A model generated the notes under the pieces. It had not been told where the DNA came from and made no database searches. It worked only from the letters and a program-made list of their open reading frames with translations. DNA of 64,000 nucleotides, taken from Mariprofundus ferrinatatus (GTDB lineage: Bacteria > Pseudomonadota > Zetaproteobacteria > Mariprofundales > Mariprofundaceae). Shown here in pieces: positions 1 through 64,000 of this stretch. The DNA is taken from assembly GCF_002795825.1 (NCBI RefSeq), contig NZ_CP018800.1, forward strand, positions 434,001 through 498,000. Direction: 5' to 3'. How positions within the stretch are numbered: position 1 is the first letter of the stretch; each line of letters opens with the position of its first letter. A program made the translations under genes and the position numbers.

Positions 1-227
1 ATCTTGATGTTTTTGATCCGGCCTGTTTTCCCGGCACCGGCACGCCTGAACCGGGCGGTATCGACTGGTGGACATTTAACCGCTTTATCAAGGCGATGAT
101 GGAGTGCGACATCGTAGCTCTTGATGCCGTGGAGCTGGCGCCGCAGCTGGACACATCGGGCTGCTCATCGGTTCTGGCCGCCAAGGCTGTGCGTGAGATG
201 CTGCTTGCGGTATCTCCAATCGCTTAA
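1..227 (+). CDS. Arginase/agmatinase-family ureohydrolase, C-terminal fragment
   Basis: Only the last 74 codons are inside the window, in the frame starting at base 3. They read through a [16 protein letters not shown] stretch, which is the conserved C-terminal metal-site loop of ureohydrolases (agmatinase, arginase, formimidoylglutamase), and then a segment ending in an alanine-rich helix. The family hydrolyses guanidino compounds at a binuclear manganese centre; the Asp of the loop is normally a ligand. The substrate cannot be told from this fragment. In the family the phrase GTGTPEPGG is commoner in agmatinase-type proteins than in true arginases, so polyamine synthesis is the likelier role (inference). 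It ends 23 bases before ppnP on the same strand, so the two may be co-transcribed. Confidence 0.75.
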
Positions 228-250
228 TTTCAGATATAAGGAAATACGCT

Positions 251-532
251 ATGTTCAAAACCAACGAATACTTTGATGGCTCCGTCAAATCAATCGCATT
301 CGAGACTGCGGATGGCCCGGCGACAATTGGAGTCATGGCCGAAGGCGAGTACGAGTTTGGCACGGCCACGAAAGAGATTATGACAGTAACCTCAGGCCTG
401 CTTGATGTGAAGTTGCCCGATTCCGATGATTGGGTCAGGTACTGTGCAGGCAGTGAATTTGTGGTTGAGAAGGATCAGCGTTTCGGCGTGCGCTCTATCG
501 GCCAGAGTGCCTATCTCTGTCTCTACAGGTAA
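251..532 (+). CDS. ppnP: Pyrimidine/purine nucleoside phosphorylase PpnP
   Basis: A 93-residue protein that matches the small single-domain cupin family once called YaiE/DUF1255 over its full length. PpnP splits purine and pyrimidine nucleosides with phosphate to the free base and ribose 1-phosphate, in the cytoplasm. Family hallmarks visible are the [16 protein letters not shown] start, the [12 protein letters not shown] segment and the ending [15 protein letters not shown]. Length is that of the family (about 93-95). The start has AAGGAAA a few bases upstream. It follows the ureohydrolase fragment closely and converges on the oxygenase gene, leaving only three bases between their ends. Confidence 0.9.
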
Positions 533-535
533 GCT

Positions 536-1180
536 TTAGCTTCGAATTCTAAACCAGCCGGTGAGGCTCAGTCGATCGCGTCTGGCTGGCAGCACCTCGT
601 GCGGAAACAGCTCGCTGATAAAGGTGACAAGCCTGCCCCCCTGCGGAATCACCTCCATCGGCAATGGCAGGTTTGAGGGCTCTGTTCCTTCGTAGACCTT
701 CAGGGCGCCACCCTCATCAGGCTGCCAGTTATCATTAAGGTAGAGGATGCAGGTGACCACGCGCTCCATCGTGCCGATAAACCGGTCAAAGTGGATGTCA
801 TAGGAGGCGCCGGGCGGATAGAGGGCAAAGTGCCCCTCGAATTCGAATAGTCCCATGTAGAGGTTACGGTTGATCTCCTTGCGCAGCGTTTCCAGATCAA
901 GGAAATAGGGGAGCAGGGCTGCCCCCGGCTTTTCCGAGTCCAGCCAGAGAACCCGGTCATTTCGAATCTCAGGACGCAGTTGCATCGAGGCGCCGCGACC
1001 CACGCGAGCATGCCGGAATGCGCCTTTTTTGTACTGCTTTTTCGCTTCGAGAGCCATATTGCTGACTTGTAGTGGTGAGACAAAGCCATCGCAGATAGAA
1101 AAGCCGGTCTCGTGCAGATCAGCCACGATACGATCAAATTTGCTTGATGAGCCGTTGTCAGTAGAGAGGGCATGAGCCAT
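536..1180 (-). CDS. 2OG-Fe(II) oxygenase (prolyl 4-hydroxylase-like)
   Basis: Predicted 214-residue iron and 2-oxoglutarate dependent dioxygenase. The double-stranded beta-helix signature is complete: the HFD triad (His130, Asp132), a distal His194 in LFPHEVLP and Arg203, which would hold 2-oxoglutarate. The YPPG.SYDIHFDRF and EGG.LKVY segments resemble the prolyl 4-hydroxylase alpha-subunit-like bacterial proteins that hydroxylate protein or small-molecule substrates; the substrate is unknown. The reading frame is open back to a TTG at 1267, but I prefer the ATG at 1180 because it has an AGGT about eight bases upstream and the extra 29 residues look non-homologous. It is transcribed towards ppnP and stands alone. 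Confidence 0.75.
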   Translation of the reverse strand: MAHALSTDNGSSSKFDRIVADLHETGFSICDGFVSPLQVSNMALEAKKQYKKGAFRHARVGRGASMQLRPEIRNDRVLWLDSEKPGAALLPYFLDLETLRKEINRNLYMGLFEFEGHFALYPPGASYDIHFDRFIGTMERVVTCILYLNDNWQPDEGGALKVYEGTEPSNLPLPMEVIPQGGRLVTFISELFPHEVLPARRDRLSLTGWFRIRS

Positions 1181-1333
1181 TGCTATACCTGCGGTTATAT
1201 TTTGTATCGCGACAACTGCCGCGGCTGATAGGCGTTGGATTATCCGTTTATCAGTTGGGCATGACAATCATATTGTAATGGGGTGGCTGGATGGCTTTGC
1301 AGATGGGTGCTATTCAGCGCACGCAATGGTGCG

Positions 1334-2179
1334 TTATTCCGGAACCAGCCATCCGAAATGTGTTTTGCCTTTACCCGAGAGCAAATGGGTATTTATCCAG
1401 TGCAGGGATGCTTTCATGGCATCCTCTGCCGCCCATGGCGGATTGACTATCAGCATGCCTGATCCCTGCATCTGCATTTGTGGAAATGCGCCATGGCAAT
1501 CAAGCTCTATCCTGAGGATCTTGCGAATACCTGCCCGCCTTAGTACGGCGAACAGTTCATTGTGGTTGGCGGCGGGAAGCAGGGGGTACCAGACTACATA
1601 GACACCGCCTGCAAATCTGGAGTAAACCTTGGCCACAGCAGTTGCCAGTTTTCGGTACTCCCCCTTCTCCTCGTAGGAGGGGTCGAGGAAGACCATGCCT
1701 CGCTTCTCTTTCGGTGGGAGTAGCGCCTTCATGGCCTCAAAGGCGTCGCGTTTATGAAGAGCAAGGTTGCGACTGCTTTTGAAGCTTGCCTGCAATCCTT
1801 CGAACTCCTGCGGGTGAAGGTCGCAGGCAGCGAGACGATCCTGCGGACGCATCATGGCGGCAAGCAGGGCAGTGGATCCGGGAAGGTGGGAAAAGTCTCC
1901 ATCGCTGTTTTTCTGTTCAATAAGCTTGAACCAGCGTGCGACACCCAATGGGTGCGGATCGTTGCGGAGCGCCCAGAGCCTGGCGATGCCGGTTTCGAAC
2001 TCACGGTTTTTCTGTGCTTCGGGAGAATTAAGGTCGTAGATACCGCGGCTGGCAAAGGCGTCCAGAAGGAATATCGGTGTCTCTTTCTTCTGCATCCCGG
2101 CCACCACCTCGCCAAGGATGATATGCTTGAGAACATCGGCGTGATTGCCGGCATGGTAACTGTGTTGGTAGCTGAGCAT
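1334..2179 (-). CDS. rlmJ: 23S rRNA (adenine-2030-N6)-methyltransferase RlmJ
   Basis: A 281-residue S-adenosylmethionine-dependent methyltransferase of the RlmJ (YhiR, DUF519) family, which modifies A2030 of 23S rRNA. The start MLSYQHSYHAGNHADVLKH is diagnostic of the family and fixes the ATG at 2179, although the frame is open 28 codons further. The catalytic motif FLDPSYEEKGEY, the DPPY-like motif of N6-adenine methyltransferases, is present near residue 165. The C-terminal part ends MLIVNPPWA followed by a short tail, as in homologues. It is divergent from the marR operon, with about 120 bases between the two starts. Confidence 0.92.
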   Translation of the reverse strand: MLSYQHSYHAGNHADVLKHIILGEVVAGMQKKETPIFLLDAFASRGIYDLNSPEAQKNREFETGIARLWALRNDPHPLGVARWFKLIEQKNSDGDFSHLPGSTALLAAMMRPQDRLAACDLHPQEFEGLQASFKSSRNLALHKRDAFEAMKALLPPKEKRGMVFLDPSYEEKGEYRKLATAVAKVYSRFAGGVYVVWYPLLPAANHNELFAVLRRAGIRKILRIELDCHGAFPQMQMQGSGMLIVNPPWAAEDAMKASLHWINTHLLSGKGKTHFGWLVPE

Positions 2180-2248
2180 GGCTCTATACTGGATTTCAGA
2201 GCGGAATATGGAAAGAGATGTTATATTATATTGAATGTAAATAACAAC

Positions 2249-2265
2249 AGTTGCAATATACAACT
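2249..2265. promoter_or_regulatory. Palindrome in the marR promoter region (possible operator)
   Basis: AGTTG-caatata-CAACT is an inverted repeat of five-base arms in the AT-rich 120-base gap between rlmJ and marR, 35 bases before the marR start. A TATATT that could be a -10 box abuts its right end (2265-2270). MarR proteins usually bind 15-20 base palindromes in their own promoter, so self-regulation is a reasonable guess; the site is short and could be chance. Confidence 0.35.
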
Positions 2266-2299
2266 ATATTGGATAGTGTGCGGCCCACAGGAGATAAAG

Positions 2300-2761
2300 A
2301 TGAGCGAATCTATTCTGGACTTTCAGCTTGAACAGGCGATCGGGCTGAACGTAAATCGTACTGCTTTCCTGATGACAGAGGAGATCGCCCGCAGGTTTGC
2401 AGAAGCCGGTTACGCCGTAACGGCACAGGATTTTGGCATTCTGTTTCGTCTGATGAAACAGGGGCCGATGACCCAGGTGGAGATAGCGCAACTTCTTATG
2501 CGCGACAAGACCACGATCACCCGCCGTATTGACGGATTGGTGAAGAAGGGGCTTGTTGAGCGAAATCCCGATCCGGCGGACCGGCGTTATTTCCGTATCG
2601 GACTTACTGGCGAAGGGGATCGGGCGCTGGAGGTGATGATTCCTCTGGTGAGGGATTTTCAGACCGAAGTGCTTAGCGATATTCCTGACGAAGAGAAAGC
2701 GATTACGATCAAAACATTGAAATATATCTCAGAAAAACTGATGAACAACAAGAGAGGATAG
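2300..2761 (+). CDS. MarR-family transcriptional regulator
   Basis: A 153-residue winged-helix regulator. The DNA-binding part is clear: MTQVEIAQLLMRDKTTITRRIDGLVKKGLVERNPDP is the helix-turn-helix, followed by the wing ADRRYFRIGLT that is typical of MarR proteins. The flanking N- and C-terminal helices form the dimer interface in this family. No cysteine is present, so a redox switch of the OhrR type is unlikely; a small-molecule ligand is more probable (inference). I chose the ATG at 2300 because of the strong ribosome site CAGGAG seven bases upstream; the open frame extending to 1754 runs antisense to rlmJ. It heads an operon with a cytochrome c'-like gene (10-base gap) and a DUF2892 gene. 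Confidence 0.9.
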   Translation: MSESILDFQLEQAIGLNVNRTAFLMTEEIARRFAEAGYAVTAQDFGILFRLMKQGPMTQVEIAQLLMRDKTTITRRIDGLVKKGLVERNPDPADRRYFRIGLTGEGDRALEVMIPLVRDFQTEVLSDIPDEEKAITIKTLKYISEKLMNNKRG

Positions 2762-2771
2762 GTAAGACAAT

Positions 2772-3245
2772 ATGAAAAATACAACTCCACACTGGATAGC
2801 CATCAGTATTCTGGTCGCAATATTGGCAGGATTGGTGTTTAAATTTGTGGTGCTGGGAAGCACCGAGAAGGGCGATGATGGCCGTACTGCGGTGATCCTT
2901 GAACCTGCAGAGCGACAGGCTGTGCTGGATGAGATGAGGCTGCTGCTTGAGACAACACAAACCGTTGTTGAAGCGCTTGCCAACGATGATCTCGCAGCGG
3001 TTGAGGCTGCAGCACGCCCGATCGGCAGTGCTGCGATCGCCACGGTCGATTTCAGATTGCGCGCGAAACTGCCGCTTGAGTTTAAGAAACTTGGTTTTGG
3101 CACCCACTACGCCTTTGATGATATCGCCGATATGGCCAAAGCAGGCGAGCCCAGCAAAGCGATCCAGCTGAAGCTGGTTGAAACCATGAACAACTGTATT
3201 GCCTGCCATGCCAGCTTCCAGCTGCCGGCAGTAAAACCCAATTAA
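2772..3245 (+). CDS. Cytochrome c'-like membrane-anchored c-type cytochrome
   Basis: A 157-residue protein with an uncleaved-looking N-terminal membrane segment (about residues 8-28), a helical body and one haem-binding motif CIACH at 142-146, eleven residues from the end. A single C-terminal CxxCH after a helical region is the arrangement of class II cytochromes (cytochrome c' and cytochrome c556), which bind haem in a four-helix bundle and often handle nitric oxide or serve in electron transfer. The haem domain should lie in the periplasm. It is the second gene of the marR operon, which suggests it is induced by whatever ligand the regulator senses. The exact role is not shown by the sequence. 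Confidence 0.72.
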   Translation: MKNTTPHWIAISILVAILAGLVFKFVVLGSTEKGDDGRTAVILEPAERQAVLDEMRLLLETTQTVVEALANDDLAAVEAAARPIGSAAIATVDFRLRAKLPLEFKKLGFGTHYAFDDIADMAKAGEPSKAIQLKLVETMNNCIACHASFQLPAVKPN

Positions 3246-3254
3246 GGAGAAGAT

Positions 3255-3488
3255 ATGACTACAGAACGATTGATTCGAATTATTGCAGGACTTTTTATCA
3301 TGCTCTCGGTATTCCTGAGCTCGATCTATAACGGCACGGTGCTGGATGAGCCGACATGGCTATGGTTTACCCTTTTTGTGGGGGCCAATCTCTTCCAGTC
3401 CGGCTTTACCCGCTGGTGCCTGATGGAGAAGATCCTGATTAAGCTGGGTGTGAAACCCGGTGGCGCCTGTGGCAGCTGCGAGAGTTAA
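3255..3488 (+). CDS. DUF2892 (YgaP-like) small inner-membrane protein
   Basis: A 77-residue protein with two predicted transmembrane helices (about 8-24 and 34-50). The sequence TTERLIRIIAGLFIMLSV and GANLFQSGFTRWCLMEKILIKLGVK fits the DUF2892 family, found as a separate protein or as the membrane tail of YgaP-type rhodanese sulphurtransferases. Homologues often carry a C-terminal cysteine pair, and here the tail is GACGSCES, which could bind a metal or accept sulphane sulphur (inference). It is nine bases after the cytochrome gene with AAGGAGA upstream and is the last gene of the marR operon, before a clear terminator. Confidence 0.8.
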   Translation: MTTERLIRIIAGLFIMLSVFLSSIYNGTVLDEPTWLWFTLFVGANLFQSGFTRWCLMEKILIKLGVKPGGACGSCES

Positions 3489-3574
3489 GTGCTAACTGGT
3501 AAACAGTAACCCCTCAATGACAGCTAAGGTGATTAGCTGGCTTTCTGCCACCGAAGCCATCATGATTGGAATAC

Positions 3575-3602
3575 AAAGGCCCTGCATGCAGGGCCTTTGT
3601 TA
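3575..3602 (+). terminator. Rho-independent terminator of the marR operon
   Basis: AAAGGCCCTG-cat... folds on itself: arms AAAGGCCCTGCA and TGCAGGGCCTTT form a 12-pair self-complementary stem followed by TGTTAT. It lies 87 bases after the DUF2892 stop codon. Confidence 0.8.
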
Positions 3603-3646
3603 TGGCCGCGACAATTTGACTCGTCGCAGCAGGTGCTGGTAAAGGC

Positions 3647-3670
3647 TATAATGTTATTATCCAATAACAT
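3647..3670 (+). promoter_or_regulatory. Promoter -10 box overlapped by a perfect 20-base palindrome
   Basis: A consensus TATAAT (3647-3652) is followed by ATGTTATT-atcc-AATAACAT (3651-3670), a perfect eight-base-arm inverted repeat that overlaps the end of the -10 box and stops one base before the ribosome site GGAGGTG of the next gene. No good -35 box is spaced 17 bases away; a TTGACT lies 25 bases upstream. It could be an operator or a 5' mRNA hairpin next to the ribosome site. Confidence 0.55.
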
Positions 3671-3681
3671 GGAGGTGTGGC

Positions 3682-4017
3682 ATGAGAGGCATTTCATTAT
3701 TTGTTTTACTGACTGCGGCGGTTTTGGGGGTGACAATGTTTTCGGTATCATCCTATGCCGATAATGATAAAGAGATGGTTTACGGCCGCGAACTGATGAC
3801 TCAGGAAGAGCTGCAGGAACACCGGCAGAAGATGCGCAACCTGCAGGGTGAAGAGCGAGAGCAGTATCGAGAGGAGCATCACGAGAGGATGCAGGAGCGT
3901 GCCAGAGAGCAGGGCAAGAGCATCCCGGATGAGCCTGGTGCACGCGGCCCGGGTATGGGCCAGGGTCAAGGTATGGGCCAGGGGCGTGGCGGCATGGGCG
4001 GTGGTCGCGGCCGCTAA
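3682..4017 (+). CDS. Small secreted protein with Gly/Met/Arg-rich tail, unknown function
   Basis: I do not recognise this 111-residue protein. A signal peptide is clear (MRG followed by a hydrophobic stretch, cleavage likely after SSYA near residue 26). The mature part has a highly charged helical region rich in Glu, Arg and Gln (about 30-82) and a low-complexity tail of GMGQGQGMGQGRGGMGGGRGR type. The tail may bind nucleic acid or metal, but nothing proves it. The ribosome site GGAGGTG sits at 3671. The gene has its own promoter-like TATAAT with a palindrome, and ends at a terminator shared with the convergent transporter gene. Confidence 0.7.
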   Translation: MRGISLFVLLTAAVLGVTMFSVSSYADNDKEMVYGRELMTQEELQEHRQKMRNLQGEEREQYREEHHERMQERAREQGKSIPDEPGARGPGMGQGQGMGQGRGGMGGGRGR

Positions 4018-4031
4018 AGTCAGGAATTTGA

Positions 4032-4064
4032 GAAGAGGCCCCGCTTTGCGAGGCCTCTTCTCTT
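4032..4064. terminator. Terminator between convergent genes
   Basis: GAAGAGGCC (4032-4040) pairs with GGCCTCTTC (4052-4060), loop of eleven bases, followed by TCTTA. It lies between the secreted-protein gene and the end of the EamA transporter gene. Confidence 0.7.
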
Positions 4065-4956
4065 AGTAGCGCAGGATACGGGCCCTGATCCGTCCAGTCA
4101 TGTCGCTAAATTCAAACAGAGCCAGACCAGAAAGAATCAACAGCGATCCTGCCACTACATTCAGTGTCAACGGTTCATTGTTGAACAGGTGCCCGATTGC
4201 CAGCGCACAGAGCGGTGTAACAAGTGTCAGCAGCGCAACTTTTGTCGCCTCAACCTTGCTCAATACATAATAGTAGAGCGCAAAACCAAGTACCGAACCG
4301 AGCAGAGCCAGATAACCAATGGCAGTTACCGTACGAGTGGATAATTCAGATGGAAATTCAGCACCGGTCAAAATCCACGTCATCAGGAAGAGCGGCGCTG
4401 CAAAAAGAAGCCCGCCGCTGGTCATCACGATAGCAGGCACATCGGCATCGATGCGCTTGATCCATACAGCACTGGCACAGTGAATGGATACTGAAACCAA
4501 CATGCCGACCACCCCGAGTGCTGCCTGATCATGCAGTGTGAAGCTGGTTCCGAAAATGATCGCCAGCCCGGTGATTCCCATCAGCATGCCCAAGACTTTT
4601 GAGCGTGTGATTTTCTCACCCTCAAGCCACCAGCCTGCCATCAAAGCGGTGAACAGTGGCGAGAGGCCGAAGATGACCGATATCCACCCGGTGGGGATAA
4701 ATTGCGCAGCCCAGTAAACACTTATCATGCCGCCAAAAATACCGATGGCTGCAGCAGAGTAGGCGATCAGGGCAGAGCGATGCCATTTCATGCCAGAGCC
4801 CAGAAGGGCGGCCACAATCAGAGCCAGAACGGCACCGATAAGCATTCGGCTTGTGAGACCAAATACAAAACCGACCTCTTCGCTGCTCCACAGAATGGCA
4901 AGCGGGGTGGTGCTCCAGATGATTATGACGCCTATATACGCCGATGGCACAGACAT
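4063..4956 (-). CDS. EamA/DMT-family transporter (RhaT/YdcZ-like)
   Basis: A 297-residue integral membrane protein with about ten hydrophobic helices in two halves, the EamA repeat layout of the drug/metabolite transporter superfamily. Motifs such as TPLAILWSSEEVGFVF in the first half and GSVLGFALYYYVLSKVEATKVALLTLVTPLCALAIG in the second are typical. The family exports or imports small metabolites; the substrate cannot be read from the sequence. I chose the ATG at 4956 because GGAGAG lies seven bases upstream and MSVPSAYIG begins the first helix; an upstream frame exists to 5040. Its upstream region holds a strong terminator and a structured segment on the same strand, which may attenuate this gene. 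Confidence 0.85.
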   Translation of the reverse strand: MSVPSAYIGVIIIWSTTPLAILWSSEEVGFVFGLTSRMLIGAVLALIVAALLGSGMKWHRSALIAYSAAAIGIFGGMISVYWAAQFIPTGWISVIFGLSPLFTALMAGWWLEGEKITRSKVLGMLMGITGLAIIFGTSFTLHDQAALGVVGMLVSVSIHCASAVWIKRIDADVPAIVMTSGGLLFAAPLFLMTWILTGAEFPSELSTRTVTAIGYLALLGSVLGFALYYYVLSKVEATKVALLTLVTPLCALAIGHLFNNEPLTLNVVAGSLLILSGLALFEFSDMTGRIRARILRY

Positions 4957-5024
4957 GACTCTCTCCTCTCTACATATGATCTTGATCTGTTTGGCTAAGG
5001 GGTGTCCGTGGAAGTTTGGTGGTG

Positions 5025-5065
5025 AAAAAAAAACGGCCACGGAGTTTTCAAAACCCGTGGCCGTT
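5025..5065 (-). terminator. Strong minus-strand terminator upstream of the EamA gene
   Basis: On the minus strand AACGGCCACGG and CCGTGGCCGTT form a perfect 11-pair stem with a 12-base loop, followed by nine T residues (5033-5025). It stands 69 bases upstream of the EamA start codon, on the same strand, with no protein gene before it. So it ends either a small RNA or a leader transcript. Confidence 0.85.
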
Positions 5066-5205
5066 GCAGTAGCAGTAACTTTGTCAGTTAATCAGAACAG
5101 TCCGGGTACAGAAAATCAGTTCGGCGGGCTACCACTAGCCAACCAAACGGTGCAGTTTTCTTTTCTGTGAAGTGCCTGTTCATAGCCGCGAAGATTGGTG
5201 CCATA
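5025..5205 (-). ncRNA. Candidate structured RNA or attenuator leader
   Basis: Read on the minus strand, this gap holds three nested stems: GAACAG (5181-5176) with CTGTTC (5100-5095), ACAGAAAA (5168-5161) with TTTTCTGT (5115-5108), and a 12-pair stem of 5148-5137 with 5130-5119 closing a six-base AGTGGT loop. The inner stem has two G-U pairs and one mismatch on the minus strand, but three mismatches if read on the plus strand, so the minus strand is the likely transcript. The terminator at 5065-5025 ends it. Weak -35-like boxes TTGACG (5219-5214) and TTGTCA (5230-5225) lie upstream. I could not match it to 6S, SRP or tmRNA, or to any riboswitch class I know. The start is approximate. Confidence 0.45.
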
Positions 5206-5248
5206 AATAATAACGTCAACACAATGACAAAACCGTGTGGCAAATTGT

Positions 5249-5281
5249 TTCACGGGGCGGTATAGGTCTGCTATGATAGCA
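5249..5281 (+). promoter_or_regulatory. Extended -10 promoter with palindrome for the GGDEF gene
   Basis: TGCTATGAT (5269-5277) is an extended -10 box, with TTCACG (5249-5254) 17 bases upstream as a weak -35. The -10 region is itself a perfect inverted repeat, TGCTAT-G-ATAGCA (5269-5281), which would suit a repressor site. Confidence 0.5.
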
Positions 5282-5300
5282 TAAAGTGGAGGCGTTTGCT

Positions 5301-7799
5301 GTGACTTACAGTCTGCTGACAGGCCAAGGCTACTCCGAAAACATCGAACCGGACGAAGATCATCCTGTTCTTGTTTTTGAGTCGGGTGCACATGCGGTTT
5401 ACTGGCTGGGTATCGTTGAAGATACAGCTTTCCGCTGCAATGCATATCTGATCCGAAACGGTGATGCGGCCATTCTGGTCGATCCGGGTGGAATCAACGC
5501 ATTCGATCAGGTCTGTACGCGTGTAAGCCACATTTTACCTCCGGGCAAAATCACCGGCATGATTCTCTGTCACCAGGACCCTGATGTGGCAGGCTCCATG
5601 GTGAGGTGGCTTGCCATCAATCCAGCAATGCAGGTTTATTCCACGCCACGAACACATGTGCTGCTTCCTCATTACGGGAAAAGTGACTATCTGGCATATG
5701 ATGTCGAAAAGAACCCTCGCTTCCGTCTTCCCGATGGCAGGGAGCTGCTATTTATTCCTGCTCCATTTCTTCACTTTCCGGGCGCTTTTGTTACCTATGA
5801 TACTGCTTCGGGGCTGCTTTTTTCAGGGGACATCTGGGCTGCACTTGATACTGACTGGCACCTTGTTGCGGAATCCTTCGATGCACATGTGCCCAAGCTG
5901 AATCTGTTCCACAAGGATTATATGGCATCCAACAGGGCCACCCGTGGTTTTGTAGCCAATATATCCCACCTGGAGATTAATGGCATACTGCCACAGCACG
6001 GCTCACTGATCTGCAGTCATCACGTCGATGCTGCACTTGAGTATCTGGAAACTCTTCAATGTGGCATTGACCTGACATACTCAACTGAGTCTTCCCATGA
6101 AGAGTCAGTGTCAGATGCTGTTGGGGATATTGAGACTGAATTCGAAGCAGAACCAGAAGCATCAAATGAGCAGTTCGGTGATGAAGCTGATTATGCTCAG
6201 GCGAGTATGCTTGAGACCCTGAACAAGAGGGTCAGGCTTTTGCAGGAGGCACTCAGTCAGTCGGAACGGCTTGCTGCCCTCAGGGAGCGAGCTGTGCGTG
6301 ATCTGAAGCTTGCAGAGCGGAAATTGCAGGAGAGTTCCTTGCGCCTTTCCGAGGCGCAGGCCATTGCACATATCGGCAACTGGGAATGGGATATCGTTCG
6401 TAACGAGCTTCGCTGGTCCGATGAGATTTATAGAATCTTCGGCCTTAAACCTCAGTCGTTTGATGCTACCTACGAGGCGTTTATAGGCTCAGTCCATCCT
6501 GATGATCGTCAGATGGTTCAGGATACGGTTCAGCTTGCACTGGATGAGATGGAGCCCTATAGCATAGATCACCGGATTGTCTGGCCAGACGGAACTGTGC
6601 GCATCGTGCATGAGCAGGGGCAGGTGCAATATGATGAGAGCAACAAGCCGCTTCGTATGATCGGGGTGGTGCAGGACATCAGTGAGCGCAAACAGGGCGA
6701 GGAGACGTTGCGTCGAAGCAATCTGCTGATTAAGTGTATTGAGCAGTTGCAATCGAGATTCATTTCGCATGGGGATGATCCGGTTACGCTTTACAGGGAT
6801 TTTCTCGGCGATTTACTGACATTGACCGATAGTGAATACGGTTTTTTTGGCGAAGTGTTGGCTGACCCGGGAGAGCGACCATATCTAAAGGTGTTTGCGC
6901 TGAGTAATCATGTTTGGGATGATGAGAGTCAGGCACTTTATGATGCTGTTCGTGAAAAGGGGTTTGAATTCCGCAACCTGAATACGCTAATTGGTCGTGT
7001 GATCTCAAGTGGTCAGCCGGTCATTACCGGTGATCCTGCAAGTGATCCTCGTCGTGGTGGCATGCCCAGGGGGCACCCTCCGATTCATACGTTTGCCGGC
7101 ATCCCTGTCTATTACGGAGATCGTCTTGTTGGTGAGGTCGGTTTGGCGAATCGTGAGGGTGGCTTTGATCAGCAACTGCTGGATTATATGGCGCCGGTTA
7201 TTATGGCGTGTGGGCAGATTATTATAGCACGACAGGAGCAAGTGGCCAGGCGGGCCGCAGAGAAGGCGCTGGAAAAACTGGCAAGCATGGATGGCCTGCT
7301 GCATATCCCCAACCGAAGAAGCTTCGATGAGTATTTGCATCATGAGTGGAGAAGGGCCATGCGCTATCAAACACCGGTTTCTCTTTTCATGATCGATATA
7401 GATCACTTTAAACGCTATAACGACAGCTATGGTCATCAGGCTGGTGACGACTGCCTGATTAAAGTCGCCAAACTGATTCAGGAAAGCCTGCGCCGACCGA
7501 CCGATATGGTTGCCCGATATGGTGGCGAAGAGTTTGTCTGTATTATGCCGGACACCTCCCTTGATGGAGCAGTTCCTGTCGCTAAGGCCATCATGCATGG
7601 CTTGCAGATGAAAAAAATGACTCACGAATCTTCACCTGTCGCTAGGCGTGTCACGGTGAGTATTGGCGTGGCCACAATAGTTCCTGGCAAGGATGTCGTG
7701 GCCTCAGACCTGGTTAAGCTGGCGGACAGATACCTCTATCAGGCCAAATCGTCTGGAAGAAACCGCATTGTCACCGAAAAAGATACCATTACATTGTAA
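5301..7799 (+). CDS. Diguanylate cyclase with metallo-beta-lactamase, PAS and GAF sensor domains
   Basis: An 832-residue fusion. Residues about 15-260 are a metallo-beta-lactamase fold close to flavodiiron and oxygen-binding di-iron proteins, with a full set of candidate iron ligands: His91, Asp93, Asp95, His158, Asp177, His233. A coiled coil (about 300-345) leads to a PAS domain (about 350-470), a GAF domain (about 480-650) and a GGDEF domain (about 665-830). The active site GGEEF (741-745) is intact and RPTD five residues before it is the product-inhibition I-site. It should make cyclic di-GMP in response to oxygen or another ligand bound by the di-iron site (inference). I chose the GTG at 5301 because AGTGGAGG lies eight bases upstream; the GTG at 5286 is inside that ribosome site. 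Confidence 0.9.
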   Translation: MTYSLLTGQGYSENIEPDEDHPVLVFESGAHAVYWLGIVEDTAFRCNAYLIRNGDAAILVDPGGINAFDQVCTRVSHILPPGKITGMILCHQDPDVAGSMVRWLAINPAMQVYSTPRTHVLLPHYGKSDYLAYDVEKNPRFRLPDGRELLFIPAPFLHFPGAFVTYDTASGLLFSGDIWAALDTDWHLVAESFDAHVPKLNLFHKDYMASNRATRGFVANISHLEINGILPQHGSLICSHHVDAALEYLETLQCGIDLTYSTESSHEESVSDAVGDIETEFEAEPEASNEQFGDEADYAQASMLETLNKRVRLLQEALSQSERLAALRERAVRDLKLAERKLQESSLRLSEAQAIAHIGNWEWDIVRNELRWSDEIYRIFGLKPQSFDATYEAFIGSVHPDDRQMVQDTVQLALDEMEPYSIDHRIVWPDGTVRIVHEQGQVQYDESNKPLRMIGVVQDISERKQGEETLRRSNLLIKCIEQLQSRFISHGDDPVTLYRDFLGDLLTLTDSEYGFFGEVLADPGERPYLKVFALSNHVWDDESQALYDAVREKGFEFRNLNTLIGRVISSGQPVITGDPASDPRRGGMPRGHPPIHTFAGIPVYYGDRLVGEVGLANREGGFDQQLLDYMAPVIMACGQIIIARQEQVARRAAEKALEKLASMDGLLHIPNRRSFDEYLHHEWRRAMRYQTPVSLFMIDIDHFKRYNDSYGHQAGDDCLIKVAKLIQESLRRPTDMVARYGGEEFVCIMPDTSLDGAVPVAKAIMHGLQMKKMTHESSPVARRVTVSIGVATIVPGKDVVASDLVKLADRYLYQAKSSGRNRIVTEKDTITL

Positions 7800-7847
7800 T
7801 GGTTTATAAAAGGTCGAAATATTGGTGGTGATGTGCTGAAGAGAAAC

Positions 7848-7890
7848 GAAAAGGCCTGCCGAGGAGGGGAGGGGGTTGGCAGGCCTTCGT
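7848..7890. terminator. Bidirectional terminator between convergent genes
   Basis: AAGGCCTGCC (7851-7860) pairs with GGCAGGCCTT (7878-7887) around a 17-base loop. The AAAA before it supplies the T run for minus-strand transcripts; the plus-strand side has only CGTTAG. It lies between the GGDEF gene and the small secreted-protein gene. Confidence 0.65.
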
Positions 7891-7982
7891 TAGTTGTTGA
7901 TACGATTATAGTCGCAACGGAACCATTAAGCAACCAGTCCGCGATGCTTATTTAGAAGCAACCTCATATTGGTTGGAAAAGT

Positions 7983-8321
7983 CTACTCCAGCCAAGGAAG
8001 TCGGTTATTGATCTCTTTCCACTCCTTGGTGCGCGGGTCTCGTCTCTGTTTGCCTTCCTGGCCCGGAGGGGTATCTGAGCTCCACCCCTCTTTTTTTCCG
8101 CTGTCCCATCCCTGAGGACGCTCTTTATTCTTGTCTTTATATTTGTGGCTCTTTTCATGTCTGTTTCGCCGGTCTTTATCCCAGCCGTCTTTGTCGCTGT
8201 CCTTATCCCCCTTCTGCCAGCCAGGCGGGGAGTTTTTCGCGGAAGGGTCGGCTTGGACTTCAACTGTTGTGAATAGGTAGGCTGAAAACAGTAGTGCTAT
8301 GATGAGAGATAACAGTTTCAT
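7983..8321 (-). CDS. Small secreted charged protein, unknown function
   Basis: A 112-residue protein I cannot assign. The first 24 residues are a signal peptide (MKLLSLIIALLFSAYLF..., cleavage likely after VQA). The mature chain is very hydrophilic, rich in Lys, Asp and Trp, with repeated PPGWQKG, DGWDKD, QGWDSGKKEGW phrases; an amphipathic coil or a mineral or polyanion binding surface is possible but not shown. The ATG at 8321 is preferred since GGAGG lies nine bases upstream; the frame is open to 8414. It converges on the GGDEF gene, with a terminator between, and is divergent from the glycine-zipper lipoprotein gene. Confidence 0.65.
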   Translation of the reverse strand: MKLLSLIIALLFSAYLFTTVEVQADPSAKNSPPGWQKGDKDSDKDGWDKDRRNRHEKSHKYKDKNKERPQGWDSGKKEGWSSDTPPGQEGKQRRDPRTKEWKEINNRLPWLE

Positions 8322-8497
8322 GGTCGGGCCTCCGTTTTGTAATTTACGCAATCTGATTATAGACCATAAATCAACCTGTTGGCGAATTGGCTTGGGGTTT
8401 CCGTATGGCATCATCTATAATAAGCCTACGGTATGTAATATCTCCGTAGTTCATGGCTGTTGGGGCGGTTGAACTGTGGAGATCAGGAGGTGTGGAT

Positions 8498-8959
8498 ATG
8501 AAAAAGATGCTATCTCTGATGTTGATGACGCTGTTCATGATGCCTGTATCAGGTTGCTCCAGCTACAGCGAGAGACAGCAGGCGGGAGCAGTCATGGGTG
8601 GTGCACTTGGCGGCGTATTGGGTTCCAATGTCGGGCGCGGTGAAGGTCGGACAGCTGCCATTATTGCCGGAACCCTTCTCGGTGCAGTGATTGGTAGCGA
8701 AATCGGAAGCTACATGGACAAGACTGATGAACTTCAGGCACAGCGTGCGCTTGAGATGAATCGTGACATGCAGGCCAGTCAGTGGCGCAACCCTAATACA
8801 GGCGCCGATTTCTCGACAATGCCGACCAGCACCTATCAGCAGCCATCAGGCCAGTACTGCCGTGAATACCAGACGGATATTGTTGTTAATGGCAGGAAAG
8901 AGGTGGGCTACGGCACCGCTTGCCGTCAACCCGATGGCAGCTGGAGTATCAGCCGATAA
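8498..8959 (+). CDS. Glycine-zipper 2TM lipoprotein (17 kDa surface antigen-like)
   Basis: A 153-residue outer-membrane-type lipoprotein. The signal ends in the lipobox PVSGC (Cys near residue 19). Residues about 27-70 are a glycine zipper: GAVMGGALGGVLGSNVG and AGTLLGAVIGSEIGSYMD, the 2TM domain of the Rickettsia 17 kDa antigen family. A soluble tail follows with two cysteines (YCREYQ and TACRQPDGSW) as in the family, where the last segment forms a small beta domain. The role in the family is envelope integrity, poorly defined. The start at 8498 follows AGGAGGTG by six bases; the frame is open to 8453 but without a ribosome site. Confidence 0.85.
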   Translation: MKKMLSLMLMTLFMMPVSGCSSYSERQQAGAVMGGALGGVLGSNVGRGEGRTAAIIAGTLLGAVIGSEIGSYMDKTDELQAQRALEMNRDMQASQWRNPNTGADFSTMPTSTYQQPSGQYCREYQTDIVVNGRKEVGYGTACRQPDGSWSISR

Positions 8960-9048
8960 CCATGCCGGCAGATGGCATATACCAGCATGAAATTATTTTC
9001 ATAGTTGGTTCACAGCGGCCTAACAAACCATCCGTAATGTTCACATTG

Positions 9049-9095
9049 TCCGGAGCGGTTTTTTCCTCCCCTCCCTCCTAATCCCCCCTCCGGAC
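9049..9095. repeat. Inverted repeat enclosing a polypyrimidine tract
   Basis: GTCCGGAG (9049-9056) and CTCCGGAC (9088-9095) flank 31 bases that are nearly all C and T on the plus strand, so the minus strand carries GGGGGG, GGAGGG and GGGG runs. It lies in the 213-base gap between two convergent genes (8960-9172), which holds no gene I can see. It may form a G-quadruplex or a weak terminator. Confidence 0.4.
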
Positions 9096-9123
9096 ATAAG
9101 TTTTCCTCGTGTTGAGAAGTGCA

Positions 9124-9155
9124 AACAAGGCCCCGGCAGTACCCGGGGCCTTGTT
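9124..9155. terminator. GC-rich terminator hairpin
   Basis: AACAAGGCCCCGG (9124-9136) pairs perfectly with CCGGGGCCTTGTT (9143-9155), six-base loop, followed on the plus strand by TGTTTGTG. It lies 17 bases beyond the stop codon of the minus-strand NYN gene, and may serve both that gene and the lipoprotein gene. Confidence 0.7.
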
Positions 9156-9172
9156 GTTTGTGCAGGCTGGGG

Positions 9173-9994
9173 CTACTCCTCTTGCGAGAAGCTTTTGATA
9201 ATGTAACCGCCAGATTTTTCATCCAGTTCAAGCTCAAGCAGGCCGCGCGACTGAGCCTCGTCGAGTAGTTGGCCAAAGCTCTTAAAGCCGTGGTAACCCT
9301 CTGAGAAGCCGGGCTGGCGACGTTTAAGTGTCTGTTTGACCATCGATCCCCACACCTTCTCCTCTTCGCCGCGCTCCTTGAAGAGGTCTTCCACTGTTGC
9401 CATGACCAGATCGATGCCCTCCTGCTTCAGGGTATCAGCATCCACATCTGCACTTGCACTTTTGCTCTTCGGTTTGGTGGAGGAGCGCCTGCGCCTGGAC
9501 TTCCCTTTGCTCTCCGAGTCGCGAACCAGGTCGTCGTAATAGATGAATTCGTCGCAGTTTGAAGTGAGCAGATCAGAGGTGGAGTTTTTCACGCCGACGC
9601 CGATCACCACCTTGTCATTTTCTCGCAGCTTGGAGACCAGCGGTGAAAAGTCGGAGTCACCACTGATAATAACGAAGGTATCGACATGTGCTTTGGTGTA
9701 GCAGAGGTCGAGCGCATCCACGACCATGCGTATGTCGGCTGAGTTCTTGCCGCTCTGACGTACATGCGGAATTTCGATCAGTTCAAATGAGGCTTCGTGC
9801 ATCGGCGCCTTGAATTTCTTGTAGCGCTCCCAGTCACAATAGGCCTTCTTGACGACGATGTTGCCCTTAAGCAGAAGTCGCTCCATCACCTTCTGGATAT
9901 CAAATGCTGAATATTTGGCATCCTGCACTCCGAGGGCGACATTTTCGAAATCACAGAACAGTGCCATGCTACGGGTATTGTTTTTATCACTCAT
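9173..9994 (-). CDS. NYN-domain (LabA/DUF88-like) protein with OST-HTH/LOTUS domain
   Basis: A 273-residue protein. Residues about 10-165 are a PIN-like NYN domain: MALFCDFENVALG with the first acidic residues, SADIRMVVDALDL and ISGDSDFSPLV supply the conserved aspartates that hold metal in this RNase fold. A basic low-complexity linker (SKGKSRRRRSSTKPKSKS) follows, then an OST-HTH/LOTUS domain (about 195-270, with KRRQPGFSEGYHGFKSFGQLL) that binds RNA, including G-rich RNA, in its family. Together this suggests an RNA-targeting nuclease or binding protein. The ATG at 9994 is preferred for its TGGAG eight bases upstream. It is downstream of a CvfB-like RNA-binding gene on the same strand. Confidence 0.85.
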   Translation of the reverse strand: MSDKNNTRSMALFCDFENVALGVQDAKYSAFDIQKVMERLLLKGNIVVKKAYCDWERYKKFKAPMHEASFELIEIPHVRQSGKNSADIRMVVDALDLCYTKAHVDTFVIISGDSDFSPLVSKLRENDKVVIGVGVKNSTSDLLTSNCDEFIYYDDLVRDSESKGKSRRRRSSTKPKSKSASADVDADTLKQEGIDLVMATVEDLFKERGEEEKVWGSMVKQTLKRRQPGFSEGYHGFKSFGQLLDEAQSRGLLELELDEKSGGYIIKSFSQEE

Positions 9995-10016
9995 AATAAA
10001 CTCCAGGAAAGGGGGC

Positions 10017-10049
10017 ACTGTTCATTATAGCATATGAGAGGTGAACAGT
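10017..10049. repeat. Inverted repeat between two RNA-related genes
   Basis: ACTGTTCA (10017-10024) and TGAACAGT (10042-10049) are perfect eight-base arms 17 bases apart, in the 67-base gap between the CvfB-like gene and the NYN gene. No T run follows on the minus strand, so it is not a convincing terminator; a mRNA hairpin or operator is possible. Confidence 0.4.
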
Positions 10050-10061
10050 ATCGGGTTGCAA

Positions 10062-10913
10062 TTACTTGGTGGCCCAGGCTTTGAGCAGACGAATGCCATC
10101 CGCTTCAATGGTGATCTGCTTCTTTTTGTAGAGCGAGCCGACCGCTTTTTTGTACATCTTCTTACTGATATGGAAGCGCGCCTCGATCTCATCCGGCGAA
10201 CTTTTGTCGGTGACAGGGATGAAGCCTTCGCTCTTTCTTAATTCGCGCAGGATTAGTTGCGAAATATCATCGGTCTTTTCGGATGCCCTCAGGTGCAGGC
10301 AGAGATCAATACGCCCATCCTCACGGATGTTTTTAATATACCCCTGCATGCGCTGGCCACGACGCAGCGGTCGCGCCACCTCGTTATTGTGCAGAAGTCC
10401 CCAGTAGGTGTTGTTGACGATCACCTGATAACCGAGGTCACTTTTGTTGGCGATAAAAAGAGATACCTCTTCACCTGCCTCAAGCTCACCTTCTGATTCG
10501 CGGTAGAGAAAATCATCGAGCAGGGCGGAAGCGACGATGCGATCACTATCCTCATCGATATAGATGCGGACCACATAGGATTTTCCCTCTTCCATACGTG
10601 GTTTCTGTTCCGAGAATGGCACCAGCAGATCTTTCGGCAGTCCCCAGTCAAGGAACGCCCCCATTCGAGTGACTTCCACCACTTTCAACAGTGCGAATTC
10701 ACCAACCATGGCCATTGGCCTTTCCGTGGTGGCAATCAGGCGATCCTCAGAGTCGCGGTAGATGAACACTTCAAGGTCATCACCGACATGACATGGAACC
10801 GGAACATAACGGATCGGCATCAGAATCTCGCCCAACTCGCCGCCATCGAGATAGACACCGAAATCAAGCTCTTTGACCACTTTCAGGCTGTTAAGGCGAC
10901 CGATATCCGTCAT
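10062..10913 (-). CDS. CvfB/YitL-like protein with S1 RNA-binding domains
   Basis: A 283-residue protein of the CvfB family: three tandem S1-type OB folds followed by a winged helix. Segments KELDFGVYLDGGELGEILMPIRYVP (first fold), EVTRMGAFLDWGLPKDLLVPFSEQ (second), and VNNTYWGLLHNNEV ... GYIKNIREDGRIDLCL (third) match, and the C-terminal FHISKKMYKKAVGSLYKKKQITIEADGIRL is the winged helix. In Staphylococcus CvfB binds RNA and affects virulence gene expression; the function elsewhere is unknown. The ATG at 10913 has AGGA eight bases upstream. The upstream frame to 11213 is antisense to the methyltransferase gene and is not counted. Divergent from that methyltransferase. Confidence 0.88.
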   Translation of the reverse strand: MTDIGRLNSLKVVKELDFGVYLDGGELGEILMPIRYVPVPCHVGDDLEVFIYRDSEDRLIATTERPMAMVGEFALLKVVEVTRMGAFLDWGLPKDLLVPFSEQKPRMEEGKSYVVRIYIDEDSDRIVASALLDDFLYRESEGELEAGEEVSLFIANKSDLGYQVIVNNTYWGLLHNNEVARPLRRGQRMQGYIKNIREDGRIDLCLHLRASEKTDDISQLILRELRKSEGFIPVTDKSSPDEIEARFHISKKMYKKAVGSLYKKKQITIEADGIRLLKAWATK

Positions 10914-11024
10914 CTGATTATCCTCACTCTTTGCATGAGGCGGACAGTACACATAAATGGCTCCGTCTGCATTGAAGAGTTCAGCGGCTTTGCGAGGGAG
11001 GCTTTGGCAGTTAGGTTTCTCGCC

Positions 11025-11567
11025 ATGTCTGACTCCGGTTCTGAAATCGCAGTAGCCTTGGTGCATCACCCGGTTCTCACCCGTTCGGGCGAGACAGGCA
11101 CTACTGCGATCACCTCCATTGATGTGCACGATTTCGCACGAAGTTGTGCCTTTTATGATATTGCCCCCGTTTATCTTGTGCATCCGGCTGATGGCATGCA
11201 CGCACTGATCCACGATATGACCGACTACTATTTGAACGGTGCCGGGGGCGAACGCAATCCGGCCCGCCGCGAAGTGCTGCAGGCTGTTCGTTGTGTCAAA
11301 TCACTTGCTGATATCGAGGGGCTGGGTGAGTACAAGCTCTGGTATACATCGGCGACCCCGCCGGAAGGTGCGATAGTTGATCCTGCCGATATACCGAAAA
11401 TGGGCGGAAAACATCTGATTGTATTCGGAACCGGCTGGGGTCTGGATGCAGAAAAGATGCCGGATGCAAATGGATGGTTGTCACCGATAGAAGGTATCGG
11501 TAAAGTGCGCCACCTTTCTGTACGGGCTGCCTTGGCGATTTATCTGGATCGACTTGGAAAACGTTGA
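11025..11567 (+). CDS. RNA methyltransferase (RNA_Me_trans, TrmD-associated family)
   Basis: A 181-residue protein of the family Pfam calls RNA_Me_trans, a SPOUT-like S-adenosylmethionine-dependent methyltransferase. Hallmarks are VALVHHPVL at the start, TAITSIDVHDFARSCAFYDI in the middle and HLIVFGTGWGLDAE near residue 140. The exact RNA substrate is not known. In many proteobacteria this gene lies between trmD and rplS. Here rplS does follow (43 bases later) but rpsP, rimM and trmD are missing, so the operon has been split. I take the ATG at 11025; the frame stays open upstream, antisense to the CvfB-like gene, with no better ribosome site. Confidence 0.82.
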   Translation: MSDSGSEIAVALVHHPVLTRSGETGTTAITSIDVHDFARSCAFYDIAPVYLVHPADGMHALIHDMTDYYLNGAGGERNPARREVLQAVRCVKSLADIEGLGEYKLWYTSATPPEGAIVDPADIPKMGGKHLIVFGTGWGLDAEKMPDANGWLSPIEGIGKVRHLSVRAALAIYLDRLGKR

Positions 11568-11610
11568 AATATATGGGCCTGACAGGGGTTAAGTTTGGAG
11601 GCAAAACAAA

Positions 11611-11979
11611 ATGCGTGCACTGGATGATGTAACTAAAGATCAGCTGCGTGATGATATTCCGTCTTTTCGTGAAGGCGATACCGTCCGCGTAAACGTACGT
11701 CTTATCGATTTCAAGGACACCAAGCAGGGTGTGGTCAGGACCGAGCGTCTGCAGGCCTATGAGGGTGTTGTTATCGCCCGCCACAACAATGGTATCTCCA
11801 GCAGCTTCACTGTTCGTAAGATCTCTAACGGTGTTGGCGTTGAGCGCGTATTTCCACTGCACTCACCCATGCTGGAGAGCATCAAGGTAGTTCGTCATGG
11901 CCGTGTTCGTCGTGCCAAGCTCTACTATCTGCGTGAACTGCGCGGTAAGGCAGCTCGTATCCGCGAGCGTCGTTACTAA
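11611..11979 (+). CDS. rplS: 50S ribosomal protein L19
   Basis: A 122-residue protein matching bL19 over its length: the [15 protein letters not shown] start, [25 protein letters not shown] core and the basic end [23 protein letters not shown]19 sits at the 30S-50S interface. It is slightly longer than the usual 115 residues. A good ribosome site, TTGGAGG, precedes the ATG by about nine bases. Downstream is a strong terminator. The usual trmD operon partners are not next to it; only the RNA_Me_trans gene precedes it. Confidence 0.96.
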
Positions 11980-12011
11980 GAACAGCCTGGTTGTTATCGG
12001 CAACAGGATTT

Positions 12012-12039
12012 AAGGGGAGCCAATGGCTCCCCTTTTTGA
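12012..12039 (+). terminator. rplS: Rho-independent terminator of rplS
   Basis: AAGGGGAGCC (12012-12021) pairs with GGCTCCCCTT (12025-12034) around a tight AAT loop, and TTTTTGA follows. It is 33 bases after the rplS stop codon. Confidence 0.92.
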
Positions 12040-13110
12040 TTACGCTACAGTGGGTAGCGAGATGAAAAATGTTGTTCCCATGCCCTCATTGCTTTCCACC
12101 TCGATTTGACCGCCTATGTCGACTACGGCCCCATAAACGCTGGCAAGCCCTAGTCCGGTTCCTTTGCTCTCCTTGGTGGTGAAGAAGGCCTGGAATAGAT
12201 TGGCCTTCACTTTGTCACTCATGCCGCATCCGTTATCAGCGACGCTCAGGATGGCATTCCCGCTCCCTTTTTCTTTCATCAGCGATACAGTGACTTTCGG
12301 CTGGGTGGCGTTTGCTATTGCATCGCCTGCATTGAAAAGAAGGTTCAGTAGCACTTGCTCGATAGAGGTCGAAGTTGAGTGGACATGGAGGTGTTCATCT
12401 CCGGCCTCCACATTAAACTCCACCCTCTTGGGGAGGAGGGATCTTGCAACTGGTTCAAGCGCCTTCAGGCTGTCGCCAAGATTGATGCGCTTCGCTGCAG
12501 GGTTTCCATGGCGCAGGTAGTTCAACAGTGAAGTCAGCATATTGTTGGCAACCTGTGTCTGGGTATCGATATCATCGAGGTATTTCAGGGCGTTGCCGGA
12601 TGAATCCTTTTTTGCGAAGTAATTCGAACTGTTGATGATGTGAAGGACATTCTTCAGGTCATGGATGATGCCTGCTGCGGTCTTTCCAATCGTTTCCAGC
12701 TTTCTGGCATGGAAAAGCTCCGTCTCCATGCGCACGACGGTGCGAATATCACGAATCAGAACCAAGATCATTGTTTCCGATTCAGTCTCAATCGGATCAA
12801 GGCTTACAATGAGTGGAATCGTTTCTCCTGTCCGGTTGGTGCCCTCAAGTCGCATCGAGGGGTTCATAAGTCTCGGGACAGGGTTGTGCATGTAGGTATC
12901 GGTGAGATGCTGATGGTGGGCCCTGTGCTCCTCTGGAATGAGGTCGGAGATATTGGCGCCGATGAGTTCTCGAGGCGAATAACCGAAGATCTCATGGGCG
13001 GCATGGTTGGCAAAGGTGATGTTCAATTTACTGTTGGTGAGAATGACGCCGTCATGAAGCTTGCTTAAAACCGACAGCAGGCTGTTAAGATTCGTTTGTG
13101 TGTGGGGCAA
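12040..13110 (-). CDS. PAS-domain histidine kinase (NtrB-like)
   Basis: A 356-residue soluble sensor kinase. A PAS domain (about 10-125, with GVILTNSKLNITFANHAAHEIFGYS) is followed by a HisKA region with the phosphorylation site GIIHDLKN (His150) and a HATPase domain with N box NLLFNAGDAI, G1 box [10 protein letters not shown] and G2 box GTGLGLASVYG. No membrane segment is present, so it senses a cytoplasmic signal. No response regulator gene is adjacent, making it an orphan. The start codon is a TTG at 13110, supported by AGGAGAGG eight bases upstream. It is divergent from purL, with 131 bases that hold a palindrome and a promoter-like sequence. Confidence 0.88.
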   Translation of the reverse strand: MPHTQTNLNSLLSVLSKLHDGVILTNSKLNITFANHAAHEIFGYSPRELIGANISDLIPEEHRAHHQHLTDTYMHNPVPRLMNPSMRLEGTNRTGETIPLIVSLDPIETESETMILVLIRDIRTVVRMETELFHARKLETIGKTAAGIIHDLKNVLHIINSSNYFAKKDSSGNALKYLDDIDTQTQVANNMLTSLLNYLRHGNPAAKRINLGDSLKALEPVARSLLPKRVEFNVEAGDEHLHVHSTSTSIEQVLLNLLFNAGDAIANATQPKVTVSLMKEKGSGNAILSVADNGCGMSDKVKANLFQAFFTTKESKGTGLGLASVYGAVVDIGGQIEVESNEGMGTTFFISLPTVA

Positions 13111-13153
13111 GTGGCCTCTCCTGATTGTAATTAACCATGTATCTTAGCAAAGG

Positions 13154-13193
13154 TGTTCATGTGTGTGAACAGTGATCAGAAAGGGTGTATAAG
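13154..13193 (+). promoter_or_regulatory. purL: Palindrome and promoter-like sequence upstream of purL
   Basis: TGTTCA-tgtgtg-TGAACA (13154-13171) is a perfect inverted repeat. Its right arm overlaps a weak -35 (GTGAAC, 13165-13170), which is 17 bases before TATAAG (13188-13193), a good -10. This could be the operator and promoter of purL, about 50 bases before its start. It does not look like the E. coli PurR box. Confidence 0.4.
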
Positions 13194-13241
13194 ATTGACA
13201 TTTAGACTTGGTTTCATGGCCCTATGCAATAGAGTGCGGGT

Positions 13242-16200
13242 ATGACCGAACCAGATATCCATACCCGCATCATTACTCTCAAAGGCAAGGGCGCACTCTC
13301 AGACTTCCGGCGTGACAAGCTACTGAATCAGCTTGCAGAAATTGGATTGCCCAGCGCCGAGATCCGGGCCGAATTTATCCATATTGCCGAAGTAAAAGAG
13401 GGGTGGGGTGAAGCGGATACGCATCGCCTGGCCGAGCTTCTGAATGATTCCCCTGAGTTGTTTGCGGATCATGTTGCCGACAATCTCTTCATCGTCGTGC
13501 CGCGTATCGGTACGATCAGCCCCTGGTCATCAAAGGCGACCGATATTGCCGGGCTCTGCGGGCTCGACACGCTGGTGCGGCTTGAGCGCGGTGTTGTCTA
13601 CCACATTGCAGGCATCCCGCACGATCAGCATGGTGAAGTTGCCGCACTGCTGCACGATCGCATGACCGAGTCGGTGCTCGACGATGCCGATGATCTTGCC
13701 CGCCTCTTTGCTCATCATGCGCCTGCACCGCTGGAGACGGTTGATGTGCTGGGGGGCGGCCGCGCTGCGCTGGAGGCTGCAAACAGGGCCCTTGGCCTGG
13801 CACTGGCCGAGGATGAGATCGACTACCTGCTGGAGAATTTCAAGCGACTTGAGCGAAACCCGAGCGATGCCGAATTGATGATGTTTGCTCAGGCCAATTC
13901 AGAGCATTGCCGGCACAAGATATTCAATGCCGACTGGGTTATCGATGGTGAAGAACAGGATCGCTCGCTCTTCGCAATGATCCGCAACACCCACCAGCTT
14001 CATCCTGAGGGGACGCTGGTTGCCTACAGTGACAACTCCTCGGTGATCAAAGGTGCGAAAGCTAAGCGTTTCTATCCCGATCAGGGTCGCCACTATAAGG
14101 CGCATGATGATGACACCCATATCCTGATGAAGGTGGAGACGCATAATCATCCGACTGCGATCTCCCCGTTTGCAGGCGCGGCTACGGGTTCCGGCGGTGA
14201 GATTCGCGACGAGGGGGCAACCGGTATCGGTTCCAAGCCGAAAGCGGGGTTGTGCGGATTCTCCGTGTCCAACCTGCGTATTCCAGGTTTTGAGCAGCCG
14301 TGGGAGGCCGATTTCGGCAAGCCGGACAGAATCGTCTCTGCACTGGATATCATGATCGAAGGGCCGATTGGAGCCGCTGCCTTTAACAATGAATTCGGGC
14401 GCCCCAACCTCTCAGGCTATTTCCGGACCTATGAGCAGCAGGTGAAGGGTGAACTGCGCGGCTATCACAAGCCGATTATGATTGCCGGCGGTGTCGGTAA
14501 TATTGATGCCCGCCATGTCTACAAGAAAGAGGTGCCTGTTGGCAGCCTGATTATCCAGCTTGGCGGCCCTGCCATGCTGATCGGCCTTGGCGGCGGAGCG
14601 GCTTCGAGCATGGACACCGGCGCCAATGCAGAGTCACTCGACTTTGATTCGGTGCAGCGCGGTAACCCTGAGATGGAGCGCCGTTGCCAGGAGGTGCTCG
14701 ACCGCTGCTGGCAGATGGGAGACAGCAATCCGATCCTCTTTATCCACGATATCGGTGCCGGAGGGCTCTCCAATGCGGTGCCGGAGTTGATTGATGATGC
14801 CGGTCGAGGAGGCTGGGTTGATTTGCGTGCCGTACACAATATGGAGCCGGGCATGAGCCCGATGCAGGTCTGGTGCAATGAGGCGCAGGAGCGCTATATG
14901 CTGGCTATCGCACCGGAGTCGCGCGATCTCTTCACCGAGATATGCGAGCGTGAGCGCTGTCTTTTCGCAGTGCTGGGAGAGGCAACAGAGGAGCGCAAGC
15001 TTACCGTCAACGATCCTGAGTTCGGCAACAAGCCGGTTGATCTGCCGCTAAATGTGCTGCTCGGGAAGCCGCCGAAAATGACCCGCGATGTGGTACACAC
15101 TGATGCGAAGCATGAGTCGCTGAGCCTGAGTGGGATTGATCTGAAAGAGGCGGCGCATCGTGTACTGCGTTTGCCTGCCGTGGCGAGCAAGGAGTTTTTG
15201 ATCACCATCGGTGACCGTTCGATTACCGGTCTTGTCGCCCGCGACCAGATGGTTGGGAAGTGGCAGGTGCCTGTAGCTGATGTGGCGGTCACTGCCACCG
15301 ATTACACCCACTATACTGGTGAAGCGATGTGCATGGGCGAGCGCACGCCCATTGCGGTGCTTGATGCGCCGGCTTCCGGACGTATGGCGATCGGTGAGGC
15401 ACTGACCAATATTGCGGCTGCCCCGATTGCAGCGATCGGCGATGTGAAGCTTTCCGCCAACTGGATGGCCGCCTGCGGCCACGAGGGTGAAGATGCCCGT
15501 CTTTATGACACCGTGAAAGCGGTAGGCATGGAGCTTTGCCCTGCACTCGGCATCTCTATACCCGTCGGAAAGGATTCACTGTCGATGAAATCGGTATGGC
15601 AGGATGGCAGTGAAAAGCGGGAGATGTTTTCACCGCTCTCCCTGATTATCTCCGCATTCGCTCCCGTAACCGATATCCGTAAAACATTAACGCCAGAGCT
15701 GAAGCTGGACCAGGGCGATACGGATCTGATTCTGCTTGATCTTGGCGATGGCAAGCACCGTCTTGGAGGCTCGGCCCTTGCTCAGGTGTACGGCAAGACC
15801 GGTGAGGAGGTTCCGGATGTTGATGATGCAGCGCTGCTGAAGGCCTTCTTCGAGGGTGTCCAGCAGCTCAACAGTGAAGGCTTGCTGCTTGCCTATCACG
15901 ACCGCTCAGATGGCGGCCTGTTTGCAACGCTGGCCGAGATGGCCTTTGCGGCCCGAACAGGGTTGAAGATTCACCTGGAAACCCTGATGGGCGATGCAGG
16001 CGGGGAGGAGCTTCAGGTACTCTTCTCTGAGGAGCTTGGAGGCGTGGTCCAGATTCGCCGTTCCGACCGCGAGCGTGTTCTGGCCATTTTGGCCAATATC
16101 GGACTTGCGCATGTGGCTCATATTATCGGTCACCCGCGTACCGATGGCAGGGTTGTCATGGCATGTCACGAGCAGATGCTGTTCGATGAACATGTGCAGT

Positions 16201-17135
16201 CACTGCAGCAGGTGTGGGCTGAAACCAGCTTCCGCATGCAGGCGCTTCGCGACAATCCGGCCTGTGCAGAAGAGGCGTTTGAGTCGATTGCCAACACCGA
16301 AGCCATGGGGCTGTTTGCCGAGCTTACCTTTGCTCCTTCAGATGATATCTGTGCCCCGTTTATTGGCGGGGAAAAGCCCAAAATGGCAGTGCTCAGGGAG
16401 CAGGGTGTGAACGGGCAGGTTGAGATGGCGGCCGCGTTTGATCGCGCCGGTTTCGACTGCGTTGATGTGCATATGTCAGATATTATTGCCGGACGTACTG
16501 ATCTGTCACTGTTTCAGGGGCTTGTGGCATGTGGAGGTTTCTCCTTTGGTGATGTGCTTGGTGCCGGACGTGGCTGGGCCAACTCGGTGATGTTCAATGC
16601 AAGGGCACGTGATCAGTTCGATGCTTTCTTCCACCGCAGCGACACCTTTGCGCTCGGTGTCTGTAATGGCTGCCAGATGATGAGCGGCCTGAAATCTATT
16701 ATTCCGGGGGCTGAAAACTGGCCGAGCTTCGAGCGCAACCGCTCTGAACAGTTTGAAGCACGCCTGCTGCAGGTGGAGGTGCTGGATTCGCCTTCGATTT
16801 TCCTCGATGGTATGGCCGGATCCAGGCTGCCGCTGGTGGTGGCACATGGCGAAGGCCGCGCTCAGTTCAGCTCTGAACAGCAGCACAACAGCGCGCTTGC
16901 CTCACTGCGCTATCTCGGCCCGGATGGTGGCCCTGCCACGAGTTATCCGTACAATCCGAACGGCTCTCCCGATGGGCTGACCGGCTTCACTACAGCAGAC
17001 GGTCGATTCACGATTATGATGCCGCACCCGGAGCGACTCTTCCGCAGCGTGCAGCATTCGTGGCAGCCTGAAGGCTTGGGCGAGGATGGTCCCTGGATGC
17101 GCATGTTCCGCAATGCCCGCAAGTGGGCAGATTAA
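13242..17135 (+). CDS. purL: Phosphoribosylformylglycinamidine synthase (large, glutaminase-fused)
   Basis: A 1297-residue FGAM synthase, the long form that converts FGAR, glutamine and ATP to FGAM in purine synthesis. An N-terminal PurS-like domain, a linker with the [12 protein letters not shown] signature, two AIRS-type ATP-grasp halves ([26 protein letters not shown] in the first) and a C-terminal class I glutaminase are all visible. The glutaminase nucleophile is Cys1141 in [14 protein letters not shown], and [10 protein letters not shown] near the end gives the His and Glu of the triad. Length is that of the proteobacterial enzyme (about 1295). It is divergent from a PAS kinase and upstream of pyrG. 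Confidence 0.98.
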
Positions 17136-17156
17136 ACGCTTTTAACTGGCGAATGA

Positions 17157-18820
<1,664 letters not shown>

Positions 18821-18821
<1 letters not shown>

Positions 18822-19645
18822 TGGCATCGGTCGTTGCCGTTGGCGATATTCGGATCGCTAACGATCTCCCGTTGGTCCTGTTGGCAGGGCCATGTGTGAT
18901 TGAGGGCGAAGATTTTACGCTGAACACAGCTGCAGCAATTGCCGAGATGGCAGCAACAGTTGGTGTGCCATTTGTATTCAAATCCAGCTTTGATAAAGCC
19001 AACCGAACCAGCAGGGATGGATTCCGTGGTCCCGGACTCGATGAGGGGCTTAGGATACTGCAGCGGGTTAAGGATGAATTGGGGCTGCCTGTCATTACGG
19101 ATGTACATACGCCGGAGCAGGCCAGAGCAGTGGCTGAGGTGGCTGACATTCTGCAGACACCCGCATTCCTCTGCCGCCAGACCGATTTTATCCGGGCCGT
19201 TGCCGAAACCGGCAAGCCGGTAAATATCAAGAAGGGTCAGTTTCTTGCCCCCTGGGATATGAAACATGTGCTCGATAAGGCGCTGGCAACGGGTAACGAC
19301 CAGATCATGCTCTGTGAACGAGGCGCAAGTTTCGGTTACAATAATCTGGTCTCCGATATGCGCTCGTTGCTGGTCATGAAAGAGTTCGGTGCCCCTGTTG
19401 TTTTTGATGCCACCCATTCGGTGCAGCAGCCGGGTGGTCTTGGCGGCGCTACCGGTGGTAACCGTGAGTTTGTGCCGGGTCTCTCTCAGGCGGCCGTTGC
19501 GACAGGTATTGCGGCACTATTCATGGAGGTGCATCCGGATCCTGATCGTGCCCTCTCAGACGGGCCGAATTCACTGGCGCTTGCCGATCTTCCCAGATTG
19601 CTGGATCGCCTGAAACGACTGGATGCGGTTGCTAAAGAGAGTTAA
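18821..19645 (+). CDS. kdsA: 3-deoxy-8-phosphooctulonate synthase (KDO8P synthase)
   Basis: A 274-residue KdsA, which condenses arabinose 5-phosphate with phosphoenolpyruvate to make KDO 8-phosphate for lipopolysaccharide inner core. Signatures include [38 protein letters not shown], and [12 protein letters not shown]. Lipopolysaccharide synthesis confirms a Gram-negative host. The ATG at 18821 overlaps the pyrG stop, an arrangement also seen in several proteobacteria where pyrG-kdsA-eno are neighbours. An in-frame TTG three bases earlier is not needed. It ends 86 bases before eno. Confidence 0.97.
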
Positions 19646-19731
19646 CCGGAGCGATCAGGATGATCGGCCGGGATAAAATTAATAACGTAAGGAAGATGTT
19701 CGACAATAGGGTCGGGCAACAGGAGTAGAAA

Positions 19732-21015
19732 GTGAGTGAAATTGTAACAGTCCATGGACGGGAAATTTTCGATTCGCGTGGCAATCCGACCATTGAGGTC
19801 GATGTGAAGCTGGCCAGCGGAGCGTTTGCCCGCGCAGCGGTGCCAAGCGGTGCCTCTACAGGATCACGAGAGGCGGTAGAGCTGCGCGACGGCGGATCCC
19901 GACTCGGTGGTAAAGGCGTGAAAAACGCTGTCAGCAATGTAAACCGGGAAATTGCAGCTGCAGTCAACGGTATGGATGCATCTAACCTTGAAGCGGTCGA
20001 TGCCAAACTGATCGAGCTTGACGGTACCCCGAACAAGGGGCGTCTTGGAGCCAATGCAATTCTCGGCGTTTCGATGGCCGTGGCAAAGGCGCAGGCATCC
20101 GAGAACGGTGAGTCGCTGTTCCGCTATCTGGGTGGCAGTGATGCCAACCTGCTGCCGGTTCCGTGCATGAACGTGATCAATGGCGGTTCTCACGCCGATA
20201 ACAGCATCGATTTTCAGGAGTACATGATTGCTCCGACCGGCGCATCCACCTTCGCCGAATCGCTGGATATGGGTGCTGAGGTGTTCCATGCCTTGAAGTC
20301 AGTCCTGAAGGCGGGCGGCCATATTACTGCTGTGGGTGATGAGGGCGGTTTCGCGCCGAATCTCGGCTCCAACGAAGAGGGCATCACTGTCATTCTTGAG
20401 GCGATAGAGAAGGCTGGCCTGAAAGCGGGCCATGATGTCGTGATCTGTTCCGATATGGCGGCGTCCGAATTCTACCGTGGTGGCTCATATGTTCTGGCCG
20501 GCGAGGGTAACCGCAAGCTTGACTCTTCAGGTATGGTCGACCTTATCGATTCACTCTGCCGCCAGTATCCGATTGTCTCCATCGAGGATGGACTGGATGA
20601 GAATGACTGGGATGGCTGGAAGCTGTTGACCGATCGTGTTGGTGATCGTGTGCAGCTGGTCGGTGACGACCTCTTCGTAACCAACCCTAAGATTCTCAAA
20701 GAGGGTATCGAGAAGGGTATAGCCAACGCGCTGCTGGTGAAGGTGAATCAGATCGGCACGCTGACCGAGACTATTGCCGCTGTGAACATGGCGCACGATG
20801 CCGGCTACCGCTGCATGATGAGTCACCGCTCCGGCGAAACCGAAGATGCAACCATCGCAGATCTGGCTGTAGCTCTCTCTACCGGCCAAATCAAGACCGG
20901 TTCCGCATCACGTTCGGACCGCATGGCGAAATACAACCAGTTGCTCCGTATCGAAGAGGAGCTTGGCAGTGCCGCACGCTTCGCAGGACGTGGCGCGTTC
21001 GCTCAGCGTTCCTGA
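19732..21015 (+). CDS. eno: Enolase
   Basis: A 427-residue enolase that interconverts 2-phosphoglycerate and phosphoenolpyruvate. The start [24 protein letters not shown], the catalytic-loop [27 protein letters not shown], the metal-ligand segment [14 protein letters not shown], the catalytic Lys in [13 protein letters not shown] and the signature SHRSGETED are all present. Length is normal (430 in E. coli). The start is a GTG at 19732, preceded by a AGGAG about ten bases upstream. It is followed at 45 bases by ftsB, as in many proteobacteria. Confidence 0.98.
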
Positions 21016-21059
21016 TCAACAGGCTTTTGCCGTGCCGACCGGCATTGTAATTGCCTGAT

Positions 21060-21380
21060 ATGGCTGGAGCAGTTGGCCGTGGGCTGTTCTGGAGCCTCTC
21101 CGCAATAGGTCTCGGTTACATGGTTTGGAGTCTGATCTTTTCAGATCACGGCTATCTGGTATATCGCCAGGAGGCGATGCAGACCGAACTGTTGCGCGGT
21201 GAGCTTGAAGAGCAGCAGGCCGAGCGGGAGCGTCTGGCCAAAGAGGTGCTCCGCCTACGGAATGATCCCGATGCGCTGGAGGAGCTGGTGCATCGCGAAC
21301 TGGGTTACGTCTATCCGGATGAGATCATCGTGATGATGCCTGAACGGGTGGAAGAAGAAGAGAAGGGGAGTGGTCAGTGA
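21060..21380 (+). CDS. ftsB: Cell division protein FtsB (DivIC family)
   Basis: A 106-residue bitopic protein: an N-terminal membrane helix (about 9-27), a coiled coil with heptads rich in Leu and Glu (about 37-75, RQEAMQTELLRGELEEQQAE onward), and a short periplasmic end containing ELGYVYPDEIIVMMP. This is the FtsB/DivIC pattern: it joins FtsL and FtsQ at the division septum. Its place directly after eno is the usual one for ftsB. The start could be the TTG at 21051 or the ATG at 21060; neither has a clear ribosome site. Its end overlaps gltX by four bases. Confidence 0.85.
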   Translation: MAGAVGRGLFWSLSAIGLGYMVWSLIFSDHGYLVYRQEAMQTELLRGELEEQQAERERLAKEVLRLRNDPDALEELVHRELGYVYPDEIIVMMPERVEEEEKGSGQ

Positions 21381-22762
21381 GTGTTGTTACCCGGTTTGCG
21401 CCGTCACCGACAGGCCTTCTTCATCTGGGGAATGTTCGAACAGCCCTGCTCAACTGGCTCTATGCCAAGAGATATGGCGGCTCTTTTCTGCTCCGCTTTG
21501 AAGATACTGACCAGAGTCGCTCCGAGCGCGAATATATCGAAGCGATCAAGGCCGATCTGACCTGGCTCGGTTTGAGCTGGGATGGTGCGATTCACCTTCA
21601 GTCAGAACATGCTGCAAAACACCGCACCGCGCTTGATAGCCTAGCTGAGAAGGGGCTCGCCTACCGCTGCTTCTGCAGTGAAACCAGGCTGAGCCTGGAT
21701 CGTAAACTCGCCTCATCTCGCGGCCTGCCGCCGCGCTATGCGGGGCACTGCAGAGCCATCCCTGCCGACGAGGCAAAAGAGCGTGCAGAAAACGAACCGT
21801 ATGTCTGGCGTCTGGCTGTGCATGCACCCGAGGGCGAGGTCACTGTCGCCGATGCCTTGCATGGGGATGTTACCTTTGCGCGCCGTGATCTCGATGATCC
21901 GGTTGTTGTCCGTTCTGATGGCAGTTTCACATTTCTGCTGCCCAATGCAGTTGATGATGCGCTGGATGGTATCACCCATGTACTGCGCGGCGATGATCAC
22001 CTGACCAATTCAGCCTATCAGGTATGGCTTCTTCACAGTCTCGATTACACACCTCCGGTTTACCTTCACCACGGGCTGCTGCTCGGCGAGGACGGTTCCA
22101 AGCTCTCTAAACGTACGGGCAGTCACAGTATCGCCGAACTGCGCGAGGATGGATTGCTTCCCGAGGCTTTGCTGCAGGCTATGACGCGCCTTGGCCACCC
22201 CAATATGCCGGATGGCCTGCATGATCCCGTCGCTCTTGCCGACCATTTTAACGCTGAGCATGTATCGACCAGTTCGGTGCGCTGGTCGGATCAGGAGATG
22301 TGGCGCTGGCATACTCGCCTGTTGCATGAACTGGATATCACTGCGTTGATGCCGCTGCTTTTTCCCTATGTTCCCGATGTGGACTCGAAGCAGTTGCATG
22401 GATTTACCTCTCTGGTTGTCAGGAATCTGGAACTGGCGAGCGATGCCGAGCATTTTCAGCGTCTGCTGGATGCGGCTGCTCCGTTCGGATCTGAGGAAAT
22501 CGCAGTTGTGAAGGAAGCGGGGGCCGACTTTTACCGTATTGCACTGGAGTGCTGGCAGCAGCTGGCCGATGGAGACTGGAAACAGTGGACGAATGCTGTG
22601 AAAGAGAGAACCGCCTGCAAGGGAAGGGCACTGTTTATGCCGCTGCGCGTGGCACTCTCCGGAGCATTGCACGGCCCAGAGATGTCGGCTGTGGTCGACT
22701 TTCTCGGTAGTGAGGAAATCGAGATTCGATTAAGAGATACGATAAGGCAGGCAGAGTCATGA
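21377..22762 (+). CDS. gltX: Glutamyl-tRNA synthetase
   Basis: A 461-residue class I aminoacyl-tRNA synthetase. The ATP-binding HIGH equivalent is HLGN in FAPSPTGLLHLGNVRTALLNW, FEDTDQSRS follows as the glutamate/adenosine site, and KLSKRTG is the KMSKS equivalent. The catalytic domain (about 1-320) and an alpha-helical anticodon domain are of normal length (471 in E. coli). The zinc-binding cysteines near residue 98 of the E. coli enzyme are only partly matched (RCFCSE). The GTG start lies in GTGA overlapping the ftsB stop; its own stop overlaps the cysS start in ATGA. Confidence 0.97.
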   Translation: MSVVTRFAPSPTGLLHLGNVRTALLNWLYAKRYGGSFLLRFEDTDQSRSEREYIEAIKADLTWLGLSWDGAIHLQSEHAAKHRTALDSLAEKGLAYRCFCSETRLSLDRKLASSRGLPPRYAGHCRAIPADEAKERAENEPYVWRLAVHAPEGEVTVADALHGDVTFARRDLDDPVVVRSDGSFTFLLPNAVDDALDGITHVLRGDDHLTNSAYQVWLLHSLDYTPPVYLHHGLLLGEDGSKLSKRTGSHSIAELREDGLLPEALLQAMTRLGHPNMPDGLHDPVALADHFNAEHVSTSSVRWSDQEMWRWHTRLLHELDITALMPLLFPYVPDVDSKQLHGFTSLVVRNLELASDAEHFQRLLDAAAPFGSEEIAVVKEAGADFYRIALECWQQLADGDWKQWTNAVKERTACKGRALFMPLRVALSGALHGPEMSAVVDFLGSEEIEIRLRDTIRQAES

Positions 22763-24123
22763 CGTTACAGGTTTATAATACCATCAGCCGCAAGAAGGAG
22801 GCGTTTGAGCCCCTGGTTGCGGGCAAAGTCGGCATGTATGTCTGCGGCGTTACCGTTTACGACTACTGCCATGTCGGTCATGCACGTGTGATGGTGGTAT
22901 TCGATGTGATCAGTCGCTGGTTCAAACAGCTCGGATTTGAGGTTGATTACGTACGCAACTTTACCGACGTGGATGACAAGATCATCAACCGTGCTGCTGA
23001 ACGCGGCATAGCCATTGATCAACTGACCAACGAAATGATTGCTGCCTTTTACGAGGATGCCGATGCACTGGGCTGCGAGAGGCCGACGCATGAGCCGCGT
23101 GCCACCGCGCACATGGATGAGATGATTGCCATGATTGCGGTGCTGGTGGAGAGAGGCAATGCCTATGTCTCGGATTCCGGCGACGTGCTCTATGCGGTTC
23201 GGGAGTTTTCCGAATATGGCAAGTTATCAGGCAAGAATATCGATGATCTGGAGTCCGGAAGCCGCGTCGATGTCGATCAATCCAAGCGCGATCCTCTGGA
23301 CTTCGTGCTGTGGAAAATGGCCAAAGAAGGTGAGCCTGCCTGGGATTCGCCCTGGGGTCCGGGGCGTCCGGGCTGGCATATCGAGTGCTCGGCGATGAGC
23401 TGTTCACACCTTGGTTCCACATTCGATATTCACGGCGGGGGCATGGATCTTAAATTTCCCCACCATGAGAATGAGATTGCCCAAGCCAGGGCTGCCAACG
23501 ATGGCGGCTTTGCCCGTTACTGGCTACATAACGGGTTTGTGAATATCAATGCCGAGAAGATGTCCAAGTCGCTGGGTAACTTCTTCACCATTCGCGAAGT
23601 GCTGAAGAAATATCATCCGGAAGTGATGCGCATGTTCATGCTGGGCACCCATTACCGTTCACCGCTCGACTTCTCGGATCAGGCACTTGATGAGGCCAAG
23701 ACAGCGCTCGACCGCCTTTATGAGACGAAGAAGCGCATTTCCGGTCATGATGGTGCGGGAGAGCTTCCCGGGAAGTTTATCGAAGCGATGAATGACGATT
23801 TCAATACGCCTGAAGCGCTGGCTGTTCTGTTCGATCTATGCCGGGCCGTGAACCGGGCAGCTGATAGCGGCGAGGATATTGCAGAACTGGCAGGATCGTT
23901 TAATGCCATTGTCAGCCTGCTCGGCATTGTCCAGCATGATCTGAATGAATGGTTTCAGGGCGGTGATGCCGATGTCGATAAGATCGAAGCGCTGATTGCG
24001 GAACGGACAGAGGCGAAGAAGGCACGTGATTTCGCCCGCGCTGATGCCATTCGTAATGAATTGAGTTCGCAGGGTATAGTGCTGGAGGATACGGTGGGCG
24101 GCACAATCTGGAAGAAGGCGTGA
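22759..24123 (+). CDS. cysS: Cysteinyl-tRNA synthetase
   Basis: A 454-residue class I synthetase. CGVTVYDYCHVGHARVMVVFDV carries the zinc-ligand Cys and the HIGH equivalent (HVGH); IECSAMSCSHLGSTFDIHGGGMDL has further zinc ligands; KMSKSLGNFFTIREVL is the KMSKS loop. The C-terminal DALR-like helical domain is complete and ends EDTVGGTIWKKA, as in E. coli CysS. Overlaps of four bases at both ends (gltX before, epimerase after) show a tight operon. Confidence 0.97.
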   Translation: MTLQVYNTISRKKEAFEPLVAGKVGMYVCGVTVYDYCHVGHARVMVVFDVISRWFKQLGFEVDYVRNFTDVDDKIINRAAERGIAIDQLTNEMIAAFYEDADALGCERPTHEPRATAHMDEMIAMIAVLVERGNAYVSDSGDVLYAVREFSEYGKLSGKNIDDLESGSRVDVDQSKRDPLDFVLWKMAKEGEPAWDSPWGPGRPGWHIECSAMSCSHLGSTFDIHGGGMDLKFPHHENEIAQARAANDGGFARYWLHNGFVNINAEKMSKSLGNFFTIREVLKKYHPEVMRMFMLGTHYRSPLDFSDQALDEAKTALDRLYETKKRISGHDGAGELPGKFIEAMNDDFNTPEALAVLFDLCRAVNRAADSGEDIAELAGSFNAIVSLLGIVQHDLNEWFQGGDADVDKIEALIAERTEAKKARDFARADAIRNELSSQGIVLEDTVGGTIWKKA

Positions 24124-25100
24124 CTGCTCCCCTGCTGGTAACTGGCGCTGCCGGGTTTATCGGTATGCATGTCTGCGAACAGCTGCTCAATCGCGGCCTG
24201 CAGGTGATAGGCATCGACAATCTTAATGATTACTATGATGTCAGCCTGAAAGAGGCGAGACTGGCTCGCCTGAAAAAGCATAAAGGCTTCAGATTCTTTC
24301 TGATTGATATTTCTGATCGCGATGCGGTGGCTAATCTGTTCAAGACCGAGAAACCATCCCGTGTCATCCATCTGGCTGCACAGGCCGGCGTGCGTTATTC
24401 GCTGGAGCATCCGCATGCTTATGCCGACAGCAATCTCACCGGCTTTGTAAATATTCTTGAGGGGTGCCGTGCGGTTGACGCCGAACACCTGGTATTTGCA
24501 TCATCCAGTTCCGTTTACGGTTCCAACAAAAAGCTTCCCTACAGCGAGTCCGATCCTGTCGATCACCCGATCTCGCTCTACGCAGCCACGAAGAAGGCGA
24601 ATGAACTGATGGCTCACTCCTATGCGCATCTCTATGGCTTCCCATGCACAGGGCTCCGTTTCTTCACCGTTTACGGCCCATGGGGAAGGCCGGATATGGC
24701 CTACTTCGGGTTCACCAGAGCGATCCTTGCAGGCGAGACGATCAAAATATTCAACCACGGAGATATGCAGCGCGATTTCACCTATATCGATGATATCGTC
24801 GATGGTGTGCTGAAGGTGTTCGACAACCCTCCTGAAGCGGATGAGGCCGGTCCTGCCTACCGCATCTACAATATTGGCAACGACCATCCCGAAAGACTCG
24901 GCTATTTCGTCGAAACGCTGGAGAACGTGCTCGGTGTCGAAGCAATCAAAGAGATGTATCCGATGCAGCCAGGCGACGTGCAGTCCACCCATGCTGATCT
25001 CACCAAAATCCGCCGCGATTTTGGCTTCTCCCCGACGACCTCCATTGAAGAAGGCCTCAAGAAATTCGCAGATTGGTATCGCGGCTACTACAAGTGCTAG
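24120..25100 (+). CDS. NAD-dependent epimerase, UDP-glucuronate 4-epimerase type
   Basis: A 326-residue short-chain dehydrogenase/reductase with the NAD motif TGAAGFIG at the start and the catalytic YAATK (Ser/Tyr/Lys triad with SSSSVYGS). The phrase HLAAQAGVRYSLEHPHAYADSNLTGFVNILE and NDYYDVSLKEARL are typical of the UDP-glucuronate/UDP-N-acetylgalactosaminuronate 4-epimerase branch. It should supply uronic acid for capsule or lipopolysaccharide (inference). The start is a GTG in GTGA overlapping the cysS stop. A strong bidirectional terminator ends the operon 35 bases later. Confidence 0.88.
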   Translation: MTAPLLVTGAAGFIGMHVCEQLLNRGLQVIGIDNLNDYYDVSLKEARLARLKKHKGFRFFLIDISDRDAVANLFKTEKPSRVIHLAAQAGVRYSLEHPHAYADSNLTGFVNILEGCRAVDAEHLVFASSSSVYGSNKKLPYSESDPVDHPISLYAATKKANELMAHSYAHLYGFPCTGLRFFTVYGPWGRPDMAYFGFTRAILAGETIKIFNHGDMQRDFTYIDDIVDGVLKVFDNPPEADEAGPAYRIYNIGNDHPERLGYFVETLENVLGVEAIKEMYPMQPGDVQSTHADLTKIRRDFGFSPTTSIEEGLKKFADWYRGYYKC

Positions 25101-25134
25101 AGGCTGTATTTAATGGCCACTTTCGATAACGCAT

Positions 25135-25168
25135 AAAAAAGCAGCAGCCATACGGCTGCTGCTTTTTT
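25135..25168. terminator. Bidirectional terminator after the epimerase gene
   Basis: AAAAAAGCAGCAGCC (25135-25149) pairs with GGCTGCTGCTTTTTT (25154-25168) around a four-base loop, with T runs on both strands. It separates the ftsB operon from the small minus-strand gene at 25193-25405. Confidence 0.95.
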
Positions 25169-25192
25169 ACCTTGAGGGCCCTCGTAAACTGT

Positions 25193-25405
25193 TTAGAAGC
25201 TGACTCTGTAGTGCGCATCAAGCCAGCATTTCGGTAGTGCCTCGCCGGATGGGAAGACCAGACCGGATTTTTCGACACTGACAGGATCGCCCGCCTCTTC
25301 ACCAGCATGATAGCGAACAGTGACTGATGTTGAGTTGGGATCAGTCAACTCGCCCTGTTTTAACACCTGAGCCAGATCGCCATTACTAACATTCCTTAGA
25401 AACAT
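25193..25405 (-). CDS. Small protein, unknown function
   Basis: A 70-residue protein I do not recognise. It begins MFLRNVSNGDLAQVLKQGELTDPNSTSVTVRYHAG and ends KCWLDAHYRVSF; it has no signal peptide or membrane segment and looks like a compact beta-rich cytoplasmic domain. Support for being a gene comes from a very strong ribosome site CAGGAGG eight bases before the ATG at 25405 and its isolation between terminators, with the frame not overlapped by another gene. Nothing in its neighbourhood suggests a function. Confidence 0.6.
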   Translation of the reverse strand: MFLRNVSNGDLAQVLKQGELTDPNSTSVTVRYHAGEEAGDPVSVEKSGLVFPSGEALPKCWLDAHYRVSF

Positions 25406-25492
25406 ATCAGCCTCCTGTGGGTATCATTCAGTCATCTAACTGTATTACTAGTATAGGCGATAGCTAATAATTTTGCCAGCAGACGGGTCCAC

Positions 25493-26929
25493 TTAATCGT
25501 TTCCGGGCACTGCAGGAGGGGCAATCAGAACGATGTCGATGCGACGGTTTTTGGTGCGCCCTGCTGCAGTTTCATTGTTGGCGATCGGCTTCTCCTCACC
25601 GTGACCAATAGCTGTGATTACATCACCCTCAGCACTCATCTGAAGCTTCAGATACTCTTCTACAGCTTTGGCACGTCGCTCGGAGAGTTTCTGGTTGTAG
25701 TCGTTGTTGCCAATGAAGTCGGTATGCCCCTCTACGCGCACCTTTCGACCGGCGAACAGTTCGATTGATTTGATGGCATTGTCCAGCAGAGGATAACCTG
25801 CCGGTGGAATGACCGCACTGCCGCTGAGGAAGTTCAGTTTCTTCATGCGCAGGATAACGTCGGCATCGGGGGTAAGCAGAATCTCAACAGCTTCCGGATC
25901 AAAAAGTTTGGTCAGTTGCTTGATTTTCGCTTCAGCCTCACGCTTGAGCTGCAGTTTACGGCGTACTTCAGCCATATCGGAGAGTTCGCCTTCATATTTT
26001 GCCAGTTTGTCACCCAACTCGCGCACCTGTTTGTCAGCGTCAGCGATTTGAGCTTTATGCTCGGCCTGCATCTCTTCAATGGCCTGTTTTAGCAGTGCCA
26101 GCTGCACATCCGGGCTCTGGGAGCGATCCAGCTTCAGTCCGAGGGTGTTGGCCAGGGTCGTCATGCGTGCATCACTGGCATCAACCCAGGATTCAACCGA
26201 AGATGGATTGCTGCTGAATTTCATGCCAAGCCCGGAAACCCGGATGGCATGGTTACCCAGATACTGACCCTTCTGAGAGAGGCTGTAAGCTTCACTCTGG
26301 GCATTCGGGTTTTCCTTGATGAGCTTCTCCACCATTGACTGTGTCTGGATGGCCTCATTCATCGCTTTGGGGGAATAGTCGCGAGCCTTGTTTCTTCTGG
26401 CCTCAGCTACTGCCTTGGAGATGGGACGCACAAACTGTTCGCGAGCCGCCACGACCTGCGCTGCATGAAAGGTTCCCAGCGCAATCTTTTCTTTACGGTG
26501 CGCAGTGCTGATGTTTCCCTCTTCTGCTGAGGCGACCACACCTGCAAACTCTTTCTCGGAACGTTCACCTAAATCACCGCGTACATATTCGTCACCAGCC
26601 AGAGATAGACGATCGCGTGACTCGACAAGTTCGGGGAAGTTGCTGGTAAACTGTTGTGAGAGTTCGGCAGCCTGCAAGGCATCGAGCGTTGCTTCATGAA
26701 GCAGACGCACCACCTCAGATGTGTCTTTACGTGCATTGAGAAGGCTTTCAGCTTCGGCCAGCTTGCCAGTGGCGGCATTGTAATGTTCGGGTGCAAATTC
26801 AGCGGCACGAAGTGCCTCAGCCTCACCGATTGCGGATTTGGCATCATCCATTGGGGCGGCTTGAACGGGGCTGCTGAAGGCCAGAAATGAAAGTGAAAGT
26901 AAAACCGTTAGATAGGGACGCAACTGCAT
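25493..26929 (-). CDS. OmpA-family C-terminal protein with long coiled-coil N-terminus
   Basis: A 478-residue exported protein. A signal peptide (about 1-24, cleaved after VQAA-like site) is followed by a helical region (about 25-345) with repeated Glu/Ala-rich segments and a strong coiled coil near 285-335, and then an OmpA-like peptidoglycan-binding domain (about 365-470) with VRVEGHTDFIGNNDYNQKLSERRAKAVEEYL and GHGEEKPIANNETAAGRTKNRRIDIVL, which includes the Asp and Arg that bind diaminopimelate. It should tether the outer membrane or periplasmic complex to peptidoglycan. It is transcribed away from orn, 94 bases downstream of it. Confidence 0.85.
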   Translation of the reverse strand: MQLRPYLTVLLSLSFLAFSSPVQAAPMDDAKSAIGEAEALRAAEFAPEHYNAATGKLAEAESLLNARKDTSEVVRLLHEATLDALQAAELSQQFTSNFPELVESRDRLSLAGDEYVRGDLGERSEKEFAGVVASAEEGNISTAHRKEKIALGTFHAAQVVAAREQFVRPISKAVAEARRNKARDYSPKAMNEAIQTQSMVEKLIKENPNAQSEAYSLSQKGQYLGNHAIRVSGLGMKFSSNPSSVESWVDASDARMTTLANTLGLKLDRSQSPDVQLALLKQAIEEMQAEHKAQIADADKQVRELGDKLAKYEGELSDMAEVRRKLQLKREAEAKIKQLTKLFDPEAVEILLTPDADVILRMKKLNFLSGSAVIPPAGYPLLDNAIKSIELFAGRKVRVEGHTDFIGNNDYNQKLSERRAKAVEEYLKLQMSAEGDVITAIGHGEEKPIANNETAAGRTKNRRIDIVLIAPPAVPGND

Positions 26930-27023
26930 CTGCTACTCCTCTGCCGGCATATGGGTATGCCGGGAATTATGAAGCGGGGATCATCCAGATGCTATTCGCG
27001 GATTATGTGATGACTGGCACAAA

Positions 27024-27563
27024 TCAGCGGAATAATTTGTCGCGGTAGAAAGCCATTTCCCTGATTGATTCTCGAACATCTGCGAGTGCCAGATGTTCGG
27101 CCTGTTTGATGGGTGCCTGTATATTCGGATACCAGCGCCTGGCCAGCTCTTTGATCGTACTTACATCAATATTACGGTAGTGAACAAATGCCTCCAGCTC
27201 CTGCATGTATCGGACAAGAAAGCGCCGGTCCTGATGGATGGAGTTGCCGCAAAGCGGTGATGTTTTTTCAGGCACATATTTTTTGATAAATCTGAGCGTC
27301 TGCCGCTCCGCTTCCCGCATGCTTATCAGGGAATTGCGTACATTGGCGGTCAACCCGGACTGGGCATGATGCTGGGTGCACCACTCATCCATGTTGTCGA
27401 GTACCTCATCGGGTTGATGAATCACGATACTCGGTCCCTCGGCGATGATATTGAGATCACCGTCGGTAATAATGGTAGCGATCTCAAGAATGGTTTCGCG
27501 ATCAGGGTCAAGGCCGCTCATCTCAAGATCCATCCAGACCAGATTACTTCGATTTACTGTCAT
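27024..27563 (-). CDS. orn: Oligoribonuclease
   Basis: A 179-residue DEDDh exonuclease that finishes RNA decay by hydrolysing two-to-five-nucleotide oligos, and also linear pGpG from cyclic di-GMP breakdown. The catalytic carboxylates lie in WMDLEMSGLDPDRETILEIATI (Exo I) and in the later HHAQSG and ALADVRESI segments (Exo III). Length equals E. coli Orn (181). I take the ATG at 27563 (MTVNRSNLVWMDLE); the frame is open a further 46 codons. A long hairpin lies 16 bases upstream of the start. The window also encodes a GGDEF protein, so this enzyme would complete its turnover pathway. Confidence 0.95.
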   Translation of the reverse strand: MTVNRSNLVWMDLEMSGLDPDRETILEIATIITDGDLNIIAEGPSIVIHQPDEVLDNMDEWCTQHHAQSGLTANVRNSLISMREAERQTLRFIKKYVPEKTSPLCGNSIHQDRRFLVRYMQELEAFVHYRNIDVSTIKELARRWYPNIQAPIKQAEHLALADVRESIREMAFYRDKLFR

Positions 27564-27578
27564 AGCCCCTACTTTAGA

Positions 27579-27609
27579 CAATTTGCATGCTGAACGCATG
27601 TGCAAATTG
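27579..27609 (-). repeat. Hairpin just upstream of orn
   Basis: CAATTTGCA (27579-27587) and TGCAAATTG (27601-27609) form a nine-pair stem whose inner TGC/GCA can extend it with a two-base bulge, 16 bases before the orn ATG on the minus strand. No T run follows, so it is not a terminator. It may influence orn translation or be a regulator site. Confidence 0.45.
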
Positions 27610-27737
27610 CAGCAGCTCATTGTTGGCGCTGTTAAACCGGACTGGGCAGTGAGACCAGGCGCGTCTTTCCGGATAATTTCTGCGATAGCCGGTGAATGCA
27701 TTTGCCAGCTCTGAGGCTGGAATTTTCGACCACGACT

Positions 27738-28742
27738 TCATGATGGCATGGTCTTCAGGAAGCGGATATAGCCGAGTGGCCGCTTGAAAGAGGGTGTCCC
27801 ATACTTCCTCTCCCGCTTCGATGCCAAGGGGAGCCGGCGGGGGGGGAGCTGAAGCAGCATGTCCCAGTCGGCCTCGATACTCAGAAAGCGGCAGAGGGCG
27901 CGATAGACATACAGGGTGTTGGCGGCCTTACCGTCGAGTGAATGGCCGGCGATATGGGGTGTGGCAACAGCCATTTGCGGATGTTTTATAAGCGATTGCA
28001 TGGGGGAGGGCTCAAACTCCCAGCAGTCGAGTGCAGCAAAGCGTGAAGCATCGCCATCCAGCCATCTGAGCAGGGCTGCATTGTCTACACAGCCACCGCG
28101 AGCTGCATTGATCAGACCATTCCCCTGAAAGCGGTCCAGGACCCCCGAGTTGATAAGATGCCAGGTGGTATCTTCACCGGTGTTGATCATCGGCGTATGC
28201 AGAGAGATCAGGTCGGCCCTTTCAAGAACTCCATCCAGGCTTGAGAAGTCTGCATCTCCCTCAATCCGCATCCGCGGAGGATCATTCAGCAGCACCTTCA
28301 TGCCGATTGCCTCGCATACTTTGCCCAAAGCAGATCCGATTCGACCTGCCCCGACAATGCCAATGGTGGTTGATGGGATGGAGATGCGACCTTGTTGATG
28401 CAGGTAGAGAAGGAGTGTCACCATATACTCGATAACCGAGCCGGTGGATGAGCCGGCTGCATTGGCCCACGTGATGCCGTTGGCATCAAGCCATCTCTTA
28501 TCGAAGTGATCATCGCCTATGGTTGCCGTGGCGGCAAAGCGAACAGGTGTTCCCTGCAGCAGTTCCGCATTCACTCTGGTGGAGGAGCGGGTGAGCAGGA
28601 TGTCGGTGTTCAGCAGCTTTTCGCGGGTAATATCCCGGTTCTCAAGAACTGTGAGTTCGCTGTTTAATCCGTTCAGTTGCGTGAAGGCGGACCTGACCCC
28701 CCAGATGTGAGCATCGGCGACAATTTTCAGCGGACTGGACAT
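27738..28742 (-). CDS. pdxB: 4-phosphoerythronate dehydrogenase
   Basis: A 334-residue NAD-dependent 2-hydroxyacid dehydrogenase of the PdxB type, which makes 2-oxo-3-hydroxy-4-phosphobutanoate in the DXP-dependent pyridoxal phosphate pathway. GAGRIGSALGKVCEAIGMKV is the NAD-binding motif; INAARGGCVDNAALL carries the substrate-binding Arg; the phrase HIAGHSLDGKAANT is a PdxB hallmark that holds the catalytic His. The C-terminal tail after about residue 290 is the PdxB-specific dimerization part, shorter than in E. coli (378). It lies between orn and the heptose adenylyltransferase on the minus strand. Confidence 0.92.
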   Translation of the reverse strand: MSSPLKIVADAHIWGVRSAFTQLNGLNSELTVLENRDITREKLLNTDILLTRSSTRVNAELLQGTPVRFAATATIGDDHFDKRWLDANGITWANAAGSSTGSVIEYMVTLLLYLHQQGRISIPSTTIGIVGAGRIGSALGKVCEAIGMKVLLNDPPRMRIEGDADFSSLDGVLERADLISLHTPMINTGEDTTWHLINSGVLDRFQGNGLINAARGGCVDNAALLRWLDGDASRFAALDCWEFEPSPMQSLIKHPQMAVATPHIAGHSLDGKAANTLYVYRALCRFLSIEADWDMLLQLPPRRLPLASKRERKYGTPSFKRPLGYIRFLKTMPS

Positions 28743-28818
28743 GGATCAAGGCTGACGGTTAAGAGAGTTGCATCAAGTGATTTTTTAGGGGCTGAAGGCG
28801 TCTGATTGCTGTGCAGAT

Positions 28819-29292
28819 TTATCCGACCTGCTGAATGCGCCTGATCAGGGCTGTGGTTGAATGGCCATCGACAAAATCGATGACAGTGACATGGCCACCG
28901 TTCTCACGCACCTCTCTGGCGCCGACGATCTCATCCGGCTGGTAATCACCGCCTTTTACGAGCATGTCCGGCAGAAGCAGCCTGATCAGTTCAAGCGGGG
29001 TATCCTCTTCAAACGGCACAACCAGATCGACTGCCTTTAATGCCGCAAGCATCACCTGCCTGTCGGCCAGCGGGTTGATCGGGCGGGTTGGGCCTTTCAG
29101 GCGGGTGATGGAGTCGTCGTCATTCAGACCCACAATCAGGGCATCACCCAATGCCCTGGCTTTATTCAGATAGTCGATATGGCCCGGATGAAGCAGGTCG
29201 AAACAGCCGTTTGTGAATACGACGGTTTTGCCTGTCGCATGCCACTGTTCAACCAGGGTGCGAGCCGCTTGCCATTCGACAGCGTGGTTCAC
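28819..29292 (-). CDS. hldE: D-glycero-beta-D-manno-heptose 1-phosphate adenylyltransferase
   Basis: A 157-residue nucleotidyltransferase corresponding only to the C-terminal half of bifunctional Hld[25 protein letters not shown] contains the HxGH ATP-binding motif; later [14 protein letters not shown] and [18 protein letters not shown] match the RfaE2 family. It makes ADP-D-glycero-beta-D-manno-heptose for the lipopolysaccharide inner core. The kinase half (HldA, RfaE1) is not in the window and must be encoded elsewhere or fused differently. It overlaps the BON lipoprotein gene by four bases, indicating an operon with gmhA upstream. Confidence 0.93.
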
Positions 29293-29861
29293 TTCTGCGC
29301 GATTTGCATCAGGTCGATAATGGCAGTGACGCCATCAACCGCGTTGGTCAGATCCTTGGCACGTTGGCGCTGTACAAAGTCCTCAACAATGCCCTGCAGA
29401 TAGACCTTGCCCTCAACTGTTTCCACCTTGATGGTGAGGCCGGAAACCTGCTCGTCGTTCAATAGCATCGTCTTGACCTTGGTGGTGATCCATGTGTCGC
29501 TCACCATGCTTTTGATTGCAGGCTCTCCAATCAGCAACTCTGAGCGCACTGAGCGAACACCGTCTATGGACTTGGTGATATAGAGGGCCCGGTCAATATG
29601 TGACTGACTGGGCAGATGGCCGGTCAATGTGGCATTGCCTTCAATCACCTGCACGCTGACCCAGCGCGACGGCATATCCTTTTCAGCAATCAGGCGCGCA
29701 TCGATTTTGGCGGTGAGTGCGGCATCATCAAACTGGGTGCCAATCTTGCGCTCATCATGGATTGAATTGGTTGCTACGGCAGTGCCTCCGACAACAGCTG
29801 TAAAGCAACCTGTCAGTGAAAACATCACTATTACTGTAAAAATAAGGCGCAGATTAAACAT
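29289..29861 (-). CDS. BON-domain lipoprotein (DolP/YraP-like)
   Basis: A 190-residue lipoprotein with signal lipobox FSLTGC (Cys18) and two BON domains (about 45-115 and 118-190). The segment [32 protein letters not shown] and the second [37 protein letters not shown] are classic BON. This matches DolP of E. coli in size and architecture; DolP associates with the outer membrane and supports the BAM complex and division. Its neighbours (yraN, gmhA/diaA-like gene, rsmI, lpoA) are also those of E. coli dolP. It is followed by the heptose adenylyltransferase with a four-base overlap. Confidence 0.86.
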
Positions 29862-29897
29862 GTATACTCCTTGAAATATGATTATGGATATAGGTGG

Positions 29898-30851
29898 TCA
29901 CCCGACTTCATCACCAAGTGCTTCCAGCACCGAGGCGAAGAGCAGGGGTACAATGATTTCATCAGGTCCGGTCAGCCAATAACCCTCGCCATCGGGACGG
30001 GTCAGCCGTTCAATGACATCAGTAATGGCGGATGAACTGGCTGCCGGGTCAATGATCGCTGTGGTTACATTCCCAACGCTTTTACCGACGTTGCGGGCGG
30101 CATCGAGAGCCTGCAGCAGCACACGAGGCATGACGACGCTCGAGGCAATGTTGACGATTACACCGCTGCTGCATTCGGCAAGCATGCCGGCAAGCAGCCG
30201 GAAGTCTCTGAAGCTCGAGGCGCCAAGCGATTCACCATGCGAGGCAGGGTGCATGCCGAACGCATCGGCACCAATCGCAGGGTGAACAGAGACTGGGGTA
30301 CCGTAACGTTCAGCTGTTGCAATCACCGAGTATTCAAGGTGTTCGAACTCTGATTCGAGAAGCCGTTTGCCGACACTTTTCCCAATTCCCCAGTTCTCAG
30401 TGGTGCCGTAGTTGATGGCATCATTGATCAGGCAACCGGTCTCTTCGGTCAGGCAGTAACGGCCATCATTGAGCTCGCGTTCGCTCGGGGCAACCGTGTG
30501 GCCGAGTATGGCAATCTCGACATCCTGCTCCAGTGCCGCACCGGTAAGGGCAAGGCCAGTGATGATGCGCTGCTCAATGAGTCGGCAGATCAGTGGCCCC
30601 AATCCGGATTCAAGCACATGGCCGCCACAAGCCAGGATCACCTGCTTCTTGTGTCTGTGTGCGGTTACAATGGCATCACGAAGCCGAAACAGGTCTGCAG
30701 CACAGCCCAGATTCGGCAGGCTGCACAGGAAGCTCTCAAATCCGCTCCCGGCACGGTATGGGGCGGCAAAATCCATGCCGTCACTCTCCACTTTGCGTTT
30801 GGCAATGGGTACGGGTTTCATTTTGGCGAACGAGAGCGGTTTTACGGTCAT
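29898..30851 (-). CDS. Uncharacterised deoxyhypusine-synthase-like protein
   Basis: A 317-residue protein that I recognise only at the fold level. A Gly-rich segment (ILACGGHVLESGLGPLICRLIEQRIITGLALTGAALEQDVEIAILG, about 90-135) and a later SVHPAIGADAFGMHPASHG stretch resemble a bacterial family sometimes annotated deoxyhypusine synthase family. The catalytic Lys motif of true deoxyhypusine synthase (WGKI) is not visible, and bacteria lack eIF5A, so that reaction is unlikely. It starts with ATG overlapping gmhA by four bases and is followed by the BON lipoprotein, so it is co-transcribed with heptose genes. A sugar-phosphate or NAD-related role is a guess. Confidence 0.55.
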   Translation of the reverse strand: MTVKPLSFAKMKPVPIAKRKVESDGMDFAAPYRAGSGFESFLCSLPNLGCAADLFRLRDAIVTAHRHKKQVILACGGHVLESGLGPLICRLIEQRIITGLALTGAALEQDVEIAILGHTVAPSERELNDGRYCLTEETGCLINDAINYGTTENWGIGKSVGKRLLESEFEHLEYSVIATAERYGTPVSVHPAIGADAFGMHPASHGESLGASSFRDFRLLAGMLAECSSGVIVNIASSVVMPRVLLQALDAARNVGKSVGNVTTAIIDPAASSSAITDVIERLTRPDGEGYWLTGPDEIIVPLLFASVLEALGDEVG

Positions 30852-31435
30852 GGTTTTTCTCCGAACATATGGTCATCAACGAGGGAGCAGAGAATGTGAA
30901 GGCAGGTGATATGCATCTCCTGGATTCGTGGTGTGGCGCTGTGCGGGATGTTAATATGAACGTTTACGCTGCTGCTGCGACCCAGATCACCGCCATCGCG
31001 CCCGGTCAGGGCAATGGTCTTCATGCCTATAGCGGCTGCGGCATCAGCTGCGGCTGTAATGTTGTTTGAGGTGCCACTGGTTGAGATGGCAAGAAGCAGG
31101 TCGCCGGATTTGCCGAGCGCCTCTACCTGCCTTGAGAAGACACGGTCAAATGAAAAGTCGTTGGCAATACTGGTGATTACCGAAGCATCATGGGTCAGGG
31201 CAACAGCCGGCAGCCCCTTCCGGTTAATTTCAAAGCGGTTGACCAGTTCTGCTGCGAAATGCTGGGCATCGGCTGCAGAGCCGCCATTGCCGCATGCGAG
31301 AATCTTGCCGCCGCTCTTGAGGCAATCGACAACCGCACCGGCAGCTTCCAGCAGTACTTCGGTCAACGTTTCCGTACACTGCCTGCGTAGTGCGATGCCA
31401 TCTGTCATGGCCTGGTTAATCAGTTCTGGTTTCAT
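30848..31435 (-). CDS. gmhA: Sedoheptulose 7-phosphate isomerase (GmhA/DiaA family)
   Basis: A 195-residue SIS-domain protein. KILACGNGGSAADAQHFAAELVNRFE, LAISTSGTSNNI and IALTGRDGGDL match GmhA, which converts sedoheptulose 7-phosphate to D-glycero-D-manno-heptose 7-phosphate, the first step of inner-core heptose synthesis. The paralogue DiaA, a DnaA-binding replication factor in E. coli, has the same fold and sits in the same neighbourhood (yraN, dolP), so a DiaA role cannot be excluded. The Glu in HFAAELVNRFE and the His in RIQEMHI are consistent with a catalytic GmhA, and hldE nearby favours heptose synthesis. It overlaps yraN by one base. Confidence 0.85.
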   Translation of the reverse strand: MKPELINQAMTDGIALRRQCTETLTEVLLEAAGAVVDCLKSGGKILACGNGGSAADAQHFAAELVNRFEINRKGLPAVALTHDASVITSIANDFSFDRVFSRQVEALGKSGDLLLAISTSGTSNNITAAADAAAAIGMKTIALTGRDGGDLGRSSSVNVHINIPHSATPRIQEMHITCLHILCSLVDDHMFGEKP

Positions 31436-31797
31436 CAGTTAATGATATCCTTCATGTGCTCGATGTGTGGCGGCACCCAGCCGGGTAAGCCTATCCTAGG
31501 GGTGACGATCATTAAATCAAAGCGGCATTGCAAACCGGAATATTGCGGATGCCGGACCAGCCAGGCTTCAGCCGCAGAGTAGAGGCGTGTGCACTTGTCC
31601 TCATCCACCGCGAGTAGTCCTGACTCTCTTGTTTTGTGCGCCTTTACCTCTACAAACAGCAGCAGGGATTCTGAGCCTGCAACAATGTCGAGCTCGCCGC
31701 GTCCGATGCGCACGTTGCGATCCAGTATCTTGTATCCGCGACGGGCCAGATAGCGGGCCGCAGCATCTTCTCCACATCGCCCCTGCGCTGTGCTCAT
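31435..31797 (-). CDS. yraN: UPF0102 endonuclease-like protein YraN
   Basis: A 120-residue protein of the YraN/UPF0102 family, with a predicted restriction-endonuclease-like fold. The start GRCGEDAAARYLARRGYKILDRNVR, the catalytic-type GELDIVA and LLFVEVKAHKTRESG motif (Asp-(x)n-Glu-x-Lys pattern) are present. The substrate is not established. It overlaps rsmI by four bases at its start and gmhA by one base at its end, so rsmI-yraN-gmhA is one operon, the same order as around E. coli rsmI/yraN/diaA apart from lpoA facing away. Confidence 0.93.
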   Translation of the reverse strand: MSTAQGRCGEDAAARYLARRGYKILDRNVRIGRGELDIVAGSESLLLFVEVKAHKTRESGLLAVDEDKCTRLYSAAEAWLVRHPQYSGLQCRFDLMIVTPRIGLPGWVPPHIEHMKDIIN

Positions 31798-32651
31798 TGT
31801 CCGGTGATCAGGTCATAGACCCGGGATTTGCTTATGCCGAGCTCTCTGGCCACAGCTTTGGCTCTGGCCGAGGGTGCAAGGGTCTGCATGGCTTCTGTTT
31901 CCAGAAGGCTGTGGATTTCGGAATCGGTAATGTCTCCCCGGTTTTTCGGCAGGGCAGGACCGATCATCAGTACAATCTCTCCGCGCGGTGCACGTTCAGA
32001 AAAATGTTCGATCAGCCTGCCTGCCGAGCCGGATACAAACTCCTCATGCAGTTTGGTCAGTTCGCGGGCCACTACCAGTTCGCGCTGCTCCTCCAGAAGA
32101 GGCATTAAATCCTTCAGGCTTTTTAGCAGGCGGTGGGGGGACTCAAGAATTACATTGGTTTCGTTCGACGCAGCAAGCCTCTGTAGTGCAGTTGTTCTCG
32201 ATGAGCCGCTACGCGGCAGAAAGCCTTCAAAGCGGAAATGGTCGGTGGGGAGTCCAGCCGCACAGAGCCCGGCCAACACACTGCTGGCACCTGGAATCGG
32301 CGTGATGCGGATGCCTTCGCTGCGCAGTTTGCGGACCAGATGGTAGCCCGGATCGCTGATCAGCGGTGTCCCGGCATCGGAGATCAGGGCAATGCTTTCA
32401 CCCTGCAGAAGCCGGGACAGCAGCTTTTTTGCTGCCTGTTCTTCGTTGTGTTCGTGCAGCGCCATCATCGGCGTTGAGATGCCGCAGTGCTGCAACAGTT
32501 TGCGGCTGGTGCGGGTATCCTCGGCTGCGATAAGATCAACATTTTTCAGGACTTCGACAGCCCGGAAGGTAATGTCACCCAGATTGCCGATAGGGGTGGC
32601 AACGACGAATAGTTGGCCTGTAGCGGTTTGACGGTTAGTTTGCGATTCCAT
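31794..32651 (-). CDS. rsmI: 16S rRNA (cytidine-1402-2'-O)-methyltransferase RsmI
   Basis: A 285-residue tetrapyrrole-methylase-fold enzyme (YraL/RsmI) that 2'-O-methylates C1402 of 16S rRNA in the P site. GQLFVVATPIGNLGDITFRAVEVLKNVDLIAAEDTRTS at the start, ISDAGTPLISDPGY and a final helical tail SKSRVYDLITGQ mark the family. Its ATG at 32651 shares two bases with the divergent lpoA ATG at 32650, so the two start codons overlap and any promoter of each gene lies inside the other's reading frame. It heads an operon with yraN and gmhA. Confidence 0.95.
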   Translation of the reverse strand: MESQTNRQTATGQLFVVATPIGNLGDITFRAVEVLKNVDLIAAEDTRTSRKLLQHCGISTPMMALHEHNEEQAAKKLLSRLLQGESIALISDAGTPLISDPGYHLVRKLRSEGIRITPIPGASSVLAGLCAAGLPTDHFRFEGFLPRSGSSRTTALQRLAASNETNVILESPHRLLKSLKDLMPLLEEQRELVVARELTKLHEEFVSGSAGRLIEHFSERAPRGEIVLMIGPALPKNRGDITDSEIHSLLETEAMQTLAPSARAKAVARELGISKSRVYDLITGQ

Positions 32652-34611
32652 GTTCTGGAAACGTTATCGCTCTCACCCTGATGCTGCAATGGCGGCCTCA
32701 TCCTCTGGATGGATTAAACTGTTGGTTGCCGCTGCCTGTACACTGCTTCTGCTCAGCGCCTGTGGACCGAAGCAGGGGGGTGTCATGAAGGAGCGACCCG
32801 CTGCAAGGGTGCTGCTTGAAGCGCCGCAGAGTGCGGCCGAGATCCAGACATTGATGCAGCAGGCCCGGGCAGGGGGAGACCTTGAGCGCATTCTGGCCGA
32901 ACTCGATCGACTCAGTCGTGATGCGGAAGTACCCATTCGCGAGGAGGCGGCCTTTCGCAAGGTGCAGCTGATGCTCGAAAAACAGAGGCCGGGCGCATCA
33001 GATGCACTGCATGCTGTTATGAAACGCTATCCGGAACATGCTCTTGTTCCTTATGCATCGTTTTGGGTTGCAAAATGGTGGCTCACACAGGATGAGTCCG
33101 GACGGGCACTGGAGCGGATGAAGTGGTCGCTTCAGCACAAGCGGCTGACGCGCGAGTTGGCAGATGAGATCTTCGATATAGCTCCGTCCATTACCCGGGA
33201 AGCGCCTGAGCGCGTGGCGGTAAGCTGGTTCCTGATAGCTGCCGATGTTGATCAGGGCGGTCGGGACAGCTGGCTGCGAATGGCAGCCCGACGGGCTTCA
33301 CTGGAAACGATTGAAGAGATGCACCGTGATGGCTCGCTCTCCGCTGAATTAATGCCGCTGTTCGATCTTCATGCCGGACGCGCTTATCTGATGACAGGGG
33401 ATCGTGCAGGCGTAAGTCGTATCGCCGACCTTCTTTCGGCAACCATGCCGAATCACGCCGTTGTATCGCAATTGCGGGCATGGGCATCCGGCGAGTTCCG
33501 GGCTGCAACGATTGGTGTGCTACTGCCACTTTCCGGCCCCTATGCCCGATACGGTCAGGAGGCGCTGCGCGGCCTGCGAATTGCTCTTTCTGATGTCGGA
33601 TCAGACGCCTTTATTACCCTGCGGGTTGAGGATACGAAAGGGGAGTCCGATGCCGCAGTGGCGGCGTACAAAAGGCTGGCTGATGAATCTGTAAATATGA
33701 TTATCGGCCCGCTGCTCTCTGATACCACCGAGGCGCTGGTGCCGCATCTGAAATCGGGCTTGCCTGTCATCAGCCTGACCGGCCGAATCGACCTTGCCAA
33801 ACGCTCCGGTTCCCTGTTTATCCATACCCTTTCACCTCTCGCCCAGGTCTATGTGATGGCCAACTATGCATGGCAGCATGAAGCACGGCGCATGGTGGTG
33901 ATTACCGACTCCTCTGCAGAGCAGTCTGAAGCGGAGATGTTCAGTTCATCATTTGAGGCGCTGGGCGGCGAAGTGCTCCACACCCTGCGACTTGATACGC
34001 GGGTCATGGACCAGCGCGGCAGGCTAAGGGAGCTTCGCCTTGCAACTGACGATGATCAGATCCTGGCCGAGCTGGATGAGGAGCTGAGCGTGTTCCTGCC
34101 AAAGATGGATATGGAGATGCGCGTGCCGGTCGGTTTTGATGCAGTCTACCTGGCACTTGAGGGTAGGCAGGTGTCACTGCTTGCCGGGCAGCTTGCCTAT
34201 GCAGATATCAGCGGTGTGCCGATTTATGGCAGCAGCCGTTGGCAGGATGGGCACCTGATGGATGATCGCGGGCGCTATCTCTCCAGGGCCCGTTTTGCAG
34301 CTTCAACCACATCTGCTGAGCTTCAGGGTTCTGATGATGCCTCACTTCGCCGGTTCCGCTTCGCGCACCGGGAAGCCTGGGGCAGTGACCGTACTTCGGA
34401 GCTGATGGCTCTGGCTTATGATACGATGCGTATCGCTGTGGTAATGACCAGTCGCCTGGGGCTGTCAAAATCCGAACTTGGCCGTGAACTGCACAATGAA
34501 GAGGGTTTTCCTGCCATGACCGGCCATGTCCGCTTTGATGAATCCGGCATCGGCCAGAAGCAGCTCGACATCTTCAGAATCAAGGGTGGCGAGATCGTTC
34601 CTGCAGGATAA
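32650..34611 (+). CDS. lpoA: Penicillin-binding protein activator LpoA-like
   Basis: A 653-residue outer-membrane lipoprotein. The lipobox LSAC lies at about residue 37 after a hydrophobic signal; the next 250 residues are a helical TPR-like domain, and from about residue 285 (ATIGVLLPLSGPYARYGQEALRGLRIAL) a periplasmic-binding-protein-type domain follows, the architecture of LpoA, which stimulates PBP1A. It is unusually similar in its neighbourhood to E. coli, divergent from rsmI. Two starts are possible, the ATG at 32650 and one at 32689 just before the signal peptide core; neither has a clear ribosome site. Confidence 0.87.
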   Translation: MFWKRYRSHPDAAMAASSSGWIKLLVAAACTLLLLSACGPKQGGVMKERPAARVLLEAPQSAAEIQTLMQQARAGGDLERILAELDRLSRDAEVPIREEAAFRKVQLMLEKQRPGASDALHAVMKRYPEHALVPYASFWVAKWWLTQDESGRALERMKWSLQHKRLTRELADEIFDIAPSITREAPERVAVSWFLIAADVDQGGRDSWLRMAARRASLETIEEMHRDGSLSAELMPLFDLHAGRAYLMTGDRAGVSRIADLLSATMPNHAVVSQLRAWASGEFRAATIGVLLPLSGPYARYGQEALRGLRIALSDVGSDAFITLRVEDTKGESDAAVAAYKRLADESVNMIIGPLLSDTTEALVPHLKSGLPVISLTGRIDLAKRSGSLFIHTLSPLAQVYVMANYAWQHEARRMVVITDSSAEQSEAEMFSSSFEALGGEVLHTLRLDTRVMDQRGRLRELRLATDDDQILAELDEELSVFLPKMDMEMRVPVGFDAVYLALEGRQVSLLAGQLAYADISGVPIYGSSRWQDGHLMDDRGRYLSRARFAASTTSAELQGSDDASLRRFRFAHREAWGSDRTSELMALAYDTMRIAVVMTSRLGLSKSELGRELHNEEGFPAMTGHVRFDESGIGQKQLDIFRIKGGEIVPAG

Positions 34612-34740
34612 ATTCATCCAGACGAAAACAGGTCGCCCATTTTCATGCCGTCATGTTGTGAAAATGATATTAATGATCTATAACTTGTTCCCGGGAAAGG
34701 GATTCAGTCATTGAATCACATTGATGACACGGGTGAAGCC

Positions 34741-35556
34741 ATGAAAGACAAGCTGTCCGCAACAGAAACTGTGAACCTTGAAAAGGTCTATTATGAACAG
34801 GAGCGCAAAAAGGACCTCTACCTGACCATAGGTTTTCTGGTCATTGCGGCCGCATTAGCGGGTTATCTCTGGATGACTCAGGAAGAGCCGGCAAAGCGGC
34901 CCATTTCCGGTTCGGTTGGCGAGGTTGAACGAACATATCATCCTCCGGTTGCCCCTGCTTTTTCCGGCGTAGATCAAGCGATAGTCATTGAACCCGTGGC
35001 AGATGAACCCGTGACCGCCGAACCCGAGGCAGCCGAACCCGTGGCAGCCGAATCCGTGGCAGCCGAATCCGTGGCCGCCGAAGCCGTGGCAGCCGAAGCC
35101 GTGGCAGCCGAACCTGTGACAGCCGAACCTGTGACAGCCGAACCTGTGACAGCCGAACCTGTGACAGCCGAACCTGTGACAGCCGAACCTGTGACAGCCG
35201 AACCCGTGGCCGCTGAACCCGTGGCCGCTGAACCCGTGGCCGCTGAACCCGTGGCCGCTGAACCCGTGGCCGCTGAACCCGTGGCCGCCGAAACAACTGG
35301 CAACCAGTCCGATCAGGCTGCATGGGCGGTTAATCTGGTTTCAGTGACTGATCCTTTGTCCGCTCAGGCTTTTGTCGATCAGTTAAAGTCAAATGGCTTG
35401 GATGCCGAGACCGTACAGATCATGGTAGGAAAACAGCTCTATCACCGGGTTCGCATCGCCAACCTTGAGAGCAGGAAGGCTGCAGATGAGGTGCGTGCCA
35501 GTCTGGGTCGTAACAGCGCCTATAAAGATGCCTGGATTAACCGCTACCCGAAATAG
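34741..35556 (+). CDS. SPOR-domain membrane protein with pentapeptide repeat
   Basis: A 271-residue inner-membrane protein: a short cytoplasmic N-terminus, one membrane helix (about 23-43), a long periplasmic linker containing 20 copies of an EPV(A/T)A pentapeptide, and a SPOR domain (about 195-270, AWAVNLVSVTDPLSAQAFVDQLKSNG). SPOR domains bind denuded septal glycan, so this looks like a division-site protein in the style of FtsN or DedD. The linker repeats are Glu/Pro/Ala-rich and would form an extended spacer. I use the ATG at 34741; a TTG 30 bases earlier is also possible. It ends 21 bases before the convergent sulP gene. Confidence 0.85.
   Translation: MKDKLSATETVNLEKVYYEQERKKDLYLTIGFLVIAAALAGYLWMTQEEPAKRPISGSVGEVERTYHPPVAPAFSGVDQAIVIEPVADEPVTAEPEAAEPVAAESVAAESVAAEAVAAEAVAAEPVTAEPVTAEPVTAEPVTAEPVTAEPVTAEPVAAEPVAAEPVAAEPVAAEPVAAEPVAAETTGNQSDQAAWAVNLVSVTDPLSAQAFVDQLKSNGLDAETVQIMVGKQLYHRVRIANLESRKAADEVRASLGRNSAYKDAWINRYPK
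34990..35289 (+). repeat. 20 tandem 15-bp units encoding EPVTA/EPVAA
   Basis: Twenty consecutive 15-base units. Units 9-14 (35110-35199) are the identical GAACCTGTGACAGCC and units 15-20 are near-identical GAACCCGTGGCCGCT or GCC. The identity at DNA level suggests recent slippage expansion; unit number can change without breaking the frame. Confidence 0.95.
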
Positions 35557-35577
35557 GTCATATGGCGCAGAGGCAGG

Positions 35578-37095
35578 CTAGGCCAGTTTGTCGTCGGCGA
35601 CATGGTAGTGCGGATCTTCCTTGATGTTCACCTCGACGAGGTCACCGGCTCTCTCCAGCAGCTCTTTGCACTCGATGCTCAGATGGCGCAGGTGAAGCGT
35701 TTTGCCCTCTTGCGTGTATTTGTCGGCCAGAGAATCGATCGTCTCAATTGCCGAGTGGTCGGCAACACGGGAGTAGGCGAAGTCAATGATTACATCTTCA
35801 GGATCGTTTTTGATATCGAAGAGCTCATTGAAGCGATGGACTGATGCGAAGAAGAGCGGGCCGTGGACGACATAAATCTTGCTGCCTGCTTCGTTGATAT
35901 GGGTGTCGGCATAGATGTGGCGCGCCTGTTTCCATGCGAAGATCAGGGCGGTAGCGATCACACCGACGACCACGGCAATAGCCAGATCTGTGAAAACGGT
36001 GACCACGGCAACCAGAATGCCGACAAAGGAGTCCTCGCGCGGAATCTTGTTCAGAAGGTTGAAACTGCCCCACTCGAAAGTGCCGATCACCACCATGAAC
36101 ATGATGCCGACAAGTGCGGCTACAGGGATCATCTCAATCAGAGGTGATGCGAAGAGGATAAAGCTGAGCAGGAACAGGGCCGCTGCGATGCCGGAAAGGT
36201 TTCGCAGGCCGCCGGATGAGATGTTGATCATGCTCTGTCCGATCATCGCACAGCCACCCATGGTGCCGAAGAATCCGGAGACGAGGTTGGAGGCGCCCTG
36301 ACCGATGCAGACGCGATTACCGTGGCCGCGCGTGCCGGTCATCTCATCAATCACACTCATGGTCAGCAGCGATTCGATCAGGCCGATGGCGGCAAGGATC
36401 ACGGCATAGGGGAAGATGATCTGCAGGGTCTCGAAGTTCAGCGGGATTTCCGGAATATGGAACGGCGGAAATCCGCCTCCGATACTGGCGATATCGCCGA
36501 CCGATTTCGTGTCCAGGCCTCCGAAGATCACGATCACTGAAATGACCACAATGGCGGCAAGGCCAGATGGCACTGCGCGCGTGAGCTTGGGCAGGAAATG
36601 CATGATCAACATGGTCAGCAGGATAAGCCCGGCCATGATGTAGAGCGGGGAGCCGCTCATCCATTCGCCCTCAGGGGTCTGGAACTGTTTGAGCTGAGCC
36701 AGAAAGATGACAATGGCCAGACCGTTCACGAATCCGAGCAGGACGGGGTAGGGAACCATGCGGATAAATTTACCCAGCTTCAGCAGGCCGGCACCAATCT
36801 GGATCACTCCCATCAGTACTACCGTGGCAAAGAGATACTCAACGCCGTGCTGGGCAACCAGTGCTACCATCACCACGGCCAGCGCGCCTGTTGCACCTGA
36901 GATCATGCCGGGGCGACCACCGATCAGTGAAGTGATCAGGCCGACCATGAACGCCGCATAAAGGCCTACCAGCGGATGCACACCGGCAACAAATGCAAAG
37001 GCGACCGCTTCCGGAACCAGAGCGAGGGCTACGGTAAGGCCGGAGAGGATATCATCCTTGGCTTTTGCGGCGTGATCGTAATAGAGCTGAAACAT
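35578..37095 (-). CDS. SulP-family anion transporter
   Basis: A 505-residue SLC26/SulP transporter. The membrane domain (about 1-395) has the SulP start [42 protein letters not shown] and [10 protein letters not shown], and ends in a cytoplasmic STAS domain (about 405-500, [20 protein letters not shown] and [23 protein letters not shown]). Substrates in the family are sulphate, bicarbonate or other anions; bicarbonate uptake of the BicA type is possible but not shown. The window has no neighbouring carbon-fixation gene. Convergent with the SPOR gene, the two stops are only 21 bases apart. Confidence 0.92.
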
Positions 37096-37144
37096 GGGGT
37101 GACTCCTTGGGGAGCGGCACTCTAGCCGCTAATAACCGGAGTGC

Positions 37145-37175
37145 AAAAAATACGGGCCGCCAGAGGCGACCCGTA
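37145..37175 (-). terminator. Rho-independent terminator (minus strand)
   Basis: On the minus strand TACGGGTCGCC (37175-37165) pairs with GGCGGCCCGTA (37161-37151, one G-U pair) around a three-base loop, then six T residues (37150-37145). It ends the OmpA-family gene 37204-37857, before the sulP gene. Confidence 0.88.
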
Positions 37176-37203
37176 GATATTGCCGAACTATAAATAAGAT
37201 CGG

Positions 37204-37857
37204 TTATTTCATGACACGCAGTTCAACACGACGGTTTTTGGCCCGACCTTCCGCTGTGTCGTTGCCGACAATCGGCTGGGACTCACCGTAGCCTTTCGAA
37301 CTCAGCCTGTTGGTGCTGATGCCGTGACCTGCCAGATAATCCATCACACTGGCTGCACGACGATCAGAGAGCGCCTGGTTGTATGCATCACTGCCTGAGC
37401 TGTCGGTATGTGCCGCAACTTCAACATTGATCTCGGAGCGCCTGTTCAGTGTTGCAACTGCTTTATCGAGGGTTGCAGTCGATGCAGCAGTCAGATCGGC
37501 ACTGTTGTGCTCAAAGTTGATACCGTCCAGCTTGATGATTTCGACAACGACTGGAGCAGGAGGAGCGCAGTTTACACCGCTCTGTTTGCGTGCCTCGTTG
37601 GCCAGCGACAGCGTTTTTGCCTTAAGCTCTGCAGTCTCTTCCGGGTGGTATCCATGCTCGTTGATTTCATGGGCTGTCCAGTAGAGATAGGCTACTGCTT
37701 TGGCTTGCAGTGCGGGTGCGCACTGTTCGGCTCCGGCATCCTTGGCTGCAGCAATGGCAGCCCTTGCTTCAGCCAGTTCATCGATATCAACATTGGTATG
37801 AGACGCGCACGCGGCCAGTGAGATGGACGCGATGAGTATTGTCAGACGCATAATCAT
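37204..37857 (-). CDS. OmpA-family lipoprotein
   Basis: A 217-residue lipoprotein with lipobox SLAAC (Cys17) and a C-terminal OmpA-like peptidoglycan-binding domain (about 105-217): INFEHNSADLTAASTATLD, VEVAAHTDSSGSDAYNQALSDRRAASVMDYL and GKAKNRRVELRVMK-type ending. Between is a helical region with a Cys pair. The domain architecture is that of Pal-like or YiaD-like lipoproteins; the tolB/pal operon is absent, so it is not Pal itself. Its ATG overlaps the preceding small gene's stop codon in ATGA, so the two are coupled. Confidence 0.85.
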   Translation of the reverse strand: MIMRLTILIASISLAACASHTNVDIDELAEARAAIAAAKDAGAEQCAPALQAKAVAYLYWTAHEINEHGYHPEETAELKAKTLSLANEARKQSGVNCAPPAPVVVEIIKLDGINFEHNSADLTAASTATLDKAVATLNRRSEINVEVAAHTDSSGSDAYNQALSDRRAASVMDYLAGHGISTNRLSSKGYGESQPIVGNDTAEGRAKNRRVELRVMK

Positions 37858-38108
37858 TGTGCACCCCCAGCCTGAGATGCATGATCTTCAGCCATCCGCA
37901 TAAACTCTTTGGCAACACTGGTGTCGTGCTGTGCTTTTTCTTCAAGTGCCACCTTGGTCAGCTCCCGTGCCAGATGCGCATGGTAGCTGTTGTTTCCTTC
38001 CAGCTGTGATCTCAGCTGCTGGGCCCGATCTTCGATGCTTGTGAACATGCCGGCCTGTGCAGGCATAGCAAAAGCAAGCAGTGAAAATAAGAGTAGAATT
38101 TTTTTCAT
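37854..38108 (-). CDS. Small exported protein, coupled to OmpA-family lipoprotein
   Basis: An 84-residue protein I do not recognise. A signal peptide (about 1-19, cleaved after AQA) is followed by a short alpha-helical mature part (GMFTSIEDRAQQLRSQLEGNNSYHAHLARELTKVALEEKAQ). Its start at 38108 has GGAGGTT nine bases upstream. Its stop overlaps the lipoprotein's start by four bases (ATGA), so they should act together. Homologous pairs of a small helical Cys-free exported protein and an OmpA-domain lipoprotein are plausible envelope subunits, but I cannot name them. Confidence 0.65.
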   Translation of the reverse strand: MKKILLLFSLLAFAMPAQAGMFTSIEDRAQQLRSQLEGNNSYHAHLARELTKVALEEKAQHDTSVAKEFMRMAEDHASQAGGAQ

Positions 38109-38201
38109 TATTTCAACCTCCTCCTTCAGAGATAACTCTAGCTTAGCAGATAATTTGATCTTCATAAGGGGAAAATATACGCGTTGCTGGAGAAAAACGG
38201 G

Positions 38202-38867
38202 TCAAATGCGTGAAGTGGAGTCCTGCAGCTGATCCAGTTCGCGTAACAGCCCCTTTCTTCTGAACAGCAGTGTCAGATGTCCGCCGCCATTGTTACGCCA
38301 GATGTGTGCTGCGCGCAATCCGGCCATCAGCAGGGTACGTACCCGGCGGGTATTTTCGCTCTGGCTGAGATGTTCGGTTTTGCCGCGCACGATAATGCGC
38401 GGTTTCATCGTACTGATCGTCTCCCCGTAAAGGTCGGCAATGGCAGCAATTACGCTGGGGTGTGAGGCGCTTCCGAAATAGTGCCTCTGTTTGTCAATGC
38501 GTATCATACCCTCGGCCAGCCTGCCCCGTAGCGCACTATCCTTGTTCAGCCGCTGTTCAATGGTGAGAAGGCCGGCGCAGTAGCTCATCAGAATTTTGCT
38601 TTGCGGGATGGCCCTGCCGACGAGGATTTCACGACTTACCCTGATGCCGGTGCGCAGCTGGTTCAGGCTGCCGTAAATATCGGCAGGAGAGGTGTATTCC
38701 TCGCTTTTGATGAAAATACTTTCGATCAATGCTCTGCTATCCTCCGCATCGGCCAGGCCTTTGCGGGCAATGGCGTCGACCAGATAGACCGCCTGCGTGA
38801 GTGCTGCAAGTGCGATGGCGCGGTTATGCATTGGCGACGTGTGTGTGGAATGTGCTGCGGTGGACAT
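38202..38867 (-). CDS. hflD: High-frequency lysogenization protein HflD homologue
   Basis: A 221-residue protein matching the HflD (YcfC) family over its length, about 15 residues longer at the N-terminus. The family start NRAIALAALTQAVYLVDAIARKG and later ALRGRLAEGMIRIDKQRHYFG and RVRTLLMAGLRAAHIWRNNGGG are present. HflD is a membrane-associated protein that in E. coli alters lambda CII activity; its cellular role is not clear. The neighbouring mnmA, usual in proteobacteria, is absent here. Its start at 38867 has no clear ribosome site, so the ATG at 38831 could be the true start. Divergent from a DUF455 gene. Confidence 0.8.
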   Translation of the reverse strand: MSTAAHSTHTSPMHNRAIALAALTQAVYLVDAIARKGLADAEDSRALIESIFIKSEEYTSPADIYGSLNQLRTGIRVSREILVGRAIPQSKILMSYCAGLLTIEQRLNKDSALRGRLAEGMIRIDKQRHYFGSASHPSVIAAIADLYGETISTMKPRIIVRGKTEHLSQSENTRRVRTLLMAGLRAAHIWRNNGGGHLTLLFRRKGLLRELDQLQDSTSRI

Positions 38868-38907
38868 GGTTTGATATGCTGGAGTTTGAAGCGGAGTTTC
38901 TCAAGAG

Positions 38908-39705
38908 ATGAATGAATTAAGAGCAGCGGCGCAACACTGCCTGCTGATAAGCAATGTTGATGATAAACTTTCTGCAGTAAGGCAGCTGAATAGCCTGTGG
39001 TTGTCTGAAGATATAGCGCTGGATCGGCTGTGGAGTGCTCCCGCAGTGGAGTCACCCGGAAGGCCGGAACGTCCGGAGATGATCAAGGCGAGCAGGGTGC
39101 CTCGGCGCGGTTTCGGCACCACCCAGGGTCGTGCGATCATGATGCATGCCATTGCCCACATCGAGTTTAACGCCATCAATCTGGCGCTTGATGCCGTGCA
39201 GCGATTTGCCGGAATGCCAGAGGAGTTCTACAGCGACTGGCTGCGCGTGGCGCATGAAGAGGCCTACCATTTCGAATTGATCCGTGCCCATATGCGCCAT
39301 CTGGGGGCCGATTACGGTGATTTTGTCGCGCATGGAGGACTGTGGGAGATGTGCGAAAAAACGGCTTACGATGTATTGGCCCGCATGGCGCTGGTGCCGC
39401 GTGTGCTTGAGGCACGCGGACTGGATGTGACCCCCGGCATTCAGGAGAAACTGATCCAGGCCGGAGATGAGAATGCGGCCACGATTCTCGACGTGATCCT
39501 GCGTGATGAGATCGGCCATGTGGCAATAGGCAATCGCTGGTATCGCCACCTCTGCCGGGAACGGGGGTTGGAGCCGGTTCCATACTTTTTACAGCTGCTG
39601 GAGAAACACTATCCAAAGGGTCTGTTTGGCCCGTTCAATATTGATGCACGCGAGCGGGCGGGATTCTCTGAAAGCGAACTGGCGATGTTGATTGGCGAAC
39701 AATAA
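38908..39705 (+). CDS. DUF455-family ferritin-like protein
   Basis: A 265-residue protein of DUF455, predicted to have a ferritin-like di-iron four-helix bundle. The paired carboxylate-His signatures are visible: ARIEF-type HAIAHIEFNAINLAL, HEEAYHFELIRAHM and RDEIGHVAIGNRW, which give Glu/His sets on three helices. The family's reaction is unknown; some members are fused to acyltransferase or sit in cyclic AMP gene clusters. The ATG at 38908 lacks an obvious strong ribosome site. It is divergent from hflD and its end lies 20 bases before the end of a convergent hybrid kinase gene. Confidence 0.85.
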   Translation: MNELRAAAQHCLLISNVDDKLSAVRQLNSLWLSEDIALDRLWSAPAVESPGRPERPEMIKASRVPRRGFGTTQGRAIMMHAIAHIEFNAINLALDAVQRFAGMPEEFYSDWLRVAHEEAYHFELIRAHMRHLGADYGDFVAHGGLWEMCEKTAYDVLARMALVPRVLEARGLDVTPGIQEKLIQAGDENAATILDVILRDEIGHVAIGNRWYRHLCRERGLEPVPYFLQLLEKHYPKGLFGPFNIDARERAGFSESELAMLIGEQ

Positions 39706-39725
39706 ACTGGGGATAAGGGTTGTTA

Positions 39726-42700
39726 TCACTGGCCTTTTTTGAGTTTTTCACTGATAAGACGGCCTAGTTCAGTTACCTCATAGGGCTTGCGCAGAACCTC
39801 GACACCGTTGACTTTCTCAGTATTCATCACTTTCTGTTGGTCGTAGCCGGTGGTGAATATGCATGGGATATCGGGATCAATCTTGCGCATCTCAAGCAGA
39901 GCTTCGACGCCGCCAAGCCTCGGCATTACCAGATCAAGAACAACCAGTCTGATCGTCCGGTTATGGGAGCGGAACAGTTCAACGGCTTCAATACCATTGT
40001 TCGCAGTGAGAACACGGTAGCCCATGCCCTCCACTATTTCTTGCACCGTTGTAATCAACACTTCGTCGTCATCGACCACCAGGATCGTTTCACCCTCACC
40101 TTTTTCGATAGAGGGCTCGTGGCCGCTTTGCGCATGCTGTTCAGCCGGTTCGGAATCAACGACCGGGAGATAGATGTCAAAGCGGCTTCCTTTGCCGGTC
40201 TTCGATTTGACCGTGATCACGCCACCATGTGTCTGAACGGTGCCATAGACCATCGACAGTCCCAGGCCCGTACCTTTGCCAACGTCTTTGGTGGTAAAGA
40301 AGGGGTCAAAGATGAGATCAAGATCATTCTCGTTTATTCCGGAGCCGTTATCGGCAACAGAGATCAGCGCGAAATCCTGCGTATCAACTTCAGGGTGCTC
40401 ATGTCTGAAAGCCTTTGAAGCAGAGTATCTCTTCAGGGAGATGGTGATTCGCGGATCATCCCTGTCCTGAACGGCATCACGGGCATTGTTGAGAAGGTTA
40501 ACCATCACCTGTTGCAACTGGTTCAGATCCGCCCTGACATAGATGGCCTCACTGCCCACCTGATATTCAAGGGTGATGTTTTCAGGGATCGAAACTTTAT
40601 GCAGCTTGGCCGTCTCCTTGATAAAAGGCGGCAGGTTCAGAGGTTTCATCTGTACGATGGTTCGTCGCGAAAACGAAAGCAACTGCTGGATCATGTCCGA
40701 GGCCCTGAAGGAGAGGTTTTCGATGGTTTCAAGCCGTTTGATGATCTCAGGCTGCACTTTCGTCTTTTTCTTGAGCAGGTAAAGATTGCCTGTGATGCCT
40801 GCCAGTGTGTTATTGAAGTCGTGGGCGATGCCACCCACCAGCGTACCGATCGCTTCCATTTTCTGCGCCTGATGGAACCGCTCTTCCAGTGCTTCATAAT
40901 CCTCGATACTTTGATGGAGGCCAACGAAGTGGCTGATGTTGCCCTCACTGTCGAAAATCGGCGAGATGGTCAGGATCGCCGGGAATTGGCTGCCCTCTTT
41001 GCGTTTGACCACGATTCTTCTTTGCCAGGTTTTCCTGCCCAGAATTGTATCCCACATCTCCTGAAAATATTCGGCAGGGTGCTCGCCACTGTTCAGGATC
41101 CTTGGGTTATTGCCGATCGCCTCATCTACAGAGAAGCCGGTTATCTTGCAGAAGGCCGGGTTCACATACTCGATACTTCCATCTTTGTCGGTAATCATGA
41201 TCGACTCACCGGCATGCTCGATCGCTTTCGACAGCTTGAGGATCTTTTCCTCACTCTGCCTCTTTTCGCTCAGGTCGCGGATAAAGGCTGTGAATATGGG
41301 GCTATCTTCAGTTTTAATGGGAGAGATTGAGAGTTCAATCGGGAACTCATGGCCATCCCTGTGCTGGGCCATGGCTTCAATGCGCTTGTTGATTGCCAAT
41401 GGCTTCTCGGCATCAAGGTGTTTCCGCATACCCCGCAGATGTTTTGCTCTGAAGCGGTCCGGAATAATACTCTCCTGTATGGTTTGGCCGATGATCTCCT
41501 CTTTTCTGTAGCCGAATGTATCTTCAGCGGCCTTGTTGAACTCAATGATACGCCCCTCATGGTCGATAGAGATGACGCTGTCCAGTGCTATGCGAACAGC
41601 TTCGTTTATCCTGATCTCAGACAGGTAAGCGGCTCTCTCGGCGTCAATTCTTCTCGACACCGCCCTAGCAAGAGCCAAGGAGATAAATGCAGCTATCAGC
41701 AGTGCAACACCACCCCATAAAAAGGTTCTATGTCGCGTGCTGGCAAGCATGGCCTCGATTTCGGCTGTCGGGTTATAGGCGATAATCTTCCAGTTGCCGG
41801 TATCAGACTTGTAGCGCGATTCGGGGTTCTTTTCTTCATCGGAAAATATGTCTACGGTGGAGTAACAGTAGACGCCCATCTTGTTCTCAATGTGACCCCG
41901 AAGCTTACTGGATATTTCACGCCACGCTTCGGGATGATCTCTCTGGAAGCGCACATCACGCCTATCCTTGAACATAAAGCCCCATGCGAGACCGTGCGGA
42001 TTACTGTGCAGCCAGTAACCGTTGCTGTCGACCAGATGGCTGAGATGGGGATTGCGGGCATGGATTTTGACGAAGTGTTCCAGCAATTGGTTTCCCAGAT
42101 AGTTCACCACTACAATTCCGAGGCGGCTGCCATCTTCTGTGAACACCGGTGCGGAAAAGCGGATCATCGGCTTGTGCGGAACCTCAACCTCACCATGTTC
42201 CATATTGAGATCAAACCTGGAAATATAGACTTCGCCCGGCTTGAGGTTTATCGCTTTAGTGAAATAGTATCGATTCTGTTTGGATTGCAGCTGTTCCGCA
42301 GGAACAACAGACGCAAGACCATCATTGAAATTAATACGAATGCGCTCCATGCCCTCGTTGTCGATGAACCGCACCTGATCGTAAATCTTCTTTGACTGGG
42401 AAAAAACCATGTATTCATGGGCAATATCCTCAAGCGCTTCCGGCCCTCTTTCGCCAAAGGCGTCTGATAACTCACTTTGTGCAGCAAGATAGACCACATC
42501 CGAGAGGATTAAATCGAAGTCATGGATGATCGCCTCCCTCTGCCGTTCGATCATGCTGCGATTTTGCTCAATCAGAACCTTTACCCTGTTTTTTGCCTCT
42601 AGGTAGTAGATCGAAAAACCAACAGCAGCAATTAGCATTGCAATGGGGAAGAAGGTAAGTAAAAAGTAGCGGATGGTTCTCCCTGACAGGGAAAAGGCGG

Positions 42701-42737
42701 CACTTTGACGATGTCCGTTGGAGTCCGAACTTACCAT
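39726..42737 (-). CDS. Hybrid histidine kinase: Cache-like sensor, two PAS, HisKA, HATPase, receiver
   Basis: A 1003-residue membrane sensor. Two membrane helices (about 25-45 and 340-360) bracket a periplasmic sensor of Cache-like type; the cytoplasmic part has two PAS domains (about 380-490 and 500-620), a HisKA domain with His639 in GGIAHDFNN, a HATPase (N box [10 protein letters not shown]2 [11 protein letters not shown]) and a C-terminal receiver with Asp935 in [12 protein letters not shown]. It has no HPt domain. Its PAS-HisKA-receiver half closely resembles the two tandem kinases at 52.3-57.3 kb. The first ligand of the sensor is unknown. Convergent with the DUF455 gene; divergent from the DUF1015 gene. 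Confidence 0.93.
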
Positions 42738-42889
42738 GGCTTGAGCTTAGCATCGTTCTCTCTGTTTTGGCTACCTACCGTGCAGGCATAAATGGCGATC
42801 ATATATGGCGGCCAGGTATCTTCTGCTTCTTGCTTGTCGATTTATGCCAATAAGAACAGAATTGCAGAATCGATACTGCGACAGGGCAA

Positions 42890-42917
42890 GAAAACGCCTG
42901 TCTCTTTTTCCTTGGAG
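42890..42917 (+). terminator. Weak hairpin and T run in front of the DUF1015 gene
   Basis: GACAGG (42890-42895) pairs with CCTGTC (42907-42912) across an 11-base loop, and TCTTTTTCC follows, ending just before the ribosome site of the DUF1015 gene. It resembles a terminator or attenuator but is short. Confidence 0.3.
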
Positions 42918-42922
42918 ATCCC

Positions 42923-44182
42923 ATGTCATTAATCCGTCCGTTCGCTGGCCTGAGGCCTGCCGCCAATTTTGCCGATGCCGTGGTTGCGCCACCCTATGAT
43001 GTGTTGAGCAGCAGCGAAGCACGCCAGCAAGCTGCAGGAAAACCATGGAGTTTCCTGCATGTCTCCAAGGCTGAGATCGATTTGCCAGAATCCACTGATC
43101 CTTTTGATGACTCCGTATATGCAAAGTCGAAGGAGAACTTCGGCCGCATGCTGGCTGAGGGCGTTCTTGTTCAGGATGATTCCCCCCTCTACTACGTCTA
43201 TCGCCTGCAGATGGGTGAGCATGTGCAGACCGGCATTGCAGCCGCCGCATCGGTGGATGCCTATGACGCCGATCGCATCAAAAAGCATGAGTTTACCCGC
43301 CCTGCCAAGGAGGATGACCGTGTACGCCAGATCGAAGCGTTGAGCGCCCAGACCGGCCCTGTCTTTCTTGTCTATCGCGCCAATGCCGTTGTGGACGGGA
43401 TTCTTGCTGATGTTGCCAGGCATGCGCCTGATATGGATGTCAGGGCCGATAGCGGGGTGCAGCATACCCTCTGGGTGGTTCGTGATCAGAAGCAGATCAA
43501 TACCATCACCGCTGTATTCGATGAGATGGATGCGCTCTATGTTGCAGATGGCCATCACCGATCGGCGGCCGCGTCACGCGTGGCTGCAGCCCGCAAGGCG
43601 AAAAACCCCGGTCATAACGGGGAAGAGGCGTATAACTATTTTCTGAGTGTGATCTTCCCGCACGACCAGATGTATATCCTCGACTACAATCGCGTGGTGA
43701 CTGACCTGAACGGCCTGGATGTGAACGCGCTGCTTGCCAGAGTGGCTGAATCGTTTGATGTTGAAATCGCTGACGATCCTGTTCACCCTGAAAGGGCGGG
43801 TAGCTTCGGTATGTATCTGGCCGGATCATGGTATGCGCTCGCCATCCACGATGAACTGATTCCACAGCATGATCCTGTGGCCCGTCTCGATGTATCCCTG
43901 CTGGCAGATCACCTGATTGAACCACTGCTGGGCATCTCCGATCCGCGCCGCGATTCGCGCATCGATTTCGTCGGCGGTATTCGCGGTCTCTCCGAGCTTG
44001 AGAAGCGTGTTGATTCGGGCGAAATGGCCGTTGCCTTTTCGATGTTTCCCACCTCAATGGATGACCTCATGGCAGTCGCAGATTCCGGCAATGTGATGCC
44101 GCCGAAATCGACCTGGTTCGAACCCAAGCTTGCCGATGGCGTGGTATCCCAGCTGCTGGAGGCCCGAGCGTCAGGTGATTAA
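42923..44182 (+). CDS. DUF1015-family protein
   Basis: A 419-residue cytoplasmic protein of the DUF1015 family, whose function is not known to me. The family start LIRPFAGLRPAANFADAVVAPPYDVLSSSEAR, and YVADGHHRSAAASRVAA with a DGHHR motif in the middle, are hallmarks; the latter recalls ParB/Srx-type serine or phosphate kinases. In my recollection the family often clusters with serine-biosynthesis genes in other bacteria; here serB lies 0.5 kb away on the other strand, which is consistent but weak support. The ribosome site TTGGAG lies seven bases before the ATG, next to a weak hairpin with a T run (42890-42917). Confidence 0.82.
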   Translation: MSLIRPFAGLRPAANFADAVVAPPYDVLSSSEARQQAAGKPWSFLHVSKAEIDLPESTDPFDDSVYAKSKENFGRMLAEGVLVQDDSPLYYVYRLQMGEHVQTGIAAAASVDAYDADRIKKHEFTRPAKEDDRVRQIEALSAQTGPVFLVYRANAVVDGILADVARHAPDMDVRADSGVQHTLWVVRDQKQINTITAVFDEMDALYVADGHHRSAAASRVAAARKAKNPGHNGEEAYNYFLSVIFPHDQMYILDYNRVVTDLNGLDVNALLARVAESFDVEIADDPVHPERAGSFGMYLAGSWYALAIHDELIPQHDPVARLDVSLLADHLIEPLLGISDPRRDSRIDFVGGIRGLSELEKRVDSGEMAVAFSMFPTSMDDLMAVADSGNVMPPKSTWFEPKLADGVVSQLLEARASGD

Positions 44183-44628
44183 TCTGCTGGCGGACTAAAC
44201 TCCCCCATATCTTTTATCTTCTCGTAGCAGTCGGGGCAGATGCCATGGCTGAATTGCGCTTCGGAGTGATTGTCGATGTAGCTCTCCATCTGCATCCATG
44301 AGCCATCCTCATTCTTGATCTTCTTGCAGTAGGAGCAGGTGGGCAGGATTCCCCGCAGTACCCTGATCTCGTGCATCGCCTTTTCGATTCGGCGGTTCTT
44401 TCTGCTGAGTTGATCATTGATCAGTTTCATTTCGCGCCACCATCTGAATGCGGCGATGGCCATGCAGACGGAAAAGACGATGGAGGCGGAGATCAGTTCA
44501 TCCAGTTCCAGGCTTTCATGCGTTGAGGTAAATCGGACGATCCGCTCCAGCGCATCGAAGCGGGAAAAAATAAAGTAGGCGGCAAAGGTGATCGCCAGAA
44601 TGACAAACATGTCTCGACGTACATTCAT
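44179..44628 (-). CDS. Small membrane protein with CxxC zinc-ribbon-like tail, stand-alone sensor module
   Basis: A 149-residue protein. Two membrane helices (about 7-22 and 46-62) flank an external loop with FDALERIVRFTSTHESLELDEL, then a short helix and a tail with two Cys pairs, CSYC (98-101) and CPDC (131-134), in a segment LPTCSYCKKIKNEDGSWMQMESYI. The same CSYCKKI...CPDC tail ends many sensor kinases and diguanylate cyclases in other bacteria, but here no kinase is attached. The membrane module is shared with kinases at 52.3 and 54.2 kb. Its start at 44628 lies nine bases after a 16-pair hairpin whose arm contains the likely ribosome site AGAGGG. Confidence 0.78.
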   Translation of the reverse strand: MNVRRDMFVILAITFAAYFIFSRFDALERIVRFTSTHESLELDELISASIVFSVCMAIAAFRWWREMKLINDQLSRKNRRIEKAMHEIRVLRGILPTCSYCKKIKNEDGSWMQMESYIDNHSEAQFSHGICPDCYEKIKDMGEFSPPAD

Positions 44629-44637
44629 ATAGTCTCG

Positions 44638-44677
44638 CCCTCTTCTTGGTTGCTACTACTATAGCAACAGAAGAGGG
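44638..44677 (-). repeat. Long hairpin between serB and the CxxC membrane protein
   Basis: On the plus strand CCCTCTTCT and GTTGCTA (44638-44646, 44649-44655) pair with TAGCAAC and AGAAGAGGG (44662-44677), a 16-pair stem with a two-base bulge and a six-base loop. On the minus strand its 3' arm includes the AGAGGG that is probably the ribosome site of the downstream gene. It may end serB transcripts or hide the ribosome site; there is no T run. Confidence 0.6.
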
Positions 44678-44709
44678 TTTATCAAAACAGGACTGGAATT
44701 GTGGGTTAC

Positions 44710-45798
44710 CTATAGCAGGTCGAGAGCCCGGTTAAGTCCGCCGTAGGAGAGCGCATAGGGGGCGAGTTCGCGCACACGTGGCTTGGCGTGGAAGGCGATG
44801 CCCATGCCGGCAGCCTCGATCATCGGCAGATCGTTGGCGCCATCGCCGATGGCGATAGTCTGCGACATCGGGATATCCCACTCCTTCGCTTTAGTAAGCA
44901 AGGCGGTACGTTTGCTGGAGGCATCGACAATGTCCCCGATAAAGCCGCCGGTCAGTTTGCCACCAATAATCTCAAGTTCATTGCCCATGGAGAAGTCGAG
45001 TCCGAGCTTCTCTTCAAAGTGGCCGGTGAAAAAGGTGAAGCCACCTGATACGAGGCCGGTTTTCCAGCCGTGTGCCTGCAGTCCCCTGATCAGCGATTCC
45101 GCACCTTCGGTCAGAGTGATGCGTTCATCAAGAACACGCTGCAGCACACCCGCATCAAGCCCCTTGAGCAGTTTTACGCGCTCTGTGAAGGAGGCGACAA
45201 AATCGAGTTTGCCCTCCATCGAGAGCTGGGTGATCGCTGCAATACGATCCTTGATGCCCATGAAATCGGCAATCTCATCGATGCATTCGCACTGGATCAG
45301 TGTGGAATCCATATCCATCAGCAGCAGCCCCGGCTCTGATAGACTGGGTGATGGTTTAAGGTCTGTGACTGCAATATCGACTTTCAGGCGTTCGGAGAGC
45401 GGGCGAAGGCGCATGGTCATCGTTTTGGCATCAGCACTACCTGCCAGCAGCAGACGGCAGTAATCCGGCTGGGTTGCCACCTGCAGGATGCCGATACGCT
45501 CAAGCGCCAGTGATTCGCAGATCTCCTTGAAGGCCTCGAAACTGTCACAGCCAAAGATATGTGCGTTCATGTGCGCCGCTTCAAGTTCGGACTGCCAGAT
45601 ATCCAGGCGTTTGCCTTCGCCAAGGCTGATCTGCATCTGTACCGCTTCCAGTGTGTCGCAGCCGTAATGGTCGCGCAGCCGCCATGCATCATGGGTGCTG
45701 CAGAGAAGCAGCTGGCCGCCTCCGGGTGTTGCAAAGAGCGGGGAGGTTAACCGGATCGGGAGTTCGTAGTCAGGCGGCAGCAGAAAATTACTCAGCAT
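44710..45798 (-). CDS. serB: Phosphoserine phosphatase SerB
   Basis: A 362-residue HAD phosphatase. An N-terminal ACT-like regulatory region (about 1-145) precedes the catalytic domain, whose nucleophile motif is DMDSTL (about 156-161), with SGGFTFF and GDGANDLPMI as the other HAD motifs; the GMGIAFHAKPRVRELA ending is SerB-specific. It dephosphorylates phosphoserine in serine synthesis. Length is close to long-type SerB of proteobacteria. It is followed on the same strand by the CxxC membrane protein after a hairpin, and preceded by mfd at 27 bases. Confidence 0.95.
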   Translation of the reverse strand: MLSNFLLPPDYELPIRLTSPLFATPGGGQLLLCSTHDAWRLRDHYGCDTLEAVQMQISLGEGKRLDIWQSELEAAHMNAHIFGCDSFEAFKEICESLALERIGILQVATQPDYCRLLLAGSADAKTMTMRLRPLSERLKVDIAVTDLKPSPSLSEPGLLLMDMDSTLIQCECIDEIADFMGIKDRIAAITQLSMEGKLDFVASFTERVKLLKGLDAGVLQRVLDERITLTEGAESLIRGLQAHGWKTGLVSGGFTFFTGHFEEKLGLDFSMGNELEIIGGKLTGGFIGDIVDASSKRTALLTKAKEWDIPMSQTIAIGDGANDLPMIEAAGMGIAFHAKPRVRELAPYALSYGGLNRALDLL

Positions 45799-45825
45799 GT
45801 GGCGGCTCCTTGCAAGGGGTGGGGA

Positions 45826-48800
45826 TTACGATGATGAACTCTCAAGCAGTGAATCGAGAAAGGCAATGCAGCCTTTAAGCTGTTCGCGAAAATTCGACGA
45901 TTCCTGCAGTAGTGTCAGGTTGCCATCAGGTGTGAGACGGAAGCGGTTCGGTTCTTTCTGAACCCGCATCAGCAGGTCCACCGGCTCAATTGGCGAATCG
46001 GCGGTGAAGTTCAGTCGCATCCCCTGCGCTGAACCGCGCAGCGATGCCAGTGCCAGTTGCTCTGAGCGCCAGCGGATTCGTTGCTGCTCCAGGCAATATT
46101 TTGCTTCATCGGGCATCCGGCCGAAGCGGTCGCTCATCTCCTCGAAGAGCAGAGTAATCTGCGCATCATCCGTTGCGCGTGAAATGCGGCGATAGAGGTT
46201 CAGCCGTTCGCCCGGTTGGGGCACGTAGTCTGGTGGCAGGATGGCATTCAGGCCGAGATGCATGTCGACAGGCTGCTTCGGCTTCCTGCTCTCACCCCGT
46301 GCCTCTGAGACCGCCTCGGTTAACATCTCCATGTACATATCAAGACCGATCTCTTCAATCCTGCCGCTCTGTTCAGCACCGAGCAGATTGCCTGCGCCGC
46401 GAATCTCCATGTCCTGACGGGCCAGCAGGAAACCGGCCCCGAGCTCGGTGTGCTCGGCGATCGCCTGCAGCCGTTCGCGTGCATCGGCGGTCATGGCGCG
46501 CGGATCCGGTGTGAAGAGGTAGGCATAGGCCTGGCGGTGGCTGCGTCCGACACGGCCTCGAATCTGGTGTAGCTGTGAGAGGCCGAGCAGGTCGGCGCGC
46601 TCGATAATGAGCGTGTTGGCATTGGGCACATCAAGCCCCGATTCAACAATGGTCGTGCAGACAAGGATGTGCAGTCGCCCTTCGTAGAAGGCCATCATCT
46701 GGCGGTCCAGCTCAGCCGGACTCATCTGGCCGTGGGCGATACCGATCTCCGCCTCCGGCACCTCCTCTCTCAACCTGTCGGCAATGCGCCCGATACTTTT
46801 CACGTGGTTATGCAGGTAATAGACCTGCCCGCCGCGATAGAGTTCGCGCCGGATCGCTTCAGCCGCGATGTGCGAATCGAAGCTGGAGACCATGGTGCGG
46901 ATCGCCTCGCGCTCTGCAGGTGGCGTGCTGATGATTGAAACGGAGCGGAGTCCCGAAAGGGTCTGGTGCAGGGTGCGTGGAATCGGCGTGGCGGTGAGGG
47001 TAAGAAGGTCAACGCCGGCATGGAGCGCCTTCAGCTTCTGCTTGTGTTTGACACCAAAACGCTGCTCCTCATCGACGATGACCATACCAAGATCGGCGAA
47101 TTCAAATGTGTCGGTGAGCAGCCGGTGGGTGCCGACCAGCACCCTGATCTCACCGGAAGCCAGTTCACGGGTGATACGCTCGACCTCTTTTTTCCCCTGC
47201 AGGCGCGAGATCATCGCCACCTTTAGTCCGGTGCCTGAGAAACGTTCGGAGAAGCTGCTGAAGTGCTGGTTGGCCAGCACTGTGGTGGGAGCAAGCAGTG
47301 CCACCTGGCGTCCCGATTCGGCCAGCACAAAAGCAGCGCGCATGGCAACTTCAGTCTTGCCGAAACCGACATCGCCGCAGATAACGCGGTCCATCGGACG
47401 CTCCCGTGCGAGATCCGCCATCACTGCGTCGATCGCTTCGGCCTGGTCATCGGTCTCTTCGAACGGGAAGCGGGCCACAAACTCCTCGTAGGCATCCAGT
47501 AGCGGCCCCTCGAGCCTGCATGGCGGGCGTCGTGCAGAGGTGCGTTCGGCCTCGATATCAATCAACTCATGGGCCATGGCCAGCAGGTCGCGCTGGACGC
47601 GCTCGCGGGTGCGTCTCCACCTCTCCGAGCCCAGCTTATTGAGCTGTGGCGACTCCTCACCGCTATACCGGTGCAGGCGGGAGAGCTCCTCGACGGGTAC
47701 GAAGACATGGGCTCCGCCGGCATATTCGATCTTGATGAAGTCAGCCAGCTCTTCCTCATCGCCCATGGTTTCAAGGCCCTGGTAGCGGCCGACACCGTGG
47801 TCCTCATGAACCACCGGGTCGCCGATTTTCAGTTCGGCGAGCGAACTGAAAATGTCGGCGCGAAGCACGGTAGTGCCACGGCCGCGTTTGCGCGGCAGCC
47901 GCTGCCCCAGCAGTTCACGCCCAGTGAGCAGCAGTAGTTTTTCATCAGGCACGGCAAAGCCGGTATCGAGGTAGCCGATGCAGCTGGCGAACTTCTGGTT
48001 TTTGGCAATGCTCAGGGGATGCAGTTCGGGGATCTCTCCGGCAAGGTCGCTGCAGACTTCAAGCATGCGCTCCTGCTGGCCAAGGCCATGCGCGACCAGC
48101 GAGATGCGCCAGCCACTGTTGACTCTATCCAGTAACGTCTCCTGCATCGCATGCAGCGGCTGCCTGCGGTTGCTGAAATCGCTGATCGATGGCGCTGCTT
48201 CGATGGCGGTTCGGGCAAGGGGTTGGGGCTGTGTCGGGGTTTCTACCGCATAGAGTTCCTGCGGGCTGATGCTCGGCTCCGCACTGGCCTTCACCATTTC
48301 AAACTGGGCGCGCACCTGACCGGCAAAAGCAAGCTGCTGTGAATCAAGCCCTTCAGGCCCATAAACCGCCACATCTTCGGGCAGATAGTCGAGCAGGCGG
48401 GATGTTTTCTGGTATGCCAATGGCAGCAGCGCTTCAATGCCGGGATGGGGACGTCCGGCCATGGCAGCAGTCAGCATCGGATGTTTACGCAGCTGCGGGA
48501 AGCGGGAACGGAATGCGGCGACAAACTGCTCTCGTCCCGGTTCATCGAGAATCACTTCACGTACGGGAACCGAAGTGAAACACTTTAACGCCTCACCGCT
48601 GCGCTGGGTTTCAGGGTCAAAACGGCGGATGGATTCAATCTCGTCGCCGAACAGGTCGATGCGAAGCGGCGTTGACTCGGTTGCAGGCCAGACGTCGAAG
48701 AGGCCACCGCGAGCGGCAAACTCGCCGGGTGCCAGCACGCGCTCGGCTGCAATCATGCCGGCTTCCGAGAGGCGCGATTTAAGGGTGGTGATATCGAACG

Positions 48801-49203
48801 GACTCCCCTGTTCCAGTTGCCATACATGCGAGGCGACCGATTCAGGTGGTGCAATGCGCTGCAGCCAGGCGGGCAGGGGGGTCAGAATCAGCCCCGTCGG
48901 ATTGGGCGTTCCAAGCAGCCGGCCAAGTGTGGCAAAACGCTCGCCGACAATCCCGTGGTGCGGTGATACACGATCGTACGGCAGCACCTCCCAGGCCGGA
49001 AATCGCCAGAGCAGTCCGGGTTCATGCTGTAGAAAGAAGGCGGTCTCTTCTGCCAGTTGCCGGTAGCTGCGAAGATCAGGGCAAATCCATACAGACAGCC
49101 TGTTGCTTCGGGCGAGCGCTGCCAGCTGCCAGGCAAGACCTGTCAGGGCTGATAAAGCCTGAGTTTTCTCGGTCGTATTACTCTCTGTCATCGGGCGGCG
49201 CAT
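45826..49203 (-). CDS. mfd: Transcription-repair coupling factor Mfd
   Basis: A 1125-residue Mfd that removes stalled RNA polymerase and recruits UvrA. Visible are a UvrB-like N-terminal region, an RNA-polymerase-interacting CarD-like domain (DPVVHEDHGVGRYQGLETMGDEEELADFIKIEYAGG), the Walker A CGDVGFGKTEVAMRAAF, Walker B IVDEEQRFG, the translocase motifs TATPIPRTLHQTLSGL and GRVGRSHRQAYAYL, and a TRCF C-terminal domain. Slightly shorter than E. coli Mfd (1148). The start could be the ATG at 49203, with GAGG five bases away, or one four residues later. A hairpin, GGGCAGC/GCTGCCC, lies just upstream (49222-49249). Confidence 0.97.
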   Translation of the reverse strand: MRRPMTESNTTEKTQALSALTGLAWQLAALARSNRLSVWICPDLRSYRQLAEETAFFLQHEPGLLWRFPAWEVLPYDRVSPHHGIVGERFATLGRLLGTPNPTGLILTPLPAWLQRIAPPESVASHVWQLEQGSPFDITTLKSRLSEAGMIAAERVLAPGEFAARGGLFDVWPATESTPLRIDLFGDEIESIRRFDPETQRSGEALKCFTSVPVREVILDEPGREQFVAAFRSRFPQLRKHPMLTAAMAGRPHPGIEALLPLAYQKTSRLLDYLPEDVAVYGPEGLDSQQLAFAGQVRAQFEMVKASAEPSISPQELYAVETPTQPQPLARTAIEAAPSISDFSNRRQPLHAMQETLLDRVNSGWRISLVAHGLGQQERMLEVCSDLAGEIPELHPLSIAKNQKFASCIGYLDTGFAVPDEKLLLLTGRELLGQRLPRKRGRGTTVLRADIFSSLAELKIGDPVVHEDHGVGRYQGLETMGDEEELADFIKIEYAGGAHVFVPVEELSRLHRYSGEESPQLNKLGSERWRRTRERVQRDLLAMAHELIDIEAERTSARRPPCRLEGPLLDAYEEFVARFPFEETDDQAEAIDAVMADLARERPMDRVICGDVGFGKTEVAMRAAFVLAESGRQVALLAPTTVLANQHFSSFSERFSGTGLKVAMISRLQGKKEVERITRELASGEIRVLVGTHRLLTDTFEFADLGMVIVDEEQRFGVKHKQKLKALHAGVDLLTLTATPIPRTLHQTLSGLRSVSIISTPPAEREAIRTMVSSFDSHIAAEAIRRELYRGGQVYYLHNHVKSIGRIADRLREEVPEAEIGIAHGQMSPAELDRQMMAFYEGRLHILVCTTIVESGLDVPNANTLIIERADLLGLSQLHQIRGRVGRSHRQAYAYLFTPDPRAMTADARERLQAIAEHTELGAGFLLARQDMEIRGAGNLLGAEQSGRIEEIGLDMYMEMLTEAVSEARGESRKPKQPVDMHLGLNAILPPDYVPQPGERLNLYRRISRATDDAQITLLFEEMSDRFGRMPDEAKYCLEQQRIRWRSEQLALASLRGSAQGMRLNFTADSPIEPVDLLMRVQKEPNRFRLTPDGNLTLLQESSNFREQLKGCIAFLDSLLESSSS

Positions 49204-49252
49204 ACTGCCTCAAAGCAGCAGGGGCAGCCACCTGTCAGCAGTGCTGCCCGGC

Positions 49253-49672
49253 TCAGCCTGCTGAGGCTGCTCTCGGGGCTGACATGTTGCGATGCGAGAT
49301 GAGCGCAAGGGTGTTGTTGATGCGTGCCTTGAAGAGGGTGGTATTGAACGGTTTGAGCAGGAAGTCGTCGGCGCCGGCCTCGATATGTTTGGCGATCTCC
49401 CGATGGTCTTCGCTGTGGGTGATCAGGATGATGCCGGTATTGCGGAGTTCCGGGGTGCTTCTGACCGCTTCAATAATTTCATCGCAGTTGCCGCCGGGCA
49501 GGATGATATCGAGAAGGATCACATCAGGCCTGAGCTCCCTGATGGTCCGCAGTGCATGGCTGACGCCTGAGGCATGGATCGGGCAATAGCCGAGATGGTG
49601 GATCATCTTGTCGAGGATGATGTGAATGATCTCCTCGTCATCGACAGTAAGAATAAGGGGCGTTCCTCTCAT
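49253..49672 (-). CDS. Orphan CheY-like response regulator
   Basis: A 139-residue single-domain receiver. Phospho-acceptor Asp55 lies in VILLDIILPGG; DDEE at 11-14 supplies the metal-binding acidic pair, and the Thr/Ser switch and Lys (LLKPFN) near residue 108 are in place. No output domain is attached, so it must work through protein contact. The start has GGAGG eight bases upstream. It is on the minus strand just upstream of mfd and no kinase is adjacent; the hybrid kinases in the window are candidate partners (inference). Confidence 0.9.
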   Translation of the reverse strand: MRGTPLILTVDDEEIIHIILDKMIHHLGYCPIHASGVSHALRTIRELRPDVILLDIILPGGNCDEIIEAVRSTPELRNTGIILITHSEDHREIAKHIEAGADDFLLKPFNTTLFKARINNTLALISHRNMSAPRAASAG

Positions 49673-49818
49673 GGTGCCTGTTCCTCCCGGGAAGAGCTAA
49701 ACTTAGGCGAATGTGACGGCTGTGTGTACTTGCCCATCTGGCTAGTGAAGTGATCGTTTCAAGCATCTGGGCAGTGGTGTAGGTTTGCGCTGTTCGACAA
49801 ACGAGAAGGAGGGCGCCT

Positions 49819-51180
49819 GTGCAGAACCATGATGAAAGCCAGAATTTGCTAAGCAGCAAAGAGGCGCTCCACCTTGCCAAATGGGATGAGTCTCGGCTGG
49901 AGGAGTTGCTTGCAGCGATGCATGGCTCGGAACTGGGCGAGCTGCTGCTGGCCTGTCGCAAAGACAGCGAGCGCCAGACCCTGATCGAATATATTCCCGA
50001 TGAGTTGCTGGGAGAGGCGCTGCTCGAACTGCCTGAGCGTATGCAGGAAGAGCTGCTGGCCGATTTCAGGGCGGATGAAGTTGAGGATATGGTCGAGCAT
50101 CTCAATTCCGATGATGCCGCCGATATTCTGCAGGTTGTTGATAAAGGTGTGGCCAGCGAGGTCATCGAACAGCTGGACCCTTCTGAGCGGCGTGAAATCG
50201 AGCAGCTGTTGACCCATGATGAGGAGTCTGCCGGTGGCCTGATGCAGGCCGAGTTGTTCAAGGTGCGCCATAACTGGTCGGTTGAGAAGGTTCTGCAGGT
50301 TCTGCGCCGCTTCGGCAGAGAAATTGAAAACCTGAACTACGTTTATGTGGTGGATGACGAGGATAAGCTGACGGGTGTTCTCTCACTGCATGCTATCCTT
50401 TTCGCTGAACCGGAGGTGATCGTTTCAGGGATCGCAAAGGCCGATTTTCCACGGGCACTTGCAGGACAGGATCAGGAAGAGGTGGCCCATATCTTTGAGA
50501 GGTATGATGTATTGGCGCTGCCGGTTGTCGATGAGCAGGGGGTGCTGATCGGACGCATTACAGCCGATGATGTGATTGATGTGATTCAGGACGAGGCTAC
50601 CGAGGATATGTTCCGGCTGGCTGCTCTCTCGGATGATGACGACTTGGCAGAGTCTGTCGGAACGACAGCACGCAGGCGTGGCGTATGGCTGGCTCTGAAT
50701 CTTGTGACTGCCATTGCCGCCTCGTTTGTGATTGCCCAGTTTGAGGCGACAATTGCCAAGGTTGTGGCGCTTGCCGTGTTGATGCCGATTGTGGCCAGTA
50801 TGGGCGGTATTGCCGGCACCCAGACGCTTACAGTGATTGTGCGCGGCATCGCACTGGGGCGCGTGACATTCGACAATGCGCGCAGGACGCTGGTCAAGGA
50901 GGTCTCCGTCGGCATGGTTTCCGGACTCGCGTTCGCTCTCGTGATCGGTACGATCGCATCGTTCTGGTTTCCCGATCTCGGTATTCGGCTTGGATGGATT
51001 ATTGCGGCGGCAATGATGGTGAACCTCTTTGCTGCAGCCCTTGCCGGCTCCGTGATCCCACTAACGCTGCAGCGTCTTAATGTTGACCCTGCACTGGCTT
51101 CCGGAACGATCCTGACCACGGTTACCGATGTAGTGGGATTCTTTTCGTTTCTGGGCCTGGCTACGCTGTTCCTGATCTGA
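49819..51180 (+). CDS. mgtE: Magnesium transporter MgtE
   Basis: A 453-residue MgtE-type Mg2+ channel. An N-terminal helical domain (about 1-130, ESRLEELLAAMHGSELGELLLA), two CBS domains (about 140-260, including VAHIFERYDVLALPVVDEQGVLIGRITADDVIDVI) that sense magnesium, and a five-helix membrane domain (about 280-453, LPIVASMGGIAGTQTLTVIVRGIALG) are present in the family's order and size. The CBS and N domains close the channel when magnesium is high. The start is a GTG at 49819, with AAGGAGG about ten bases upstream. Confidence 0.95.
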   Translation: MQNHDESQNLLSSKEALHLAKWDESRLEELLAAMHGSELGELLLACRKDSERQTLIEYIPDELLGEALLELPERMQEELLADFRADEVEDMVEHLNSDDAADILQVVDKGVASEVIEQLDPSERREIEQLLTHDEESAGGLMQAELFKVRHNWSVEKVLQVLRRFGREIENLNYVYVVDDEDKLTGVLSLHAILFAEPEVIVSGIAKADFPRALAGQDQEEVAHIFERYDVLALPVVDEQGVLIGRITADDVIDVIQDEATEDMFRLAALSDDDDLAESVGTTARRRGVWLALNLVTAIAASFVIAQFEATIAKVVALAVLMPIVASMGGIAGTQTLTVIVRGIALGRVTFDNARRTLVKEVSVGMVSGLAFALVIGTIASFWFPDLGIRLGWIIAAAMMVNLFAAALAGSVIPLTLQRLNVDPALASGTILTTVTDVVGFFSFLGLATLFLI

Positions 51181-51216
51181 GCTGTCGCCGATTGCCATTC
51201 AAAGGCGTGGCGCTAG

Positions 51217-52185
<969 letters not shown>

Positions 52186-52335
52186 TATTGCAGCCGGCTC
52201 GTATAAGGTCGGCCTGCACTTGCCTGTGATCGCTTAGAATTTAACTGTTTGGCGCTTTAGCCGTTAGGCGTAGTCTGAGTTTCTACCGTGGGAGCGGTAT
52301 GCGGTGAACAGAGCGCCCAGGAAGGGGAGGATCTC

Positions 52336-54141
52336 ATGCAAGGCTTGATCGGAAGACCGGAAAAGGGTACGTCTGGTTCCATAGCCGGCCAGAAGTACCG
52401 CAGTGACCTGATTCTTGTTGCTGCTGTCACAGGTGTGGTCTGCCTTGCAGGGTTCGGTTTTGGTCTGTTTGACGCTCTGCGCAGCCACCTTCGCATCTCC
52501 GGCCAGTGGGATCTTAATGGCCCCCTGCTGCTGATCTCCGTTGCCTTGTCCTGGTATTTCTGGCGCCGCTGGAAGGAGTTGGAGCAGAGCAGCGGAGCGA
52601 TGAATGCATCGTTAGAATTTCTGAGAAAGGTTTCCAAGACAGTTGAGGAGACGGGCGAAGCTGTTCTGATCACCGACATTAATGGCGTCATCGAGTATGC
52701 CAATCCGGCATTTTGCAGGAATACGGGGTATTCACTTGATGAGGTGATAGGCAAAGATCCCTCAATCCTGAAAAGTGATACGCAGGACCCGGCACATTAC
52801 AAGGCACTCTGGGAGAAGATAGGCCGGGGTGAAGTGTGGAGCGGCATACTGATCGAAAAGCGCAAGGATGGAAGTGAATATCCCGCCATGATCAGGATCT
52901 CACCGGTTCATAATGATGCCGGAGAAATTACCCACTTTGTCTCTCTGCAACAGGATATGACAGAACAGAGAAAGCTGGAGGAGCAGCTCCTGCAGGCACA
53001 GAAAATGGAGGCGCTTGGCACGCTGGTTGGCGGCATTGCCCACGACTTCAATAACATGCTGGCTGCACTACAGGGCAATGTCTGCCTGGCCAAGATGAAG
53101 ATGGACAATCCGGATGCTCTGTCCGAGAAGCTGGATAATATCGAACTGCTGAGTGTTCAGGCTGCTGAAATGGTGGATCACCTGCTCACGTTTGCCCGCA
53201 AGGGCAGGGTTGAGATGCATGCCATTGAGCTTGATGCCTTTATCAAAGAGGGGATTAAGCTGGGGCGGAGTGCGATTCCTGAAAATATCAGCTTTATCAC
53301 AGATGTTACTGATCAGAGCGTGATGGTGAATGGCGATACCACACAGCTGCAGCAGGTGCTTATGAATCTGCTTAACAATGCCCGCGATGCAGTTGCCGGG
53401 GTCGAAAAACCGGCTATTCGAATCACTCTTGAACGCTATCAACCTTCGCATCGGTTTCAAAATGCGCATCCCGAAGTCAGTGGCGGCCAGCTTGTGAAGC
53501 TTTCCGTAAGCGATAATGGTTGCGGTATTCCCGCTGAGTATATCGACAAGGTATATGATCCGTTCTTTACCACCAAAGGGGCGGGTAAGGGTACAGGACT
53601 TGGGCTGGCCATGGTTTACGGAGTCGTCCAGTCGCATGGGGGGATTCTTGAAATTGTCAGCCGCGAGGGTGAAGGCACGGCCATTCACATCTACCTTCCG
53701 CTGCTGCATGAGCCCCGGGAAGAGCTGAGCAGGGTCGTACATCAAGCCGTTGCCGGTGAGGGAGAGACGGTATTGCTGGTGGACGATGAGCAGACCGTGA
53801 GTGTCGTTGTCGGTGAGGTTCTGCGGACCCTCGGCTATCAGGTGGTTGATATCGCCAATGGACAGGAAGCGCTGGACTATTTCATGACACATCGTGATGA
53901 GATAGATATGGTGATTTCGGACATGGTGATGCCGGAGCTGGGTGGCCCCGAACTGGTCAGGCGGATCCGCCAGCTCAACAGCAAGATTCCGGCAATCCTC
54001 ATTAGCGGATACGACGCTTCAGGCAGCATAGAAGAGGTGGAGCAGTTCGATAACTGTAAGCTGATGAGTAAGCCAGTGGCCATCGTTGAGCTTAGCCGGA
54101 TGATGAGATCAATGCTCGGAGCCAGGGCCAGCCTCTGCTAA
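52336..54141 (+). CDS. Hybrid histidine kinase (membrane module, PAS, HisKA, receiver)
   Basis: A 601-residue sensor. A short membrane module of two helices (about 22-78) with the phrase FDAL and WRRWKE is followed by a PAS domain (about 100-215), HisKA with His236 in GGIAHDFNN, HATPase with LLNNARDAV and [15 protein letters not shown], and a receiver with Asp529 in [12 protein letters not shown]. No HPt. It shares its PAS-HisKA-receiver core with the next gene and with the 1003-residue kinase. I choose the ATG at 52336 because GGGGAGG lies six bases upstream; a GTG 48 bases earlier is unsupported. It lies 40 bases before the next kinase gene. Confidence 0.92.
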
Positions 54142-54152
54142 AAAACTTTTAT

Positions 54153-54174
54153 CAGTACGCAATACGACGTACTG
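54153..54174. promoter_or_regulatory. Perfect inverted repeat between two hybrid kinase genes
   Basis: CAGTACG-caatacga-CGTACTG, seven-base arms with eight-base spacer, fills most of the 40-base gap between the tandem kinase genes and ends seven bases before the next ATG. It could be an operator or a hairpin that limits read-through. Confidence 0.4.
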
Positions 54175-54181
54175 TTTGACG

Positions 54182-57100
54182 ATGAATATGAAGAAACAGC
54201 GGGAGAGTATCCGAAACGACCTTGTCGTCGTCGTTGTTTCATTTCTGATATTCTGGACAGCAGGCTTCTATCTCGACCTTTTCGAGGTCGTTCATGACTA
54301 TCTCCATACATATGAGGCGTTTCAGCTTGATGAGCTGCTGATGGCCATGCTGTTTGCCTCCTTCGCTGCTGCCTGGTTCTCCTGGCGGCGCTGGCGGGAA
54401 ACCAGGGGTGCGTTAAGTCGGCTGCGGAAGTCCGAAACCTATATCCATGATATCGTCAACAACATGGACGTTGGCCTGCTGGTATACCAGCTTGAAAATG
54501 TCGATAACGACCGCACCCTGCGGCTTATAAGCGCAAATCCTGCTGCCTCTGAGCTTATCCGTTCTGATATCTCCAGCCATGTCGGGCAGACCATTGATGA
54601 GGCGTTTCCCGGGCTTCGTGCGTTAGACCTGCCTGCAAAGTTTGCCAGGGTGGCGTGCACTGGCGAATCGTTTACCCTTGATGATGTTCACTATGGTGAT
54701 GAACGGATTGCTCCATCCAGCTTCTCGTTCAAGGCCTTCGCATTGCCGGATCAATGTGTCGGCGTGAGCTTTGAAAACACCTCTTCACGTACCCGGCTTG
54801 AGATGAAGAGAGCGCGCGACAGGAAGATGACGGACAGCATAAACCTGGCGCAGGAGCTGTTTATCAGGGAGGCACCAGCGCAGGAGATATTCAGTACACT
54901 GCTGGATGAATACCTCTCCATTACAGCAAGTGAATATGGTTTTATCGGCCGCATTCTCCATACGGATGAGGGCGTGCCCTATCTCAAGGTATTTGCCCTG
55001 ACCAATATTGCGTGGAATGAAGAGACGCACGCGCTGTATGAGAAGTATAAAGATTCCGGCATGGAGTTCCGGAACCTGAAATCGCTGTTCGGAGAGACAA
55101 TCCGGTCCGGAGAGATGGTCATCGCCAACAATCCCGCCAATGACCCGAGAGGCTGTGGTATTCCGGCCGGGCACCCGCCTCTGAACAGTTTTATGGGGCT
55201 GCCGATTACTATCGGCGCCCAGTTTGTCGGCATGGTCGGTGTCGCCAACAGGGCTGAGGGGTATCATGAGGCTATCAAGGCGGAGCTGGAGCCACTGATC
55301 TCGGCATCAGCCCAGCTCATCTCGGCATACAATATCGATCAGCAGCGCAAACAGGCTGAAGATCTTCTGAAGAGAACGATGGAGAGGCATGAGGAGGCAC
55401 AGCAGGTGGCTCATCTGGGCCACTGGGAGCTTGACCTGATCAGCAATGAATTGAGCTGGTCGGATGAGAACTACCGCATTTTCGGGGTGCAGCCCGGCAC
55501 TGTGAATACTTATGAGACCTTCCTGGCAACGGTACACCCCGATGATCTGGCACACGTCAACGACGCCTTCCGCTCATCCGTGGCGAACAGAACCTTATAT
55601 GATATCGATCATCGCCTGCTGATGCCTGATGGATCCGTCAAGTGGGTCCATGAGCGCTGCAACACCTATTATGATGATAGTGGAACACCCCTGCGCTCAG
55701 TGGGCACTGTTCATGATATCACGCATTTCAAACTTGCCATGCTGGAGCAGGAGAAAACAGCATTATCGCTACGTAAGATTTCCAAGGCAGTGGAAGAGGC
55801 GGGCGAGGGGGTTATGATCACCAACCGCGATGCGCAAATTGAGTATGTAAACCCCGCATTCTGTCGCACCACCGGATATTTGCGCGAAGAGGTTATTGGC
55901 AGGAACCCCTCAATACTGAAAAGTGAGGCGCAGGATCCGGACTACTACAGGGAGCTGTGGGCAACGATCAGCAGTGGCCGGATATGGCAGGGAACACTGA
56001 TCGACCGACGCAAGGATGGCTCCTTCTATCCGGCCCTGACGACTATCTCTCCCATTCATGATGACGATGGGCGGATATCGCACTACGTATCGCTTCAGCA
56101 GGATATGACCGAGTACAAACAGATGGAGGAGCAGTTCCTGCAGGCCCAGAAGATGGAGTCCATCGGCACGCTGGTTGGCGGTATCGCCCACGATTTCAAC
56201 AACATGCTGGCGGCGATACAGGGGAACCTCTACCTGGCCAAGATGCGGCTGAAGAGGCAGGTGCCGGAGGAGGCGCTGGACAAGATTGAGAATGTCGAGC
56301 GGATCAGCCTCTCGGCCGCCGAGATGGTCAAGCAGCTGCTTACCTTTGCCCGCAGGGATTCGGTTTCCATGGGTGGTTTGCTTGTCGGTCCCTACATTAA
56401 GGAGGCGATTTCGCTCTCCAGAAGCGCCACCCCCGAAAACATCTCGATTGCCTCCTATATCTGTAAGGAGATGCTGCATGTGCACGGGGATAGTACTCAG
56501 ATTCAGCAGATGGTGATGAACCTGATTAACAATGCCCGCGATGCAGTTGAAGGGGTGGCTGAGCCCAGAATCACGGTTCGACTCGATCCCTTTATTCCCG
56601 ATGAGGCATTCAGGATGCACTACCCTGCCGCCACGGAACAGATGGTGCGCCTCTCTGTTGCAGATAACGGTTGCGGAATTGGCGAGAAGAATCTGCAAAA
56701 GATTTTTGAACCGTTCTTTACCACCAAAGGGGTGGGCAAGGGTACTGGGCTTGGCCTGGCCATGGTGTTTGGTGCGGTTAAAAGGCATGACGGCATAATT
56801 GATGTAGAGAGTACCGAGGGAGCAGGAACCGAGTTCATCATCTACCTGCCGCTTGTGAGTGACGTGCTGGATGTTCAGGAAGGGCATGCTGATGAGTTGT
56901 CCGCCGGACAAAATGAGTTGATTCTTCTTGTCGATGATGAGGATATGCTGCGTAATACCTCCGCTGAACTGCTGCGGAATATCGGCTACAGGGTTATTGA
57001 TGCGGCTGATGGCGAATCTGCCCTGCAACTGTTCCGCGAGAGCAGCAAGGAGATATCCCTGCTCATCACCGATATCGTCATGCCAAGGATGGGGGGTGTC

Positions 57101-57277
57101 GAACTGGCCGAGGCGGCTCGAAAAATTCGTGAGGATATCCCTGTTATCTTTATCACAGGCTATGATCGCGAGCAGTCGCTGGCCGACAGCCACGGCGGTG
57201 ACAAAAGCATGCTTCTGAATAAGCCGTTTGAAGTTGCATACCTTAGCCAGGTCATCCGCAATCTGATTGACGCGTAG
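54182..57277 (+). CDS. Hybrid histidine kinase (membrane module, PAS, GAF, two PAS, HisKA, receiver)
   Basis: A 1031-residue sensor. The N-terminal membrane module (about 12-75) has two helices around [16 protein letters not shown] and ends in WRRWRET. A PAS-like domain (about 90-200), a GAF domain (about 225-385) very like that of the GGDEF protein at 5.3 kb, two more PAS domains (about 395-515 and 530-645), HisKA with His670, HATPase ([24 protein letters not shown]) and a receiver with Asp964 ([13 protein letters not shown]) follow. Start choice is uncertain: TTG at 54176, ATG at 54182 or 54188, none with a clear ribosome site. It is in tandem with the previous kinase, probably by duplication with domain gain. 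Confidence 0.9.
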
Positions 57278-57323
57278 GCTGTTTCACCTTTTCAATGCAG
57301 TGCATGCTGCGTAATGTTCATGC

Positions 57324-57902
57324 ATGACGAATAGCCCCGATTTCACCCCCAAAGCCGTGCTTCTTGATCGAGATGGTGTGATCAATTTCGATTCTCCTGA
57401 CTATATCCTTACCCCCGATCAGTGGCTTCCGGTTCCTGGAAGTCTGGAGGCGATTGCGCGCCTGCATGCGGCAGGAATCAGGATCGCCATCGTCAGCAAT
57501 CAGTCGGCTCTCGGGCGTGGCATGGTTGACCGGGATACCTTTAATGCGATTCACGGCAAGATGATGCTGGCCATCGAGCAGGCGGGAGGCTTTATCTCGC
57601 ATGTCGCCTATTGCCCGCACGGGCCGGACGACTGCTGCAGCTGCCGTAAGCCACTGCCTGGCATGGTTTTTGAATCACTTGCCGCACTGGGTATTCCCGA
57701 TTCGCCTGAACAGGCGCTGTTTATCGGCGATTCCGTCCGTGATGTGCAGGCGGCCTTTGCAGCGCGCGTGCCCGCCATGCTGGTGCAGAGCGGATATGGC
57801 GATAGCGATGCGATTCTGCAAAAATCCCGTCAGCTGATGCCGGAGATCAGGGCCTTTGCCGATCTGGCATCGGCCGTTGATTTCGTGTTGGGAGATAGCT
57901 GA
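57324..57902 (+). CDS. gmhB: D-glycero-beta-D-manno-heptose 1,7-bisphosphate 7-phosphatase
   Basis: A 192-residue HAD phosphatase. LLDRDGVINFDSPDYIL holds the DxD nucleophile, SNQSALGRG and FIGDSVRDVQAA are the other motifs, and the zinc-loop CPHGPDDCCSCRKP is a GmhB hallmark. It makes heptose 1-phosphate for the enzyme encoded at 28.8 kb. The pathway genes gmhA, gmhB and hldE are thus in two places in this window. Its stop overlaps the acyltransferase start by one base. Confidence 0.94.
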   Translation: MTNSPDFTPKAVLLDRDGVINFDSPDYILTPDQWLPVPGSLEAIARLHAAGIRIAIVSNQSALGRGMVDRDTFNAIHGKMMLAIEQAGGFISHVAYCPHGPDDCCSCRKPLPGMVFESLAALGIPDSPEQALFIGDSVRDVQAAFAARVPAMLVQSGYGDSDAILQKSRQLMPEIRAFADLASAVDFVLGDS

Positions 57903-58618
57903 TGCTGGCCGTAAGATCTGCCCTGTTTAATGCCTGTTTTATGATCCTGACACCGCTCTTTTCGCTGCTGGTGATCCTGTTTCGGCCGTTCGGATTTTCC
58001 GCCTCATGGTTCTGGGCAAAGCTGTGGTCAAACACCATTTTTGTGCTGCTCAGGCTGCTCTGCGCTATTCGTATTAAGATCGAAGGCAGGGAGCATCTGC
58101 CTGAACACGCCTGCGTCGTGGTGGCCAAGCACCAGTCGGCCGCCGAAACCGTGGCCATGCCGATTCTCGTACCCCCCTATACATGGATTCTCAAGCGCGA
58201 GTTGTTCAATATTCCGTTTTTCGGTTGGGCTCTGGCACTGATGGGCACGATCGGCATCCGCAGGGGAAGCCCGCGTGAGGCGATCAAGCAGGTGATCAGT
58301 GACGGTTCGAAAAAACTCGATGAGGGACGCTGGGTGGTGATTTTCCCGGAAGGAACCCGTTCTGCAGTTGGCACTGCCGGCAACTATCAGCCCGGCGGCG
58401 TGATCCTCGCCCACAAGGCTGAGGTGGGGATTTTGCCCCTGGCGCATAATGCCGGCGCGCTCTGGCCGAAGCGCGGCTTTATCAAGAAGCCCGGCACCAT
58501 CACCTTCCGCTTTCTCCCCTATATTCCGGCGGATGAGGTCAAGTCCATTCACCGTAACGAACTGCTGAAGCGATTGCAGAACGATATCGAAGCTGCCACC
58601 CGCGAGCTTGGCGGCTAA
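57902..58618 (+). CDS. Lysophospholipid acyltransferase (PlsC family)
   Basis: A 238-residue membrane acyltransferase. Two N-terminal hydrophobic helices precede the acyltransferase core with the catalytic HxxxxE-type motif KHQSAAET, the GTIGIRRG segment, the FPEGTRS motif and the basic region KKPGTITFRF. The family normally has HxxxxD; His with Glu at this place is usual in the branch to which this protein belongs. It should acylate lysophosphatidic acid in phospholipid synthesis. The ATG at 57902 overlaps the gmhB stop, so the two are translationally coupled. A bidirectional terminator follows 13 bases after its stop. Confidence 0.88.
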   Translation: MLAVRSALFNACFMILTPLFSLLVILFRPFGFSASWFWAKLWSNTIFVLLRLLCAIRIKIEGREHLPEHACVVVAKHQSAAETVAMPILVPPYTWILKRELFNIPFFGWALALMGTIGIRRGSPREAIKQVISDGSKKLDEGRWVVIFPEGTRSAVGTAGNYQPGGVILAHKAEVGILPLAHNAGALWPKRGFIKKPGTITFRFLPYIPADEVKSIHRNELLKRLQNDIEAATRELGG

Positions 58619-58631
58619 GCAGGTCAACATG

Positions 58632-58664
58632 AAAAAGGGCCTGCATTTGCAGGCCCTTTTTGAT
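58632..58664. terminator. Bidirectional terminator between convergent genes
   Basis: AAAAAGGGCCTGCA (58632-58645) pairs with TGCAGGCCCTTTTT (58648-58661) around a two-base gap, with T/A runs on both sides. It lies between the acyltransferase gene and the DUF4389 gene. Confidence 0.95.
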
Positions 58665-58683
58665 TGCAGTCAACGGTTGCGAA

Positions 58684-59136
58684 TTACTTCTTACTCTCTT
58701 CAATTTCGATGCCGCTTTCAGAAGCTACATCTGCCGCATCATCAATCTCCGGTGTCTCCTCTTCAGCTGCCTTGATGACCTCAGGCTCTTTTTTCTCTTT
58801 CGCCCGGGCAGCTGGCTCTTCATCAACATCAGGCTCTGCTACGGCATCGTCAATCAGCGCTGCATCGGATGGCCACGCGTCAAAGGGGAAGGGGCGTTTC
58901 TCGGTGTTGAAGGTCAGATAGCGGTAAGCCTGGTAGAGGTAGGTGGCCAGCTGGCTTGAAAAAGAGAGCAGCTGTTCGTTTTTGTTGCCGCTGAAAAGAA
59001 CCCAGAGAAACTGCACGGCAACGGCAAGTACCAGGATCAGGCGGGTTGCACCGAAAATAACGGCAAACAGCAGCATGAAGACCAGCCGCATCCAGATGTT
59101 GCTGTCTGTAATGTGTTCTCTCAGTTCATCGCTCAT
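58684..59136 (-). CDS. DUF4389-family membrane protein
   Basis: A 150-residue protein. Two hydrophobic helices with a short N-terminal segment ([33 protein letters not shown], about 17-50), then [32 protein letters not shown], which is typical of DUF4389, and a long acidic tail rich in Glu and Ala (about 95-150). Function is unknown; the family often sits near membrane or stress genes. It is on the minus strand upstream of the terminator shared with the acyltransferase gene and downstream of hppA. Confidence 0.8.
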
Positions 59137-59181
59137 GGTTAATCTCTCCTCGAATTATTGGCCGGTGTTTTACCGATGCGG

Positions 59182-61185
59182 TTATCCTAGCAGAGGTGCG
59201 ATCACCAGAGAAACGATAGCCATCACATTAATCAGGATGTTCATGGATGGTCCTGAAGTGTCTTTGAACGGATCGCCGACCGTGTCACCAACGACTGCCG
59301 CTTTATGCGTATCTGAGCCCTTGCCGCCAAGGTGTCCCTTCTCAATATACTTCTTGGCATTATCCCAGGCGCCGCCTGCATTTGCCATGGTCAGTGCCAG
59401 CAGAACACAGCCGACGAGCGCGCCGCCAAGCATGCCTCCGAGGGCTTCAGCACCGAGTCCGAATCCGACAAGAACCGGGGCAACGACAGCCAGAACACCG
59501 GGTAGCACCATCTTCTTGAGGGCAGCATTGGTGGCAATGCTGATGCAGCGGGCATGGTCGGGCTCTGCCGTCCCCTCCATCAGTCCCGGGATATCTTTGA
59601 ACTGGCGGCGGATCTCCTTGATCATGGCAAAGGCCGCATCACCAACTGCGGTCATGGTCAGCGAAGCAACCCAGAAAGGGAACAGGCCGCCGATAAACAT
59701 GCCGACCAGTACAATCGGTTTGGATAACTCAAGGCTGAAGCCAGGGATATTTATAGACACGGTCTGTACAAAGGCGGTGATAATGGCCAGTGCAGCAAGC
59801 GCTGCGGCTCCGATGGCGAAGCCTTTGCCGATAGCGGCAGTGGTGTTCCCCAGCTCATCAAGCGAGTCGGTGATGGCACGGGTCTTTTTGCCAAGGCCGG
59901 CCATCTCGGCGATGCCGCCGGCATTATCTGCAACCGGGCCGTAGGCATCGATTGCCATGGTCATGCCGACGGTGGCCAGCATGCCAACTGCCGCAATGCC
60001 CACGCCGTAGAGGCCGCACAACTTGGTGGAGATAAATATAATAGCGGCGATGGTCAGCACGGGAATAATCACGGACTGCATGCCGACAGCGAGGCCTGAT
60101 ATGATCACCGTGGCAGGGCCTGTTTCACCCGCCTTGGCAATATCACGTACCGGCTTGTCGCCGGTATAATACTCGGTGATCAGGCCGATAATGATGCCGC
60201 CAATGGCGCCGGAAAGCACCGCGCCCCAGACATGGGAAGAGATCTCACTTAACGTAATGACGAAGTAGGCGGCGGCGATAAATAGCAGCGAAGCGCCGAT
60301 GGTGCCGGCACGCAGCGCGGCCTTCGGCTGATGGGCTGAGAGCATTTTGACAATGGCAATGCCGATCATGGAGCAGATCAGCCCCGCCGAGGCCAAAGCC
60401 AGGGGCAGGAACATCAGCGTCTGCTGCGCTCCCAGCGGGTCGAGCACATCCGCAGTAAGTGTGGAAGCCATGGCGATCGTCGCGATGATTGCACCGCAGT
60501 AGGACTCGAAGATATCGGACCCCATGCCGGCAACATCGCCCACATTATCGCCCACATTATCAGCGATTACGCCCGGATTGCGCGGATCATCTTCGGGGAT
60601 ACCTGCCTCTACCTTGCCCACCAGATCGGCGCCGACATCCGCACTCTTGGTGAAAATGCCGCCGCCGACACGAGAGAAGAGGGCAACGGAAGATGCTCCC
60701 ATGCCGAAGCCGTGGATGGCGTGCGCGGTTTCAGGGTCGCCGCCGAAAAAGAGATAGAGGGTGCCGAGCCCCAGCAGACCGACAGAGGCAATGGTCAGCC
60801 CCATAACAGAGCCGCCGAAGAAAGCGATGGTCAAAGCCTGGCCCGCACCCTGATCGCGTGCGGCCATGGCGGTGCGGACATTGGCCTTGGTGGCGGCAAA
60901 CATGCCGCAATAGCCGGCAAGGGCGGAACATGCCGCACCGACGAGAAATGCAATTGTCGTATTGATACCAAGGCTGACACCGAGAGCAAATGCGACGATG
61001 GCCACGAAGATGGAGAGAATCGTGTATTCACGCTTCATGAACACCATGGCGCCGAGGTGAATCGCTTCAGCAATGGCGCTCACCTTGCCTTCACCTGCCG
61101 GATATTTTTTGATGGTCTGATAGATATACCATGCTGCCGACAGGCCAAGAATGCCGAGTATGACCGGAATCAGGTTTGTGATCAT
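59182..61185 (-). CDS. hppA: Membrane-bound proton/sodium pyrophosphatase, K+-dependent type
   Basis: A 667-residue ion-pumping pyrophosphatase with about 16 membrane helices. The catalytic loop [46 protein letters not shown] is conserved. The position that separates subfamilies (the GNTTxAI motif) is Ala450 with Gly453, which points to the K+-dependent branch; K+-independent enzymes carry Lys and Thr there. Such enzymes pump H+, Na+ or both, and which one is not decided by what I checked. The ATG at 61185 has GGGGAGGA seven bases upstream; the frame is open to 61203. Its neighbour is the soluble pyrophosphatase. Confidence 0.95.
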
Positions 61186-61228
61186 GAAATCCTCCCCTAA
61201 CACGAACTGTTATCGTTTGCTGCAAGCC

Positions 61229-61261
61229 AAAAAAAAGGCGGTTGATTGCTCAACCGCCTTT
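61229..61261 (-). terminator. Terminator after ppa, upstream of hppA
   Basis: AAAGGCGGTTGA (61234-61245) and TCAACCGCCTTT (61250-61261) form a perfect stem with a four-base loop. On the minus strand it is followed by a run of eight T (61236-61229), 23 bases after the ppa stop. hppA therefore needs its own promoter or read-through. Confidence 0.93.
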
Positions 61262-61283
61262 ATGAAGTTTTAAACCTGAACCG

Positions 61284-61817
61284 TCAAGCTTCTGCCTGAT
61301 AGCGCGCTGCTGAATCCATGATCTCTTTTTTGGCTTCCTCTGCATTGCCCCAGCCGGTCACCCTCACCCACTTGTTCTTCTCCAGATCCTTGTAGTGCTC
61401 GAAGAAGTGTTTGATCTGATCGATCAGGAATGCAGGAAGGTCTTCAGGCCCCTTCACATCGCAGTAGTACGGCTTGAGCCTGGAAGCAGGGACAGCCAGA
61501 ATCTTCGCATCCAGCCCCGCCTCATCCTCCATCTGCAGAACGCCAACCGGGCGGCATGGAATCACACAGCCGGGAATCAGTGGATACTGGCTCACGACCA
61601 GTACATCAACCGGATCACCATCATCGGAGAGCGTATTCGGCACAAAGCCGTAGTTGCATGGGTAGTGCATGGCGGTGTGCATGAAACGGTCAACAAATAC
61701 GGCGCCGGACTCTTTATCCAGTTCGTACTTGATCGGATCGGCGTGCTGCGGCACTTCGATCACGACATTGATATCCTCGGGCGCATTGGCCCCTACAGGA
61801 ATTTTAGAAATATCCAA
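61284..61817 (-). CDS. ppa: Inorganic pyrophosphatase
   Basis: A 177-residue soluble family I pyrophosphatase. The signature [12 protein letters not shown] and [20 protein letters not shown] give the magnesium-binding aspartates; [19 protein letters not shown]-type KWVRVTGW and the C-terminal [15 protein letters not shown] complete the family pattern. It is near the E. coli length (176). The start codon has GGGGGAG just upstream. It lies directly beside the membrane pyrophosphatase, so the cell has both a heat-releasing and an energy-saving route for pyrophosphate. Confidence 0.97.
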
Positions 61818-61886
61818 GATTTACTCCCCCTGATGTTTTTTCGATAGTGTAGATGCGAATCGCTCTGTCTGCACTGACTTTTTCTG

Positions 61887-62981
61887 TTATACGTTGAAAC
61901 GGAAATGCATCACATCGCCATCTTTGACGATATACTCCTTACCTTCCAGGCGCATCTTGCCCGCCTCTTTGGCCTTGGCTTCGCCACCCAGTGTCACGAA
62001 ATCTTCATAGGCGATCGTCTCGGCACGGATAAAGCCTTTTTCAAAATCGTTATGGATCACAGCCGCCGCTTTCGGCGCAGTGTCGCCGCGATGGATGGTC
62101 CAGGCACGCACCTCTTTGACTCCGGCAGTAAAGTAGGAGATCAGGTCGAGCAGCGTATACGCCTCGCGAATGACGGTGTTCAGGCCCGGTTCGGCGAGCC
62201 CCAGATCGGCAAGGAACTCATCTCTTGAATCTGCATCCATCTCAACAAGTTCAGATTCGATTTGCGCCGACACCACGGCCACGCGTGCCCCCTCCTGGGC
62301 GGCATACTCGCGCACCTTCTCCACATATGCATTGCCATCGGGCAGCGAGCCATCATCGACATTGGTGACGTAAAGAACCGGTTTGTCGGTCAGCAGCCAC
62401 AGCTCTCTGAGTTTCTTCTTCTCGTCGTCGCTCAGCCCCTGCCTGCGAACGGGTGTTCCATCCTCAAGCGCCTTCAGAACCCGCTGCTGCAGCTCAAGCT
62501 GCGCCCTGGCATCCTTGTCGCCGGTTTTTGTGAGCTTCTCAACGCGGATGTTCGCCTTCTGAACGGTCTCCATATCCTTGAGCATCAGTTCGGTATCGAT
62601 GATCTCAATATCGGAGATCGGATCGACCTTGCCAGCCACATGGGTGACATTCTCATCCTCGAAGCAGCGGACCACATGGGCGATGGCCGCACACTCGCGG
62701 ATGTTGGCAAGGAATTTGTTCCCCAGCCCCTCACCGGATGAGGCGCCTGCAACCAGTCCGGCAATGTCGACAAATTCTACCACGGCATGCTGGATCGCTT
62801 GCGGGTTGACGATTTTGGCCAGTTCATCGATGCGCCGGTCTGGAACCGGAACGATTCCAACGTTCGGGTCGATCGTGCAGAAGGGGTAGTTGGCCGCTTC
62901 TGCTCCGCCGCCGTTCAGCGCATTGAACAGGGTGGATTTACCTACATTGGGGAGACCGACAATGCCGATACTTAATGCCAT
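61887..62981 (-). CDS. ychF: Ribosome-binding ATPase YchF
   Basis: A 364-residue Obg-family P-loop protein. G1 [14 protein letters not shown], the G2/G3 segment [36 protein letters not shown], the NVDD (NxxE-like) motif that favours ATP, and the C-terminal TGS-like domain ([36 protein letters not shown]) are all clear. It binds ribosomes and responds to oxidative stress in other bacteria. It sits next to pth, the usual neighbour of ychF in proteobacteria, with a 27-base gap. Confidence 0.97.
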
Positions 62982-63008
62982 GGATTGCTCCTGAAATTTG
63001 CTTCCATA

Positions 63009-63584
63009 TTAATTGTTCAAAGAGAGGTGGATGCGGTTGGCTGCAGTGTCGGCCCTGCCGTCGAGCAGCGTGCCGATTTCATCCATCAGCGCTGCAAAGA
63101 TACGGTTTTCATCCGCGCGATCGCCCTCATCCGCTTTGCCCAGAACCCAGGCCGAAACATCGTCGTGGGGCGGGCGCCCGATGCCGATCTTGATGCGGGT
63201 ATAGTTCGCTGTTTCCAGATGGGCGTTGAGGGACTTCAGCCCGTTATGGCCGCCGTGGCCGCCACCGCTTTTGATCCTGAGTTTCCCGCTTGGCAGGTCG
63301 AGATCATCGTAAACCACAAAGATATCCTCGACATCCACCTGATAGTAGCGGGCCAGGGCCCCGACGGCTTCACCGCTGTGATTCATGAATGTTTGCGGTT
63401 TAATCAGCAAAACGCGCTGGCTTGGCGAGCGGTTCCAGATTGATGTTTCGGCATGAAAACGAGGGGCTGCGTCAAAGCGCAGCCCCTCCGATTTTGCCAG
63501 CAGGTCGAGAAAACGAAAGCCGATGTTGTGGCGCGTCTGCTCGTATTTGCTGCCGGGATTACCCAGGCCGACAAGCAGCTTCAC
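63009..63584 (-). CDS. pth: Peptidyl-tRNA hydrolase
   Basis: A 191-residue Pth. The catalytic His near residue 20 is in GLGNPGSKYEQTRHNIGFRFLD, and the FVVYDDLDLPSGKLRIKSGGGHGGHNGLKS segment contains the essential Asp. It frees peptidyl-tRNAs that drop off the ribosome. The rplY-pth-ychF order on the minus strand is one of the commonest in proteobacteria. It starts six bases before the end of rplY in the transcript direction, so the three genes are likely an operon. Confidence 0.97.
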   Translation of the reverse strand: MKLLVGLGNPGSKYEQTRHNIGFRFLDLLAKSEGLRFDAAPRFHAETSIWNRSPSQRVLLIKPQTFMNHSGEAVGALARYYQVDVEDIFVVYDDLDLPSGKLRIKSGGGHGGHNGLKSLNAHLETANYTRIKIGIGRPPHDDVSAWVLGKADEGDRADENRIFAALMDEIGTLLDGRADTAANRIHLSLNN

Positions 63585-63590
63585 TGAAAC

Positions 63591-64000
63591 TTAGTCCTCA
63601 GCGGACTCTTCAGCGGCTTCAGCAGCCTCGCCTTCTTCACTTTCGCCACCACCGGCACCCTTCGGAGCCGAGATGTTGAGCACGGTGAAGTTGGTGTCGT
63701 GGTGAATCTCAACACCCTTAGGCAGCGCAACGTCTTCGATGTGAACGGTGTCGTTCATGTCGAGTTCAGAGCAGTCGATCTCGATGTGCTCAGGAATGGA
63801 GTCCGCACGGCAGGAAACTTCCAGCGAGTGACGGATCAGTGCAACCATGCCGCCCTTGGCAACGCCCGGGCATTTTTCGAAGTTGATGGCCACAACAGGG
63901 ACATCCATGGTGATGCTGTCTTTGGCGGATACACGCATAAAATCAAGATGGGTCGCGGTGTCCATCAGTGGGTCGTACTGGGAGTCCTTCAGCAGTACGG
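63591..64000 (-). CDS. rplY: 50S ribosomal protein L25/Ctc, 5' part cut by the window
   Basis: The reading frame runs off the right edge of the window. The part inside contains the bL25 signature KDSQYDPLMDTATHLDFMRVS, followed by the Ctc-type C-terminal domain (CPGVAKGGMVALIRHSLEVSCRADSIPEHIEIDCSELDMNDTVHIEDVALPKGVEI) and an acidic tail rich in Glu. It binds 5S rRNA. The ATG at 63965 is internal, not the start. The long Ctc form, about 200 residues or more, is indicated. Confidence 0.95.
   Translation of the reverse strand, partial: VLLKDSQYDPLMDTATHLDFMRVSAKDSITMDVPVVAINFEKCPGVAKGGMVALIRHSLEVSCRADSIPEHIEIDCSELDMNDTVHIEDVALPKGVEIHHDTNFTVLNISAPKGAGGGESEEGEAAEAAEESAED

Follow-up and report, generated by a model that had tools for sequence, protein, structure and literature searches.

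Leader-peptide attenuators are known mainly from biosynthetic operons. The leader ORF of Sinorhizobium meliloti trpL (rnTrpL) is leaderless, its ATG forming the 5′ end of the transcript (PMC7298713), and in Bacillus subtilis ribosome-mediated attenuation at bmrB takes place ahead of the multidrug transporter BmrCD (PMC4191407). In attenuation theory, a larger number of regulatory codons makes the response more sensitive (PMC1183508). Here, a leader upstream of an EamA/DMT-family transporter gene of Mariprofundus ferrinatatus is described that is probably a ribosome-mediated transcription attenuator controlled by the charging of Trp-tRNA, with a logic like that of the Escherichia coli trp leader (trpL).

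The M. ferrinatatus genome consists of 2.30 Mb in a single contig, and the stretch of it analyzed here (the window) spans 64,000 nucleotides. The EamA gene, whose closest relatives are found in Mariprofundus (Zetaproteobacteria), lies on the minus strand with its ATG at 4956, and the region of stems and terminator sits between it and a divergent gene on the plus strand that starts at about 5286; no gene was found between the terminator and this divergent gene. The similarity of EamA to named NCBIfam equivalogs is weak (YedA and YddG matches), and a sequence-based search for a solved homolog found none. The divergent neighbor (window 5286-7799, plus strand) encodes an ODP-type metallo-β-lactamase fused to PAS, GAF, and GGDEF domains, and is possibly an oxygen- or redox-sensing diguanylate cyclase. 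The transporter gene and the folded elements before it are the following:

4063..4956, minus strand: EamA/DMT-family transporter gene, 297 aa, with its own Shine-Dalgarno sequence and a PF00892 match (5.5e-31); the proposed controlled gene
5025..5065, minus strand: intrinsic terminator (3:4 hairpin), -22.6 kcal/mol, with its T run at 5033-5025
5050..5065, minus strand: region 3, the terminator 5′ arm (AACGGCCACGGGTTTT), common to the terminator and the putative antiterminator
5095..5181, minus strand: outer stem P1, enclosing P2 and P3; GAACAG (5181-5176) pairs with CTGTTC (5100-5095), and equivalents covary in relatives
5161..5168, minus strand: 5′ strand of stem P2, region 1 (ACAGAAAA), pairing with 5108-5115 (TTTTCTGT); the equivalent stem covaries in relatives
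5120..5147, minus strand: inner hairpin P3, 12 pairs (5147-5136 with 5131-5120), two of them G-U

The stems and terminator that a first-pass annotation had read on the minus strand, including the two G-U pairs of the inner stem, are all present. In the terminator hairpin (5065-5032), a bulge separates 11 perfect pairs from four further ones; nine T residues occupy 5033-5025, 68 nt before the EamA ATG. All three stems fall inside an upstream open reading frame (uORF), with the terminator and then EamA downstream. Neither the upper stems nor the strand follows from folding energy alone, since its z-score of -3.4 with the terminator becomes only -1.4 without it, and since the plus strand then folds as well as the minus strand, both to -37 kcal/mol; a strand call from folding energy was thus discarded as uninformative. 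The upper stems and the strand are established instead by sequence comparison with relatives, and transcription from the minus strand, as the annotation had claimed, is indicated by uORF, promoter, and terminator alike.

No Rfam family covers the region in the window, either at gathering score or at E ≤ 10, which agrees with the annotation, where it had been matched to no known class; matches above threshold were likewise absent from the related leaders, and curated aptamer models of any Rfam class matched neither the window nor these leaders. The rod-like fold suggested 6S RNA, of which this locus gives no match. Four separate 6S-RNA-like loci, each folding into a long rod interrupted by a central bubble, were seen elsewhere in the genome (G000:C1, all minus strand) at 94186-94363, 427337-427502, 428493-428657, and 1685114-1685288, scoring 59.2, 47.7, 40.5, and 40.9 bits (gathering 46.4). 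None of the four falls in the window, whose start is preceded at 5-7 kb by two of them in tandem; if all are real, they amount to an unusually high number for one 2.3-Mb genome.

The comparison drew on 18 zetaproteobacterial leaders (15 Mariprofundaceae loci from public genomes, two close relatives, and the window) and, after duplicate removal, on 69 leaders from other groups. In the former, TTGAC (17/18) and a weak -10 element are followed at a constant distance by an ATG that opens a frame of 29-34 codons, and this in turn by a variable linker, the terminator (AACGGCCAYGGGTT...RAAYCCRTGGCCGTT) with its T run, and EamA. Compensatory changes in related genomes had been proposed as a check on the stems, and across P1-P3 and the terminator the 18 leaders hold 12 double-sided pair changes where shuffles gave 7.2 (0/500 reach 12), with a covariation score (0.181, against 0.145 shuffled) that no shuffle reaches. 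For these helices 85% of alignment cells are paired, compared with 33-42% in slid versions. The terminator is the strongest helix (98.8% of cells paired), P3, whose 5′ strand holds the Trp codon discussed below, is paired in 86%, and P1, P2, and P3 each add double changes; P3 and the terminator also emerge independently from RNAalifold. In most zetaproteobacterial leaders, a short inverted repeat was noted by eye before the -35 element; its arms change together between species (CTGTG N9 CACAG, CTGCGT N7 ACGCAG, CTGAG N9 CTCAG), and it could be an operator or a hairpin. The elements that would express the leader and govern its folding are placed in the window as follows:

5214..5219, minus strand: -35 element TTGACG, its TTGAC kept in 17/18 zetaproteobacterial leaders
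5192..5197, minus strand: weak -10 element CAATCT, proposed from the consensus, with a 16-nt spacer and a G+C-rich discriminator
5088..5183, minus strand: uORF encoding the predicted leader peptide MNRHFTEKKTAPFGWLVVARRTDFLYPDCSD, 31 codons, predicted to be leaderless; frame open and conserved in 18 zetaproteobacterial genomes
5139..5141, minus strand: proposed control codon, Trp TGG, codon 15; Trp present in 18/18 zetaproteobacterial and 66/69 other leaders
5096..5115, minus strand: region 2, the putative antiterminator 5′ strand (TTTTCTGTACCCGGACTGTT), which forms the 3′ strand of P2 and P1 and alternatively pairs with region 3

The uORF ATG of the window lies 36 nt after the start of TTGAC. 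Among the 69 other leaders, in a test that counted ATGs at the right distance from the terminator, TTGAC occurred 35-37 nt before the uORF ATG in 57 (shuffle mean 0.5, maximum 3). By this -35 spacing, transcription is predicted to start at the ATG or no more than 1-2 nt away from it. An SD-like tetramer precedes only 3/69 uORFs, compared with 59/69 EamA genes, and the uORF is apparently leaderless, being translated from the 5′ end of the transcript without a Shine-Dalgarno sequence.

That the uORF is translated is predicted from substitutions by frame, stops, and the pattern of indels in the 18 zetaproteobacterial genomes. In the first 21 codons, the uORF frame has a pN/pS of 0.55 and the two alternative frames have values of 0.93 and 1.03, stops number 0 in the uORF frame versus 36 and 11 in the others, and the sole indel of the 5′ half is a 3-nt insertion, found in the window. 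The 3′ half shows differences of 1, 2, 12, and 13 columns, many of them not multiples of three; here CCTGTGYGCCGGAGT is kept as RNA while the reading frame shifts, so that this half has a second role, which the alignment identifies as that of antiterminator. A conserved small protein as the product was rejected, as N-terminal likeness extends only within the Mariprofundaceae and the C-terminus undergoes frame shifts between relatives.

The uORF ATG was picked by promoter position alone, using neither Trp nor complementarity. In the frames so chosen, 58 of the 69 non-zetaproteobacterial leaders have an in-frame Trp within codons 13-21 (dinucleotide shuffles: mean 12.2, maximum 21), and TGG occurs in frames 0, 1, and 2 of this stretch 58, 23, and 3 times; three leaders (L091, L189, and L194) have no Trp in the chosen frame. 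These uORFs are also enriched in Lys, Val, Ile, and Arg, none of which has a fixed position. When stalling was scanned with the leading edge of the ribosome set 11 nt past the A-site codon, the energy available to pairing between regions 2 and 3 (2:3) was -15.0 eight codons before Trp and still -14.0 at Trp, and fell to -12.5 one codon and -8.6 four codons after it. With the ribosome at Trp and the polymerase at the end of region 3, region 3 folded into upstream RNA in 79/81 leaders; with the ribosome at the stop codon it was sequestered in 22/81. Trp is thus the most downstream stall position that keeps region 2 free, and its modeled position is where a control codon should be. The part of the RNA that had been called aptamer-like is therefore the body of a predicted translated uORF with a conserved Trp codon, which makes the ribosome, not an aptamer, the most likely sensor.

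In the putative antiterminator of zetaproteobacterial leaders, CCTGTG(Y)GCCG (CCTGTGYGCCG), located toward the 3′ end of the uORF, pairs with CGGCCAYGGG in the 5′ arm of the terminator, the conserved partner on the terminator side being AACGGCCAYGGG. Cells of this 2:3 helix are paired in 87%, against 24-45% when slid; within the Zetaproteobacteria, conservation of both arms is too strong for the helix to covary. The best duplex with a leader's own terminator 5′ arm has -14.88 kcal/mol, against -13.08 kcal/mol with swapped arms (z = -7.9, 0/5000) and -11.5 in mononucleotide shuffles, and in non-zetaproteobacterial leaders the frequency with which the own arm ranks at the very top is only moderate. 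Region 2 of the window is weaker than in relatives and shifted with respect to theirs; the duplex with region 3 (-12.3 kcal/mol) is formed there by ACCCGG and CTGTT (5107-5096). The antiterminator proposed in the first-pass annotation, CCGTT with AACGG, is confined to the window genome, as relatives carry CCTTT, CCATT, GCATT, and others. At -22.6 versus -12.3 kcal/mol in the window, the antiterminator must win over the terminator by forming first. In other attenuators too, the terminator is more stable than the antiterminator.

By comparison of sequences, the leader thus combines a short ORF that is predicted to be translated, an intrinsic terminator between that ORF and the gene, an antiterminator that uses the terminator 5′ arm, and a control codon at which a stall would free region 2; terminator, 2:3 pairing, and Trp placement bear out the earlier suggestion of an attenuator. 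In the proposed mechanism, transcription would begin at or next to the ATG of the ~31-codon uORF, and translation would start from the 5′ end without a Shine-Dalgarno sequence. With Trp-tRNA plentiful, the ribosome would pass the Trp codon and run through region 2, and with region 2 covered, region 3 would pair with region 4, forming the terminator and ending transcription before EamA. The uORF stop codon lies downstream of region 2, so masking of region 2 by a terminating ribosome would be only partial. With Trp-tRNA scarce, the ribosome would stall with the Trp codon in its A site and its leading edge just short of region 2, which would be free to pair with region 3, block the terminator, and allow transcription of EamA. 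In the absence of translation, P1-P3 would fold and hold region 2, and the terminator would form. We infer the direction of this response, Trp-tRNA as its signal, and an EamA substrate or role tied to tryptophan. The weak point of the proposed mechanism is the strength of its sensor, a single Trp codon being few by attenuation theory (PMC1183508).

The arrangement is found in 18 Mariprofundaceae and, in outline, in the 69 other leaders, mostly from Gammaproteobacteria; the same layout precedes EamA orthologs in Gammaproteobacteria, one Desulfuromonadales, and one Pontiellaceae genome. The leaders have drifted apart in peptide and RNA sequence, and what remains constant is the ATG at the predicted start, the Trp codon, the 2:3 segment, and the terminator. 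A set of 369 gammaproteobacterial genomes yielded 68 EamA orthologs, 62 of which have a strong hairpin and T run within 220 nt upstream, and the distance from terminator to EamA start codon is mostly 17-60 nt. A covariance model built from zetaproteobacterial leaders only recovered 13/25 other loci at full length (E < 0.001), each match beginning at or next to the uORF. Across 78 zetaproteobacterial genomes its clear matches number one per genome, and those checked against EamA coordinates precede EamA, including one from outside the alignment (G054). Run over 339 gammaproteobacterial genomes, the model gave four matches, a small number because few candidates per genome were scored: two precede EamA (L234, L237), one is without EamA (L235), and one looks unrelated (L236). 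EamA is retained behind the leader while other flanking genes vary between genomes, in support of the earlier claim that the leader controls the transporter.

Two departures from the pattern were also seen. L235 (1501-1663, G571:C11) has a Trp uORF (MKTNITKKQDFMWHRTYLCVAKFRLCVCGF) and terminator with no adjacent EamA, and short direct repeats follow its terminator. EamA orthologs of Ghiorsea and Methylobacter (L045, L046, L048, L057, and others) have a missing or different leader terminator; lacking this terminator and leader, they must be regulated differently.

A related hypothesis is that the leader is a ribosome-mediated attenuator that senses a general slowing of translation by antibiotics or stress, as BmrB does, with EamA exporting a drug or metabolite. 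The bmrB leader has the same layout of terminator, antiterminator, and anti-antiterminator around a transporter's leader ORF (PMC4191407), EamA/DMT members are often exporters, the leader peptides are rich in Arg and Lys, and most leaders have a single Trp codon, adjacent Trp codons not being the pattern, which theory favoring several control codons makes a weak sensor (PMC1183508). This explanation is nonetheless unlikely, as it does not account for why Trp alone persists, in frame and at the edge of region 2, in a peptide that has otherwise diverged. It is very improbable that the basic, Trp-containing peptide arrests the ribosome on binding a small molecule such as free tryptophan, as in TnaC: Trp is essential there, and Arg-Arg stands a few residues before Trp in many leaders, but Trp is the only conserved residue, none keeps a fixed spacing to it, and the C-termini are frame-shifted among close relatives (L029, L040, L041, L042), something that an arrest sequence could not accommodate.

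A small RNA had also been raised by the first-pass annotation; in this reading the locus would encode an independent sRNA, or the mRNA of a small protein, that carries its own terminator, acts in trans, and is only a neighbor of EamA. Its terminated RNA of ~155 nt would be constitutive, the S. meliloti trp leader RNA and peptide do act in trans (PMC7298713), and L235 has no EamA behind it; however, EamA stays with the leader as other neighbors change, and the short gap between terminator and EamA in most genomes hardly fits another promoter, leaving this reading with very little likelihood. An aptamer-type riboswitch with an incidental uORF is scarcely credible, for although P1-P3 covary, no unpaired core is conserved across the classes, no Rfam family matches, and the coding signal, the in-frame conservation of Trp, and the fixing of the -35 element to the ATG would all be unexplained.

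The leader is absent from Rfam and from the open-access literature searched, the kind of attenuator itself being known: open-access full text on leader peptide attenuation with EamA, Mariprofundus, DMT, or Trp held no report of it, nor did Naville & Gautheret (2010) at keyword level. It stayed unannotated because its peptide and RNA sequences are hardly alike and its ORF has no Shine-Dalgarno sequence. On the sequences compared, an attenuator seems to have been fixed before an uncharacterized transporter across several phyla. We see an even chance that Trp-tRNA charging controls a widespread, undescribed attenuator family, whose uORF is leaderless and holds one control codon, in Zetaproteobacteria, Gammaproteobacteria, Desulfuromonadales, and Kiritimatiellota, marking this EamA/DMT subfamily as a transporter of tryptophan or a Trp-derived metabolite that is switched on by Trp-tRNA shortage. 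If right, this would give an orphan EamA subfamily a testable link to tryptophan, and offer a large set of natural examples from which to learn how attenuation can operate with one control codon and a leaderless, 70S-initiated ORF.

Among described RNAs, Rfam ar35 (RF02346) has a similar G+C-rich terminator hairpin, but its best score was 28 of 45 bits (L188), driven by the terminator and below gathering, its context differs, and EamA was not downstream of three true ar35 loci that were inspected. The bmrB leader of bmrCD resembles this one as ribosome-mediated attenuation before a transporter gene; it differs in being induced by ribosome-targeting antibiotics, in controlling an ABC transporter, in having its terminator inside the ORF, and in that no conserved control codon is described for it. 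S. meliloti trpL shares the leaderless leader ORF and Trp attenuator, whereas its 14-aa peptide has several consecutive Trp codons and it precedes trpE(G). RF00513, the Rfam Trp_leader family of E. coli trpL, gave no match in the window; in other leaders its only match stayed below threshold and was to the opposite strand. The likeness to E. coli trpL lies in the four alternating regions, the Trp codon in a leader ORF, and the competition of an antiterminator with an intrinsic terminator; trpL has two adjacent Trp codons in 14 codons and governs biosynthesis, whereas the leader described here has one Trp codon in ~31 codons, no Shine-Dalgarno sequence, and a stop codon after region 2, and would control a transporter.
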